Under the pieces are notes generated by a model. It saw only the letters and a program-made list of their open reading frames with translations. It did no database searches and had not been told where the DNA came from. Of a stretch of DNA of 48,165 nucleotides, positions 1-48,165 are shown piece after piece. Positions within the stretch are counted from its first letter, which is position 1, and each line of letters begins with the position of its first letter. The stretch lies in NCBI GenBank assembly GCA_009781635.1, contig WQXU01000019.1, positions 1-48,165 on the forward strand. The letters are read 5' to 3'. A program made the translations under genes and the position numbers. Origin of the DNA: Treponema sp. (lineage in GTDB: Bacteria; Spirochaetota; Spirochaetia; Treponematales; Breznakiellaceae).

Positions 1-105
1 AAACCCCCTGAAGGTACCAGGAAGACTACCTGGTTGATAGGTTGGAGGTTTAAGCATGGTAACATGTTCAGCCGACCAATACTAATCTACCGTGAGGCTT
101 GACCA
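1..105 (+). rRNA. rrl: 23S ribosomal RNA, 3' end (partial)
   Basis: The first ~105 bases match the conserved 3' end of bacterial 23S rRNA. They include the segment around 'ccgaccaatactaatctacc' and the terminal 'cgtgaggcttgacc' at 91-104. The gene enters from the left edge of the window. The exact mature end is estimated to within a few bases, because it is set by pairing with the 5' end, which lies outside the window. A 5S gene follows on the same strand. Confidence 0.92.
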
Positions 106-147
106 TATTATTGTTCCTTAAATCGTATGCTTAAAAGGCTTCGTATG

Positions 148-268
148 CAGGCATGTGCAAAAATCCCCACAGGCTCCCGGCGGCTGTGGCATTAATTGAC
201 GCACGCTCTGGCGTGACCAGTTAGGACTTCACACCGAGGTCGCCTGCGGTGCTTTTTGCACCTGCCTG
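148..268 (+). other. Multi-hairpin element in the 23S-5S spacer
   Basis: The ~250-base spacer between 23S and 5S contains a long closing stem: 148-163 pairs with 253-268 at 15 of 16 positions (arms caggcatgtgcaaaaa and tttttgcacctgcctg). It encloses three further hairpins: 167-172 with 184-189 (ccacag/ctgtgg), 202-206 with 211-215 (cacgc/gcgtg, loop tctg), and 232-239 with 243-251 (caccgagg/cctgcggtg, one bulge). The fold is therefore cloverleaf-like. It contains no tRNA: there is no T-loop GTTCRA or CCA end. It may be an rRNA-processing structure or an inserted MITE-like palindromic repeat. The sequence alone does not decide between these. Confidence 0.6.
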
Positions 269-356
269 AAAAAGATGTCTATAACGCATACATTTTGGTA
301 ACGCGCGGGGAGGCTTTGGAGACAGAGTTCTTTTTGCTTTTAAAAAGTATTAATTG

Positions 357-472
357 TTTGGTGATTATTGCGGAGGTGGCACACCCGATCCCTTTCCGAA
401 CTCGGAAGTTAAGCCCTCTTGCGCCGATGATACTGCATCTCTAAGGTGCGGGAAAGTAGGTCGTTGCCAAAC
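357..472 (+). rRNA. rrf: 5S ribosomal RNA
   Basis: A 116-base segment carries the 5S hallmarks: 'ggaggtggcacacccgatcc' early, then 'tccgaactcggaagttaagc' (the loop B/C region), and a terminal helix closing TTTGG at 357-361 with CCAAA at 467-471. It lies about 250 bases after the 23S end on the same strand, the normal order of a bacterial rRNA operon. The ends are placed from the terminal helix and may be off by one or two bases. Confidence 0.93.
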
Positions 473-481
473 TTTTTTTTT
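467..481 (+). terminator. Probable end of the rRNA operon (5S helix plus T-run)
   Basis: The 3' side of the 5S terminal helix (467-471) is followed directly by ACTTTTTTTTT, with nine T at 473-481. The 5S helix plus U-tract could act as an intrinsic terminator. The stop codon of the convergent gene at 484 lies only 3 bases beyond the T-run, so transcription from both sides must end here. Confidence 0.4.
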
Positions 482-483
482 GC

Positions 484-957
484 TTATTTCTTTTTTGCAG
501 GGTTTTTCACGTCTTTGGGAGGGTCATAGATGTCTGAGCCGTTGTCAAACTCGCCGCCTCCGTAATATGTGCCGGTTTTATCCCAGCTTATTTCCTGCAA
601 TTCCATTGAATCGTCAGTTTTAACTCTATAATATGTCCTTATTTCGTCGCTTTCATATTGCCAATCACTTCTGTATGTGTACTTATGCTCCTGCCTGAAA
701 TACAAATAGCCGTCTTTTATTTCTAATATTTCAAGGCTAAAAGAATCGTAATCACCTGTGCGGTCAATGCAATATAAATTTATTTGTTCTTTTCCATCAC
801 ACCGTGCCTTTATTATTATCGCCGAACAATATATAAAATACACATATCCTTTAATATACCAGTACGGGCCTTTGAAATACTCGCTTGTTAAATCCGGAAT
901 ATTTTGCTTCAATTCTTCCTCGCTTGGTTCGATTTTCGGCGCTTTCCACTTAAACAT
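484..957 (-). CDS. Hypothetical protein, 157 aa, linked to an SMI1/KNR4-like gene
   Basis: The protein has 157 residues, no signal peptide, and is rich in Tyr, Asp and Lys. It ends in a charged tail (DVKNPAKKK). I do not recognise a family. Alternating hydrophobic and charged residues in the middle suggest mostly beta strands. The start is well supported by AGGAGG seven bases before the ATG at 957. The gene lies 17 bases after the SMI1/KNR4-like gene, so the two are probably co-transcribed, leftward toward the rRNA operon. Small immunity-type proteins are often found in such pairs, but that role is only a guess from context. The gene ends 12 bases from the 5S gene on the opposite strand. Confidence 0.7.
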   Translation of the reverse strand: MFKWKAPKIEPSEEELKQNIPDLTSEYFKGPYWYIKGYVYFIYCSAIIIKARCDGKEQINLYCIDRTGDYDSFSLEILEIKDGYLYFRQEHKYTYRSDWQYESDEIRTYYRVKTDDSMELQEISWDKTGTYYGGGEFDNGSDIYDPPKDVKNPAKKK

Positions 958-974
958 TGCAAATCCTCCTGTAT

Positions 975-1430
975 TTATATCCTCGGCGAAACAACGCCGG
1001 CAAACATTTCCTCGAAGGTTTCAAAGTCCTCCATCACATCGCGCCCTGTCATATCTAAAACCTCGTAGCGTCCGTTTCCTATATTATAGACGTATAAATC
1101 TTCGTCGGCGCGGCCAAGTTGGACATAGTTTTTCACATTGAGAAAGTCATTGTTATATTCAACAAAATACTCGTTTGCCGAAACAATGTCGTTCAGCATA
1201 AAACCTGTTTCCAGGTCTGTAACTTGGTCGGTGCTGAAAAACTCAATACCGTTCCACGCAAAGCCGTTGAGCAGCTTTAAAAAGCCGGCGTACTGCTGCG
1301 GGATGGGCGGGAAATCCAATTCCTTCATGTCCTTTTGACACAGTTTCAGGTCTTTTTCAGAAGCGGGCCGGACAATCATCGCCCCATGCTCCGCAACAGC
1401 GTTCAGAATATCATCGTAAGTTTTATACAT
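975..1430 (-). CDS. SMI1/KNR4-like (YrhA-type) protein
   Basis: About 151 residues. The pattern 'FPPIPQQYAGFLKLLNGFAWNGIEFF' (read here in parts: PPIPQQYAGFL and LNGFAWNGIEFF) is typical of the SMI1/KNR4 (SUKH-like) superfamily, where a helix ending in 'YxxFLxxxNG' precedes a strand 'G..ff'. Members are known as immunity proteins against secreted or contact-dependent toxins, and also as cell-wall regulators in fungi. No toxin gene is visible next to it. I place the start at the ATG at 1430 because GAGGGG lies just upstream and family members begin close to 'MYKTYDDIL'. An in-frame ATG at 1448 would add six residues. The gene forms a probable two-gene unit with the hypothetical gene at 484-957. 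Family assignment is moderate; the immunity role is an inference. Confidence 0.62.
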   Translation of the reverse strand: MYKTYDDILNAVAEHGAMIVRPASEKDLKLCQKDMKELDFPPIPQQYAGFLKLLNGFAWNGIEFFSTDQVTDLETGFMLNDIVSANEYFVEYNNDFLNVKNYVQLGRADEDLYVYNIGNGRYEVLDMTGRDVMEDFETFEEMFAGVVSPRI

Positions 1431-1448
1431 AACCCCTCTATGTTTCAT

Positions 1449-1742
1449 CTATATATTTCTCTTTGCCGTGCGATTTCCTGCATGATTAAAGCATCCTTCG
1501 GCACATTCATCAACGCATTATGATTTTAATTGTTTTGACGGTTACGAATCAAGTTAATGAACATTAAAGGAATATATTTCTTTAGATAATGTCTTGCTAA
1601 ATGTGCTTTTTTTGCCTCTTAAAAAGAAACATATTTCCTTGCAAAAATGATTATTTATTCTTAAAATATATAATATATAGGAATGTTCTCAATAAACCTT
1701 GATAATAGGTGAAGGTTTGAGATTTTAAGGAGAATAATCAAG
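1449..1742. other. AT-rich intergenic region between divergent genes
   Basis: 294 bases without a gene, between the minus-strand pair and the plus-strand SPOR gene. It holds a small perfect inverted repeat, TTAATG-AA-CATTAA at 1554-1567, of the size of a dimeric repressor site, and a likely promoter at 1639-1667. I see no tRNA, no long hairpin and no further ORF worth calling. Confidence 0.5.
1639..1667 (+). promoter_or_regulatory. Candidate sigma-70-type promoter of the SPOR gene
   Basis: TTGCAA at 1639-1644 and TAAAAT at 1662-1667 are separated by 17 bases. A second TATAAT lies at 1669-1674 but would give a 24-base spacer. The start codon at 1743 is about 70 bases downstream, with AAGGAG at 1727-1732. 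Confidence 0.4.
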
Positions 1743-2990
1743 ATGAAACGGCTTTTAATTGCCATTTTCTTTACATTTATATTGATTCCCGGCATTTACG
1801 CCCAAGCCAGGCTTGGGGATTTTACAATGCGCGGAGCGGCCAGCCAGGAAATGAGGACAGAAGGGCTTGTTGGAGCGCACCCGAGCCTTCCTTTAAACTC
1901 AAAAGCTAAAATTACAAATCCCGGAAACGGAGTAGAAATCGAAATCACTATTATAGATCGTATCGATCCCTCATTAAACAGAATTATTGACCTTTCAAGT
2001 ACCGCGATAAGCACACTTGGAATGAGAGCAGGAGAGCAGGTAATACTTACTGTAAGCACCCCGCCGCGGGAACCGGCTCGCCGGACAGAGCAAATAGTGG
2101 ATTTAACTGAGCCTTCTTTAACTTTTCCGGAAATAATGCAAATTGAGCAAACTCAAGTTTTAAGACAGCCTCAGGTTCAGCTGCCAGGCAGCGGGCAAGC
2201 GTATCCTGCCCAGATACCGCAGGAAAGCCAGAGGGCGCAGGCACCGTCGCAAGCCGCGGCGCAGGAAGACCATACGGCGCAGTCAACTCAGAATGAAATT
2301 GAAAGAGCTGATAATATAACGAATCCTGATCAGCTTGCGCTTCAGCAGGCCTTCTTGGCAAGAAATACATCAGGCAGCGAGTCCGTTGAATTTCTTGCCT
2401 GGTTAATGGCAATGACAATGGAAGCCAGAGATGCGCGCGATGTAAGAGAGGCGCGTGAAGTAAGGGAAGCAAGAGAAGCGCGGGAAGTAAGAGATGTAAG
2501 GGAAGCAAGGGAAATACGGGATAATATAACGGTAAGGAATCAGGGAGATAACGGTAATAGTGAGCAGGCACAGACTCCAATAAACCGAAATACGGGGAAT
2601 CAAAGTAACTTAACCAACAACAGCCCCTTTGCAACAAATATAAATACGCTTGTTCCTGATTTAAGAGTTGCAGCAAACCAGGCCGGAAATACAAGGGCAA
2701 ATACAGGTATACAGCCTCCTCCTGTCAGTCCTGATAAAATACAGATAATACCTGGTTTACCTGAAAGAAGTTCCGGAAAAAATTACAATCTGCAAATAGG
2801 CGCATTTTCTGTTCAGGAAACTGCAAACAGAACAGCGGAACTTTTAAGGAGCGCCGGATTTGAGGTTGCAATAGAGTTTTCCGGAGCAATTTACCGTGTA
2901 ATGGCGGCAAGGATTCCCGCAGTTGATGTTTATACAGCTTCGGTAAGATTGGGCGCCCTTGGTTTTGGCCAAATATGGGTCAGAGAATAA
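1743..2990 (+). CDS. RlpA-like double-psi barrel protein with C-terminal SPOR domain
   Basis: 415 residues. Residues 1-21 form a Sec signal peptide ending near IYAQA. Residues ~40-105 fit the RlpA double-psi beta-barrel: 'AHPSLPLNSKAKITN', then 'IIDLSSTAISTLGM' and 'GEQVILTV'. A long Gln/Ala/Pro-rich linker follows, with a run of VREA/AREV units at residues 227-260. The last ~70 residues are a SPOR domain ('YNLQIGAFSVQETANRTAELL' in parts: LQIGAFS, ANRTAELLRSAGF), which binds denuded peptidoglycan at septa. RlpA proteins are lytic transglycosylases or structural septal proteins. This one lacks the usual N-terminal 'G.ASwYG' start of the barrel, so enzymatic activity is uncertain. AAGGAG lies 10 bases before the ATG. 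CheW follows 65 bases downstream from its own leader. Confidence 0.82.
   Translation: MKRLLIAIFFTFILIPGIYAQARLGDFTMRGAASQEMRTEGLVGAHPSLPLNSKAKITNPGNGVEIEITIIDRIDPSLNRIIDLSSTAISTLGMRAGEQVILTVSTPPREPARRTEQIVDLTEPSLTFPEIMQIEQTQVLRQPQVQLPGSGQAYPAQIPQESQRAQAPSQAAAQEDHTAQSTQNEIERADNITNPDQLALQQAFLARNTSGSESVEFLAWLMAMTMEARDARDVREAREVREAREAREVRDVREAREIRDNITVRNQGDNGNSEQAQTPINRNTGNQSNLTNNSPFATNINTLVPDLRVAANQAGNTRANTGIQPPPVSPDKIQIIPGLPERSSGKNYNLQIGAFSVQETANRTAELLRSAGFEVAIEFSGAIYRVMAARIPAVDVYTASVRLGALGFGQIWVRE
2421..2522 (+). repeat. Imperfect coding repeats (VREA/AREV units)
   Basis: This stretch encodes residues 227-260 of the SPOR protein: consecutive four-residue units such as ARDV, REAR, EVRE, AREI with alternating Arg and acidic residues. 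The DNA repeats imperfectly (gtaagggaagca-type units). The product is predicted to be a long charged helix with i,i+4 salt bridges, suited as a rigid spacer. Confidence 0.7.
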
Positions 2991-3014
2991 GCAAGATTAT
3001 ACTTGAACAGACAC

Positions 3015-3037
3015 TATAATAGTGTTAAACTATTATA
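3015..3037 (+). promoter_or_regulatory. AT-rich inverted repeat before cheW
   Basis: TATAATAG (3015-3022) and CTATTATA (3030-3037) form a perfect 8-base inverted repeat with a 7-base loop. Each arm overlaps a TATAAT-like box. It lies 19 bases before the start codon of the CheW gene and just before GGGAGG. It may be an operator or the promoter region itself; the sequence does not decide. Confidence 0.4.
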
Positions 3038-3055
3038 ATAGGGAGGATATCCGAA

Positions 3056-3550
3056 ATGGCAGTACGAGCAGATGTTAATAAAACGGAATCCAGACAATTA
3101 GTTACTTTTCAGCTTGGAGAGGAACTTTACGGCGTTAATATTATGGATGTTAAGGAAATTGTCCGTGTACAGGCTATCCGGTCAATTCCCAATGCTCCTG
3201 CATATGTAGAAGGAATATTTAACCTTAGAAGCGAAATTATTCCCATTATAAATTTACACAAGAGATTCCATTTAAGAAGGCTTGTAACCTCCGAGGAAGA
3301 TGAGTTGTTGTCGGGTTTTATTATTGTTGACATCGACGGGATGAAACTCGGAATTATTATTGACAGGATATCGCGCGTAGTGACAGTTGAAAAAGATGAG
3401 ATCCAGCCGCCGCCGCAGATGTTTTCCGGTATTGGCGCTGAATATATTGAGGGAGTGGTTCGCCAGGAAGATGGATATCTTATTCTTCTTGATATAAGAG
3501 ACCTCTTCAATCCAAAAGAACTTCAAAAAATTGCCGAACTGCGAAGGTAA
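3056..3550 (+). CDS. cheW: Chemotaxis coupling protein CheW
   Basis: 164 residues forming a single CheW domain. CheW links methyl-accepting chemoreceptors to the histidine kinase CheA at the inner membrane and controls flagellar rotation. Visible family features are 'LVTFQLGEELYGVNIMDVKEI' (in parts: TFQLGEELYGV, DVKEIVR), 'IPNAPAYVEGIFNLRSEIIP' and the C-terminal 'EYIEGVVRQEDGYLILLDI'. The length is normal for CheW. GGGAGG lies 10 bases before the ATG. The next gene begins 11 bases after the stop, so transcription probably continues through the DegT-like protein, NAD kinase and RecN. The other chemotaxis genes are not in this window. Confidence 0.95.
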   Translation: MAVRADVNKTESRQLVTFQLGEELYGVNIMDVKEIVRVQAIRSIPNAPAYVEGIFNLRSEIIPIINLHKRFHLRRLVTSEEDELLSGFIIVDIDGMKLGIIIDRISRVVTVEKDEIQPPPQMFSGIGAEYIEGVVRQEDGYLILLDIRDLFNPKELQKIAELRR

Positions 3551-3561
3551 GATTCTTAGAC

Positions 3562-4671
3562 ATGAAAATAGATGTTTATTCTCCCACGATAAGACGCAAG
3601 GAAATGGATGCGGTATTGACTGCGATGGTGGAAGAAAGAATAGGTCCCGGCGAGCGCAGCAAGATTTTAATTCAAACGGCAAAAGAACAGCTTCTATTTG
3701 ATTATGCTCTTTCCCTGCGAAGCCCTGTTGCTGCACTGCATCTGGCGTTAAAAGCATTAAATGCAAAAGCAGGGCAGGCTGTTATTATTTCCGCGCTTTC
3801 TCCAAAATATTATTTGCAGGTATTGCAGGACATGCAGCTAAGGCCCCTGTTTTGCGATGTTACTTATGATATCCCTGTTATGAACAGGGAATTAATAGAA
3901 AACATAGTAAATAAAAAACAGGAAGATACGCATATATGCGCCATTGTGCTTTATCATACGCTTGGCTTTGTGCCGGATACTGCTTTAATATCGGAACTGG
4001 GAATTCCTGTAATAGAAGATATATCGCAAAGTTACGGAAGCTGGTTTCAGCTTGGCAGTAAAAAAAGAAAAGAAGACGCCGATGCGGCAAACGGAAAAAA
4101 TGAAAAAGAAGAACAGCAGGCAACTGCCAGAATAGACGGAGTTTTTTGTATTCTGGGACTGGAAGAAAGAGACATGCTTACATCAGGAGGCGGAGCGCTG
4201 CTTTTTGCAATGAACAGAAAAGATGCAAACGCATTAAGGGCTTTTTCCGGCATTGCAAATGAGTACTGTCTTCCCGATATCAATGCTGCATTAGCTGTTG
4301 TTCAGTTTAAGGAAATACAGCGCAACATAGAAAGAAGACGCGATATTGCTGAAGTATTTATGCAGGCAATCCTGCCGCTTGCTGCAAGAACAAAACATAA
4401 ACGTTTTATTCCCATAAGTGAAAGCGAGTACTGCAATTATTCCTTTTCCCTTGTTTTAGAAACAGGCCTTAAAGATGTAATTGCGTATGCAAAGAAAAAA
4501 GAAATCGAAATTGAAAACGCATTTGAAAACACAATCGCAGGTTCTGGCCTTTGCACTGAATGCCCTGTGAGCAATTCACTGTGTTTAAGGACAGTTCTCT
4601 TTCCAATGTATCCGCGGCTGCGTTCACAGGATGTAGAGCGAATCAGCCGCCTTATCATGACTCTTCCATAA
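3562..4671 (+). CDS. DegT/DnrJ/EryC1-type aminotransferase homologue lacking the PLP lysine
   Basis: 369 residues with the fold pattern of DegT/DnrJ/EryC1/StrS sugar aminotransferases. Visible parts are an N-terminal 'SPVAALHLALKAL' helix, the 'IPVIEDISQSYGS' motif at ~148-160 (family: 'viEDaaqs.G.'), and a 'TSGGGALL' motif at ~207-214. In active members a lysine seven residues before the GG of this motif forms the Schiff base with pyridoxal phosphate; here that position is Arg203 (EERDMLTSGGGA). A charged Lys/Glu-rich insert (~166-187) is also unusual. The protein is therefore probably not a normal aminotransferase and may be a regulatory or binding relative. It lies between cheW and NAD kinase, 13 bases before the latter. 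The start ATG is preceded by AAGGTAAG. Confidence 0.7.
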   Translation: MKIDVYSPTIRRKEMDAVLTAMVEERIGPGERSKILIQTAKEQLLFDYALSLRSPVAALHLALKALNAKAGQAVIISALSPKYYLQVLQDMQLRPLFCDVTYDIPVMNRELIENIVNKKQEDTHICAIVLYHTLGFVPDTALISELGIPVIEDISQSYGSWFQLGSKKRKEDADAANGKNEKEEQQATARIDGVFCILGLEERDMLTSGGGALLFAMNRKDANALRAFSGIANEYCLPDINAALAVVQFKEIQRNIERRRDIAEVFMQAILPLAARTKHKRFIPISESEYCNYSFSLVLETGLKDVIAYAKKKEIEIENAFENTIAGSGLCTECPVSNSLCLRTVLFPMYPRLRSQDVERISRLIMTLP

Positions 4672-4684
4672 AAAGGAATTGATT

Positions 4685-5551
4685 ATGAGTAAAACCAAAC
4701 CCGGTTTAAGGGCTGTATTATTTGTAAATCATCAAAAAGCAAATGCAGGGGAACTGGCGGCTGAAATAAAATCGGAACTAGAGAAAAAGGGCGTTTGCGT
4801 AACTGTTTTTTCATTTGACAAAAAACCTGCTAATTTGCCGGAAGGAGAATGGGATATTGCTTTTTCACTTGGAGGAGACGGAACTGTGCTCTATACAGCG
4901 CGCAGCCTCTCCCCTTTGGGAGTGCCTATCCTGCCTGTCAATCTTGGAACCCTGGGTTTTATCGCAGAAGTAAATAAGGATGACTGGCTTGATGTTTTTA
5001 ACAAATGGGAAAAGAAAGAAATACTTCCGTCAAAGCGCTGCATGTTCCGGATATCTGTTGAACGAGAAACTGAAATAGTCATGAAGAATATCTGCCTTAA
5101 TGACGCTGTAATTTGCGCAACAGGAATTGCAAAACTTATAAAGCTCAAAGTAAGTATTAATGGGGATACCGCATTAGGCTCATACCGCTGCGACGGTCTT
5201 ATTATTTCTACCCCTACAGGTTCAACCGCGTATTCCATGGCCGCGGGAGGACCCATTCTTGATCCTGAAATGGAAGCAATGATACTTAATCCTATCTGTC
5301 CGTTTGCGCTGTCAAACAGGCCCCTTGTGCTTCCTTCGCGCCAGACTCTTTTGGTGACTGTCGCTGAAAGGCAGAGATCGGGTGTGCTGTTAACAGTTGA
5401 CGGCCAGGATACCTTCGCACTTGAATGCAATGATAAAATATATATAGAACAATCGCCGTTTTACGCGCAGCTGATATTTAACGGAAGATACGCATATTAT
5501 TCCGCGTTAAGAAACAAACTTTTTTGGGCGGGGGATGAGTACCATGCTTGA
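4685..5551 (+). CDS. nadK: NAD kinase
   Basis: 288 residues. The enzyme phosphorylates NAD to NADP using ATP or polyphosphate in the cytoplasm. Family motifs are clear: 'SLGGDGTVLY' (the GGDGT phosphate-binding motif, ~residues 65-70), 'NLGTLGFIAEV', 'DGLIISTPTGSTAYSMAAGGPI' (in parts: STPTGSTAYS, AAGGPI) and 'VDGQD' near the C-terminus. The start is placed at the ATG at 4685, with AAGGA seven bases upstream; a TTG two codons earlier is in frame but has no proper spacing. The 3' end overlaps recN by eight bases, which suggests translational coupling. Confidence 0.95.
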   Translation: MSKTKPGLRAVLFVNHQKANAGELAAEIKSELEKKGVCVTVFSFDKKPANLPEGEWDIAFSLGGDGTVLYTARSLSPLGVPILPVNLGTLGFIAEVNKDDWLDVFNKWEKKEILPSKRCMFRISVERETEIVMKNICLNDAVICATGIAKLIKLKVSINGDTALGSYRCDGLIISTPTGSTAYSMAAGGPILDPEMEAMILNPICPFALSNRPLVLPSRQTLLVTVAERQRSGVLLTVDGQDTFALECNDKIYIEQSPFYAQLIFNGRYAYYSALRNKLFWAGDEYHA

Positions 5552-7388
5552 AGAAATGTCAATTAGAAATTATGCGTTAATTGACACTATTAATCTTTCG
5601 TTTCGCCCCGGTTTTAATGTTCTTACAGGAGAGACAGGCGCAGGTAAATCGATTATTGTCGGCTCTCTTGGATTTTTGATGGGCGCGAAGGCGGAGACTG
5701 ATGTTATCCGTTCAGGCTGTGACGAGGCGTCGGTTTCGGCTGTTATTTCCATTAATAAAACGGCTTTAAATGATGAAAATGTAAAAGGAAAAAATGCCGT
5801 CTTTTCAGATTCACCTCTTGATGTAAATGAATGGCTCAGGATGCGCGATATTGAATGTGAAGAAGACTCCGGTTTTGGCAGCACTGTTATTGTACGCAGA
5901 AATATAAAGACATCGGGAAGAGGTTCTATTTTTATTCAAAATGTTCCTGTAACAAGACAGGATCTTTGTGAGTTTATGGCCTTGTTATTCGATCTTCACG
6001 GACAGCATAATCATGAATCTCTGCTTAAGAAAGGCAGCCATCGCGTGTTTCTGGATCGTTTTGCCGGGATAGAAGATGAAGTTCAGGATTTTTCCCGTAT
6101 CTTTCTGGAGCTGACAGAGAAACGCAGAGCGCTTGAATCATCGCTTAAAAGTGACCGTGAAAGGGAAGAACGCCTTGAACTTTTAAATTATGCCGTGGAT
6201 GAAATACAAAGAGCTCAGATTAAAGCCGGAGAGATACGCGAGCTTGAACAGGAATTGCAGAAATTAAATGATTTTGAAAAACTTGCAGGTTATATAAATA
6301 CTGCTTCTTCATGTTTTACAGAAGGCAGCTTGAACGTAACGCAGGGGGATGGTTCAGGCGTGCAGTCTGTTTTAAGCCTTGCGCGCCGCACAAAAAATGC
6401 TCTTGATAATGCGTCTTTGGTTGATTCATCTCTTGCCGAAATAAACAGAAGGTTTGAAAATCTCTATTATGAAGCGGAGGATATTGCAGGTGAGTTCCGC
6501 GCATACAAGGACAGTCTTTCTTTTGATCCTAAAAGACTTGAAGAAGTAAATGAGAGGCTTTCTTTATTATATAAACTTAAGAAGAAATATGCGGGTAAAC
6601 AGAGTTCACAGGAAAATCAGGCGGGCAGTGAAGAAGATGCGATTCTTATATACAGGGCAGATGCTGAAAAGGAAATAGAAACCCTGTGCGGCGCAGAAGA
6701 GAACAGGGATAAACTAAAGAAAACAATCAGCGCACTTGAAAAGGAAATTGTTGCCAAAGCTCAAATCTTAAAAGAAAAAAGAACGGCCGCAGCTCTAAGA
6801 TTAAGCAGGCTGATTACTGATATTTTAAAAGGTCTTGGAATGCCGAATGCCGGTTTTCAGACTATTGTAAATCCAAGGCAGAATGCAGCCTCCGCTGAAG
6901 GAATCTCATATGGTCCTTATGGCGCAGAAGATGTACAGTTCATGATTTCCGCAAACAAAGGCGAACCGCTTAAAGAGCTTGCAAAGATCGCTTCGGGAGG
7001 CGAGCTTTCCAGAGTGATGCTTGCGATAAAAACAGCGCTTTTAACTGATAATCAGAAGGAACAAGGCGGGGTTGAGACTCTTGTCTTTGACGAGATTGAT
7101 GCGGGGATTGGCGGGGAAGTCGCGCTTAAAGTTGGCGAATATCTTGTTAAAATCGGCAAATTTAAGCAGATTTTCTGCGTAACACATCTTGCGAGTATTG
7201 CCGTTAGAGCCGATAATCATTTTAAGGTGGAAAAAAAAACCGAAGGCGGCAGAACCTATACGGGTATCGGGCCTTTGAGCGCAGAAGGACGAAGAAAGGA
7301 AATTGCCAGGATGCTGGCGGGGGATACAGGCAGCGCAGCGCTTGCTCATGCGGATGAGTTGATTCAGAAGTACAGTAACCTCCGCTAA
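5544..7388 (+). CDS. recN: DNA repair protein RecN
   Basis: 614 residues, an SMC-like ATPase that acts at DNA double-strand breaks during recombinational repair. It has an N-terminal head with Walker A 'GETGAGKS' (~residues 29-36), the RecN-specific 'LHGQHNHESLL', coiled-coil arms rich in Glu/Lys/Arg, then the ABC signature 'IASGGELSRVML' and Walker B 'TLVFDEIDAGIGGEVA' in the C-terminal head. I choose the ATG at 5544 (MLEEMSIRNYALID) because it matches the usual RecN N-terminus and has GGGCGGGGG at 5526-5534. An in-frame ATG at 5535 has no room for a ribosome binding site. It overlaps the NAD kinase end by eight bases. Confidence 0.96.
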   Translation: MLEEMSIRNYALIDTINLSFRPGFNVLTGETGAGKSIIVGSLGFLMGAKAETDVIRSGCDEASVSAVISINKTALNDENVKGKNAVFSDSPLDVNEWLRMRDIECEEDSGFGSTVIVRRNIKTSGRGSIFIQNVPVTRQDLCEFMALLFDLHGQHNHESLLKKGSHRVFLDRFAGIEDEVQDFSRIFLELTEKRRALESSLKSDREREERLELLNYAVDEIQRAQIKAGEIRELEQELQKLNDFEKLAGYINTASSCFTEGSLNVTQGDGSGVQSVLSLARRTKNALDNASLVDSSLAEINRRFENLYYEAEDIAGEFRAYKDSLSFDPKRLEEVNERLSLLYKLKKKYAGKQSSQENQAGSEEDAILIYRADAEKEIETLCGAEENRDKLKKTISALEKEIVAKAQILKEKRTAAALRLSRLITDILKGLGMPNAGFQTIVNPRQNAASAEGISYGPYGAEDVQFMISANKGEPLKELAKIASGGELSRVMLAIKTALLTDNQKEQGGVETLVFDEIDAGIGGEVALKVGEYLVKIGKFKQIFCVTHLASIAVRADNHFKVEKKTEGGRTYTGIGPLSAEGRRKEIARMLAGDTGSAALAHADELIQKYSNLR

Positions 7389-7429
7389 AAAAAATCAGGG
7401 CAAGCCCCACTAAATTGACGGAGAAGCTG

Positions 7430-8242
7430 ATGGCGAAAGTAACTGATTTAGATCGGCAGATGTATTATGACAAGGTAAAAATTTATGTGTCAATGACCAA
7501 GGCCTTGCTGGATACAGAAAAGAAACTCCTTGTAGAAGCAAAAAAAAATACTCCCAACTCTCCTCTTCAGAAGCTGACTCTTACCGATGAAATGCTGAAT
7601 CTTGCATCTTACTACATGGCGATAAACGGCATATCACAATCTGTATTAAAAAATAAAAACGAAGAAGCTTTAAACGATGCAAGAAAATCCCTGTATAAAG
7701 CTGTTATTTATCTTGAAGAAGTCGTTACAAATTTCATTGATGCGCCCTTTTCAGAGTATGAGGATAAACTTTCTGCAATTGAATCTTATGATCCGAACAA
7801 GCGTTATAATTTGATCTGCAAAATGGGGCTTGCTATTGATCTTTTGGAACAGGTATACGGTGATAACTCAAAGTGGAGATGGACTTTTGTGGAGCTGGAA
7901 GGAAGATTTGCAGCTACCGCAAAGAATATTATTGATTTAAAAAATGTGTATGTATACGCAAGCCCCGGCTCAGAATATTATGATTCCAGCGTTTATCATT
8001 TAAGATTAATCAAAAAGCTGTTAGCCAAGGCTGCGGATCGTTACCGTGAAAAATATGAATTGTCTACGGGACAAACTCTGGACTTTAAAACAGGGATAAA
8101 CTTCCTTGCTGCGTTAAGACGGATGCATATTGTGCTTGCAGAGAATGAAGAATCCCAGGAAATAAAGAAAAAACTGGCTATCTGGTCGCAAAAACTGGAA
8201 GCCGATCTTAAAAAGCAGGAAGAAACCAAGAAAAAGAAATGA
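7430..8242 (+). CDS. Conserved hypothetical protein, helical, cytoplasmic
   Basis: 270 residues, almost entirely predicted alpha-helical, with no signal peptide and no membrane segment. It ends in a very charged tail (KKQEETKKKK). Amphipathic helical spacing and motifs like 'ALNDARKSLYKAVIYLEEVV' (in parts: ARKSLYKAVIYLE) suggest a helical-repeat or bundle protein. I do not recognise a named family. The position after recN suggests a lineage-specific conserved gene, but I cannot verify this. The start is placed at the ATG at 7430 because GGAG lies six bases upstream. An in-frame TTG at 7415 would add five residues. Confidence 0.75.
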   Translation: MAKVTDLDRQMYYDKVKIYVSMTKALLDTEKKLLVEAKKNTPNSPLQKLTLTDEMLNLASYYMAINGISQSVLKNKNEEALNDARKSLYKAVIYLEEVVTNFIDAPFSEYEDKLSAIESYDPNKRYNLICKMGLAIDLLEQVYGDNSKWRWTFVELEGRFAATAKNIIDLKNVYVYASPGSEYYDSSVYHLRLIKKLLAKAADRYREKYELSTGQTLDFKTGINFLAALRRMHIVLAENEESQEIKKKLAIWSQKLEADLKKQEETKKKK

Positions 8243-8257
8243 CAATCCTGATTTGCC

Positions 8258-8273
8258 GCAGCCAGATGGCTGT
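8258..8273 (+). other. Short hairpin before the ABC exporter genes
   Basis: GCAGCC and GGCTGT flank the loop AGAT in the 49-base gap between the hypothetical gene and the first ABC gene. There is no T-run after it, so it is not a standard terminator. It lies about 20 bases before the start codon and could affect translation. Confidence 0.3.
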
Positions 8274-8291
8274 TCCTGTTAACGAAGTTTC

Positions 8292-10088
8292 ATGACAAGA
8301 CCCCGCGCATCCCTTAAAGAATATAAAACTCTTTTACCTTACCTTTCCCGTTATAAAAAAAAGTATATTCTAGGTCTTATCTGCCTTGTTATTGTTGATG
8401 CGGCGCAGATTGCCATTCCTCAATTTATCCGTATTGCGATAGATTTGATTACAGGCGGTGATTTTCAGATAAGTCAGATAATAGTTCTTCTGCTCTGGAT
8501 GACAGGCATTATGGCGCTTATTTCCGCAGGGCGTTTTTTATGGCGCTACTTTATAAACGGATCCTCAAGACGGATAGAAGCGCAGTTACGTGAAGATATT
8601 TACAGTCATTTGCAGAAGTTGTCATGGGATTTTTACCAGAAGAATAAGACAGGAGATTTAATGGCCCGCTCCATTAATGATCTTCATGCTGTGCGCATGT
8701 CTATTGGTATGGGAGTTGTTGCGCTTTTTGATTTTTTCTTTATGGCTACCGCTATTTTAATTATTATTTTTATTCAGGATGCGGAATCTGCGCTTTATTC
8801 GATTATTCCCCTGCCTCTTGTGACGGTTTTAATTCTTGTCTTCGGCAGCATGGTAGGAAAAAAATTTAAAGCTGCGCAGGAAGCCTATTCCAGGATGAGC
8901 GACAACGCGCAGGAAACCTTTGCGGGAGTAAGCGTAATAAAGTCCTTTGTCAAAGAATGGTGGTTCATTAAAAAGTTTTCCGATTCAAATGATGATTACA
9001 GAGCGGCAAATATGGAGCTTGTGCGTCTTTTTGGTTTTTTCTTCCCTTTTGTCACTTTCCTTTCCGGTCTTACAATTTTAATCATGCTTGCAATCGGCGG
9101 CTACAGGGTTATGTTAGGTGAAATGACAGCGGGAAGCCTTGTTGCGATGTTCCGGTATTTGGGTATGCTGATTTGGCCCCTTATGGGAGCGGGATTCATG
9201 GTAAACATGATTCAAAGGGGAGCTGTAAGCCTTGCAAGGGTAAATGAGATTTTAAAAACCGTGCCTTCCATAAGGGATAAGGAGCTTGAGTATAAAGAAA
9301 ATGAACCTTCTGCAAGCGGTGAAAACGCTGCGGCCATTGAGATACGAAAACTGGATTTTTCATATGGTGAGAAAAAGGTTCTTGAAAATATCAGCCTTGT
9401 TGTAAATCGCGGAGAATGGCTTGGAATTATGGGTAAAACAGGCTCGGGAAAATCCACGCTTGTAAAAACACTCATGCGTATGATTGATCCTCCCGCAGAA
9501 AGCGTATTTATTTTTGGCCTTGATGCAGGAAAATGGAAACTGGAAAAATTACGCAGTCAGTTTGCTGTAAGTCCGCAGGATAGTTATCTTTTTTCTGACT
9601 CTATCGCAAGAAATATTACATACGGCCTTCCTGATATAAATGGCAAAGAACAGGATGAAATATTAAATTGGGCGATAGATCTTGCTTCGTTAAATAATGA
9701 TATACAATTGTTTCAAAATGGAATAAACACCCTTGTAGGTGAAAGAGGACATACGCTCTCCGGGGGGCAGAAACAAAGGACTGCCATTGCAAGGGCTGCC
9801 GTTCTAAACAGTGAGTTTCTCATACTGGATGATTCCCTTTCTGCTGTGGATAATGAAACGGAACAAAAAATACTGCAGGCCCTGTTTAAAGAAAGGAAGG
9901 GACGCACAACCATTTTTATTTCTCACCGTGTGTCTACGATAAAATATGCGGATAAAGTGCTTGTTCTGGATAAGGGGAAGGTACATGAATACGGAAGCCC
10001 GGAAGAACTTCTGTCTGCAGGAGGTTTTTACAGCCGCATGGCAGCTTTCCAGAGGCTTGAAGGAAATCAAGGAAGCGTAAATGGCTGA
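8292..10088 (+). CDS. ABC exporter half-transporter, MdlA-like (degenerate-site subunit)
   Basis: 598 residues: six transmembrane helices in the first ~320, then a nucleotide-binding domain. The NBD has Walker A 'GKTGSGKST', signature 'LSGGQKQRTAIARA', Walker B 'LILDDSLSAVD' and the H-loop 'SHRVSTI'. The catalytic Glu after Walker B is Asp (D514), as in the degenerate-site subunit of heterodimeric exporters such as TM287/288, MdlA and YheI-type proteins. The partner gene overlaps the 3' end by eight bases and has the canonical Glu. The complex would sit in the inner membrane and export a lipid, drug or peptide; the substrate cannot be read from the sequence. The ribosome binding site is weak. 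Confidence 0.92.
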   Translation: MTRPRASLKEYKTLLPYLSRYKKKYILGLICLVIVDAAQIAIPQFIRIAIDLITGGDFQISQIIVLLLWMTGIMALISAGRFLWRYFINGSSRRIEAQLREDIYSHLQKLSWDFYQKNKTGDLMARSINDLHAVRMSIGMGVVALFDFFFMATAILIIIFIQDAESALYSIIPLPLVTVLILVFGSMVGKKFKAAQEAYSRMSDNAQETFAGVSVIKSFVKEWWFIKKFSDSNDDYRAANMELVRLFGFFFPFVTFLSGLTILIMLAIGGYRVMLGEMTAGSLVAMFRYLGMLIWPLMGAGFMVNMIQRGAVSLARVNEILKTVPSIRDKELEYKENEPSASGENAAAIEIRKLDFSYGEKKVLENISLVVNRGEWLGIMGKTGSGKSTLVKTLMRMIDPPAESVFIFGLDAGKWKLEKLRSQFAVSPQDSYLFSDSIARNITYGLPDINGKEQDEILNWAIDLASLNNDIQLFQNGINTLVGERGHTLSGGQKQRTAIARAAVLNSEFLILDDSLSAVDNETEQKILQALFKERKGRTTIFISHRVSTIKYADKVLVLDKGKVHEYGSPEELLSAGGFYSRMAAFQRLEGNQGSVNG

Positions 10089-11850
10089 AAGTTATTTTGA
10101 CACAGAAGATATTACAAAAGAATATGACAGCCGCATTGTAAAGAGGATTTTATCATATCTTCGATCATACAGGCATTTAATAGTAATTACAATTTGCGCG
10201 CTTTTTATTTCAACAATGGGAGAACTGTTAATTCCTGTGCTGCTGCAGCGTATTATAGATGATGCAATAATGGCAGGAAACATTTCCAGTCTAGTAAAGG
10301 GCTGTGCTTTTTATTTTACACTATTAATACTGGTTTTTGTTTTTACTTTTATTCAGACCTGGACTTCAAACCTTATGACCCAGCGTGTAATGAAGGATAT
10401 ACGCATATCCCTTTTTACAAAAACCCTTTCCCAGTCCACAGGATATCTTTCCCGGCATCCTGTAGGAAGAATTGTTACGCGATTGACAAGCGATGTTCAG
10501 ACAATGGACGAATTTTTTACAACTGTGCTTGTTGCGTTTATAAAAGATATTGCGGTAATGACAGGCGTGCTTATAACAATGTTTGTTCTTTCACCGCAAA
10601 TGGCTTTTACAGTGCTTATTATTCTGCCGCCTGTGCTTGTTGTAACCCTGATTAGCCGCATAAAAGCGCGGGATGCATTCCGCAGGCAGAGGACAGCTTC
10701 GTCAAAGGTTTATTCCTATCTTGCAGAAAGGCTTGCAGGCATGCAGATTGTTCAGCTCTTCAGACAGGAGAAAAAAAGCCTTGGGGAGTTTAAAGAGAGC
10801 AACAAAGAGCTTCTTGATGCGAACCTTGGTGAAATGTATGTTTTTGCGACATTCAGGCCCATTGTTGAATGGTTTTCTACATTAACAGTGGCGGTGGTGA
10901 TTGTAGTTGGAAGCAAAATGCTGCTGTCACATTCGATTTCATTAGGCGTGTTAATTGCGTTTATAAGCCTTGTTCAGATGTTTTTTCATCCTGTAACGGA
11001 TATAGCGGAAAAATATACAATGCTGCAATCGGCAATGGCAGGCGGAGAAAAAGTTTTTAAGCTTATGGATACAAATGAGCAGATTCCGGAGCCTGAATGT
11101 GATACTGCCTGTAAAAACGAAATACAGGGCCATATAGAGTTTGACAATGTCCGCTTTGCATATAAAGAGGGAGAAGATGTTCTAAAGGGTTTAAGCTTTA
11201 CCGTAAGACAGGGAGAGATGTCTGCGATTGCAGGTTATACAGGAGCAGGAAAAACAACCATCATTAATGTTTTAACGCGGCTTTGGGATATTGAAAGCGG
11301 AGAAATACGGCTTGACGGAATACCTGTTAAAAATATTCCTTTAAAACAGCTGCGCACTTTAATAATGCCTGTTACGCAGGATATAACCTTATTCTCAGGA
11401 TCAATAGAAGAGAATATAAGTCTTGGTTTGGATCTTTCAATGGAAGAAATAACGGAAGCTGCCAGGATGGTTCATGCGCATGAGTTTATTTCAAGTCTGC
11501 CCCTTGGATACAAAACCGAACTTTCAGAAAGAGCTGTAAATATTTCTACAGGACAGAGGCAGCTTATAAGTTTTGCAAGGGTTATTGCCCACAATCCGCG
11601 TGTTGTTATCCTTGATGAGGCGACAAGTTCAATTGATACGGAGACTGAAAGGTTAATCCAGCTTGGAATAAAGAAAGTACTGGCGGGAAGAACATCAATA
11701 ATTATTGCGCACAGGCTTTCAACAATTAAAGATGCGGATCGTATCTTTGTTCTTTCCAAAGGCTGTCTTGTAGAGGAAGGAAGCCACGATGAACTTATTG
11801 CGCATGACGGAATTTACTCAGGCCTTTACAGATTGCAATATGAGGATTAA
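10081..11850 (+). CDS. ABC exporter half-transporter, MdlB-like (catalytic-site subunit)
   Basis: 589 residues with six transmembrane helices (~1-310) and an NBD: Walker A 'GYTGAGKTT', signature 'ISTGQRQ' (residues 488-492 ISTGQ instead of LSGGQ), Walker B 'VVILDEATSSIDTETE' with catalytic E513, and the H-loop 'AHRLSTI'. The altered signature would face the degenerate Walker B of the partner. The pair therefore forms one active and one degenerate ATP site, the known pattern of heterodimeric exporters. AAGGA lies before the ATG, which overlaps the preceding gene by eight bases. Confidence 0.92.
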   Translation: MAESYFDTEDITKEYDSRIVKRILSYLRSYRHLIVITICALFISTMGELLIPVLLQRIIDDAIMAGNISSLVKGCAFYFTLLILVFVFTFIQTWTSNLMTQRVMKDIRISLFTKTLSQSTGYLSRHPVGRIVTRLTSDVQTMDEFFTTVLVAFIKDIAVMTGVLITMFVLSPQMAFTVLIILPPVLVVTLISRIKARDAFRRQRTASSKVYSYLAERLAGMQIVQLFRQEKKSLGEFKESNKELLDANLGEMYVFATFRPIVEWFSTLTVAVVIVVGSKMLLSHSISLGVLIAFISLVQMFFHPVTDIAEKYTMLQSAMAGGEKVFKLMDTNEQIPEPECDTACKNEIQGHIEFDNVRFAYKEGEDVLKGLSFTVRQGEMSAIAGYTGAGKTTIINVLTRLWDIESGEIRLDGIPVKNIPLKQLRTLIMPVTQDITLFSGSIEENISLGLDLSMEEITEAARMVHAHEFISSLPLGYKTELSERAVNISTGQRQLISFARVIAHNPRVVILDEATSSIDTETERLIQLGIKKVLAGRTSIIIAHRLSTIKDADRIFVLSKGCLVEEGSHDELIAHDGIYSGLYRLQYED

Positions 11851-11861
11851 AATATATATAA

Positions 11862-13085
11862 ATGAATAGATTTTTTATAACAGCAATCGTTTTATTATTG
11901 GCTGTTTCTGCGAATATCGCCGCTCAAAACAGGGATTTTATGCCCTATGTTTCCCATATAAGTGCGGAAGCAAGGAACAATCTTGTAAGGCTTACCTGGA
12001 CAGATTCGCCTGATGCGCGCGGTCCTGTCTATATTTTCAGATCTGTTCGTCCCTTTATGGGTTCTATTCCTGCCAATATAAGGCCTGTTGTTGTAAGGTA
12101 CGGAGAGCAGTACTTTATCGATGATTCAGATGACATTCAGAATCTTTATTATTTTATTGCGGCAAGTGATTTATCAGGACAGCGCTATGATTTAATTCTA
12201 CCGCGCATTAACAGTACAAGTCTGTTTCAGGAACAGGCGCAGATTGAGCCTTCAATTGACGAGCCTGCTGCCTTGGTTATTCCGCCTTCAGCCGCTCCTG
12301 CAATTTCAGAAGGCATTTACAACTTAAGGGCAAATCATGATGAAGACAGGGTAATTATCACTTTTGAAACAACAAGGGCGCGGCCGGATGCAATTTTGTA
12401 CCGCAGCACGCAGCCTGTAAACCGTCCCCAGGATTTACTTAATGCAATTATTGTCAGTTCCGGAATAACATCAGGATTTGTTGATTATCCTGTTCCGGGT
12501 ATTACCTGGTATTATGCAGTAATTTATGAAGATGAAATTTCAAGCGGTAATATGGGAATAAGGCCCGGTGTTAATTCGACAATCCTGCCTGTTACAATTG
12601 CAGGCGTTACAACAGAGCGTTCGCTGCGCCCTATACCCCTGCCTGTTATGACATTGCACAATACAATGCCGGAGAGTTTTTTTATTACAGAAATCCCCAT
12701 GCAGGTTCCCCTTGGTATTGAATCCTCTAACGCAATCGGCGATACCAAGATGCCGGAAAAAATGCCTCTTGTTCCAAGAGGGCCGCGTGTTTTTGCAGTT
12801 GATCTTGTGGCTCCCACAGGCGGAGAGGAATCGGCTCTGTTCCAGATTATAATGGAATATTTTATTAAATTTGAATGGGAAGCGGCGCGCGCAAGCCTTC
12901 AGCGTTATCTGTCATTGCCGCGATCCGTAGAAATTGAAGCGCGCGCCCGTTTCTATCTTGGGCAGACTCTTTATTATACCGGAAATTACAGGCAGGCTTT
13001 AATGGAATTTCTGTCTTTCAGATCCTTTCATCTTCCTGAAGCAAACACCTGGATAGATTCGGTATTAACAGCGATGGTTTACTAA
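11862..13085 (+). CDS. Exported protein with fibronectin-III-like and TPR-like segments
   Basis: 407 residues with a signal peptide at 1-21 (ends near IAAQ). Residues ~30-110 and ~150-235 look like two beta-sandwich domains in Fn3 style ('NNLVRLTWTDSPDARGPVYIFRS' in parts: VRLTWTDSP, VYIFRS; and 'DRVIITFETTR', 'WYYAVIYEDE'). The C-terminus (~320-400) has a TPR-like helical hairpin ('ALFQIIMEYFIKFEWEAA' and 'RFYLGQTLYYTGNYRQALMEF'). It is probably periplasmic. I know no characterised homologue. It starts 12 bases after the ABC gene and probably shares its transcript. It converges on the TPR gene with only 9 bases between the stops, and no clear terminator is visible. Confidence 0.75.
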   Translation: MNRFFITAIVLLLAVSANIAAQNRDFMPYVSHISAEARNNLVRLTWTDSPDARGPVYIFRSVRPFMGSIPANIRPVVVRYGEQYFIDDSDDIQNLYYFIAASDLSGQRYDLILPRINSTSLFQEQAQIEPSIDEPAALVIPPSAAPAISEGIYNLRANHDEDRVIITFETTRARPDAILYRSTQPVNRPQDLLNAIIVSSGITSGFVDYPVPGITWYYAVIYEDEISSGNMGIRPGVNSTILPVTIAGVTTERSLRPIPLPVMTLHNTMPESFFITEIPMQVPLGIESSNAIGDTKMPEKMPLVPRGPRVFAVDLVAPTGGEESALFQIIMEYFIKFEWEAARASLQRYLSLPRSVEIEARARFYLGQTLYYTGNYRQALMEFLSFRSFHLPEANTWIDSVLTAMVY

Positions 13086-13094
13086 ATTAAATAA

Positions 13095-15083
13095 TTACCG
13101 CAGCGTTCTTAATAATGCGCGTAACTCGGGGTTTGCAGAACTTTCAGCAGACGGTCTTGCAGTCCTGTCAGTCTGGAGAATAATTTCGTCTCCCGGCTCA
13201 ATACGGTCAAAAAAGCCGTTTCTGGCAAGGGTGCCAATGGCTATTTCTTCATCGACATTGGTTATGGTAAGCCTTCCTACAAGTTCATCATCACTGTAGA
13301 CAAGTGAAAAACCGTCATTGGCTGCCTGGGGCCGTCCGCGTTTTACAACATCAAAAACAGTTCCCTGCTGTATGCCGTCAGCCCTTCCCTTGTTTACAAG
13401 TGCCTGGCCCTGTCTGCGGATTAATAATCTTCCGCGCAATGGTATGGATGATGATAACTGCGATACTATTCCCCGTGATGCGTCACGCAATCTGTCAGTT
13501 CCAGTACGATATGCGTAAAAAGTTCCTGCAGGCGAGCCTGTTCTGCCTGTGAAAGCTTCTGCCTTTATTGAAATATCGCGCTCATTTTCCGATACGGATA
13601 CAAGGAGAAAATAATCCGCCGAGTTTTCTCTTGCCTGTCTGAAGCCCTGAGAAAAACTTGCCTGGCGAAGTTCAAGATCTAAAACATTTATATTGCGATC
13701 ATGAACAAGAAGCTCCCTTATTACGCCTGCGGCAACAGAGCCTGCATCTGCATGATAAAAACTTGACTGGCCGGCAAGCGAAAAGACAGCGACATTCCAG
13801 TGCCGTTCTGCAAGATCAACAGGGTTTACCTGCCATTGCCTGAACATGGCATTTGAAAGAAGTGAGCTGTATGCCTCAACAGCATCGTTAAGGCTGCGAT
13901 CCGCCATGCCCTGATCCTGTAAAAAACGAAGCTCTTCCAGAAAACGCGCGGGGTACCCTTGAATTCTTAATAGTTCGGCATACTCGCGCCTGTCCGCTGC
14001 AAATGGATTAAGCCTTAAACCTCTGCGATATTCAAAAAGAGACTGTTCCATAAGGTTACGCTGGCGGAAACTCCTTGCCCTGTTAAAATGCCAGGCTGCA
14101 AATCTTTCCCTGCGGGGATCTTCCAGGGCGGTGGAAGAAATAATAGTCTCTTCAAGGATGGCCCTTACAAACTCGGCATTTTCATTAATGCTGATCGCTG
14201 TTGTAAGGACAGTAATAGCTTCCTGCTGGCGTCCCATTCTTAAAAAAGATAAACCTTTCAAATACCATGCGCTCATGTTCTGTCTGTTATTTGCAATTAA
14301 TATATCGCAAAGCCGGGAAGCCTCTTCGTATTGCGCGTTACGGTAGCGCAGTGTCGCCATTAAGGACTGTGAAGGAATGTGGGCAGGCCTGAAATGCAGA
14401 GCCTGTTCGGCAAAACGGATGGCATCTGTTATTCTGTTGTTCATGGAGTAGATATAAGATGCGTAGTAATAAACCCTTGCATCCCCGGGATGCTGTGTAA
14501 GGGCGTTATTGATATATAAAAGCGCAGTGTCAGCGTCGCCAAGAGAGAGAGTGAGAAGCGCAAGAGATATTAAAAGTCTGCGGTCGTCAGGGTAACGGCG
14601 GACAGCGTCACGGTAGCGGAGCATGGCTTGCGAAGGCCTGTTCCTTGCGATATCAAGCTCTCCTGCCGCAAAAAGCGCTTCCCTGTTATAGGGTTCTCTT
14701 GCAAGAATGTCTGTAACAAGTACACTGGCTGCATCAAGCTGTCCAAGCGCAATAAGAATAAAAGCTTCCAGATTCGCAATTGACATATTGCCCCGTGAAA
14801 GCTGCCTTGCCCTTCTTGCCCAATTAAGGGCCTCATCAAATTCAGCAAGTTCGTAGTAACACTCGGCAAGGGCAGCAGTCCCTTCCGCATGCGCGCTGTT
14901 TATCCTTAAACATTCAAGAAAGGATTCCACCGCGGAGTACCAGTTTTCCTCCGCCATATGGTTTTTTCCGCGTTCGTAATGCGCCTGCGCGGTGTTTTGA
15001 GCTTCCAGAAATAAGGGAAACAATATAAAAACGCAAAGCAGAACAGAAAGACGCGAGCATGTTTTTAATAATAAAGACAACAT
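13095..15083 (-). CDS. Exported TPR-repeat protein
   Basis: 662 residues with an N-terminal signal peptide (~1-30, ending FLEAQ). At least six TPR units lie between ~35 and 400 ('AHYERGKNHMAEENWYSAVESF' style; 'ARVYYYASYIYSMNNRITDAI'). The C-terminal ~200 residues contain beta-rich segments: a stretch resembling CsgG/FlgT-type modules ('NVAVFSLAGQ', 'LLIRRQGQALVNKGRADGI', 'GTVFDVV'). It is probably a periplasmic scaffold; its function is unknown. The start is set at the ATG at 15083, with GGGAGGGGG at good spacing. An upstream in-frame TTG at 15107 overlaps that ribosome binding site and is unlikely. It is the last gene of the minus-strand cluster, 24 bases after corC. Confidence 0.8.
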   Translation of the reverse strand: MLSLLLKTCSRLSVLLCVFILFPLFLEAQNTAQAHYERGKNHMAEENWYSAVESFLECLRINSAHAEGTAALAECYYELAEFDEALNWARRARQLSRGNMSIANLEAFILIALGQLDAASVLVTDILAREPYNREALFAAGELDIARNRPSQAMLRYRDAVRRYPDDRRLLISLALLTLSLGDADTALLYINNALTQHPGDARVYYYASYIYSMNNRITDAIRFAEQALHFRPAHIPSQSLMATLRYRNAQYEEASRLCDILIANNRQNMSAWYLKGLSFLRMGRQQEAITVLTTAISINENAEFVRAILEETIISSTALEDPRRERFAAWHFNRARSFRQRNLMEQSLFEYRRGLRLNPFAADRREYAELLRIQGYPARFLEELRFLQDQGMADRSLNDAVEAYSSLLSNAMFRQWQVNPVDLAERHWNVAVFSLAGQSSFYHADAGSVAAGVIRELLVHDRNINVLDLELRQASFSQGFRQARENSADYFLLVSVSENERDISIKAEAFTGRTGSPAGTFYAYRTGTDRLRDASRGIVSQLSSSIPLRGRLLIRRQGQALVNKGRADGIQQGTVFDVVKRGRPQAANDGFSLVYSDDELVGRLTITNVDEEIAIGTLARNGFFDRIEPGDEIILQTDRTARPSAESSANPELRALLRTLR

Positions 15084-15107
15084 TGTTCCCCCTCCCAAGT
15101 AAAACAA

Positions 15108-15854
15108 CTATTCCTTTTTATGCGTTACTATTTTAATAGTATTTATTTTATGCCCGTCCATTTCCTGAATGATAAAATCATAATCTCTGTATTCGATTTT
15201 TTCATTCTTTACAGGTATCTTCCCGAACAGATCAAAAACAAAACCGCCAAGCGTATCAAAATCGTTTGCCGGAAGAGCAAGATTTGTTTCTTCGGTAAGA
15301 AATTCCATATTTACTCTGGCGTCGCACAGCCACATTCCCCCTCCAAGATCCACTACATCATCTGTTTCGTGATCAAACTCATCCTGAATGTCGCCTATTA
15401 TTTCTTCTATTATATCTTCCATGGAGACTATGCCCGATACTCCGCCGTATTCGTCTACAACAACTGCAATATGTATCTTTTTGCGGCGCAGTTCCCGCAA
15501 AAGATCGTCAATATGCTTTGATACCGGAACAAAAAACGGTTTTCTTACAAGTACATTTATATCAATGGGTTTATTGTTTACAAGAGCTTTTAACACGTCT
15601 TTTACATGCAGGATTCCAATTACATTGTCAACAGTATCTTTGTAAACAGGATAACGCGAATGTTCGTTTTCGCTGATTATGGTTAAAAGCTCTTCCTCTG
15701 AATCATCTGCGGAAAGAAAAACCGTGTCTGTTCTTGGAACCATTACTTCTTTTACAGTAGTATCGGATAATTCGACAACGCCGCGAATCATCTGCTTTTG
15801 CTCTTCTTCAAGCTCCTTTATAGCCTGTGTATTTATTTTGAAAGGGGTTTTCAC
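15108..15854 (-). CDS. corC: CorC/HlyC-type CBS-domain protein
   Basis: 248 residues: two CBS domains (~35-155; 'VMVPRTDTVFLSADDSEEE' and 'VDEYGGVSGIVSMEDIIEEIIG') and a C-terminal CorC_HlyC domain (~165-245; 'NDFDTLGGFVFDLFG'). The DUF21 membrane domain found in larger relatives is absent, as in E. coli CorC and spirochaetal TlyC. Relatives are linked to Mg/Co efflux or adenosyl-nucleotide sensing; spirochaetal 'haemolysin' names are historical. It begins with GTG at 15854, supported by GCGGAGG seven bases upstream, and this start overlaps the ybeY stop (GTGA). The phoH-ybeY-corC neighbourhood is conserved in many bacteria. Confidence 0.9.
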   Translation of the reverse strand: MKTPFKINTQAIKELEEEQKQMIRGVVELSDTTVKEVMVPRTDTVFLSADDSEEELLTIISENEHSRYPVYKDTVDNVIGILHVKDVLKALVNNKPIDINVLVRKPFFVPVSKHIDDLLRELRRKKIHIAVVVDEYGGVSGIVSMEDIIEEIIGDIQDEFDHETDDVVDLGGGMWLCDARVNMEFLTEETNLALPANDFDTLGGFVFDLFGKIPVKNEKIEYRDYDFIIQEMDGHKINTIKIVTHKKE

Positions 15855-16360
15855 TTGTATCCTCCGCAGGAGATTGTTTTTTTGCCGGCGGCATTTTGAT
15901 TATCAAAAGGGATAATACTTTCATCTTTAAGCCGGTTCAATATATCCTCCTGCAATGCAAGCATTGGCTCATTTATATCCAGTGTTTTGTGATCCATTCC
16001 GTCTAAATGCAGGATACCATGAATTATTAATCTGCGTAACTCCTCATCTTCCGGTATATTAAAATACAGAGCATTTTCCTGCAGGGTATCAAGTGAGATA
16101 ATAATGTCTCCGGGAAGGTAGATTGTATTATTTCCGTCTTTAATCGTTTCTCCAAGATTAAAAGAAAGTATGTCTGTGCTTTCATCTTTATTTCTGTACT
16201 GAGCGTTCAGTTCCCTGATTTTTTCGTTATTGCAAAAAAGGATGGACAGCTCCCAATTTTCTCTTTTTATTTCATCAAGCACCTTAAGGGCAAAACCTCC
16301 TGCGCTGCCGCTCCATGAAGGCAGGGTAAGAGTTTCGGCATTAATAATGACATTATTCAT
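15851..16360 (-). CDS. ybeY: Endoribonuclease YbeY
   Basis: 169 residues. YbeY is a zinc-dependent RNase needed for 16S rRNA 3'-end maturation and ribosome quality control. The zinc motif H-G-x-L-H-L-x-G-x-D-H is intact (HGILHLDGMDH), preceded by the typical 'LNAQYRNKDESTDILSFNL' region and 'LPGDIIIS'. The ATG at 16360 is preferred because AAAGGTGAT lies just before it. A GTG at 16369 is inside that ribosome binding site. The gene overlaps the 7TM-HD gene upstream by eight bases and corC downstream by four. Confidence 0.94.
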   Translation of the reverse strand: MNNVIINAETLTLPSWSGSAGGFALKVLDEIKRENWELSILFCNNEKIRELNAQYRNKDESTDILSFNLGETIKDGNNTIYLPGDIIISLDTLQENALYFNIPEDEELRRLIIHGILHLDGMDHKTLDINEPMLALQEDILNRLKDESIIPFDNQNAAGKKTISCGGYK

Positions 16361-17789
16361 TTTTATCACCTTTTTGCTTTGGGTATTCGATTCTTGTATG
16401 ATAATAGCCTGCCAGTACCCTTACAAATGCCTTCTTTATAATCTCAAGTTCGTGGAAGGATAAATCCGATTGAGAAAGCTGTCCGTGTTCTATTTTTGAA
16501 TCAAAAAGCTGCTGAATAAACTTTTCAATTTTAGTTGCGTTGGGTTTTGTCAATGTTCTTACAGCAGCTTCGGCAACATCGGCAAGCATGACAATCGCCG
16601 ATTCCTTTGAACGCGGAGGGCTTCCGGGATAGGAAAAATCTTCCGAGTTTACCGCTACCTCGTTTTCTGTCGCCTTATTATAAAACCACGATATAATCGA
16701 GTTGCCGTGATGTTCCGATACGATGGATATTACATCTTTGGGAAGGCCAAGATTCAAGGCCTTTTCCACGCCAAGTTTTACATGACTGCGGATTATAGTC
16801 GCAGAAAGCCGCGGCGCTATTTCATCATGCCTGTTGTGATCGGTTTGATTCTCTACAAAGTAATCCGGGTTTTCCATTTTTCCAATATCATGATAATAAG
16901 CGCCGACACGGGCAAGCAGCGCGTTTGATCCAATGTCCTGGCATGCCTGTTCTGCAAGATTTGCCACCATCAATGAATGGCTGTAAGTGCCGGGCGCCGT
17001 TGTAAAAAGTTTGCGTAACAGGGGTGCGTTTAAATCCGATAATTCCATAAGCCTGAAAGATGTTACTGCATTTAATGCATGTTCAAGCGGCGGCAGAAAA
17101 CCAAGGATTAACATTCCGCAGATGATGCCGTTAAAGGCTGCCCAAAACAGCGGAGCAGGGTAATTAGAGAAACCGGATTCGCGTATTAAAAGCACTACAA
17201 CAACAGCAAAGCAATTTGCCGCCGCAATTATAAGGCCTGCCTTAATAAGGCTCATTCTGTTTTGGGCCTTGTGCAGCACGGTAGAAGCCGCCGCTCCGGA
17301 TACAAGAGCGATTATATATGAATGAATGTCAAACGCGCCTGCGAAAAAAGCGCCCAGAGGCAGAGCGACAGCCATGATCATTGCAAGCCTTTTTCCCAGA
17401 AAGACTGCAAGCAGCATAATAAACAGGGCTGTCGGAATTGCAAGCGAAACAGGAAAACCTTCAGGACCCGGGGAGAGATTGTTAATTAAAACAGAACCGA
17501 TTATATAAGAGCCTGCTAAAGAAGAGACAAGGTAGCATTCCCTGTTATTTAATTCCCTTCCAAGAATGGTTTTTCCGCATAAAATAATATAGAGTATGTA
17601 AATCAGCAATGCAAGAAACAATACGCCAAGAATATTCAAGGGGCTGCCTGCATTCCCCTCATCCATGCTTGCGACTATTATAAATGAGGCAAAACAGAAC
17701 AGAAAAAGGCTGTAAATACCAGGCCCTGATCTTATTCTGTCAATAATCTGCAGAAAGTTTTTTTTAATATATTCATGATTCACTTTCAT
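16353..17789 (-). CDS. 7TM-HD phosphodiesterase (PgpH-like), short form
   Basis: 478 residues: about seven to eight hydrophobic helices in ~25-255, then an HD domain (~265-440) with 'PGTYSHSLMVANLAEQA', 'YYHDIGKMENPDYFVENQ', 'SEHHGN' and 'MLADVAEAAVRT'. This matches the 7TM-7TMR_HD family, whose PgpH members hydrolyse cyclic di-AMP. Typical PgpH proteins are ~700 residues with a large extracytoplasmic 7TMR-HDED sensor near the N-terminus. That domain is missing here, so the enzyme may be constitutive or sensed differently. It sits between phoH and ybeY, a common position in bacteria. Its start overlaps phoH by 17 bases; a weak AGG lies before the ATG. Confidence 0.88.
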   Translation of the reverse strand: MKVNHEYIKKNFLQIIDRIRSGPGIYSLFLFCFASFIIVASMDEGNAGSPLNILGVLFLALLIYILYIILCGKTILGRELNNRECYLVSSLAGSYIIGSVLINNLSPGPEGFPVSLAIPTALFIMLLAVFLGKRLAMIMAVALPLGAFFAGAFDIHSYIIALVSGAAASTVLHKAQNRMSLIKAGLIIAAANCFAVVVVLLIRESGFSNYPAPLFWAAFNGIICGMLILGFLPPLEHALNAVTSFRLMELSDLNAPLLRKLFTTAPGTYSHSLMVANLAEQACQDIGSNALLARVGAYYHDIGKMENPDYFVENQTDHNRHDEIAPRLSATIIRSHVKLGVEKALNLGLPKDVISIVSEHHGNSIISWFYNKATENEVAVNSEDFSYPGSPPRSKESAIVMLADVAEAAVRTLTKPNATKIEKFIQQLFDSKIEHGQLSQSDLSFHELEIIKKAFVRVLAGYYHTRIEYPKQKGDKNE

Positions 17790-18738
17790 TGTATGCCTGT
17801 ATTATCTTTTTTATAAGGGGATTGCGCGCTACATCGCCTGTATGCAGAAATGAAAAACTTAGCCCGTCAATCTCTCTTAGAATATCAAGAGCATTTAAAA
17901 GCCCCGAATCTGATTTGCGCGGAAGATCTATCTGTGTAGTGTCTCCTGTTATTACAGCTCTTGCGCCTGTGCCAATCCTTGTCAGGAACATTTTCATCTG
18001 TTCCTTTGTTGTGTTCTGGGCCTCATCAAGAATTATCATGCAGTCGTTTAAGCTGCGTCCCCTCATGTATGCAAGAGGCGCAATTTCTATTGCTCTTGTT
18101 TCTTCCATTCTGTTTATTACATCATAGGGGATAAGGGATTCCATAGCATCATAAAGAGGTTTCAGGTAAGGATCGATTTTCTGGGCCAGATCTCCAGGCA
18201 AAAAGCCAAGATTCTCTCCTGCTTCAACAACAGGGCGGGTAAGAACGAGTTTTCGCATTTTTCTTGAAAGAAGCATCTGCAGCGCATGAGCAATTGCAAG
18301 ATAGGTTTTGCCGGTTCCCGCAGGGCCTATGCAAAAACTTATTTCATTCTCCCGCATTTCCCTGATATACAGAGCCTGATTTCTTGTGCGCGGATAAACC
18401 CTGTTAAAACCATGAGGTATCTGTATCATGGAATCGCGGAAGAGTTCCCCGCTTTTTTCATTGTTATCTTCCGATGCCGGCATGTCTTCTGCAAGAGCTA
18501 TGATATATTCGGCGGAAGGAGAGTCTCCTTCGTTTATTGCAGTAACCAGGTTATTCATCATTGTCCTGAAACGCCTGATGCCGTTTTTATCCTGGCATTC
18601 AAAATGAATTTCATTGCCTCTTGCAGTGATAACTCCTCCCAGTGATTCTTCCATTACCCTGAGATTTCTGTCGTTTGCCCCGCAAATTCCGCCAAGCACC
18701 TCTGTGTTTTCAAGGACAAAAGTTATTCTGTCTTCCAA
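17773..18738 (-). CDS. phoH: PhoH-like ATPase (YbeZ type)
   Basis: 321 residues. It has an N-terminal KH-like region, then the PhoH ATPase core with Walker A 'GPAGTGKTYLA', 'TRPVVEAGENLGFLPGD', Walker B 'MIILDEAQNTT' and 'ITGDTTQIDLP'. YbeZ proteins work with YbeY in RNA metabolism; both are encoded in this cluster. The start is TTG at 18738 (LEDRITF as encoded), supported by GATGAGG five bases before it. No ATG is nearby upstream. The preceding gene (lptD-like) ends 60 bases away, so a shared transcript is plausible. Confidence 0.93.
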   Translation of the reverse strand: MEDRITFVLENTEVLGGICGANDRNLRVMEESLGGVITARGNEIHFECQDKNGIRRFRTMMNNLVTAINEGDSPSAEYIIALAEDMPASEDNNEKSGELFRDSMIQIPHGFNRVYPRTRNQALYIREMRENEISFCIGPAGTGKTYLAIAHALQMLLSRKMRKLVLTRPVVEAGENLGFLPGDLAQKIDPYLKPLYDAMESLIPYDVINRMEETRAIEIAPLAYMRGRSLNDCMIILDEAQNTTKEQMKMFLTRIGTGARAVITGDTTQIDLPRKSDSGLLNALDILREIDGLSFSFLHTGDVARNPLIKKIIQAYNESES

Positions 18739-18798
18739 TAAAACCTCATCAATGTATATTTTATATCTGCATAAACAAAACCGTCAAGTATACGGATA

Positions 18799-21700
18799 TT
18801 ACTGGATTTCCCATCTTTCGTGCCTGCCGTGATAATTGACATGTGATTTAATTTCTGAAATTGGTATCCATTTAACAAGAAAGGAAACATCAGTTGTTAT
18901 TTCATATTTCATGGGATTTAGTCTTTGGTTAAGATAAGGGTAAAGATTTACCTGCAGTTCGGCTGTCCAGTCTCCAAGAAAGTGAATGGCTGACAATTCA
19001 AATCTGTGCATTTTAAAGCCTGTTCTGCGCCGTTTTGACTCATCAAAAAAATTGAAGGAATCAATGAGGTCTGTAAAAATATTATTCTGAGGGCCTTCAC
19101 GATACATGAATGTAAAGGCTTCCATTCCCGGTACATTTTTAAAATAACGCCATATAACGGCGTTTTGCGTAACTGCATCAAGCCTGAATCTTACAAACCC
19201 TATAACATTTGTTGTAAACCCCGATGACAGCTGAAAATTTGTATTTGTATGCTGCTGCAGGTCAAAATTAAGGGATGTATTTAAATTAAAAGTCAGGTTT
19301 AATCTGTTTTTTATTATATCTATATTCGGAATAGAACGATTATATGAAAATCTTAATTCTCTTGGATTTAAAGACGGTTCTCCCTGCAGTTCCCATCTGC
19401 CGCTGAAGGGTTCATTTGGATTATCAGGAACAAAAATGGATCTTGCTATTTTTGTCGCTGAAAACATGGCGCTGAAATTCCACAATGTAAGGGTTGTTCT
19501 TATTGTGGTAATTTCATTATTTTCCTCCGGATTTATTACCATGTGATATGAGAAAGAACCGACACCCTGGAATCGCAGCGTTTCAGTAAAATTTACAGGC
19601 CTCCAAATCCAGTCATCGCTTGTTTCAGGTTTCTCAACGCGGAAGTTTATGTTTGTTTCGGAAATCCAGAATCTGAATGTTGCATTGGTAGAAATAAGAC
19701 CGTCAAGCGGAGGCAGGGCCGCGCTTACAGTTAAATTCTGCCTTGTATTCATTACGTTAGCTGCAATGTTTCCGGCTACCTGGTGGCTGTTAAGGCCGTA
19801 TATATTTTCACCGAGTTTTTCCTTTACCCATGAGCCCCACTGCGGAGTTAGTTCAGGGCCGTCTCCGCCTTCGTATCTTTTTGATCTTACCATTGTTCCC
19901 CTGAAAGAGTACTGCATATTAGACTGGCCGAAAACCGGATTGGCATACAGAGGGCGGACCGTACCGTTATATGCATAGGATGATGAATAGTTTGTCTGGC
20001 TGTACTGCTGCCTTCTTGCGGTATCCATATCTGTTTTGGTAATTGCATCTTCGTTCATAAAGGAAAAATCCCTGTATGTGCCGCTGCCGGAGAAGGTCAC
20101 AGCATTGCTGTAAAGGCCTGTTGAGTGATCCATTCGTAAATTTATATTACTGTTACCTCCGAAACTTCCAAGAACAGTCCGTACATCACTCCAGTCAACC
20201 TGATCGCTTCTTTCCCATCTTGATGTTAAAAATTGAAGCTCGGAAGAGCTTGTCGGAGAAACCTGATAATCAATGCTGAATCTGTTGTTTCCTGCTGCCG
20301 GAAGGTTAAAGTTCTGGCTTATAACAGGAGGCGTTATAAGACGGGAATCGATGCTGCTTTGCGATTCCTCTTCTTCGCTGTCACTGCTGGTATCCGCCCA
20401 GGGAGAAAGAGGCATTCCTATGCCGCCCAAAGGATCATCTCTTTCTGCTATTGTACCTGGCGCAGCCGTATTCGGTCTTGCCGGTGTGCGCCCAAGGGAT
20501 AATGGAGTTCCCGAGACAGAGCCTGAAATATTATAAATTGTATATTTATCAGGTACGTAAAAATCTCTTCCCGGGCTGTCTTTGTCGACGAACATGTTTC
20601 GTTTTGTTGTGAATGTCATTGTTGTAGATATATTTGAAATTGATACTCTGGAGATATAAGGCGCAAGGGAAGGGAAGGAAGGATTTAAATTTCCGTTTAC
20701 ATGCCATTGATAAGTTCCTATAAGGTTTTGTGTCGCTGTTTCTTCAACGGTTATACCCTGCTGAAGCATGTTCATGAAGTCCATGTTCTCTGCGCGGTTG
20801 AGAAAATCCATATTTACATAAGGGTCTGAATAATAAGGGAGATTCCAGGCAAGATTGCCGTACCTTCCGCCGATAGAACTTTGCAGTCTCATCCTGTAAC
20901 GGAAAGGAACTTCTGTTGAAAAAAAGTTTGAATGATTCCAGTCAAATGTGCCGTCATAATTATTAGGCGCATATGGAGTATAATTGCCGCCAACCATGGA
21001 GATTGTCCTTGTAAAGCCAACTCCAATAGAAAACTCACTCTGATTAAATGCCCCTGCTTTTGGAGTATTTAAATCAAGCCCAAGATATGTTCCAAGATTT
21101 ACATAATAATCAGCCAGAACTTTCAGGCTTGTTTCATTCTTGTTAACGGCTCTTTTCCCAGTGCTGCGTAAAAATAATCCATGCAGTTCTCTTTCCATGT
21201 CATCCGTGTTTCCAAGAATTTTTGTAATTGAATTTGCATCCGCAGGATCTGTTTTTGGCCGTCCAAGGATATATGTCGTTGTCTGAACAAATGCGCCCTC
21301 TCTGCTTCGAAATCCTATTACAGGGTGAAAGACAAGTTCATCTCCGGGAAAATAAAAGAACGGAAGATACAAGACAGGAATTTCACCTACTTTTAAAACT
21401 GCGTTAAAAATGGAAAAATCTGAGCTTGGAAGCAGCCAAAGCTTTGTTGCGTTAATCGACCAAAGCGCCTCTTCGTTAGTTGCGCTTGTTACACGCGCAT
21501 TGGAAAGAATTGTTACATCCTGATCGCTGCGGGAAATTACGGCTCCCGAAAAAAGATAGGCAGTTCCGTCGCTGTCTAGTTCATGCTGGGTGCTTCCTTC
21601 AAGGAAGATGCTTGACCAGTCATCAATATTAACAGTTATATTTTCTCCGCGGAATGTTTCTGTTTTATCAGTTTCTATTTTTTCGTATACTACCTGCCCT

Positions 21701-22260
21701 CTTGCGGTAAGTATATTTCTTGTACGGTTAAAAAGTATTTCATTTGCGCGTATCCTGTGTTCGGAATCTCCGTCTTTAAGGCTTATTCTTACATCGCCTT
21801 TTAATCTTGCATAATCTTCATCAATTACATCTATTGTAAAATATTCTGTTGTTTGAGCGGATTCTATCGTAATAATTTTGCGGTCTTCATCCTTTGCCGC
21901 AGGTTCGGGCATTTCAAAATGCTCCCTTATGCGCCTTGAAAGATCCGCCCTTGTGCCGCTTTCAGAAAGACCCAGGGTACGGCACCATACCGCAAGCTCA
22001 CCCAATGTTGATGTATTTATTTCCATTTCTATGCGCCGGCTTTGAGAAGATGATAATCTGCTTTCGGGAACGGCTTCTTCTGCTTCCTGTATTTCTATTT
22101 CCTGTATTTCAATCTCATCATTATCATTTACATCTTCTTCCTGCGCATATAAGGGAGTAAAAAATGATAATATAAAAAAAAGGATTAAACATGAAACGCG
22201 ATCATACCGCTTTCGTGCGAGAAATTTATAGAGAAGTTTATGACAGCGCGTACCTTTCAT
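18799..22260 (-). CDS. lptD: LptD/OstA-like outer-membrane protein with SAP-like N-terminal motif
   Basis: 1153 residues. A signal segment at ~22-40 ends in LYAQ. An acidic repeat follows (EIEIQE), then a motif at ~84-115 that resembles a SAP helix-extension-helix ('[17 protein letters not shown]' plus '[12 protein letters not shown]'). Residues ~125-280 match an OstA/LptA-type beta-jellyroll ('[21 protein letters not shown]' in parts). The long C-terminal part has alternating aromatic strands typical of an outer-membrane barrel, starting around '[21 protein letters not shown]' (LptD-like 'P...FPGD..' segment). LptD inserts LPS into the outer membrane; treponemes such as T. pallidum have no LPS, so the cargo is open. 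The ATG at 22260 overlaps the uvrA stop (ATGA) and has CAGGAG upstream; an in-frame GTG at 22287 is less likely. Confidence 0.82.
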
Positions 22261-25121
22261 TGTCTCCTGTTTCTGGTCTTTGTACACGGCGCATTTCGTT
22301 TTAACATTTCATCAATATAAAAGCCAGTATAGGACGCACTGCATTCGGCAATCTGTTCCGGCGTACCGGTTGCGATAATCTGCCCGCCCTTTTCACCGCC
22401 TTCAGGACCCAAATCGATGATATGATCAGCCTGTAAAAGCACATCAAGGTTATGTTCAATCATTATAACCGTATTTCCCTGATCTACCAACCGCCGGATC
22501 ACGTCCATAAGCTGTTTTACATCGGCAAAGTGAAGGCCTGTAGTAGGTTCATCCAGAATATAGAGGGTTCTGCCGGTAGAGCGTTTTGAAAGTTCCAGCG
22601 CCAGTTTTACCCTCTGCGCCTCTCCGCCCGAAAGAGTCAAGGCCGACTGTCCCAGTTTTACATACCCAAGGCCGACAGAAAGAAGCGTTTCCATTTTACG
22701 GGCAATCTGCGGAATCGGGGCAAAAAAAACAGCCGCCTCTTCTATTGTCATATCAAGAATATCAGATATATTTTTCCCTTTGTAGCGGATTTCAAGAGTC
22801 TCTCTGTTGAATCTTTTTCCGTGGCACACATCACATGTTATATAAACATCCGGCAGAAAGTTCATCTCTATCTTGATGGTTCCGTCTCCTTCGCAGTTTT
22901 CGCATCTTCCTCCGCGCACATTAAATGAAAAACGCCCTGGTTTATAACCCCTCATCCTTGATTCCGGCAAATTTGAAAACATGTCTCTTATAGCCGTAAA
23001 ACCTTCTACATATGTTATGGGATTTGAGCGCGGCGTTCTGCCAATCGGGCTTTGGTCTATATCAATTACCTTGTCGATATATTCATGGCCTTCAAGTTTT
23101 TTATAGGCTCCCTCTTCGCGGTTTGAACCGTAGACCTTATTTGCAAGGGCCGGGTAAAGTACATCGGAAAGCAAAGTGGATTTTCCGGAACCTGAAACAC
23201 CTGTGATGCATGTAAAAATTCCAAGCGGAATTTCCACATTGATATTCTTAAGATTATGCTCGCTAACCCCTCTTAATTTGAGCTTTGCGCCGTTTCCCTT
23301 TCTGCGTTCCCCGGGAATATTGATGCGAAGGTTTCCCGCAAGATACTGGCCTGTCAAACTCTCTTTTACCTTCATTACATCCGAGGGCCTTCCCTGCGCG
23401 ACAACACGTCCGCCATGAACGCCCGCGCCGGGACCCAGATCGACAATATGATCGGCTGTGCGCAATGTCTGCTCATCATGTTCTACGACAATCAGAGTAT
23501 TGCCAAGATTGCGCAGGTATAAAAGTGTGTCGATAAGGCGCTGGTTGTCTCTCTGGTGAAGCCCGATAGAAGGTTCATCCAGTATGTACAATACCCCGAC
23601 AAGACTTGATCCTATCTGGGTTGCAAGCCTGATTCTCTGGGCCTCCCCTCCTGAAAGAGTAGAAGCCCTGCGCTCAAGGCTAAGGTAATCAAGGCCGACA
23701 TTCTGCATGAAGCCAAGGCGCGCATTTATTTCTTTTAATATCTGATAGGCGATTTTATTTTCATTTTTGCCGAGTTTTAGGGTTTCAAAAAAGTTTATTG
23801 AGTCTGTTACAGAAAGCTTTGACAATTCCCAGATATTTTTACCTGCTATAGTTACAGCTAACACTTCCGGCTTAAGCCTTTTGCCTTCACAGTCTTCGCA
23901 GTCCTTCCTGCTCATAAATTTTTCAAGCCAGTCTTTAACGCCCTGGGATGATGTCTCGATATAGCGTCTTCTTAATTCTTCCAGGATTCCCTGAAATTGC
24001 GTCTGATATTGAAAATGTCCTGTTCCCTCGCGGTTTACATATTTTACTTTTACTTCGTCCTCTGTGCCGTAAAGTATCGCATTGACAATTTTTTTCGGCA
24101 GTTTATTAAAAGGCGTATCAAGGCTGAAATTGTAATGCTTTGCAAGCGCTTTAAAGCGGCTTGCATTCCACGCGCTGTCGGGATTGTAAGGGATTACGCC
24201 GCCTTCATTAAATGACAGGGAAGAATCCGGTATGACAAGAGCGGGATCAAATTCCAGCTTTGTACCGATACCCGAACAGCCGGTACAGGCGCCGAAGGGA
24301 TTATTAAATGAAAAGAGCCGCGGCTGCAATTCCGGGATTGATACGCCGCAGTCCGGGCATGCGTTTTTCTGTGAAAAGATCTGCTCTCTGAAAGTATCTC
24401 CCTTTGAGTCATTTATAAGTACAATTAAAAGGCCGTCTGCTGTCTGCAGGGCGCTTTCTACGGATTCGGCCAGTCTTGCGCGGATACCTTTTCCAATCAC
24501 AAGCCTGTCTACGATAATATCGATGGAATGTTTTTTTTGCTTGTCGAGTTTTATGCTTTCATCAAGATTTACAGGAACGCCGTCTATCCGCGCGCGCGCA
24601 AAACCTGCCTTGACTGCGTCTTCTATTATTTTTTGATGCTCTCCTTTTTTTCCGCGGATGACAGGAGACAGCAATTGAATTTTTGTTCCCTCTTTAAACT
24701 GCATGATTGTTTCGATGATCGAATCCACAGGCTGCTCGCGGATTTCCTTGCCGCAGACAGGGCAGTGAGGGATGCCGATTCTTGCGTAGAGAAGACGGTA
24801 ATAATCATAAATTTCCGTTACGGTGCCAACTGTCGAGCGGGGATTGCGATGGGTAGTTTTTTGTTCGATTGAAATGGCAGGGGATAAACCTTCGATGTAA
24901 TCCAAATCCGGCTTGTCCATGCGTCCCAGAAACTGGCGCGCATAGGCGGAAAGGCTTTCTACATAACGCCTTTGTCCCTCTGCAAAAATTGTATCAAAAG
25001 CCAGTGAACTCTTGCCTGAACCGGAAAGCCCTGATATGACAATTAACTTGTCGCGGGGAAGTTCAAGGTCGATGTTTTTAAGGTTATGCTCGCGCGCTCC
25101 CTTGATGATTAGTTTGTCCAT
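22257..25121 (-). CDS. uvrA: Excinuclease ABC subunit A
   Basis: 954 residues, the normal length for UvrA. It is the damage-recognition ATPase of nucleotide excision repair, acting with UvrB and UvrC. It has two ABC modules: Walker A '[14 protein letters not shown]' at ~32-45 and '[14 protein letters not shown]' in the second half; two signatures '[17 protein letters not shown]' and '[17 protein letters not shown]'; and zinc modules 'CPVCGKEI', 'CPDCG' and 'CENCEGDG...CDVCHGKRF'. The start ATG has no good ribosome binding site but lies 24 bases after a promoter-like -10. It heads the minus-strand cluster uvrA-lptD-phoH-7TM-HD-ybeY-corC-TPR. Confidence 0.98.
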
Positions 25122-25145
25122 AGTTTAACAAGAATATCAAAAAAG

Positions 25146-25173
25146 ATTATAATGATCTAGTACCACTTGTCAT
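25146..25173 (-). promoter_or_regulatory. Candidate uvrA promoter
   Basis: On the minus strand ATGACA (25173-25168) and TATAAT (25151-25146) are 16 bases apart. The expected transcript starts about 17 bases before the uvrA ATG. The promoter is divergent from that of prfB. Confidence 0.5.
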
Positions 25174-25223
25174 ATGTTTAGCTGTTTTAAAACGCAGGGT
25201 AAACAGAAGAATTTAACAAGACA

Positions 25224-25252
25224 TTGATAAACATGCGTATTGCGGTTATTAT
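25224..25252 (+). promoter_or_regulatory. Candidate prfB promoter
   Basis: TTGATA (25224-25229) and TATTAT (25247-25252) are separated by exactly 17 bases. The prfB ATG follows at 25275, with TAGGAG at 25261-25266 as ribosome binding site. The expected leader is short. Confidence 0.5.
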
Positions 25253-25274
25253 CAATATTATAGGAGTTATAACC

Positions 25275-26400
25275 ATGCTGTTATCAGAACTGAGAAACCC
25301 CATCGAAGAATTAATAAAGAAAATTAACGAAACATGGAGGCGTCTTTGAAGACGCGGGATTTGCGCAGCGTATAACTGCTCTGGAAGCGAAAACCGCAGA
25401 GCCTGCCTTTTGGAATGATCAGGAAACAGTTGAAAAAACTCTTTCTTCTTTAAAAAGCCTGAAAACAAGGTATGAACCCTGGAAAGCTCTCCGCGATGAA
25501 ATGTCCGATTTACATACTCTTTTTGAACTTGCAACAGAGGCAAATGACGAAAGTGAAAGCGCAGGAATAGAAAGTTCACTGAAAAACCTTACCGCCCGTT
25601 ATGAAAAGCAAAACATCTTTGAACTTATGACAGGCGAGATGGATAAAAACGCATGCTTTCTTACTGTTCATTCAGGTGCGGGCGGAACTGAGGCCTGTGA
25701 TTGGACGGGTATGCTCTACCGCATGTACCTTCGCTGGGCAGAGCAAAAGGGTTTTAAAGTCGAGGAAGTTGACAGGCAGGAAGCTGAAGGGGGGATTAAG
25801 TCAGCCACATGCCAGGTCGAAGGGGACTTTGCCTACGGCTATCTTAAGGGGGAATCCGGCATTCACCGCCTTGTAAGGATAAGCCCCTTTGATTCCAATG
25901 CCCGCAGGCACACATCATTTGCTTCGGTTTATCTTTTTCCGGTTATTGACGATACAATCGAAGTTGAGATAAAACCTGAGGATCTGCGCGTAGACACATA
26001 CCGCGCGGGAGGAGCAGGGGGGCAGCATGTAAACAAGACGGACAGCGCGGTTCGTTTTACGCATCTTCCAACGGGAATTGTGGTTGCCTGCCAAAACGAG
26101 CGCAGCCAGATAAAAAACCGCGCTATAGCAATGAGCATGCTTAAGGCAAGGCTTTATGAACACTACAGACAGGAAAAGGAAAAGGAAAACGCAAAATTTT
26201 CCCAGGAGAAAAAAGATATTTCCTGGGGTAACCAGATAAGATCCTATGTGTTTCAGCCTTATACAATGGTAAAAGATTACAGAACAAAGGCAGAAAAAGG
26301 AAATATTGCGTCTGTTATGGACGGGGACATCGATTTATTTATCGAGGAGTATTTAAGGTTTTCCTGGCGTAACAGTGCCGCCGGAATCTCTGACGCATAA
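25275..26400 (+). CDS. prfB: Peptide chain release factor 2, with programmed +1 frameshift
   Basis: RF2 terminates translation at UGA and UAA codons. The reading frame opens at ATG 25275 and reads 24 codons (MLLSELRNP...WRRL) to an in-frame TGA at 25347. Shifting +1 after CTT continues as E-D-A-G-F and runs to 26400, for about 374 residues in all. The second part has all RF2 features: 'HSGAGGTEACDW', 'SPFDSNARRHTSF' and the catalytic 'GGAGGQHVNKTDSAVR' with GGQ, which contacts the peptidyl-transferase centre. The shift site carries GGAGG three bases before CTT TGA, the known autoregulatory arrangement: low RF2 allows frameshifting and more RF2. This is not a pseudogene. TAGGAG precedes the ATG. 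Confidence 0.97.
25336..25350 (+). promoter_or_regulatory. prfB programmed frameshift site
   Basis: GGAGG (25336-25340), CGT, CTT (25344-25346), TGA (25347-25349), A. The internal Shine-Dalgarno three bases before the CTT slippery codon plus the weak UGA context reproduces the E. coli prfB layout. The +1 frame resumes at GAA, 25348-25350. Confidence 0.95.
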
Positions 26401-26411
26401 CGGGGTGTTTT

Positions 26412-27902
26412 TTGAAAGGAAAGTTTATTCTATCAGTTTTTCTTTTCTTCGCATTAAGCGCATGCCTGTTTGCGATGGGCAAAAAGCAGGATATAAACGA
26501 AAAAGCAATACAGAATAACGAGTGGATACTCTGCATTACCGATTTTGATATCAGTTCGCTTCCGCCGGATAAGGTCAATATATCCGATATAGTATTAAAA
26601 AAAATGGTTGACAAATTAACCATGATTAATTACCGCGCCCGTGTCTCTTCTGAATATGCTTTTTATGAAAAGAGGGCCTGGACGCTTGAAAGATATAATG
26701 CGGCAAGAGCGCTTGCATCAAAAATGGAAGAAAGATCGCAGGTACTGTTCCGCGGAGAGCCAAACTGGCAATACCGGCAGAACATTGCAAGGATTGATAC
26801 TGATTTGGAAAAGTTAAGAGCCGCCCTTTATGAAATTGAAAATAATGCGCCTGTAATAAACAGGGAGCCGGACTTTAATTTAAGCCGTAATAATCTTAAC
26901 CATGTTTTTCCTGCAGCGCCTTTGCAGGGGGGTGAAAACAGGTTTTGCGCAACTCAGGGAGCTGATGCGTTTCTTGCAGGTTCGATCACGGATTTTCACG
27001 GCAGGTATTTTTTAACATTAAAACTTTATACAGTTTATACGCAGTCGTTTGTCTGGCAGGATAATATGATTTTTTCTCATGAGGATATTGAAGAAGTGCT
27101 CGATGAAATTACACGGAAACTTCTTGTTGTATTATCCGGGGGCAGCAGCGCAGTTGTGGCTGTTAAAACAGAACCTGAAGATACCCTTGTTCTTATAAAC
27201 AGATCCTTTGCAGGCAGAGGAGAAACAGGCATTCTGGAATATCCGCCCGGAACGGTATTAATCACAGCAACTGCACCTGATCATGACAGCCTTTCATTTG
27301 AGACAGAACTTGTTTCCGGTGAGCTTGCCCTTGTAAATATAAGGCTTAACGCGATTGAATACGGAGATGTAAATATTATAAGCAATAAGGAAAGCAGGGT
27401 TTATCATGGCGCGCTGTATGTAGGTGAAACTCCCATGACGCTGCGCCTTCCTGTAAATCATCTTGAATATATCGAGATCGAAACAACAAATACGGAAGAA
27501 CTTTTTTCTCTTGCGCCGAAAGAAAGGGGAACAATTGTTTTTCAAACTCCCGATTATACTGATTTCTCGCAGTCATTTTCATTGCGTACATCTGTGCCTC
27601 TGCACAAAGACCGTGTAGACAGGGAGCGTAACGGTTTTTACTGGGCATTGGGAGGCATCTGGGTTACAGGCATTGCAACATGGATTTCATATTATTCCCT
27701 GTCAAGCATTAATTTTGCCGTTAATTCTTCCGGTTCGCGCAATCAGCAGTTATACAATGAGCATAATAATATGCTGCGTATTTATAATGCATCATTAATA
27801 TCTCTTGGCGCTGTTTCCGTGTATGGAATATACAGGTTTGCAAGGTATCTTTATTACGCCAATGCAGGCGCAACGCCTGTTGCAGCGCCAGGAAGGAATT
27901 AA
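26412..27902 (+). CDS. PEGA-domain lipoprotein with C-terminal membrane helices
   Basis: 496 residues. The N-terminus has a lipobox (FALSAC, Cys18), so the protein is probably lipid-anchored. Residues ~35-70 read like the start of a periplasmic 'FDISSLPPDKVNISD' domain seen in treponemal proteins. Residues ~255-320 contain a PEGA-type beta domain ('TLVLINRSFAGRGETGILEYPPGTVLITA' in parts: NRSFAGRGETG, YPPGTVLITATAPDH), with a second weaker one after it. Two hydrophobic helices lie near the end (~412-435 and ~455-475). The function is unknown. The start is TTG with GGGG upstream. The stop is adjacent to the ftsY ATG, so the two are tightly coupled. Confidence 0.75.
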   Translation: MKGKFILSVFLFFALSACLFAMGKKQDINEKAIQNNEWILCITDFDISSLPPDKVNISDIVLKKMVDKLTMINYRARVSSEYAFYEKRAWTLERYNAARALASKMEERSQVLFRGEPNWQYRQNIARIDTDLEKLRAALYEIENNAPVINREPDFNLSRNNLNHVFPAAPLQGGENRFCATQGADAFLAGSITDFHGRYFLTLKLYTVYTQSFVWQDNMIFSHEDIEEVLDEITRKLLVVLSGGSSAVVAVKTEPEDTLVLINRSFAGRGETGILEYPPGTVLITATAPDHDSLSFETELVSGELALVNIRLNAIEYGDVNIISNKESRVYHGALYVGETPMTLRLPVNHLEYIEIETTNTEELFSLAPKERGTIVFQTPDYTDFSQSFSLRTSVPLHKDRVDRERNGFYWALGGIWVTGIATWISYYSLSSINFAVNSSGSRNQQLYNEHNNMLRIYNASLISLGAVSVYGIYRFARYLYYANAGATPVAAPGRN

Positions 27903-28772
27903 ATGAAGTTTGGCGAAAAATTAAAAAACTTTTTTTCCGGAAAAAGCGAAGTTAACGAAGAGCTGTACGATGATTTATGCGATCTTTTAATAGAAGGTGA
28001 TTTTGGCCCTGCGCAGGCGTATAAAATGACAGAAATTTTAAGAGCGCAGTGTAAAAAGGGCAGCGCAGAAAGCATAACCGAAAGACTTGCTCAGCTTCTT
28101 GACGAAGAACTTGGAAAAGCAAAACCTGCCTTTATTTTGCAGCCGGAAAACAATCTTGCTGCAGTTTTAATTCTTGGAGTAAACGGCGTTGGAAAAACAA
28201 CTACGGCAGCAAAACTTTCCTGTCTTTATAAAACGCAGTATAATAAAAAAGTAATACTTGCTGCTGCCGATACATTCAGAGCGGCTGCAATAGATCAATT
28301 AAAAATACACGGCAGCAAACTGGATACAAGAGTGGTGGCTCACAAGCAGGGAGGAGATCCGGCTGCTGTTGTATATGACGCTCTTGAAGCTGCATCTTCC
28401 GGAGGCGCAGATGTAATCATTGCTGATACCGCAGGAAGGATGCATACAAAATCCGCGCTTATAGAAGAACTGCGTAAAATTGACAGGGTTGTTGAATCTA
28501 AAGGAGCGGATGCGCGTTATTTGAAATATCTTGTGCTTGATGCGACAACAGGAAGAAATGCCTTTGCGCAGGCTGAAATTTTTAATTCTGCGGTTTCTCT
28601 GGATGGAATTATATTGACAAAATACGATTCCACCGCAAAAGGCGGAGTGATTTTTTCCATAGCATCCGAATTGAACTTGAGCGTAGCGTATATATGTACA
28701 GGAGAAAAATATACAGATATCGCAATTTTTGACAGTAAAAAATTTGTAAGGGAGTTTACGGGAATTGCATAA
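27903..28772 (+). CDS. ftsY: Signal recognition particle receptor FtsY
   Basis: 289 residues. FtsY docks SRP-ribosome complexes at the inner membrane. The short N domain (1-75) is followed by the NG GTPase: G1 'GVNGVGKTTTAAKL', 'AADTFRAAAIDQLK', 'DTAGRMHTKSALIEEL' and 'LTKYDSTAKGG'. The acidic A domain of E. coli FtsY is absent, as in many bacteria. It begins directly after the preceding stop codon (adjacent, no gap) and its end overlaps the next gene by eight bases. Downstream are a hypothetical gene and the LolCDE genes, a membrane-biogenesis context. Confidence 0.96.
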   Translation: MKFGEKLKNFFSGKSEVNEELYDDLCDLLIEGDFGPAQAYKMTEILRAQCKKGSAESITERLAQLLDEELGKAKPAFILQPENNLAAVLILGVNGVGKTTTAAKLSCLYKTQYNKKVILAAADTFRAAAIDQLKIHGSKLDTRVVAHKQGGDPAAVVYDALEAASSGGADVIIADTAGRMHTKSALIEELRKIDRVVESKGADARYLKYLVLDATTGRNAFAQAEIFNSAVSLDGIILTKYDSTAKGGVIFSIASELNLSVAYICTGEKYTDIAIFDSKKFVREFTGIA

Positions 28773-30012
28773 AAAAATTATTATAATAATTATTATTCCC
28801 GTTCTGCTTCTTTGCGCAGGGATTATCGCATTAACTCTGGAACTTGATTTTATGCTTCCGGAAACAGGTTATAATTCGCAGTCAGATGAAGAAGAGCCGC
28901 ATGATTTTTCTTTAGAATCATTTTCAATTCCGCGCTGGTTTATATCGAATGCAGGAGGCATGATTCTGGAAGAAGCGCAGTCGCGCTTTGTAGCCTTGCG
29001 CAGCGAGTATGCGCTTGCAATAGATTCTGCGCAGCAGGATGAACTTCCTGAAATTCTCCTTCCTTATTTTAATGATGATTTTCTGATTGAAGTCCGCATG
29101 CTGTATAAGAACAGCGAGCAGATACGTACGCAATGGCTGTTCAGAGATGCCAAAGGCAATACAAGACTGAATGCCGTTTTTCTGGAAATTGAAAAGACAG
29201 AGGAAGAGCCTGAAATCACAGCCGAAGCTGAAGAATCAGAATCAGATGAGGAAGAGCAGATGCAGGCAGTAAAAGAAAAAGAATTAAATATAAAGGGATT
29301 TATAGATATATTAGATGAAAATGCAAATTTTTTATCTGAATACAGATTTTTTGAAGACGGAAGAGTTAGTAAAACCGATTATGAGTATAAGGAAAATCTT
29401 TTAATTAGTTCTGCCGCCATGATTCTTGAAAATGAAAGTGACGAAGATTATATTAAAACCTATACGGATAATTACAGGTATAACCGTTCGTTAACCTTAA
29501 GGGCAATAGAAAGAATATTCTATAAAGATATGCAATATGAAACGGATGACAATATTTTAAAGATTACATTTCCAAGGCGTATAATGAATGCTGCAAACGA
29601 CATGGATTTTATAAGCGAGAGGCTGAATCTGTATCCTTCGTTTTTCGGCGATATATTCATAAAAAATTATTTCAGAATGGTTTTTGAAACAGATGACAGA
29701 AGCAGGGTTTTAAGCCAGACTCTTTATGATGATGAAGATGAGATTATCTGGATTATTTCAAACACATGGGTAAATGACCGTATTGCTTCCACTGTAAAAA
29801 AAGAAGGCGATTCAGTTTTGCTTGCGGAGTTTCAATATGATTCATCCGGAGAAAGAATCTTGGAAAGAAATTCAAGAGACGGCGAAGTAGAGAGAATTGT
29901 CCGCAAAGAAGGCGATACGGAAATAGAAGATCTGTATATGAATAATGTAGTTGTACTTCGCGCCGTCTGGGAGGATGGCAAAAAAGTTTCTGAAACAAGG
30001 ATGAATTATTGA
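28765..30012 (+). CDS. Conserved hypothetical membrane-anchored protein
   Basis: 415 residues. The N-terminus is a hydrophobic segment (KKIIIIIIIPVLLLCAG) that is either a membrane anchor or a lipoprotein signal with Cys17. An acidic Glu-rich linker follows at ~145-175. The second half has repeating beta-hairpin units ('FETDDRSRVLSQTLYDD', 'AEFQYDSSGERILERNSRDG') that resemble YD or MORN-type repeats. I recognise no characterised family. The start is TTG overlapping the ftsY end by eight bases. The stop overlaps lolC as TTGA. Its position between ftsY and lolCDE suggests an envelope role, which is inference only. Confidence 0.7.
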   Translation: MHKKIIIIIIIPVLLLCAGIIALTLELDFMLPETGYNSQSDEEEPHDFSLESFSIPRWFISNAGGMILEEAQSRFVALRSEYALAIDSAQQDELPEILLPYFNDDFLIEVRMLYKNSEQIRTQWLFRDAKGNTRLNAVFLEIEKTEEEPEITAEAEESESDEEEQMQAVKEKELNIKGFIDILDENANFLSEYRFFEDGRVSKTDYEYKENLLISSAAMILENESDEDYIKTYTDNYRYNRSLTLRAIERIFYKDMQYETDDNILKITFPRRIMNAANDMDFISERLNLYPSFFGDIFIKNYFRMVFETDDRSRVLSQTLYDDEDEIIWIISNTWVNDRIASTVKKEGDSVLLAEFQYDSSGERILERNSRDGEVERIVRKEGDTEIEDLYMNNVVVLRAVWEDGKKVSETRMNY

Positions 30013-31340
30013 AAAAGTCCTGGATACTGTTTGTCGCATCCCGTTACATTTTTAAAGGACGCTCAAGTTCACCTGTTTTGGCGGTACTGGGTATCGCTGT
30101 CGGTGTACTTGCGCTTATCGTAATAATTGCTGTTATGAATGGTTTTCAGCTTGGCTTTATAGAAAGCATCCTGGAAGTTTCTTCTTATCATCTGCGCCTG
30201 GAAAATTTCCCGCATGAAAAAACTGTTGAATTGCAGGAGATACTGCTTTCGATTCCGTCTGTAAGAGCTGTTGTTCCATTTATGGAATTCCAGGCACTTG
30301 CAAGGGGAAGAAGAGCCGGCCAGCAGGCAGTATTTGTAAGAGGATTAAACGAAAACACGCTTTTTATTGACAGGCTGATGGAAGAAAAGCTTGATTTCCA
30401 TGAGGGTGTTTTTGATATTTCAAATGAAAGCAATGTTTTGCTGGGCTCTGAACTGGCAAGACGCCTTGGCATTGGCTTTGGGGATTCTGTTTCCATTTTT
30501 TCCCTTGCAGGAATATTATCGGCGGATGATGAAGGCGGATATGAAGAGTTTACTGTCACGGGTGTTTTTAGAACCGGATATTATGAATACGACTGCAGCT
30601 GGGCTTTTATCAATATAAACAAGGTGTCAAGTCTGGACAATGAAAGCAGTTTAAAGCTGGGAGTAAAAATTGATAACCGTTTTGCGGACAGACAGCTTTT
30701 AGAGCAGGCAAGAAGAAAGTTACAGGCTGCAGGATTTTCTGTTTCCGGAACAGGAGATAATTCAGATTACAGCGATGGAATCAGGCTTTCCAGCTGGAGG
30801 GATTATAACCGCTCCTTCTTTGGCGCGCTGAGAACGGAAAAACTTTTTATGTTCATACTTGTGGGCCTTATTTTTATCGTGGTAGGTTTGAATATCTATC
30901 AGGCGCAGAGGAGGTCTGTTCTTCAAAGGCGCGAGGAGATTGGGCTTTTACGGGCTGTCGGCGGCAGCGAGAAAGCGGTTCAGTTTGTTTTTGTCATTGA
31001 CGGCGGCATTATAGGTTTTGCAGGGGCAAGTATCGGGCTTGTTTTGGGGCTGTCTGTTGCGACAAACATTCAGCAGTTTTTTTCGTTAATTGAAAATATA
31101 GTCAATGTAATTATTGATATAATCAATGTAATTGCAAATTTCCTGGGAACAGGAATTTCAGGGAGCTTTTCAATTTTTCCGCCTTCGATTTTCTACATAA
31201 AAGAGATACCTGCAAGAGTTCTTCCCTATGAGGTGCTTTTTATTTTTATGTTTGGATTTTTGTCAGCTCTTGCGGCGGCATGGTTTGCGTCAAGAAAAGT
31301 AATCAAAATACACCCGGCGGAGGTACTGCGTTATGAATGA
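30009..31340 (+). CDS. lolC: Lipoprotein-releasing permease, LolC/E family (first copy)
   Basis: 443 residues. It has one N-terminal transmembrane helix (~22-45), a periplasmic MacB-like core domain (~50-255), and three helices in the C-terminal FtsX domain (~275-440). The motif 'RRSVLQRREEIGLLRAVGGSE' (in parts: QRREEIGLLRAVG) is the coupling-helix segment of LolC/E. With LolD it forms the ABC machine that extracts outer-membrane lipoproteins from the inner membrane. An extra hydrophobic stretch rich in Ile/Asn/Val lies near ~355-375. The start is TTG at 30009 (TTGA overlap with the previous stop), with AAGGA eight bases upstream. Confidence 0.9.
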   Translation: MKKSWILFVASRYIFKGRSSSPVLAVLGIAVGVLALIVIIAVMNGFQLGFIESILEVSSYHLRLENFPHEKTVELQEILLSIPSVRAVVPFMEFQALARGRRAGQQAVFVRGLNENTLFIDRLMEEKLDFHEGVFDISNESNVLLGSELARRLGIGFGDSVSIFSLAGILSADDEGGYEEFTVTGVFRTGYYEYDCSWAFININKVSSLDNESSLKLGVKIDNRFADRQLLEQARRKLQAAGFSVSGTGDNSDYSDGIRLSSWRDYNRSFFGALRTEKLFMFILVGLIFIVVGLNIYQAQRRSVLQRREEIGLLRAVGGSEKAVQFVFVIDGGIIGFAGASIGLVLGLSVATNIQQFFSLIENIVNVIIDIINVIANFLGTGISGSFSIFPPSIFYIKEIPARVLPYEVLFIFMFGFLSALAAAWFASRKVIKIHPAEVLRYE

Positions 31341-32034
31341 TGAAAGAAATGGCCAGGTCTTAATCAGGATAAACAATATCGTAAAAAATTATGTTTCCGG
31401 AAATGAAACGCTGCATATTTTAAAGGGAATTAACCTTGAAATTAATGAAGGAATAACAGCGGCAATAAGCGGACAGAGCGGAAGCGGCAAAAGCACTCTT
31501 TTAAATATTATAGGAGGGCTGGATCGCACGGATGAGGGGAGCGTTATTATCGGCAATGATGAAATTACATCCCTTTCCGAAAAGGAAATTTCAGTTTACA
31601 GATCCAAAAAGGTTGGTTTTATTTTTCAGTTTCATTATCTTTTAAAGGATTTTACGGCGCTTGAAAATATTATGCTGCCTGCATACATTGCAGGAATGAA
31701 AAAGAAAGAAGCGGCGGAAAGGGCAAAAGCGCTGTTAGCTGACGTAAGAATGGAAGATCGAAAAAGCCATTTTCCCTCCCAGCTTTCAGGCGGAGAGCGT
31801 CAAAGGGTTGCTGTTGCAAGATCCATGGTTAACGATCCGGCATTAATCCTTGCTGATGAACCGACAGGAAATCTGGATCCGCAGAACAGTGAAATAGTTA
31901 CAGCCCTGTTGTATGAGAGCGCGCAGAAATGGAATAAGACAATGATTGTTGTTACCCACGATAAAAAAGTGGCGGCAAGGGCCTGTATGCAGCTTGTTCT
32001 GGAAAACGGCCGGTTGGCAGAGGCGCTTGCTTGA
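31333..32034 (+). CDS. lolD: Lipoprotein-releasing ATPase LolD
   Basis: 233 residues, a soluble ABC ATPase of the LolD/MacB group. Walker A is '[18 protein letters not shown]', followed by the Q-loop 'FIFQFHYLL', signature 'LSGGERQRVAVARS', Walker B 'LILADEPTGNLD' and the H-loop 'VVTHD'. 'GGLDxxxxG' and 'PTGNLD' are typical of LolD. It drives lipoprotein release by the two permeases encoded on either side. It overlaps lolC by eight bases and lolE by four, which should keep the subunits balanced. Confidence 0.95.
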   Translation: MNDERNGQVLIRINNIVKNYVSGNETLHILKGINLEINEGITAAISGQSGSGKSTLLNIIGGLDRTDEGSVIIGNDEITSLSEKEISVYRSKKVGFIFQFHYLLKDFTALENIMLPAYIAGMKKKEAAERAKALLADVRMEDRKSHFPSQLSGGERQRVAVARSMVNDPALILADEPTGNLDPQNSEIVTALLYESAQKWNKTMIVVTHDKKVAARACMQLVLENGRLAEALA

Positions 32035-33299
32035 AAAAAAACACATCATTATTTATTGCATTAAGATATTTATGGGGCAGAGCGCATGAGGGTGTGCGCT
32101 ATCTTAGGGGAGCGGCGGCAGGGATAGCCGTAAGCCTTGTTCCCATAATCGTTACCCTTATTGTAGCTGACGGCATGATAAGGGGAATTACAGATAGGTA
32201 TCTTGAACTGGGAACAGGGCATTTACAGGTTTTTGATTTAATGAGATCCGGCAATAATGAAGATGAAGTAACGGAAAAAATAAAAATGGTTAAGGGCGTA
32301 AGAGGAGTGTGGCCGGAACAGCGCGGAATGGGAGTAATTGCAGGCAGAAGCGGAAAAACGGGAGTGACTGTACGCGCCATTGAAGCATCGTTCTGGGATG
32401 ATCCGCAGAGCGCTTCACTGCTAAAAATAATTGACGGAGCGCATAAGCCTCATTCTGACCGCGATATAATTTTGGGGGAAACTCTTGCGGAAAATATCGG
32501 CGCAAAAGTCGGAGATACGGTAAGACTTATGACTGTAAGATCTGCTGAAGGAGGGAGGATGTCTCCAAGAACAGCCGCTTTCACAGTCGGGGGTATATTG
32601 TCCTGCGGTTATAACGAACTTGATGCATTATGGTGCATAACAAGCTGGGAAGGCGGAAAAAGGGTTTTCTCCATGGAACAGTCAGCATCAAGTTTTATCA
32701 TTAAAATAAATGATCCCTACAAAAAAGCTGACGATATTGCATGGGATCTTTATCATGAATTGGGAAGCGGATACAGTATTTATACGTGGAAAGATCTGTT
32801 GCGTTCACAATACAGTTCATACGAAACAACAAGGCAGCTTCTTTTGTTTATAATGGCGCTGATTGTAATTGTTGCGGCGGTTAATGTATCGTCAGCTACA
32901 AGCATGCTTGTTCTTGAACGGCAAAGGGATATTGCGATACTAAAAGTTTCCGGAGCCAGCGTAGGGGGCGTAACAGGCGTTTTTCTCTGGGGCAGTTTTC
33001 TTACAGGACTTGCCGGCAGCATCGCAGGAATTATAATTGGGGTATTAATAGGAAGCAATATTAATTTTCTTGTCCGTTCACTGGAAAATATTTTAAGTTT
33101 TTTTACCGTTTTCTTTAACGGCACGGATGTAAAAATACTGGATCCCGGTTTTTATCTTGAAACAATCCCTGTTGTAATTGACTGGACGGCTGTAATGATA
33201 ATAGGGCTTTTTGCGATTCTTTGCTCCATTCTCGCATCCTGGATTCCTGCAACAAGAGCCGGCAGGCTCAAACCAATGGATCTATTAAGAAAGACCTGA
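32031..33299 (+). CDS. lolE: Lipoprotein-releasing permease, LolC/E family (second copy)
   Basis: 422 residues with the same layout as the first permease: a transmembrane helix at ~25-45, a periplasmic domain to ~255, and three C-terminal helices. The motif '[18 protein letters not shown]' is the LolC/E coupling segment. Two distinct permeases suggest a LolCDE heteromer, not the LolDF type. The start is TTG, overlapping the lolD stop as TTGA, with AGAGG seven bases upstream. Its 3' end overlaps the convergent icd gene by 15 bases, so the two transcripts are antisense at their ends. The assignment of lolC versus lolE to the two permeases is by order only. Confidence 0.88.
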
Positions 33300-34493
33300 T
33301 AATTTCGCGGCAATTACGTCAATAAAATCCCATGAATTAAGAATTTGACAGGGTGCAGGATTTGAAAGTTTTGCAAGGTCTCCTGTCATTATTCCGTTTT
33401 CAATTGTATCAATTACTGCCTTCTCAAGCCGTTTGGCGAAATCCTCAAGGTCTTTTGTATTGTCAAGTTCGGCGCGTTTTGCAAGCGCTCCGCTCCACGC
33501 AAAAATAAGCGCGGCAGGATTGGTGCTTGTTTTTTCACCCTTCTGCCAGCGGTAATAATGCTGCTGCACAGTCCCGTGAGCCGCTTCGTATTCAAAAACG
33601 CCGCTTGGAGATACAAGTACGCTTGTCATCATTGCAAGGCTTCCTGCCGCGCTTGCTATCATGTCGCTTTGAACATCGCCGTCGTAATTTTTGCACGCCC
33701 ACAAAAAACCGCCCTCGCTCTTTACAACGCGCGCAACGGCATCATCGATCAATGTGTAGAAATATTCGATGCCTGCCGCCTTGCATTTATCCTTAAATTC
33801 ATTTTCGTAGATTTCGTTAAAAATTGATTTAAAGCGCCCGTCATAAATTTTGGAGATTGTATCTTTTGTCGAAAACCACAATGGAATTTTTTCTGCAATT
33901 GCATAAAGGAAACACGCGCGGGCAAAACTTTTTATCGATTCATCCAGGTTATGCATTCCCTGAACAATTCCGCTCCCCTTAAAATCCGCTACTTTCATGC
34001 GGCGTTCTGTTCCGTCTTCCCTTGTGTAAACAAGTTCCACCCTTCCGGGCATGTCAATTTCCATTTCTGCCGCCTTATAAACATCGCCGTAGGCATGACG
34101 CCCGATAACAATCGGCGCTTTCCATGTATTTACAGAAGGCTTTATACGGTTTACGGATATCGGCTTGCGGAACACTGTACCGTCAAGGAGAGCTCTTATC
34201 GTTGCGTTGGGGCTTGGAAGAAGATATTTAAGGTTGTACTCTTTCTGCCTTGCCGCATTTGCCGTTATTGTCGCGCATTTTACGCCAACGCCAAGTTTTT
34301 TTATGGCTTCTGCGGACTTAACCGTTACTTCGTCATTTGTGTTATCGCGGTTTTGCAGTCCAAGATCGTAGTATTCAGTTTTAAGGTCTATAAAAGGAAC
34401 AAGTAATTTTTCCTTTATTACCTGCCAAAGAACGCGTGTCATTTCATCCCCGTCAATTTCGACAATTGGGGTTTTCATGTTTATTTTTGCCAT
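33285..34493 (-). CDS. icd: NADP-dependent isocitrate dehydrogenase (eukaryote-like type)
   Basis: 402 residues from the chosen start. It converts isocitrate to 2-oxoglutarate and CO2 with NADP. It matches the homodimeric 'eukaryotic-type' IDH family: '[16 protein letters not shown]' at the N-terminus, '[19 protein letters not shown]', '[11 protein letters not shown]', '[20 protein letters not shown]' and 'DLAKLS'. I choose the ATG at 34493 ([11 protein letters not shown]) because family members begin this way and a good promoter ends seven bases before it. There is no ribosome binding site for this or for the in-frame ATG at 34520, so translation may be leaderless. The stop overlaps lolE on the other strand. 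Confidence 0.95.
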
Positions 34494-34499
34494 GAACAG

Positions 34500-34528
34500 A
34501 GTATAGCTTTTTATTTTCATTTGGTAAA
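34500..34528 (-). promoter_or_regulatory. Candidate leaderless promoter of icd
   Basis: On the minus strand TTTACC (34528-34523) and TATACT (34505-34500) are exactly 17 bases apart. Six bases separate the -10 box from the ATG at 34493, so the predicted transcript begins at or next to the A of the start codon. No Shine-Dalgarno is present. Confidence 0.5.
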
Positions 34529-34531
34529 GAT

Positions 34532-34564
34532 ATCAGAATTGTTCACAAACTGAACAACTCTGAT
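34532..34564 (-). other. Strong inverted repeat between a lipoprotein gene and icd
   Basis: ATCAGAATTGTTCA (34532-34545) and TGAACAACTCTGAT (34551-34564) pair at 13 of 14 positions with a 5-base loop. The hairpin begins at the stop codon of the small lipoprotein gene and lies just before the -35 box of icd. It may end the upstream transcript, although no U-run follows, or bind a regulator of icd. Confidence 0.55.
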
Positions 34565-34926
34565 CATTCAAAACGTATAAAATCATTCATGGTAAATACA
34601 ATTCTTATTTCGCCGTCTATATGTATGTTCAGCTTTCCGTATCTGTCATCATCTTCATCTATCAGTAAAAAATCATAATGATTTTCTTCGTATAAAGGAT
34701 ATGAAAGCCTGACTCTGACAGACTGGCCGCTTTGAAGGATGCTTCCATGAAGAACATTTTCATCCCAGCTGTCTTTTGTAACAGGACTTAAATAAAGACT
34801 ATAACAGTCATATCCTGTGTTATTAACAATTGTAATGAAGGGAAGATCCGTTGACGGCAGCGACTGGCATCCGGATAGAACCAGTATTATTGCTGCAATT
34901 AAAGTGTAAATTGTAATCTTTTTCAT
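34564..34926 (-). CDS. Small lipoprotein, hypothetical
   Basis: 120 residues. The N-terminus is a lipoprotein signal (IILVLSGC, lipobox LSGC, Cys19). The remaining ~100 residues are beta-rich ('FITIVNNTGYDCYSLYLSP', 'SVRVRLSYPLYEENHYDFLLIDED'), resembling small immunoglobulin-like or C2-like sandwiches. I recognise no characterised family. GGAG lies about 12 bases before the ATG. It follows hisS by 20 bases on the same strand and probably shares its transcript. Confidence 0.8.
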   Translation of the reverse strand: MKKITIYTLIAAIILVLSGCQSLPSTDLPFITIVNNTGYDCYSLYLSPVTKDSWDENVLHGSILQSGQSVRVRLSYPLYEENHYDFLLIDEDDDRYGKLNIHIDGEIRIVFTMNDFIRFE

Positions 34927-34946
34927 AATTTGTTCTGCTCCAATTT

Positions 34947-36242
34947 TTATGTTTTAATTTTTTCTAAAGCTTCTTCAAAAGTCAATTCCAAATTTGATCT
35001 TGATGCAAGGCAGCGTAATGTTAATTTATCAGTTAAGGGATTATCCCCCGGTATTATCACATAACGCATTCCCTTCTTTTCCGCAAGGACAAACTGTTTT
35101 ACAAGCTGCCTGTCCGCTTCCAAAAACACCTCACAGGGAATGCCTTCCTGCCTGAATTTAAGCGCAAGACTTTGATACAAGCCTGAATTTTTGTCATCGG
35201 CGCATGCAATGGCAAGAAGGCAGTCCTTTGCATCAGGCAGTTTACCAAGGCTTTCAAGCGCGACAAGCAGCCTGTCAAGGCCGATAGAAGAGCCTACTCC
35301 GCTTATGGCGTCTTTTTCCTTGGAGTATAGGCCTGCAAGATTGTCATATCTTCCGCCGGAACAAACAGACCCTATATCAGGAAGTTCCTTTAAAAATGTT
35401 TCAAAAACAACGCCGGTGTAGTAGTCAAGACCCCTTGTAATTGAAGGATCAAGCGTAAATGTAAAAGAGCCAGAAACATCCTGCGCATATTGATGCAGTA
35501 ATAAAAGCCTCTGCGATTCGGCGGAAGGTCCTCCCGATAATTCTGTTATGCGATTAAGGACATCTGTAAAACTTCCCTTTGCTCCTGTGTACTGAAGTAT
35601 TTTCTGCGCTTTTTCATCCCCTGCAAGAGCTGCAAGATTTTTTTGGGTTTCATCTTCACCAACTTTTGAAAACTTGTCCACGGTACGGAGGATTTCAACA
35701 GATTTGCTTCCAAGATCCAGGTTAGATAAAAAACGGTTGAAAAGGCCGCGGTGATTTACATGAATATTTACATCAATGCCAAGATTAGACAGGGCAGTAT
35801 GTATTAACAGAATAATTTCAAAATCGGATGCAGGGTTGTCGCTGCCTATAATATCAAAATCGCACTGCATAAATTCACGGTAACGTCCGCGCTGGGTATT
35901 TTCTCCCCTCCATACCTTGCCTATATGGTACCTTTTAAAGGGAAATAAAAGTTCTGCGCGGTGCAGGGCTGTAAAGCGGGCAAAGGGAACTGTAAGATCA
36001 AAGCGCAGCGCAATATCACGCTGTCCATTATCCTTAAAACGGTAAATTTGTTTTTCTGTTTCGCCGCCGCCCTTTCCAAGGAGGATTTCTGCGTATTCAA
36101 TTGCAGGAGTATCAATTGGCAGAAAGCCAAAGGAGCGGAATGTGCTTTCTATTTTCTCTCTTAAGCTGCGCCTTGTTATTTCCGCATCCGGCAGGAAATC
36201 CCTGAAACCTTTAAGAACTCTCGGTTCGATGTAATCTGTCAT
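34947..36242 (-). CDS. hisS: Histidyl-tRNA synthetase
   Basis: 431 residues, a class II aminoacyl-tRNA synthetase that charges tRNA-His. Visible motifs are 'KGFRDFLPDAE' near the N-terminus, motif 2 'GRYREFMQCDFDIIG', the HisRS-specific 'RGLDYYTGVVFE' and 'GGRYDNLAGLY', motif 3 'GSSIGLDRLLVAL', and an anticodon-binding C-terminal domain (~335-425). The length is normal. The ribosome binding site is weak. It is preceded by the metallophosphoesterase gene 49 bases upstream and followed by a small lipoprotein gene. Confidence 0.97.
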   Translation of the reverse strand: MTDYIEPRVLKGFRDFLPDAEITRRSLREKIESTFRSFGFLPIDTPAIEYAEILLGKGGGETEKQIYRFKDNGQRDIALRFDLTVPFARFTALHRAELLFPFKRYHIGKVWRGENTQRGRYREFMQCDFDIIGSDNPASDFEIILLIHTALSNLGIDVNIHVNHRGLFNRFLSNLDLGSKSVEILRTVDKFSKVGEDETQKNLAALAGDEKAQKILQYTGAKGSFTDVLNRITELSGGPSAESQRLLLLHQYAQDVSGSFTFTLDPSITRGLDYYTGVVFETFLKELPDIGSVCSGGRYDNLAGLYSKEKDAISGVGSSIGLDRLLVALESLGKLPDAKDCLLAIACADDKNSGLYQSLALKFRQEGIPCEVFLEADRQLVKQFVLAEKKGMRYVIIPGDNPLTDKLTLRCLASRSNLELTFEEALEKIKT

Positions 36243-36291
36243 AATTGTAACTATATTTTAAAGATTAAAATCAGGCAAGTGCATATACCTG

Positions 36292-37122
36292 TCAAAGTGA
36301 TTTAAAACTGAATGTAACATCATAATCTTTTACATTAACAAGGCAGTATACATTGTGTCTTTTAAAATCCTCGATGCTTATAAACTGAACACCCCCAGTA
36401 TGATTTAATACACGCTTGTGCAAATGGCCTGTAAACATAATGTTGCATCTGTTTCTTAGTATGGAAACAATACGCGCTCTTTCCTTTATATCGGATAACA
36501 GGTGGATATCCGCAAGGCCCGATGCAAACAGAGCAGAATGCGTAAATACAAATGTATTTCCCTGCGTATTTCTTATTTCTCTTTCCAGCCAGTCAAGCTG
36601 TTCTTTCCCGAAAAAGGAATTGGCTGAATCAAGGATAAAAAGGGATGCTGTATCTCCTGTAATCCTGTAACGTGTAGAGCCGATATGCTCCTTCCATACG
36701 TCCCAGTTACTGAATAGTATGTCATAGTTTCCGATTACAGGATAAAAAGGAACATCGAATTCAGATACTGTTTCCAAAAAGAGGAGCAGATCATTTTCTG
36801 AATGATTGTTTGTAATATCTCCCAAAACTACAACAAATTTAACCTGTTCAGGTATTATTATATTTTTAAGCTCTTTGATGCTTTCCAGGCTGCCGCCTTC
36901 CATATGTATGTCAGCTAATACTATGAATGAGTACTCATTTCCAAGCGCAGGAGTTCTATGCTCAGGTTTTTTAAGAAAAATAAAAGTGTCTTTATATTTC
37001 AGGCGTTCATCAAGATCGTTTGCCATGATTAGTTCTAAAAAATACATATCGCAGTTTGAAAAAGAAAAAATAACGTATAAAAAGAGGAATAAAAAATAAA
37101 ACCTGCCGCATTTTCTTACCAT
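36292..37122 (-). CDS. Metallophosphoesterase, probably lipid-anchored
   Basis: 276 residues. A hydrophobic signal (~8-22) ends in FSNC (Cys24), a plausible spirochaetal lipobox. The calcineurin-like motifs follow in order: D71-x-H73 (LADIHMEGG), 'GD' at 101-102 (VLGDITNN), 'GNYD' at 131-134, 'THSA' and 'GHLHKR'. The usual GNH(D/E) has Tyr in place of His at 133. This His helps catalysis in many members, so activity may be altered. The substrate is unknown. GGAG lies 10 bases before the ATG, and the gene overlaps the end of the previous gene by seven bases. Confidence 0.85.
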   Translation of the reverse strand: MVRKCGRFYFLFLFLYVIFSFSNCDMYFLELIMANDLDERLKYKDTFIFLKKPEHRTPALGNEYSFIVLADIHMEGGSLESIKELKNIIIPEQVKFVVVLGDITNNHSENDLLLFLETVSEFDVPFYPVIGNYDILFSNWDVWKEHIGSTRYRITGDTASLFILDSANSFFGKEQLDWLEREIRNTQGNTFVFTHSALFASGLADIHLLSDIKERARIVSILRNRCNIMFTGHLHKRVLNHTGGVQFISIEDFKRHNVYCLVNVKDYDVTFSFKSL

Positions 37123-37856
37123 GAATATTTAACTCCGCCTCTCCATGAAAATCCGTATAAGACGGTTGTTAAACCATAGCCTCCGCTTTGCAAAAACTCA
37201 ATCTCGTTTAAAATGGAAAAACTTTTATCTAGGATTATAATTGCATACAGGCGCAGAGAATACGCGCTTAAGTCTTTGGCGTGAAAATCGCTGAATGTAC
37301 CAAAGCCTGCTCCCGCGGTAAGCAGGGCAGTACTTATAAAATTAAAGTAGGTATAATATGTTATTATTGATTCAAAAATGACAGTCTCTCCGAAAAAGGA
37401 TGTAATTCTTAAATTGTTGCCAATAGAAATTCCTGCGCGTTCTGCATTATAGGAGACAAAAGGCAAAATGGAATGAGTATTTACTTCATATTCTATAAAA
37501 CTGTTACTAATATATGATACGCAAAAATTTAATGGTTTAAGAAATTTGCTGTAGAACGGATAATAACTTGTGTTAATGAATGTATTTAAATCGGTATTGC
37601 CTGCGCTTTTTCCAAGTGATATTCCTCCCCTTAGCTTTAGCCTGTGCTCAAGTTCAATCGCGCCGATTAAAGACATTTCACCGTAATAATTAAAACCGCG
37701 GTTATGCTCCCCGCAAAGATACGCTTCCATTTCTTTTGCTGAAATAAAAATTCTTGAAATATCCTCGTACAGCTCCGGTTCGGAATCAGATGCAAATATA
37801 CTATTTATAAGAAAACAAAAAACAAGCGGGAATAAAAACAGGCGCTTTACACTCAT
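37116..37856 (-). CDS. Exported beta-rich protein, possible outer-membrane barrel
   Basis: 246 residues with a signal peptide (~1-23, ending IFASD). The rest alternates polar and aromatic residues in short strands ('LRGGISLGKSAG', 'FCVSYISNSFIEYEV', 'FNFISTALLTAGAGFGTF') and ends in a terminal aromatic (KYSW). This resembles a small outer-membrane beta-barrel; I know no specific family. The ribosome binding site is weak. It overlaps the metallophosphoesterase gene by seven bases, so the two are probably translated together. Confidence 0.7.
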   Translation of the reverse strand: MSVKRLFLFPLVFCFLINSIFASDSEPELYEDISRIFISAKEMEAYLCGEHNRGFNYYGEMSLIGAIELEHRLKLRGGISLGKSAGNTDLNTFINTSYYPFYSKFLKPLNFCVSYISNSFIEYEVNTHSILPFVSYNAERAGISIGNNLRITSFFGETVIFESIITYYTYFNFISTALLTAGAGFGTFSDFHAKDLSAYSLRLYAIIILDKSFSILNEIEFLQSGGYGLTTVLYGFSWRGGVKYSW

Positions 37857-37913
37857 GTTTTGATTATCCCACGATTTAACTGAAAATTCTATACGGTTTT
37901 TATACGGAAGCTG

Positions 37914-37952
37914 TTTAATAACTGAAGCTGCCGGACAACTTCAGTTATTAAA
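37914..37952. repeat. Perfect 14-base inverted repeat, extragenic palindrome
   Basis: TTTAATAACTGAAG (37914-37927) and CTTCAGTTATTAAA (37939-37952) are perfectly complementary, with an 11-base loop ctgccggacaa that itself is partly self-complementary to its flanks. It lies between the acyl-CoA synthetase stop (37965) and the next gene (37856). No T-run follows on either strand, so a simple terminator is not proven. Confidence 0.65.
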
Positions 37953-37964
37953 GTTTACAAAAAA

Positions 37965-39563
37965 TTAAATATATAAATAACGTTTTATCTTCATTGTAGG
38001 AGTTTTCTCAAAAGGATCTTGTTTTACTTCGATCTTGCTTATGCGTGAAAATGCCGCAAGTTGTTTGTTTACCCATGTGCGCAGATCTTCAAGCGTTTGT
38101 TCAATTGCGCCTGCAGCTGTTTTGGCAGCCTCGCTCAATCTTACAAGAGCTACAATTTCTCCCTTTTGCCCGGAGTAGACAATTGATTCTTCTATAAGCT
38201 GGGATGATCCAAGAAGCTTTTCTATTTCTTCAGGATAGATATTTTCTCCTGACGGCCCAAGAATAAGAGCTTTAAGCCTTCCCTTTATGTGGAGCCTGCC
38301 CTTGCCGTCAAGTTTGCCAAGGTCGCCTGTCCGCAGCCATCCGTCTTGGGTAAATGTTTCAGCTGTTTTTTCATCATCATCGTAATAACCAAGCATTACA
38401 TTAGGGCCCTGTACCTGGATTTCTCCCTCGTCCGATGTTATGCCGGGGACTTTTTCTATCCTAAGTTTTACGCCGCGGGGAGCCGATATGCCGGAACCAA
38501 ACGAAAAACGAAGGGGAGTGTTTCCTGCAACAAGGGGAGCTGTTTCTGTAAGGCCGTAACCTATTGTGTAGGGAAATCTTGCATCGTAGAGGAATTTTTC
38601 AACCTGGGGTGAGAGAGCCGCGCCGCCTATGCCGAATACTCTGATGCAGCCGCCCAGGGCTTTTTTCAGTTTGCGTCCTGCAACCCGTACTGCCAAAAGA
38701 CGGGTAGGGGGAAATTTGTAAAGTGCGTTTTTGCGCAGCTTCGGAGCAATCGCATTATTGAAAACTTTTTCTATTAAAAGAGGGACTGTTATCATTACAG
38801 TAGGACGAATAAGTTTAACAGCCGGCAGCAGCACAGAAGAGGAGGGAGGGCGATCAAGGTATGTGATGCTAGCTCCGCTTAAAACAGCGGCAAGAAAGCC
38901 AATACTGCATTCGTAGGAGTGCGCAAGGGGCAGCACGGAAAGAAAACGATCCCTTGGAAATACCTTCTTAAAAAATAGTGAAGACAGGGCGCTTGAAATA
39001 ATATTTTTGCTTGAGAGCATTACACCCTTGGAGCTTCCCTGTGTTCCGCTTGTGTAGATGATTGTGGCAAGCGCATTCGGATCACCGGATATTGATACTT
39101 CGACTTCTATGTTTTCAGATTCTTTAAATTCATCGATGCAAAAGACCGGTACCTGCGAGCCGGTATCAATCTTATCCATTAACGCGCGGCTTACGCAGAC
39201 TGCCTTAACTTTTGAATGCTTCATAATATGGCTGATTTGTTCCGGCGTAAAACCTGTAAGAAGGGGTACAGAAACCGCGCCTGCAAGCGCAATGCCGAAA
39301 TAGGCAAGAGCCCATTCAGGGCAATTTTCAGATAAAAGTAAAACCTTGTCGCCCTTATTAACACCCATTTCCCTTAAAAGAAAGGCAATTTGCTTGGCGC
39401 GGTTTCCCATCTGCGTATAGGTTACTTCTCTGCATAATTTGTCTTCGCATATCATCGAGAAAGCAATTTTGTTCTTATGTTTCGCCGAAGCATCAAGGCA
39501 AAGCTGCGCAAGCGTAGTATGAGCCGCCTCTATTTGCGTATTCGGACTTTTCCTTTGTTCCAT
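37965..39563 (-). CDS. AMP-binding long-chain acyl-CoA synthetase
   Basis: 532 residues of the ANL (adenylate-forming) superfamily, most like long-chain fatty acid-CoA ligases. Motifs: the ATP loop 'TIIYTSGTQGSSKGVML' at ~165-181, 'IGYGLTETAPLVAG', 'GWLRTGDLGKLDGKGRL' and the hinge 'KGRLKALILGPSGENIYPEEIE'. The C-terminal catalytic Lys is probably in 'KTPTMKIKRYLYI'. It activates fatty acids for phospholipid synthesis or uptake, and is likely a peripheral membrane protein. There is no clear ribosome binding site before the ATG at 39563. Confidence 0.92.
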   Translation of the reverse strand: MEQRKSPNTQIEAAHTTLAQLCLDASAKHKNKIAFSMICEDKLCREVTYTQMGNRAKQIAFLLREMGVNKGDKVLLLSENCPEWALAYFGIALAGAVSVPLLTGFTPEQISHIMKHSKVKAVCVSRALMDKIDTGSQVPVFCIDEFKESENIEVEVSISGDPNALATIIYTSGTQGSSKGVMLSSKNIISSALSSLFFKKVFPRDRFLSVLPLAHSYECSIGFLAAVLSGASITYLDRPPSSSVLLPAVKLIRPTVMITVPLLIEKVFNNAIAPKLRKNALYKFPPTRLLAVRVAGRKLKKALGGCIRVFGIGGAALSPQVEKFLYDARFPYTIGYGLTETAPLVAGNTPLRFSFGSGISAPRGVKLRIEKVPGITSDEGEIQVQGPNVMLGYYDDDEKTAETFTQDGWLRTGDLGKLDGKGRLHIKGRLKALILGPSGENIYPEEIEKLLGSSQLIEESIVYSGQKGEIVALVRLSEAAKTAAGAIEQTLEDLRTWVNKQLAAFSRISKIEVKQDPFEKTPTMKIKRYLYI

Positions 39564-39630
39564 GTAAGTTAGAGTAACACATTAATGAAAAAGTTGCATG
39601 TAAATAGGGCTTTTTGTTTATATTATCGTA

Positions 39631-40668
39631 TTATTTTAAGCTGATTGTTCTTATTAATCTGCCTGTATCCGCATCCCACTGCTTTATGCTGTGATCATTT
39701 GATCCTGACAGGATTTGCTTCCCGTCGGGGCTGAAACAAACAGATATAATCCAGCTTGTATGCCCTGTTAATGTTCTTGTTTCCCTGCCTGAGGCAGCAT
39801 CCCAGATCTTGATGGTATTTTCATCAGAACCTGAACCGGACAGGATTCTCCTTCCGTCGGAGCTGAAACTGACGGAATGCACCCATCCCAAATGGCCTTG
39901 TAATACTCTTACATCTCTTCCTGGAGCCTCATCAATGATTCTTACCGTGCCGTCTCCGCAGCCAAAGAGGATTTGACTTCCATCGGGGCTGAAACTGATT
40001 GAATAAAGGCCCTCCCTGAATCTTGGAAATGTTCTTGCTTCCCTTCCTGTATTTATTTCATACAGTCTGATGCCGGATGAAAAGTTTCTTAGGGTATCAG
40101 ACTGATCTGTAAAGATGACCTGCCTTCCGTCAGGATTGAATGCGGCTGATGTAACCATGCCAAGTTCCCCTCTGAATGTTCTGACTTCCCTTCCTGTAGA
40201 TGCGTCCCAGAGTTTAACAGTGTTATCTGTCGATCCTGAAAGTATGAACCTGCCGTCCGGGCTGTATGCAACAGATGTAACCATGCCGTTATGAGCAGAA
40301 ATTGTTCTTAATAGCAAGCCCTCGTTTGCATCCCAGATCCTTATAGTTCTGTCGTGAGAACCGGATGACACAATCGTTTTTCCGTCGGGGCTGTATACAA
40401 CCGAGTTTACCCATGATGTATGGCCGGTAAATGTCCTTATCAGTCTGCCTGTCTGCGTGTCCCATAACTTGACAGTTCTGTCGCTGGAACCTGAAATGAA
40501 TTGCCTTCCGTCAGGGCTGTAGGCAACAGAGAGTACTGCAGCTGTGTGCCCCTGTGCAGCTTGCGGCTCTGTAATTACAGCCTGTTCCGCCGTTTTACAT
40601 GTGTAAAAAAGTGAGGCGGAAAAAATAATGATAACTGTAACTAAACTAATACGGGATTTTGTTTTCAT
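39631..40668 (-). CDS. WD40-repeat lipoprotein, seven blades
   Basis: 345 residues. The N-terminus is a lipoprotein signal (ASLFYTC, Cys24). Residues ~38-345 are seven consecutive WD40 repeats, each with 'GH..V.S..YSPDG' and 'IKIWD'-type endings: VKLWDTQ, IRIWDAN, VKLWDAS, IRLYEIN, VRIIDEA, IKIWDAA, IKQWDAD. Blades 4 and 5 are less regular. Seven repeats close exactly one beta-propeller, used for protein-protein binding on the periplasmic side or cell surface. WD40 lipoproteins are uncommon in bacteria. A promoter-like sequence lies just upstream. The next gene on this strand follows 67 bases downstream. Confidence 0.92.
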   Translation of the reverse strand: MKTKSRISLVTVIIIFSASLFYTCKTAEQAVITEPQAAQGHTAAVLSVAYSPDGRQFISGSSDRTVKLWDTQTGRLIRTFTGHTSWVNSVVYSPDGKTIVSSGSHDRTIRIWDANEGLLLRTISAHNGMVTSVAYSPDGRFILSGSTDNTVKLWDASTGREVRTFRGELGMVTSAAFNPDGRQVIFTDQSDTLRNFSSGIRLYEINTGREARTFPRFREGLYSISFSPDGSQILFGCGDGTVRIIDEAPGRDVRVLQGHLGWVHSVSFSSDGRRILSGSGSDENTIKIWDAASGRETRTLTGHTSWIISVCFSPDGKQILSGSNDHSIKQWDADTGRLIRTISLK

Positions 40669-40683
40669 ATAATATTATCGGTA

Positions 40684-40713
40684 TTTATAAAGCTGAACCA
40701 TATAAACGGTAAA
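40684..40713 (-). promoter_or_regulatory. Candidate promoter of the WD40 lipoprotein gene
   Basis: On the minus strand TTTACC (40713-40708) and TATAAA (40689-40684) are 18 bases apart. The start codon at 40668 is 15 bases after the -10 box, which leaves a leader of about 8-10 bases without a ribosome binding site. Confidence 0.38.
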
Positions 40714-40747
40714 ATTAATATCAGACAGATTATACAATATTTTCAGA

Positions 40748-40776
40748 TTTACAATGATATTTTTATACTATATAAT
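40748..40776 (+). promoter_or_regulatory. Candidate promoter of the signalling gene block
   Basis: TTTACA (40748-40753) and TATAAT (40771-40776) are exactly 17 bases apart in an AT-rich region. A second TATAAT lies at 40788-40793. The receiver gene starts at 40832 with AAGGGGAG upstream. Confidence 0.55.
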
Positions 40777-40831
40777 TAAATCCTCTATATAATACTAAAA
40801 TTGTGTTGACAGGAATAAGGGGAGTGAAAGA

Positions 40832-41188
40832 ATGAAAACTGTTTTTATAGTTGATGATAACGATACAAACCGCATGGCGGCTAAAACCGCGCTGGACGGT
40901 TTATACAAAACATATGCAATGCCGTCTGCGCAGAGGATGTTTGCCCTTCTTGAGAATATAAAACCTGATTTAATTCTGTTAGATGTCGATATGCCGGAAA
41001 TGGACGGTTTTGAAGCGATAAAAATTTTAAAGTCCGGCGATGAAACAAAAAATATTCCGGTTGTCTTTTTAACTGCTTCTACTGTTTCAGGAGACAGATT
41101 TGAGGGGCTTTCTCTTGGAGCGGCAGACTATATATCAAAACCTTTTATGCCGAATCTTCTTCTTCAGCGCATCAGTAAAAATTTATAA
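40832..41188 (+). CDS. Stand-alone response regulator receiver protein
   Basis: 118 residues, only a receiver domain. The acidic pair D8/D9, phosphoacceptor D51 ('LILLDVDMPEMDGF'), T81 and K103 ('YISKPF') are all present, so it should be phosphorylated. There is no output domain, as in CheY or Spo0F-type shuttles. The hybrid kinase with an Hpt domain encoded two genes downstream is a likely partner. AAGGGGAG is a good ribosome binding site. The DAGK-like gene follows after 21 bases. Confidence 0.93.
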   Translation: MKTVFIVDDNDTNRMAAKTALDGLYKTYAMPSAQRMFALLENIKPDLILLDVDMPEMDGFEAIKILKSGDETKNIPVVFLTASTVSGDRFEGLSLGAADYISKPFMPNLLLQRISKNL

Positions 41189-41209
41189 AATATATAAATG
41201 AGATAAAAC

Positions 41210-42175
41210 ATGAGGCATTTGTTCATTATTAATCCTGTCGCAAAAGGCATAAATGGAAAAACAAAACCGCTGCGCGACAAGATTACCAGATTCTTCAGCA
41301 AGTATCCCGATATACGCTATGATATATTTGAATCAAGGTGGTGCCGCGACTCTCTTATTTTTATACGGCGGTATATTTCAGAGCCAAACGAAACTGTACG
41401 CATACACTCAATAGGCGGAAACGGCACGCTCTTTGAAGTTGTAAACAGCATTGTAGGTCTTGAGAATGTAGAGGTTGCAGGACACCCATACGGAAGCGCA
41501 AATGCATTTTTAAGATACTTCGGGCCTAAAAGCAGAAAACATTTATTGTCTTTAGAGAGTCAGGTTTTTGATAAAACCATTCCTTTGGATATAATCCGCT
41601 GCGGAAACAATTACGGCCTTGGTTTTGCGCTTACCGGAATGGAAGCCTTTGCGAACATGAAAGGCGATGAATGGATTTTAAAGGGACTGCCGGAAGACAT
41701 TGCATATACCCTGGCTGCCGTAGTCCGGATAATGGCAAAAAAGGCAGGACAGAAGTATAACGTAGAAATAGATGGTACCATTATAGAAGGTGATTTTATT
41801 TCCATAATGGCAGCAAATGCGCCCTGTTACGGCAAAGCCATGCATGCCGCCGTTGATTCCCATCCCGATAACGGAATACTGGATGTTTACGTATTTAAAA
41901 ATGCTTCAAGATTAAGGTTATTATCAAACATTCCTGTTTATATAAAGGGCGGATATAAAAAAATACCTGATCTGGTTTCGCATTATAAAGCAAAAAAAAT
42001 AAAACTTTCCTCCAACGAAGTTATGTGCATGAGTATAGACGGACAGACTCTTTACGGCACATCAATAGAATATGAGATAATACCCAGAGCAATTAATTTT
42101 GTATGCCCGAACGGAATTGATCTTTCCAGGCTGCCGCTTGTTTTCGGTAAACCCAAAGAAGGTTACAGGATATGA
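41210..42175 (+). CDS. Diacylglycerol-kinase-like protein with GGNGT motif
   Basis: 321 residues of the DAGK/YegS/sphingosine-kinase family. Visible parts: 'FIINPVAKGING' at the start, 'HSIGGNGTLFEVVNS' at ~66-80, 'AGHPYGSANAFLRYFG', and the C-terminal lobe with 'FISIMAANAPCYGKAM' and 'DNGILDVYVF'. In active kinases the first motif is GGDGT; here Asp is Asn71. 'PxGTxND' is also changed to 'PYGSANA'. Either the protein has low activity or it binds lipid or nucleotide as a sensor. It lies between a receiver and a hybrid kinase, overlapping the kinase by four bases (ATGA), so a role in signalling is likely. The ribosome binding site is weak. Confidence 0.85.
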   Translation: MRHLFIINPVAKGINGKTKPLRDKITRFFSKYPDIRYDIFESRWCRDSLIFIRRYISEPNETVRIHSIGGNGTLFEVVNSIVGLENVEVAGHPYGSANAFLRYFGPKSRKHLLSLESQVFDKTIPLDIIRCGNNYGLGFALTGMEAFANMKGDEWILKGLPEDIAYTLAAVVRIMAKKAGQKYNVEIDGTIIEGDFISIMAANAPCYGKAMHAAVDSHPDNGILDVYVFKNASRLRLLSNIPVYIKGGYKKIPDLVSHYKAKKIKLSSNEVMCMSIDGQTLYGTSIEYEIIPRAINFVCPNGIDLSRLPLVFGKPKEGYRI

Positions 42176-44859
42176 GAGACCTTGTTAAGATAGCAAAAGC
42201 GCCGGTTAGAACTATAATTATCGCCTATGCTGTCATACAGGTGCTGTTTTATGTAGTTTACTATATCGATAAACTGCACTATCGCCTGATTTCCAGCGCG
42301 CTTTTAATAATTATTGTAATTACTTTTACAAGCATAAAAGGGCTGTCAAGGCTGCACCTGTCAATACTTATACCGCTGTCCATTGCCGCTGTTGAACTTG
42401 CCGCAGTTTCACTTTTCGTTGACGGCAACCGTTTAATCTATATATTTTTAATGGGCTGCTCGCTTGTAAGCCTGTTATATGTCAGTGTTGCCGGTTTGTT
42501 TATCATGACTTTTTTTACAAGCGCGGCGGTAATTTTTTTATTATTTGTTTGCAATATAAGGCTTTTGGGTTCAGAGTTTACGCTTAACTATGAGTTTTTT
42601 AATTTTATCGGCATGACTTTTAATTTCATTGTAATTTTAATGATAGGAAAATATTCTGTTGGAATACTCAACCGCTCCGAGCAGACGGGGCTCACTTTTG
42701 ACAAGGTTTTGGAAGAATCATCGAGCTTAATTGTAATTGTAAACAATCAGGCGCGGGTAGAGTATATAAGTAAATCATTCGCAAAAATTCTTGATATTGA
42801 AAAACAGGAGTACGCGATAAATCTGCCCTTTGCCGATTTATTTCCCGATATAGAATTAAAATATTTTTTCGGCGAACTATTGGAGCGTTACGGCACAATA
42901 AACACAACCTTTGAAATGAAAACAGGCGGAAAAGAGAACGGCCCTCCTTTGCTTGTCCGCAGTTTTATGCTTCACTCAATTCCAATGGGAGAAAATGTGC
43001 CTCGCAGCGATGATTCCGGCATCAATATTGCGCGTTTCTTTGACTGTGTGGAGATAACTCCCATAATAGAATCAAAACGCACAGCCGAAGCAGCCACGCG
43101 TTCAAAAAGTGAATTTTTGGCAATGATGTCGCATGAAATCCGCACGCCGCTTAACGCTATAATCGGAATTTCCCAGATTCAGCTGGAAGACAAAAATCTG
43201 CCGGACAAATACGCGGCGGCCCAGGAAAAAATACTTTCTTCCGGCAGCAGCCTTCTTGGGATAATCAATGACATACTGGACATGTCAAAGATAGAAACCG
43301 GCAAACTGGATTTTAATGTCATGGAATATGATATGCCAAGTCTTATCAATGACACGGTTCAGCTTAACATTGTGCGCATTGGCTCCAAACCCATAAAATT
43401 CATGCTGGAAGTTGATAAAAAACTGCCTTCAAAACTTTTCGGCGATGAACTGCGGCTAAAGCAAATTTTAAACAACCTGCTTTCCAATGCCATCAAATAT
43501 ACAGAAGAGGGACATGTAAAATTATCTGTAAAACATGTGGAGGTAGAAAGGAATTTCTATCTGATTCTTTCTGTTGAAGATACAGGTCAGGGCATGAAAA
43601 GCGGCGACAAAGAGATGCTGTTTACAGAATATATGCGTTTTAACGCTGAAGCCAACCGTAAAACAGAAGGAACAGGTTTAGGGCTGAACATTACACAGAA
43701 ACTTGTAGAAATGATGGGCGGAAAAATCAGAGCGGAAAGCGAGTGGGGCAGGGGCAGTATATTTACAGTGACCCTGCGGCAGCTAGTCATGGAATACAAG
43801 CCAATCGGAGAAGATGTTACGCAGAAATTATGCAGCTTTACATTCAGCAGCAAACGCCAAAACGCAAAAATGCAGATGAGCCGTGAACCTATGCCTTATG
43901 GAAGCGTTCTTATTGTAGACGATGTTGACACCAATCTTTATGTTGCCGAAGGCCTGTTAAAACCCTATGAGCTGAATATTGAAACAGTTAACAGCGGTTT
44001 TGAGACAATAGAAAAAATAGAAAGCGGAAAAAGTTATGATATAATATTTATGGATCACATGATGCCGCAGATGGACGGCATAGAAACAACGCAGAAACTG
44101 CGTGAGCTTGGGTACACAGGCGTAATAGTTGCATTGACAGCTAACGCTCTTGCCGGCAATGAAGAGATGTTTGCGCAAAAAGGCTTTGACGGATTTATAC
44201 CAAAGCCAATAGATACAGAGCTTTTAAACACGGTGTTAAACAAATTTATCCGTGACCGCTACCCGGAAGAAGCGAAAAAATATTTACCTGAATTAACGGC
44301 AGAAGATGAAAAAATTGAAATAAGCTCCAAGATGATGCAGATTTTTTACCGTGATGCGGAAAAAGCGGCTGCTGCATTAAGGGAAATGCTGCCATTTGTG
44401 ATGAAGGAAGATTTTAATTTAAAACAGTTCAGTACAATTGTTCACTCCATGAAATCGGCATTGTGGAATGTCGGGGAACTCAATGCATCTGTACTTGCTT
44501 CCGGCCTTGAAAATGCGGCTCTCAGAAACGATTTGGATTATATCAGGGCAAATGCAGGAGACTTCTTAAAAATACTTGAAGTTCTAAGGGATAAATTTAA
44601 AATTGATTCTTCCCGTATTTCAGATTCGCAGGATATTACAGAAGATGCATTATTTTTGAAAGAGCAGCTGAAAATTACCATAGCTGCCTGCAAGGAATAC
44701 AATATTACAGCTTCAATCAAAGCGCTTGAAAAGTTAAAAGAGAAAAAATGGAAGGCATCAACATCCGCTTTTATTGATGAGATTTACAATCTGCTGGATT
44801 TAAACAGCGACTTTGAAACTGCTGTAAAGATATGTGAAGAAATTATCAATAATAACTGA
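42172..44859 (+). CDS. Hybrid sensor histidine kinase with receiver and Hpt domains
   Basis: 895 residues. An N-terminal membrane domain with about six helices (~15-165) has little periplasmic sequence. A PAS-like domain follows (~178-300). The kinase core has 'SEFLAMMSHEIRTPLN' with phospho-His321, and the ATPase domain shows 'DTGQGMKS' and 'GTGLGLNITQKLVEMMGGKI'. A receiver (~575-690) has 'LIVDDVDTN' and phospho-Asp628. A C-terminal Hpt domain has 'HSMKSALWNVG' with phospho-His758. This is a complete four-step phosphorelay chain on one protein, whose last step could pass phosphate to the stand-alone receiver of the same operon. The start overlaps the DAGK-like gene as ATGA. Confidence 0.93.
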   Translation: MRDLVKIAKAPVRTIIIAYAVIQVLFYVVYYIDKLHYRLISSALLIIIVITFTSIKGLSRLHLSILIPLSIAAVELAAVSLFVDGNRLIYIFLMGCSLVSLLYVSVAGLFIMTFFTSAAVIFLLFVCNIRLLGSEFTLNYEFFNFIGMTFNFIVILMIGKYSVGILNRSEQTGLTFDKVLEESSSLIVIVNNQARVEYISKSFAKILDIEKQEYAINLPFADLFPDIELKYFFGELLERYGTINTTFEMKTGGKENGPPLLVRSFMLHSIPMGENVPRSDDSGINIARFFDCVEITPIIESKRTAEAATRSKSEFLAMMSHEIRTPLNAIIGISQIQLEDKNLPDKYAAAQEKILSSGSSLLGIINDILDMSKIETGKLDFNVMEYDMPSLINDTVQLNIVRIGSKPIKFMLEVDKKLPSKLFGDELRLKQILNNLLSNAIKYTEEGHVKLSVKHVEVERNFYLILSVEDTGQGMKSGDKEMLFTEYMRFNAEANRKTEGTGLGLNITQKLVEMMGGKIRAESEWGRGSIFTVTLRQLVMEYKPIGEDVTQKLCSFTFSSKRQNAKMQMSREPMPYGSVLIVDDVDTNLYVAEGLLKPYELNIETVNSGFETIEKIESGKSYDIIFMDHMMPQMDGIETTQKLRELGYTGVIVALTANALAGNEEMFAQKGFDGFIPKPIDTELLNTVLNKFIRDRYPEEAKKYLPELTAEDEKIEISSKMMQIFYRDAEKAAAALREMLPFVMKEDFNLKQFSTIVHSMKSALWNVGELNASVLASGLENAALRNDLDYIRANAGDFLKILEVLRDKFKIDSSRISDSQDITEDALFLKEQLKITIAACKEYNITASIKALEKLKEKKWKASTSAFIDEIYNLLDLNSDFETAVKICEEIINNN

Positions 44860-44938
44860 AATAAAATCTTAAAATCTCCTAGTTTTTGGTACGCTATTGG
44901 CACACTTTGTTTGGTAAATTCTGGGAAGAGGTATATTC

Positions 44939-46375
44939 ATGTCAAATAATGAAGTGCTTGTTTCTGTCAGGAAATTCTTTTTACAAGAGCAGAACAAAAA
45001 CAAGGAAAAAGAAATCATTAAAATCATGCTGCAGGAAAATATTTCAGTTGTCTGCGTAAACCGTGAACAACAAAAAAAACGCCTTATGCCGTTTAATTCC
45101 CTTTACGGAAGCGGAACCAGTTTCTGGCTGCAAAAACATAGTTGGGATTATTTTATTTCCGAAAAAGATAAACAGAAAATAGAAGAATTAACAAATAATT
45201 CGCCTGTTGTTCTAAATGCAGGTGCTTATTCAAAGTCGCCGGAAGTGGTTGTAGTACAGCAAGCAGAAATTTCAGAAAACAATGCCATGCAGAAAGATGA
45301 TAATTCAGATACATTGTCAAGCGGTTCTAAAGAAGTGCAGGATATAAATAATCATGCTAATAAAATTAATAAGCTTATTGAAAACAAAACAAACGATCCA
45401 AAAGTAATATCCAACGTGCTGGTTAATGCTGTAAATGATACTGCCGCTATAAATCAAAATATTATGATGGATGCAGCGCAATATTCGGACAGCGAAGCAA
45501 AAAATCTTACGCAGAATATGGTTAATTCAACCATGGCTATGGTTAAGGCTTCTTTGTCTATTCCAATGGAAGGTGTTTCTCAGGATGAATTAATAAATTC
45601 CCTGGCAGAAAGAAGCCAGAATCCTATAATGAAACACATGATTAGATCATATACACAGGGCATTGCATTTTTTGAATATTTCAACAGGCTTATGTCTTCA
45701 TCTTATGTAATTGCAAAATTACGGATAGAGTTTAAGAAAAAATATCTTCCGTTGTATACAACGCTGTTGCCGCATTTTGATCATAGTCAGCTGACGCTTG
45801 AAAGAGTTTTTAACGGGGGCTTACGCGAAATCCCGCCGCATTTAATTAATAACTGGTCAGCAGGATTATTACTCCACGATGTAGGAAAAAAAACCAATAT
45901 AGAATACAAGGAAGGTGAAAATAACTATGATCATAAAGCCGCAATCGATCATGTAAGATTTGGAATGTCTTCTATTATAAATAAAACAAATTATTGCAAG
46001 GAAGCTGCTTTTATTACAGGTTATCATCACGATTATTACGGGAACAATGGCAGTTATGGCATATATTCCTCTTATTTAAATAACTTTAGGAAAAAATATC
46101 CCGGTAAATTTCAGGATTTTTGTATTGGTTTTGAACTTGAAAATTTGGTTAAATGCGAGGTTCTTGCTTATTTTCCCGCTAAAGTATTGGAAATTATTGA
46201 TACATATGACAGCCTTACCGACACAAGCCGTGTTAGCAGCAAAATATTAAGTCATAATGAAGCCATTGATACAATGTGGAATCTGTATATTATTAGATAT
46301 CGCAGGCTTGATCCTATTCTATTTGATATTTTTGTGAAATTCAGGAACGCAAAAGAATATTTTAAATACGGTTAA
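44939..46375 (+). CDS. HD-GYP-like phosphohydrolase with long N-terminal region
   Basis: 478 residues. Residues 1-240 are poorly conserved and Asn/Gln-rich with no membrane segment. Residues ~245-470 form an HD domain: 'LLLHDVGKK' (His313-Asp314), a second His at 'DHVRFG', 'GYHHDYYGN' (H363, H364, D365) and 'IDTYDSLTD'. The pattern is that of HD-GYP cyclic di-GMP phosphodiesterases, but the GYP tripeptide is not clean, so substrate specificity is open. GAAGAGG lies before the ATG. The gene is separated by 79 bases from the hybrid kinase and followed by a strong terminator. Confidence 0.82.
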   Translation: MSNNEVLVSVRKFFLQEQNKNKEKEIIKIMLQENISVVCVNREQQKKRLMPFNSLYGSGTSFWLQKHSWDYFISEKDKQKIEELTNNSPVVLNAGAYSKSPEVVVVQQAEISENNAMQKDDNSDTLSSGSKEVQDINNHANKINKLIENKTNDPKVISNVLVNAVNDTAAINQNIMMDAAQYSDSEAKNLTQNMVNSTMAMVKASLSIPMEGVSQDELINSLAERSQNPIMKHMIRSYTQGIAFFEYFNRLMSSSYVIAKLRIEFKKKYLPLYTTLLPHFDHSQLTLERVFNGGLREIPPHLINNWSAGLLLHDVGKKTNIEYKEGENNYDHKAAIDHVRFGMSSIINKTNYCKEAAFITGYHHDYYGNNGSYGIYSSYLNNFRKKYPGKFQDFCIGFELENLVKCEVLAYFPAKVLEIIDTYDSLTDTSRVSSKILSHNEAIDTMWNLYIIRYRRLDPILFDIFVKFRNAKEYFKYG

Positions 46376-46425
46376 CACTAAGGTATTCATGTCTGCGGTG
46401 TCGTGTGTAAAAATTTTTATAAGGT

Positions 46426-46452
46426 GATGGCTGAAAGGCTGCCGTCTTTTTT
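46426..46452 (+). terminator. Intrinsic terminator after the HD-GYP-like gene
   Basis: GATGGC (46426-46431) pairs with GCCGTC (46441-46446) including one G-T pair, with a 9-base loop, followed by TTTTTT (46447-46452). It lies 51 bases after the stop codon and separates the signalling block from the Rpn locus. Confidence 0.68.
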
Positions 46453-46522
46453 ATGTAAATTATACATTGAATTATTATTCATTTTCACTAAAGCGCCACG
46501 CACGGCTGCGCCATATATACAT

Positions 46523-46542
46523 GAACCTTTTTATGAAGGTTC
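46523..46542 (+). promoter_or_regulatory. Hairpin in the leader of the Rpn gene
   Basis: GAACCTT (46523-46529) and AAGGTTC (46536-46542) form a perfect 7-base stem with a 6-base loop, followed by cagctttttctt. It ends 12 bases before AAGAGG, the ribosome binding site of the Rpn gene. It could attenuate read-through or occlude the start site. Confidence 0.45.
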
Positions 46543-46565
46543 CAGCTTTTTCTTAAGAGGTATAT

Positions 46566-47507
46566 ATGGACTCAAATGTAAACAGGAAACACAAAAGCAG
46601 CGTTTTTTCTACCCTGTTTTCCAATCCGGAAGTTTTAAGAGAGGTTTATTCAGCCATCGAAGGAGTCGACATTCCGCCGGATGCAATCATCGACATCAAC
46701 ACCTTATCCGATGCAATCTACATGAATCAGATTAACGATATCTCCTTCACTATCAATGATCGTATTGTAGTGTTAATCGAACACCAGTCAACTATAAACA
46801 ACAATGTCCCTGTCAGGCTGCTGATGTATATTGGGCGTGTTTACGAAAAAATTCTTGAGCAGGATAATTTATATCAGAGAAAACTTGTAAAAATCCCCAC
46901 GCCGGAGTTTATCGTTTTATATAACGGCAAGGAGCCTTATCCTGAATATAATCAGCTAAAGCTATCCGACGCTTTTAAGGATATAGAAGACTTAAAGTTG
47001 ATAAAAGGAAGCGGCCTTCCTCTGGAGCTTGTGGTACATGTATACAACATCAACCACGGCTGTAATCCGCAGATACTGGCAAAAAGCAAGATGCTGGACA
47101 GTTACAGTATATTCATATCCATGATATGGGAGTATAATAAGGAATTATCGCTTGATGAATCTATGAAAGCTGCGATAAAATACTGCATAGAAAATGGCAT
47201 TCTAGGGGATTTTCTTAGAATACACGGTTCGGAGGTAATAAATATGCTGTTTGAAGAAATAAGTGTTGAGAGGCTTGGAGCCATTCGATATAAAGAAGGC
47301 CGGGAAGACGGCATAGAAGAAGGCATAGAGAAAGGCCGTGAAGAAGGTAGAGAAGAAGGCAGAGAAGAAGAAAGACTAGTTATTGCTCGTAACTTGCTTG
47401 CAAAAGGTTCTGCTTTAGAATTTGTTTCCGGGATAACCGGGCTCTCCGTGGAAGAAATTAAAAGTCGTTTAACGCAGACAACAAGCTCTGGTATGAAATC
47501 TGAATAG
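46566..47507 (+). CDS. rpn: Rpn-family PD-(D/E)XK nuclease (toxin candidate)
   Basis: 313 residues. The N-terminal ~220 residues match the Rpn / PD-(D/E)XK transposase-like family: 'LSDAIYMNQINDISFTINDR' (in parts) with D58, then 'VVLIEHQST' with E72 and Q74, then 'RLLMYIGRVYEKIL' and 'TPEFIVLYNGKEPYPE'. The C-terminal part (from Met227) has the family's charged four-residue repeats (GRED, GIEE, GIEK, GREE) and ends 'SVEEIKSRLTQTTSSGMKSE'. In E. coli, full-length Rpn (RpnL) is a toxic DNase in phage defence, blocked by a small protein (RpnS) made from the 3' end of the same gene. AAGAGG lies five bases before the ATG. The 3' part is repeated twice downstream. Confidence 0.9.
   Translation: MDSNVNRKHKSSVFSTLFSNPEVLREVYSAIEGVDIPPDAIIDINTLSDAIYMNQINDISFTINDRIVVLIEHQSTINNNVPVRLLMYIGRVYEKILEQDNLYQRKLVKIPTPEFIVLYNGKEPYPEYNQLKLSDAFKDIEDLKLIKGSGLPLELVVHVYNINHGCNPQILAKSKMLDSYSIFISMIWEYNKELSLDESMKAAIKYCIENGILGDFLRIHGSEVINMLFEEISVERLGAIRYKEGREDGIEEGIEKGREEGREEGREEERLVIARNLLAKGSALEFVSGITGLSVEEIKSRLTQTTSSGMKSE
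47244..47507 (+). CDS. Internal RpnS-like ORF (candidate antitoxin within rpn)
   Basis: An in-frame ATG at 47244 (Met227 of the Rpn protein) is preceded by GGAGG at 47231-47235 with an 8-base gap, a better ribosome binding site than many true starts in this window. Translation from it gives 87 residues, MLFEEISVERLG to the common end. The position corresponds to the RpnS start known from E. coli Rpn genes. Two downstream stand-alone copies begin at exactly the same codon, which supports this ATG being used. Not proven without expression data. Confidence 0.65.
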   Translation: MLFEEISVERLGAIRYKEGREDGIEEGIEKGREEGREEGREEERLVIARNLLAKGSALEFVSGITGLSVEEIKSRLTQTTSSGMKSE

Positions 47508-47521
47508 ATGAGGTAATAAAT

Positions 47522-47797
47522 ATGCTGTTTGAAGAAATAAGTGTTGAGAGGCTTGGAGCCATTCGATATAAGGAAGGCCGGGAGGACGGCATTGAAGAAG
47601 GCATAGAGAAAGGCATAGAGAAAGGCATAGAGAAAGGCATAGAGAAAGGCCGTGAGGAAGGCCTTGAGGAAGGCATAGAGAAAGGCAAGGAAGAGGTTAG
47701 GAAGGAAGTTTTTGAATTAATGGCTCAGGGGCTATCTGTAGAAGAAATTAAAAGTCGTTTAACGCAGACAACAAGCTCTGGTATGAAATCGGAATAG
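47522..47797 (+). CDS. Stand-alone RpnS-like protein, copy 2
   Basis: 91 residues, lacking the nuclease domain. It starts MLFEEISVERLGAIRYKEG like the internal ORF. It then has ten four-residue units (GRED GIEE, four GIEK, GREE GLEE GIEK GKEE), followed by 'VRKEVFELMAQG' and 'LSVEEIKSRL'. GAGG lies eight bases before the ATG. If the RpnS model applies, it would bind the Rpn nuclease or related proteins from other loci through the repeat helix. The tract of ggcatagagaaa units makes its length easily variable. Confidence 0.78.
   Translation: MLFEEISVERLGAIRYKEGREDGIEEGIEKGIEKGIEKGIEKGREEGLEEGIEKGKEEVRKEVFELMAQGLSVEEIKSRLTQTTSSGMKSE
47600..47647 (+). repeat. Four perfect 12-base repeats (ggcatagagaaa)
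   Basis: Four identical 12-base units in a row encode GIEK four times in copy 2. Copies 1 and 3 have one such unit each. The whole-codon length means slippage or recombination changes the protein in steps of four residues without breaking the frame. Confidence 0.9.
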
Positions 47798-47811
47798 ATG
47801 AGGTAATAAAT

Positions 47812-48039
47812 ATGCTGTTTGAAGAAATAAGTGTTGAGAGGCTTGGAGCCATTCGATATAAGGAAGGCCGGGAGGACGGCATTGAAGAAGGCATAGAGAA
47901 AGGCCGTGAGAAAGGTATAGAGAAAGGCAAGGAAGAGGTTAGGAAGGAAGTTTTTGAATTAATGGCTCAAGGGCTATCCGTGGAAGAAATTAAAAGTCGT
48001 TTAACGCAGACAACAAGCTCTGGTATGAAATCGGAATAG
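47812..48039 (+). CDS. Stand-alone RpnS-like protein, copy 3
   Basis: 75 residues, with the same start and end as copy 2 but only six four-residue units (GRED GIEE GIEK GREK GIEK GKEE). The segment after the repeats ('VRKEVFELMAQG') is the same as in copy 2 and differs from the longer one in rpn itself. GAGG lies eight bases before the ATG. It is followed after four bases by the end of an IS66-type element. Confidence 0.75.
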   Translation: MLFEEISVERLGAIRYKEGREDGIEEGIEKGREKGIEKGKEEVRKEVFELMAQGLSVEEIKSRLTQTTSSGMKSE

Positions 48040-48043
48040 ATGA

Positions 48044-48165
48044 GTAACCGTCAAACCAAGCGGAGAAAACCCATCATTTTGTAAAAAAGCAGAGAATAAA
48101 ATTTTAAGATTTAAAAATATTCCAAGGAAGTAGTTTGTCCCAATCTTCGGGTGTTTGAGCATAAG
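48044..48165 (-). mobile_element. IS66-family insertion sequence, one end (partial)
   Basis: The sequence from 48044 begins GTAACCGTCAAACCAAGCGG, consistent with the GTAA-type terminal inverted repeats of IS66 elements. On the minus strand the last bases of the window encode a transposase C-terminus. The element continues beyond the window. The preceding 8 bases, atagatga (48036-48043), are the candidate target-site duplication. Confidence 0.62.
48104..48165 (-). CDS. IS66-family transposase, C-terminal end (partial)
   Basis: Reading leftward from the window edge gives YAQTPEDWDKLLPWNIFKS and a stop at 48106-48104. The 'LLPWN' ending matches the C-terminal element of IS66 TnpC transposases. 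Only 19 codons are visible, so the call rests on this motif plus the IS-like end 60 bases beyond the stop. Confidence 0.65.
   Translation of the reverse strand, partial: YAQTPEDWDKLLPWNIFKS

Follow-up and report, generated by a model that had tools for sequence, protein, structure and literature searches.

Within the 48,165 nucleotides of a Treponema sp. contig analysed here (the window), which begin inside the 3′ end of a 23S rRNA gene, the spacer between the 23S and 5S genes holds a palindrome of 121 nucleotides. This raises the question of whether such a structure serves the ribosomal operon, for example in the processing of its transcript, or is foreign to it. The hairpin itself is real, and as the 23S gene stops at position 106 and the 5S gene begins at 357, it lies inside the spacer, where an initial reading of the sequence alone (the sequence-only reading) had placed it (Table 1). 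The spacer measures 250 bp against 28 bp in the other rRNA operon of the genome, so that most of it is additional sequence, also on either side of the element. The palindrome had been said not to be a tRNA, and indeed the Rfam 15 covariance models gave neither a tRNA nor any other match at 148–268; the sole Rfam signals around copies of the element were a neighbouring tRNA near one of them and sub-threshold matches to the MIR533 palindrome. The interpretation we favour, with a probability of about 0.72, is that the element is one copy from a repeat family of a single treponeme genus, whose palindromic units of ~120–150 bp are non-coding, dispersed, non-autonomous and similar in kind to MITEs or REPINs, and that it landed by chance in one of two rRNA operons. 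It is probably passenger DNA, not ribosome machinery, and it is from the distribution of the copies that we infer movement.

Table 1. Coordinates of the repeat copy, its helices and the neighbouring rRNA features in the window.
Feature	Positions	Strand	Remarks
3′ end of 23S rRNA (context)	1..106	+	
23S–5S spacer, 250 bp	107..356	+	other operon of the genome: 28 bp
Repeat copy (whole palindromic hairpin)	148..268	+	model match spans 148–270
P1 outer arm, 5′ side	148..163	+	pairs with 253–268, one mismatch
P2 helix, 5′ side	181..188	+	CGG, one bulged base, TGTG
P3 tip hairpin	202..215	+	CACGC, TCTG loop, GCGTG; one of the best-conserved segments
P2 helix, 3′ side	230..236	+	CACA, CCG
P1 outer arm, 3′ side	253..268	+	
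5S rRNA (context)	357..472	+	

The closing stem described in the sequence-only reading, 16 bases with one mismatch, was found as described, the two arms being complementary. Folded as RNA, the 121 nt had a predicted energy of −57.2 kcal/mol (z −4.95); folded as DNA, the value was −31.2 (z −4.30). In neither case did any of 200 shuffled sequences fold equally well. The three small hairpins that had been drawn inside this stem as a cloverleaf (167–189, 202–215 and 232–251) are present in the window sequence and appear in the DNA fold, but only the middle one was kept when the 11 copies found in the same genome (see below) were aligned. In that alignment 100% of the cells of the middle hairpin were paired, whereas one pair of the first hairpin formed in just 1 of the 11 copies and the third had 57–64% of its cells paired. 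The first and third hairpins were rejected on these counts and the cloverleaf with them, as the comparison favours a single long bulged hairpin. RNAalifold applied to the 11 copies returned a long outer stem, P1 (17 + 8 pairs), a helix with a bulged base, P2, and a tip hairpin, P3, and this alignment supports a conserved fold in the form of one bulged hairpin built of these three parts. Some copies (L011, L222, L224 and L249) carry an extra hairpin inserted in P3 or beside P2, with the rest of the fold kept.

A BLAST search of the spacer against its own genome (2.77 Mb in 51 contigs) revealed ten other places in addition to the window (E values down to 5.5e-22), so that 11 copies are spread over nine contigs. 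A covariance model (A1, R1) built from these copies recovered the same 11, with E values for the others down to 7.2e-30, and otherwise just reverse-strand images of palindromes, which were not counted as copies since they match the same palindrome. The element alone is repeated elsewhere in the genome; the sequence on either side of the window copy is not. The search for further copies that had been proposed therefore yielded ten outside the rRNA operons, all of them intergenic, although a long frame, which we take to be spurious, runs through the L004 copy. Their neighbouring genes are unrelated and lie in tandem, convergent and divergent settings, with the element in both orientations, and the own copies have a GC content of 59–68% in flanks of mostly 14–44%. 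Between dxs and cdaA, the gap is 342 bp in this genome and holds one full and one decayed copy, compared with 18–118 bp in 14 of the 16 loci measured (14 further loci were not measurable); in G018 it is filled by 1310 bp of other sequence. Decayed second copies adjoin two of the intact copies in the same orientation, one in this gap (L162, contig C1) and one on contig C18 near 43137. No convergent pair was found in the own genome, in which the copies are solo apart from the two with a decayed neighbour.

The second rRNA operon of the genome (contig C13) has the same 23S tail followed by the 28-bp spacer, which lacks the element. Its absence here means that rRNA processing does not require the element; the earlier suggestion of a processing structure is further weakened by the ten copies that lie outside rRNA operons and by a wider check with the model, which located a copy at only 2 of 15 5S loci. 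The other suggestion made at the outset, of a non-autonomous mobile repeat inserted into the operon, gains support from the 11 scattered copies together with the element-free sister operon. The two rRNA-spacer copies among the 15 loci are that of the window and one in another genome, G011 (contig C164), which also has a second operon (C19) with a 27-bp spacer free of the element. Immediately after the 23S gene, all 12 spacers with a 23S end share the stretch GACCATATT, A or G, TTGTTCC, and the element lies beyond this conserved 3′ flank. The window copy is 70% alike to the G011 copy and 74% alike to the non-rRNA copies of its own genome, and neither identity nor the tree supports an orthologous insertion in G011. 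Because the two copies are 70% alike and are not sisters in the tree, the sequences weakly suggest two independent landings in rRNA spacers as likelier than a single old one. By eye, other long 23S–5S spacers in the genus (128–163 bp, in G020, G010 and G039) hold other inverted repeats, and unrelated inverted repeats lengthen the spacer at L136 398–562 (G039), at L139 upstream of 5S (G042), and at L140 and L141. The spacer thus seems to be tolerant of hairpin inserts.

Of the 39 genomes of the genus, 22 were positive for the element with a wider model (R2). Across the phylum, 392 sampled genomes gave matches only in the own genome, under strict filters that took nine candidates per genome, recovered 9 of the 11 own copies and may miss weak relatives. 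An exact core pattern compared with 84,980 species genomes found 45 stretches, nearly all from Treponema sp. or Spirochaetaceae MAGs, which from their isolate names we take to be of termite-gut origin; one was assigned to Bacteroidales and one to Brevinematales, both on short contigs that are possibly mis-binned. In a tree of 52 copies chosen from the hits, copies group largely by genome, and spread within each lineage is therefore suggested. Tandem arrays occur in a many-copy Spirochaetaceae MAG (L128 1–650, L113 70–730, L093 5808–6342 and L110 3697–4076), with a spacing of ~208–299 bp in the first two. In element-rich genomes, copies often lie at the ends of contigs. A copy was also noted at L131 1982–2106; as the IMG/VR contig in question (21 kb) has tail-protein genes, one of them tail fibre J-like, phages may carry the element. 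The phage and plasmid collections searched gave no match. No description of the repeat appeared in the literature listings searched.

Most copies are solo. Neighbours within 2.5 kb of each other, among the matches listed, were convergent in 13 cases, divergent in none and on the same strand in 10 (the pairs were compiled by hand from those matches, with one copy of the L128 array missing); for 13 against 0 the two-sided binomial p is 0.0002, with pairs that are not independent of one another. Where pairs occur in G047 and G042, they combine copies from different subfamilies. One paired unit in G047 (L209) has a 15-bp motif in inverted orientation at its two ends, and a deletion derivative (L247) retains both of these ends; the motif occurs in 18 places in that genome with up to two mismatches, against 6 for a reversed control, and three A/B pairs have ~90 bp between their members. 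Such ends are what a classical DNA MITE would have, that is, an element moved by terminal inverted repeats that a transposase recognises, with the hairpins internal or subterminal and acting as binding sites or as a shield. We consider this a serious alternative that is nevertheless unlikely. The 15-bp ends were seen in G047 only, and there both together at just two places: they were not found around the own-genome copies or the two G042 pairs, the left end is absent at several G047 copies, and a search for an autonomous partner transposon with the ends 1–3 kb apart found none. Furthermore, a role as binding sites leaves unexplained the compensated changes in P1 and P3 among copies of the same genome. 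No consistent target-site duplication was visible by eye. The relatives are too diverged to offer exact empty sites.

Genes of several kinds lie between or beside copies. In G003 the ACT and PFL genes, which are 0–77 bp apart in 24 other loci, are separated by ~2 kb containing two elements and a gene for a PDDEXK_13 (REase-ARP) nuclease. The others are PDDEXK_2 genes in G020 and G011, a weak CdiA_C match in G020, a ParE-like toxin gene in G011, and DUF433/DUF5615 with a weak CopG antitoxin in G039. A PADLOC scan of nine proteins gave only weak hits, for one protein. It is conceivable, if rather improbable, that all this represents a separate class of mobile DNA, having two different bulged hairpins set head to head as its ends, a varied cargo of nucleases and toxin–antitoxin genes, an enzyme in trans that reads the fold, and arms that drift while remaining complementary.

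The constraint on the fold was quantified in two alignments. Among the 11 own copies, 95.0% of 416 cells in P1–P3 were paired, compared with 78.7 in shuffles; two-sided changes were present in 27 of 38 pairs (10.8 in shuffles), and there were 65 two-sided cells (15.3 in shuffles) and just two one-sided ones. In an independent alignment (A7) of 39 copies, a choice from the hits in many genomes, 98.3% of 468 cells in P2 and P3 were paired, with 37 two-sided cells and a single one-sided cell. Two-sided changes were also present in 9 of 45 pairs among the 12 copies of one G047 subfamily, in which broken pairs were commoner; alignments A5/A6 omit two G047 copies that carry inserts. Because the letters differ among copies of the same genome and yet stay Watson–Crick paired, we infer from these sequences a demand for the fold at the level of DNA, or else template-switch repair, rather than selection on RNA. 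The complementary arms could, on that second account, persist through repair and not through selection for folding. Taken further, this would mean that the palindromes are kept up with no dedicated mover, being copied by template switching and rearrangement during replication, which would fit the near-perfect arms with two-sided changes and the tandem arrays at 208–299 bp. We give this explanation little credence, as it sits poorly with a core common to several species, with conserved P2 and P3, and with the defined head-to-head order.

A transcribed structured RNA under selection as RNA, whether an rRNA maturation signal, a regulator or a ribozyme, would also account for the stable RNA fold, the real covariation and the transcribed position in the rRNA operons of two species. 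It was rejected as a first choice, and we regard it as very unlikely, because G–U cells overall were no commoner than A–C cells in P1/P1b (2 v 5 in A1, 9 v 53 in A3 and 33 v 19 in A4, after removal of two reverse-strand rows of the same palindrome) and because no copy matches an Rfam family. The one-sided cell in 468, the lack of the element in the sister operon, the variety of gene neighbours and the occurrence in both orientations all argue in the same direction.

Genes that might encode the mover were sought in the 39 genomes. One candidate, present in 21 of them when genomes with a match of at least 100 bits are counted, is a tyrosine recombinase of the IntI/XerC-like kind (~400 aa, e.g. 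L284 532–1716), extended at its N terminus by ~100 aa; it occurred in 12 of the 22 genomes with the element and in 9 of the 17 without (Fisher p 1.0). Y1 transposase genes were found in 7 of the 22 and 10 of the 17, respectively, and RAYT/Y1 was rejected as the mover because its presence is not associated with the element. None of 29 recombinase or transposase loci scanned, 25 of them Y1 loci, contained a match to the element. Integron sites related to attC, folded strands that a tyrosine recombinase joins so that the genes between copies would be cassettes, resemble the element in their bulged base, Treponema host and intervening genes (here toxin and nuclease genes, with some same-strand arrays), but this reading is scarcely credible, since none of the 39 genomes had an integrase above the TIGR02249 cut-off, the recombinase that is present does not track the element, and most copies are solo. 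The integron study (PMC3607928) places the conserved triplets of attC, AAC and GTT, in its R boxes, whereas the outer arms of the element vary between copies and its tip is conserved; the same study reports no trace of an integron in T. azotonutricium and T. primitia.

In IS200/IS605-type elements the ends are hairpins recognised as single strands. The likeness to our element is in the hairpin, but at none of the loci scanned did the element adjoin a TnpA gene. REPINs, as presented in their description (PMC3116915), are small non-coding palindromes that are dispersed, form inverted pairs and show compensatory changes in their spacer, and the element has in common with REPINs, or REP sequences with RAYT (Y1), the dispersal of small palindromes, the inverted pairs and the compensatory changes. 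However, REPINs conserve their outer REP parts and vary in the middle, whereas the element does the opposite; its unit is 120–150 bp long, and no linked Y1 (RAYT) gene was found beside it at the 25 Y1 loci. As to an inverted doublet as the unit, the convergent pairs above would fit it, but most copies are solo. ERIC/IRU (RU-1), YPAL (RU-2) and Correia/NEMIS repeats are described in their survey (PMC2229807) as non-coding long stem-loops of ~100–200 bp, mainly intergenic, mostly A+T-rich and mostly with no identified transposase. A short non-coding repeat with 11 copies dispersed between the genes of one genome resembles these MITEs in size, position, stem-loop and lack of coding capacity; it differs in its GC content, and no TA-ended terminal repeat or consistent target duplication came to light. 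We consider the repeat family to be new, and kin in kind to the small palindromic mobile repeats, no named family having passed all of the comparisons.

Under the favoured reading of a dispersed non-autonomous repeat, the element would multiply within each genome as DNA. When single-stranded it would fold into the bulged hairpin, and an enzyme encoded elsewhere and acting in trans would read the folded strand through P2 with its bulged base, the tip of P3 and the stem. Paired copies, in which the left and right ends are elements of different types, could carry whatever lies between them, and the copy in the rRNA spacer would be a passenger tolerated downstream of the conserved 23S flank.

The oddity of this rRNA operon is thereby explained as a passenger, and a searchable repeat family is gained for an uncultured group of bacteria. 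The element is also a clear natural example of DNA in which the letters change freely but base pairing is kept. If it is true that paired units carry toxin and nuclease genes with no transposase of their own, they would represent a route of gene shuffling undescribed in these bacteria.
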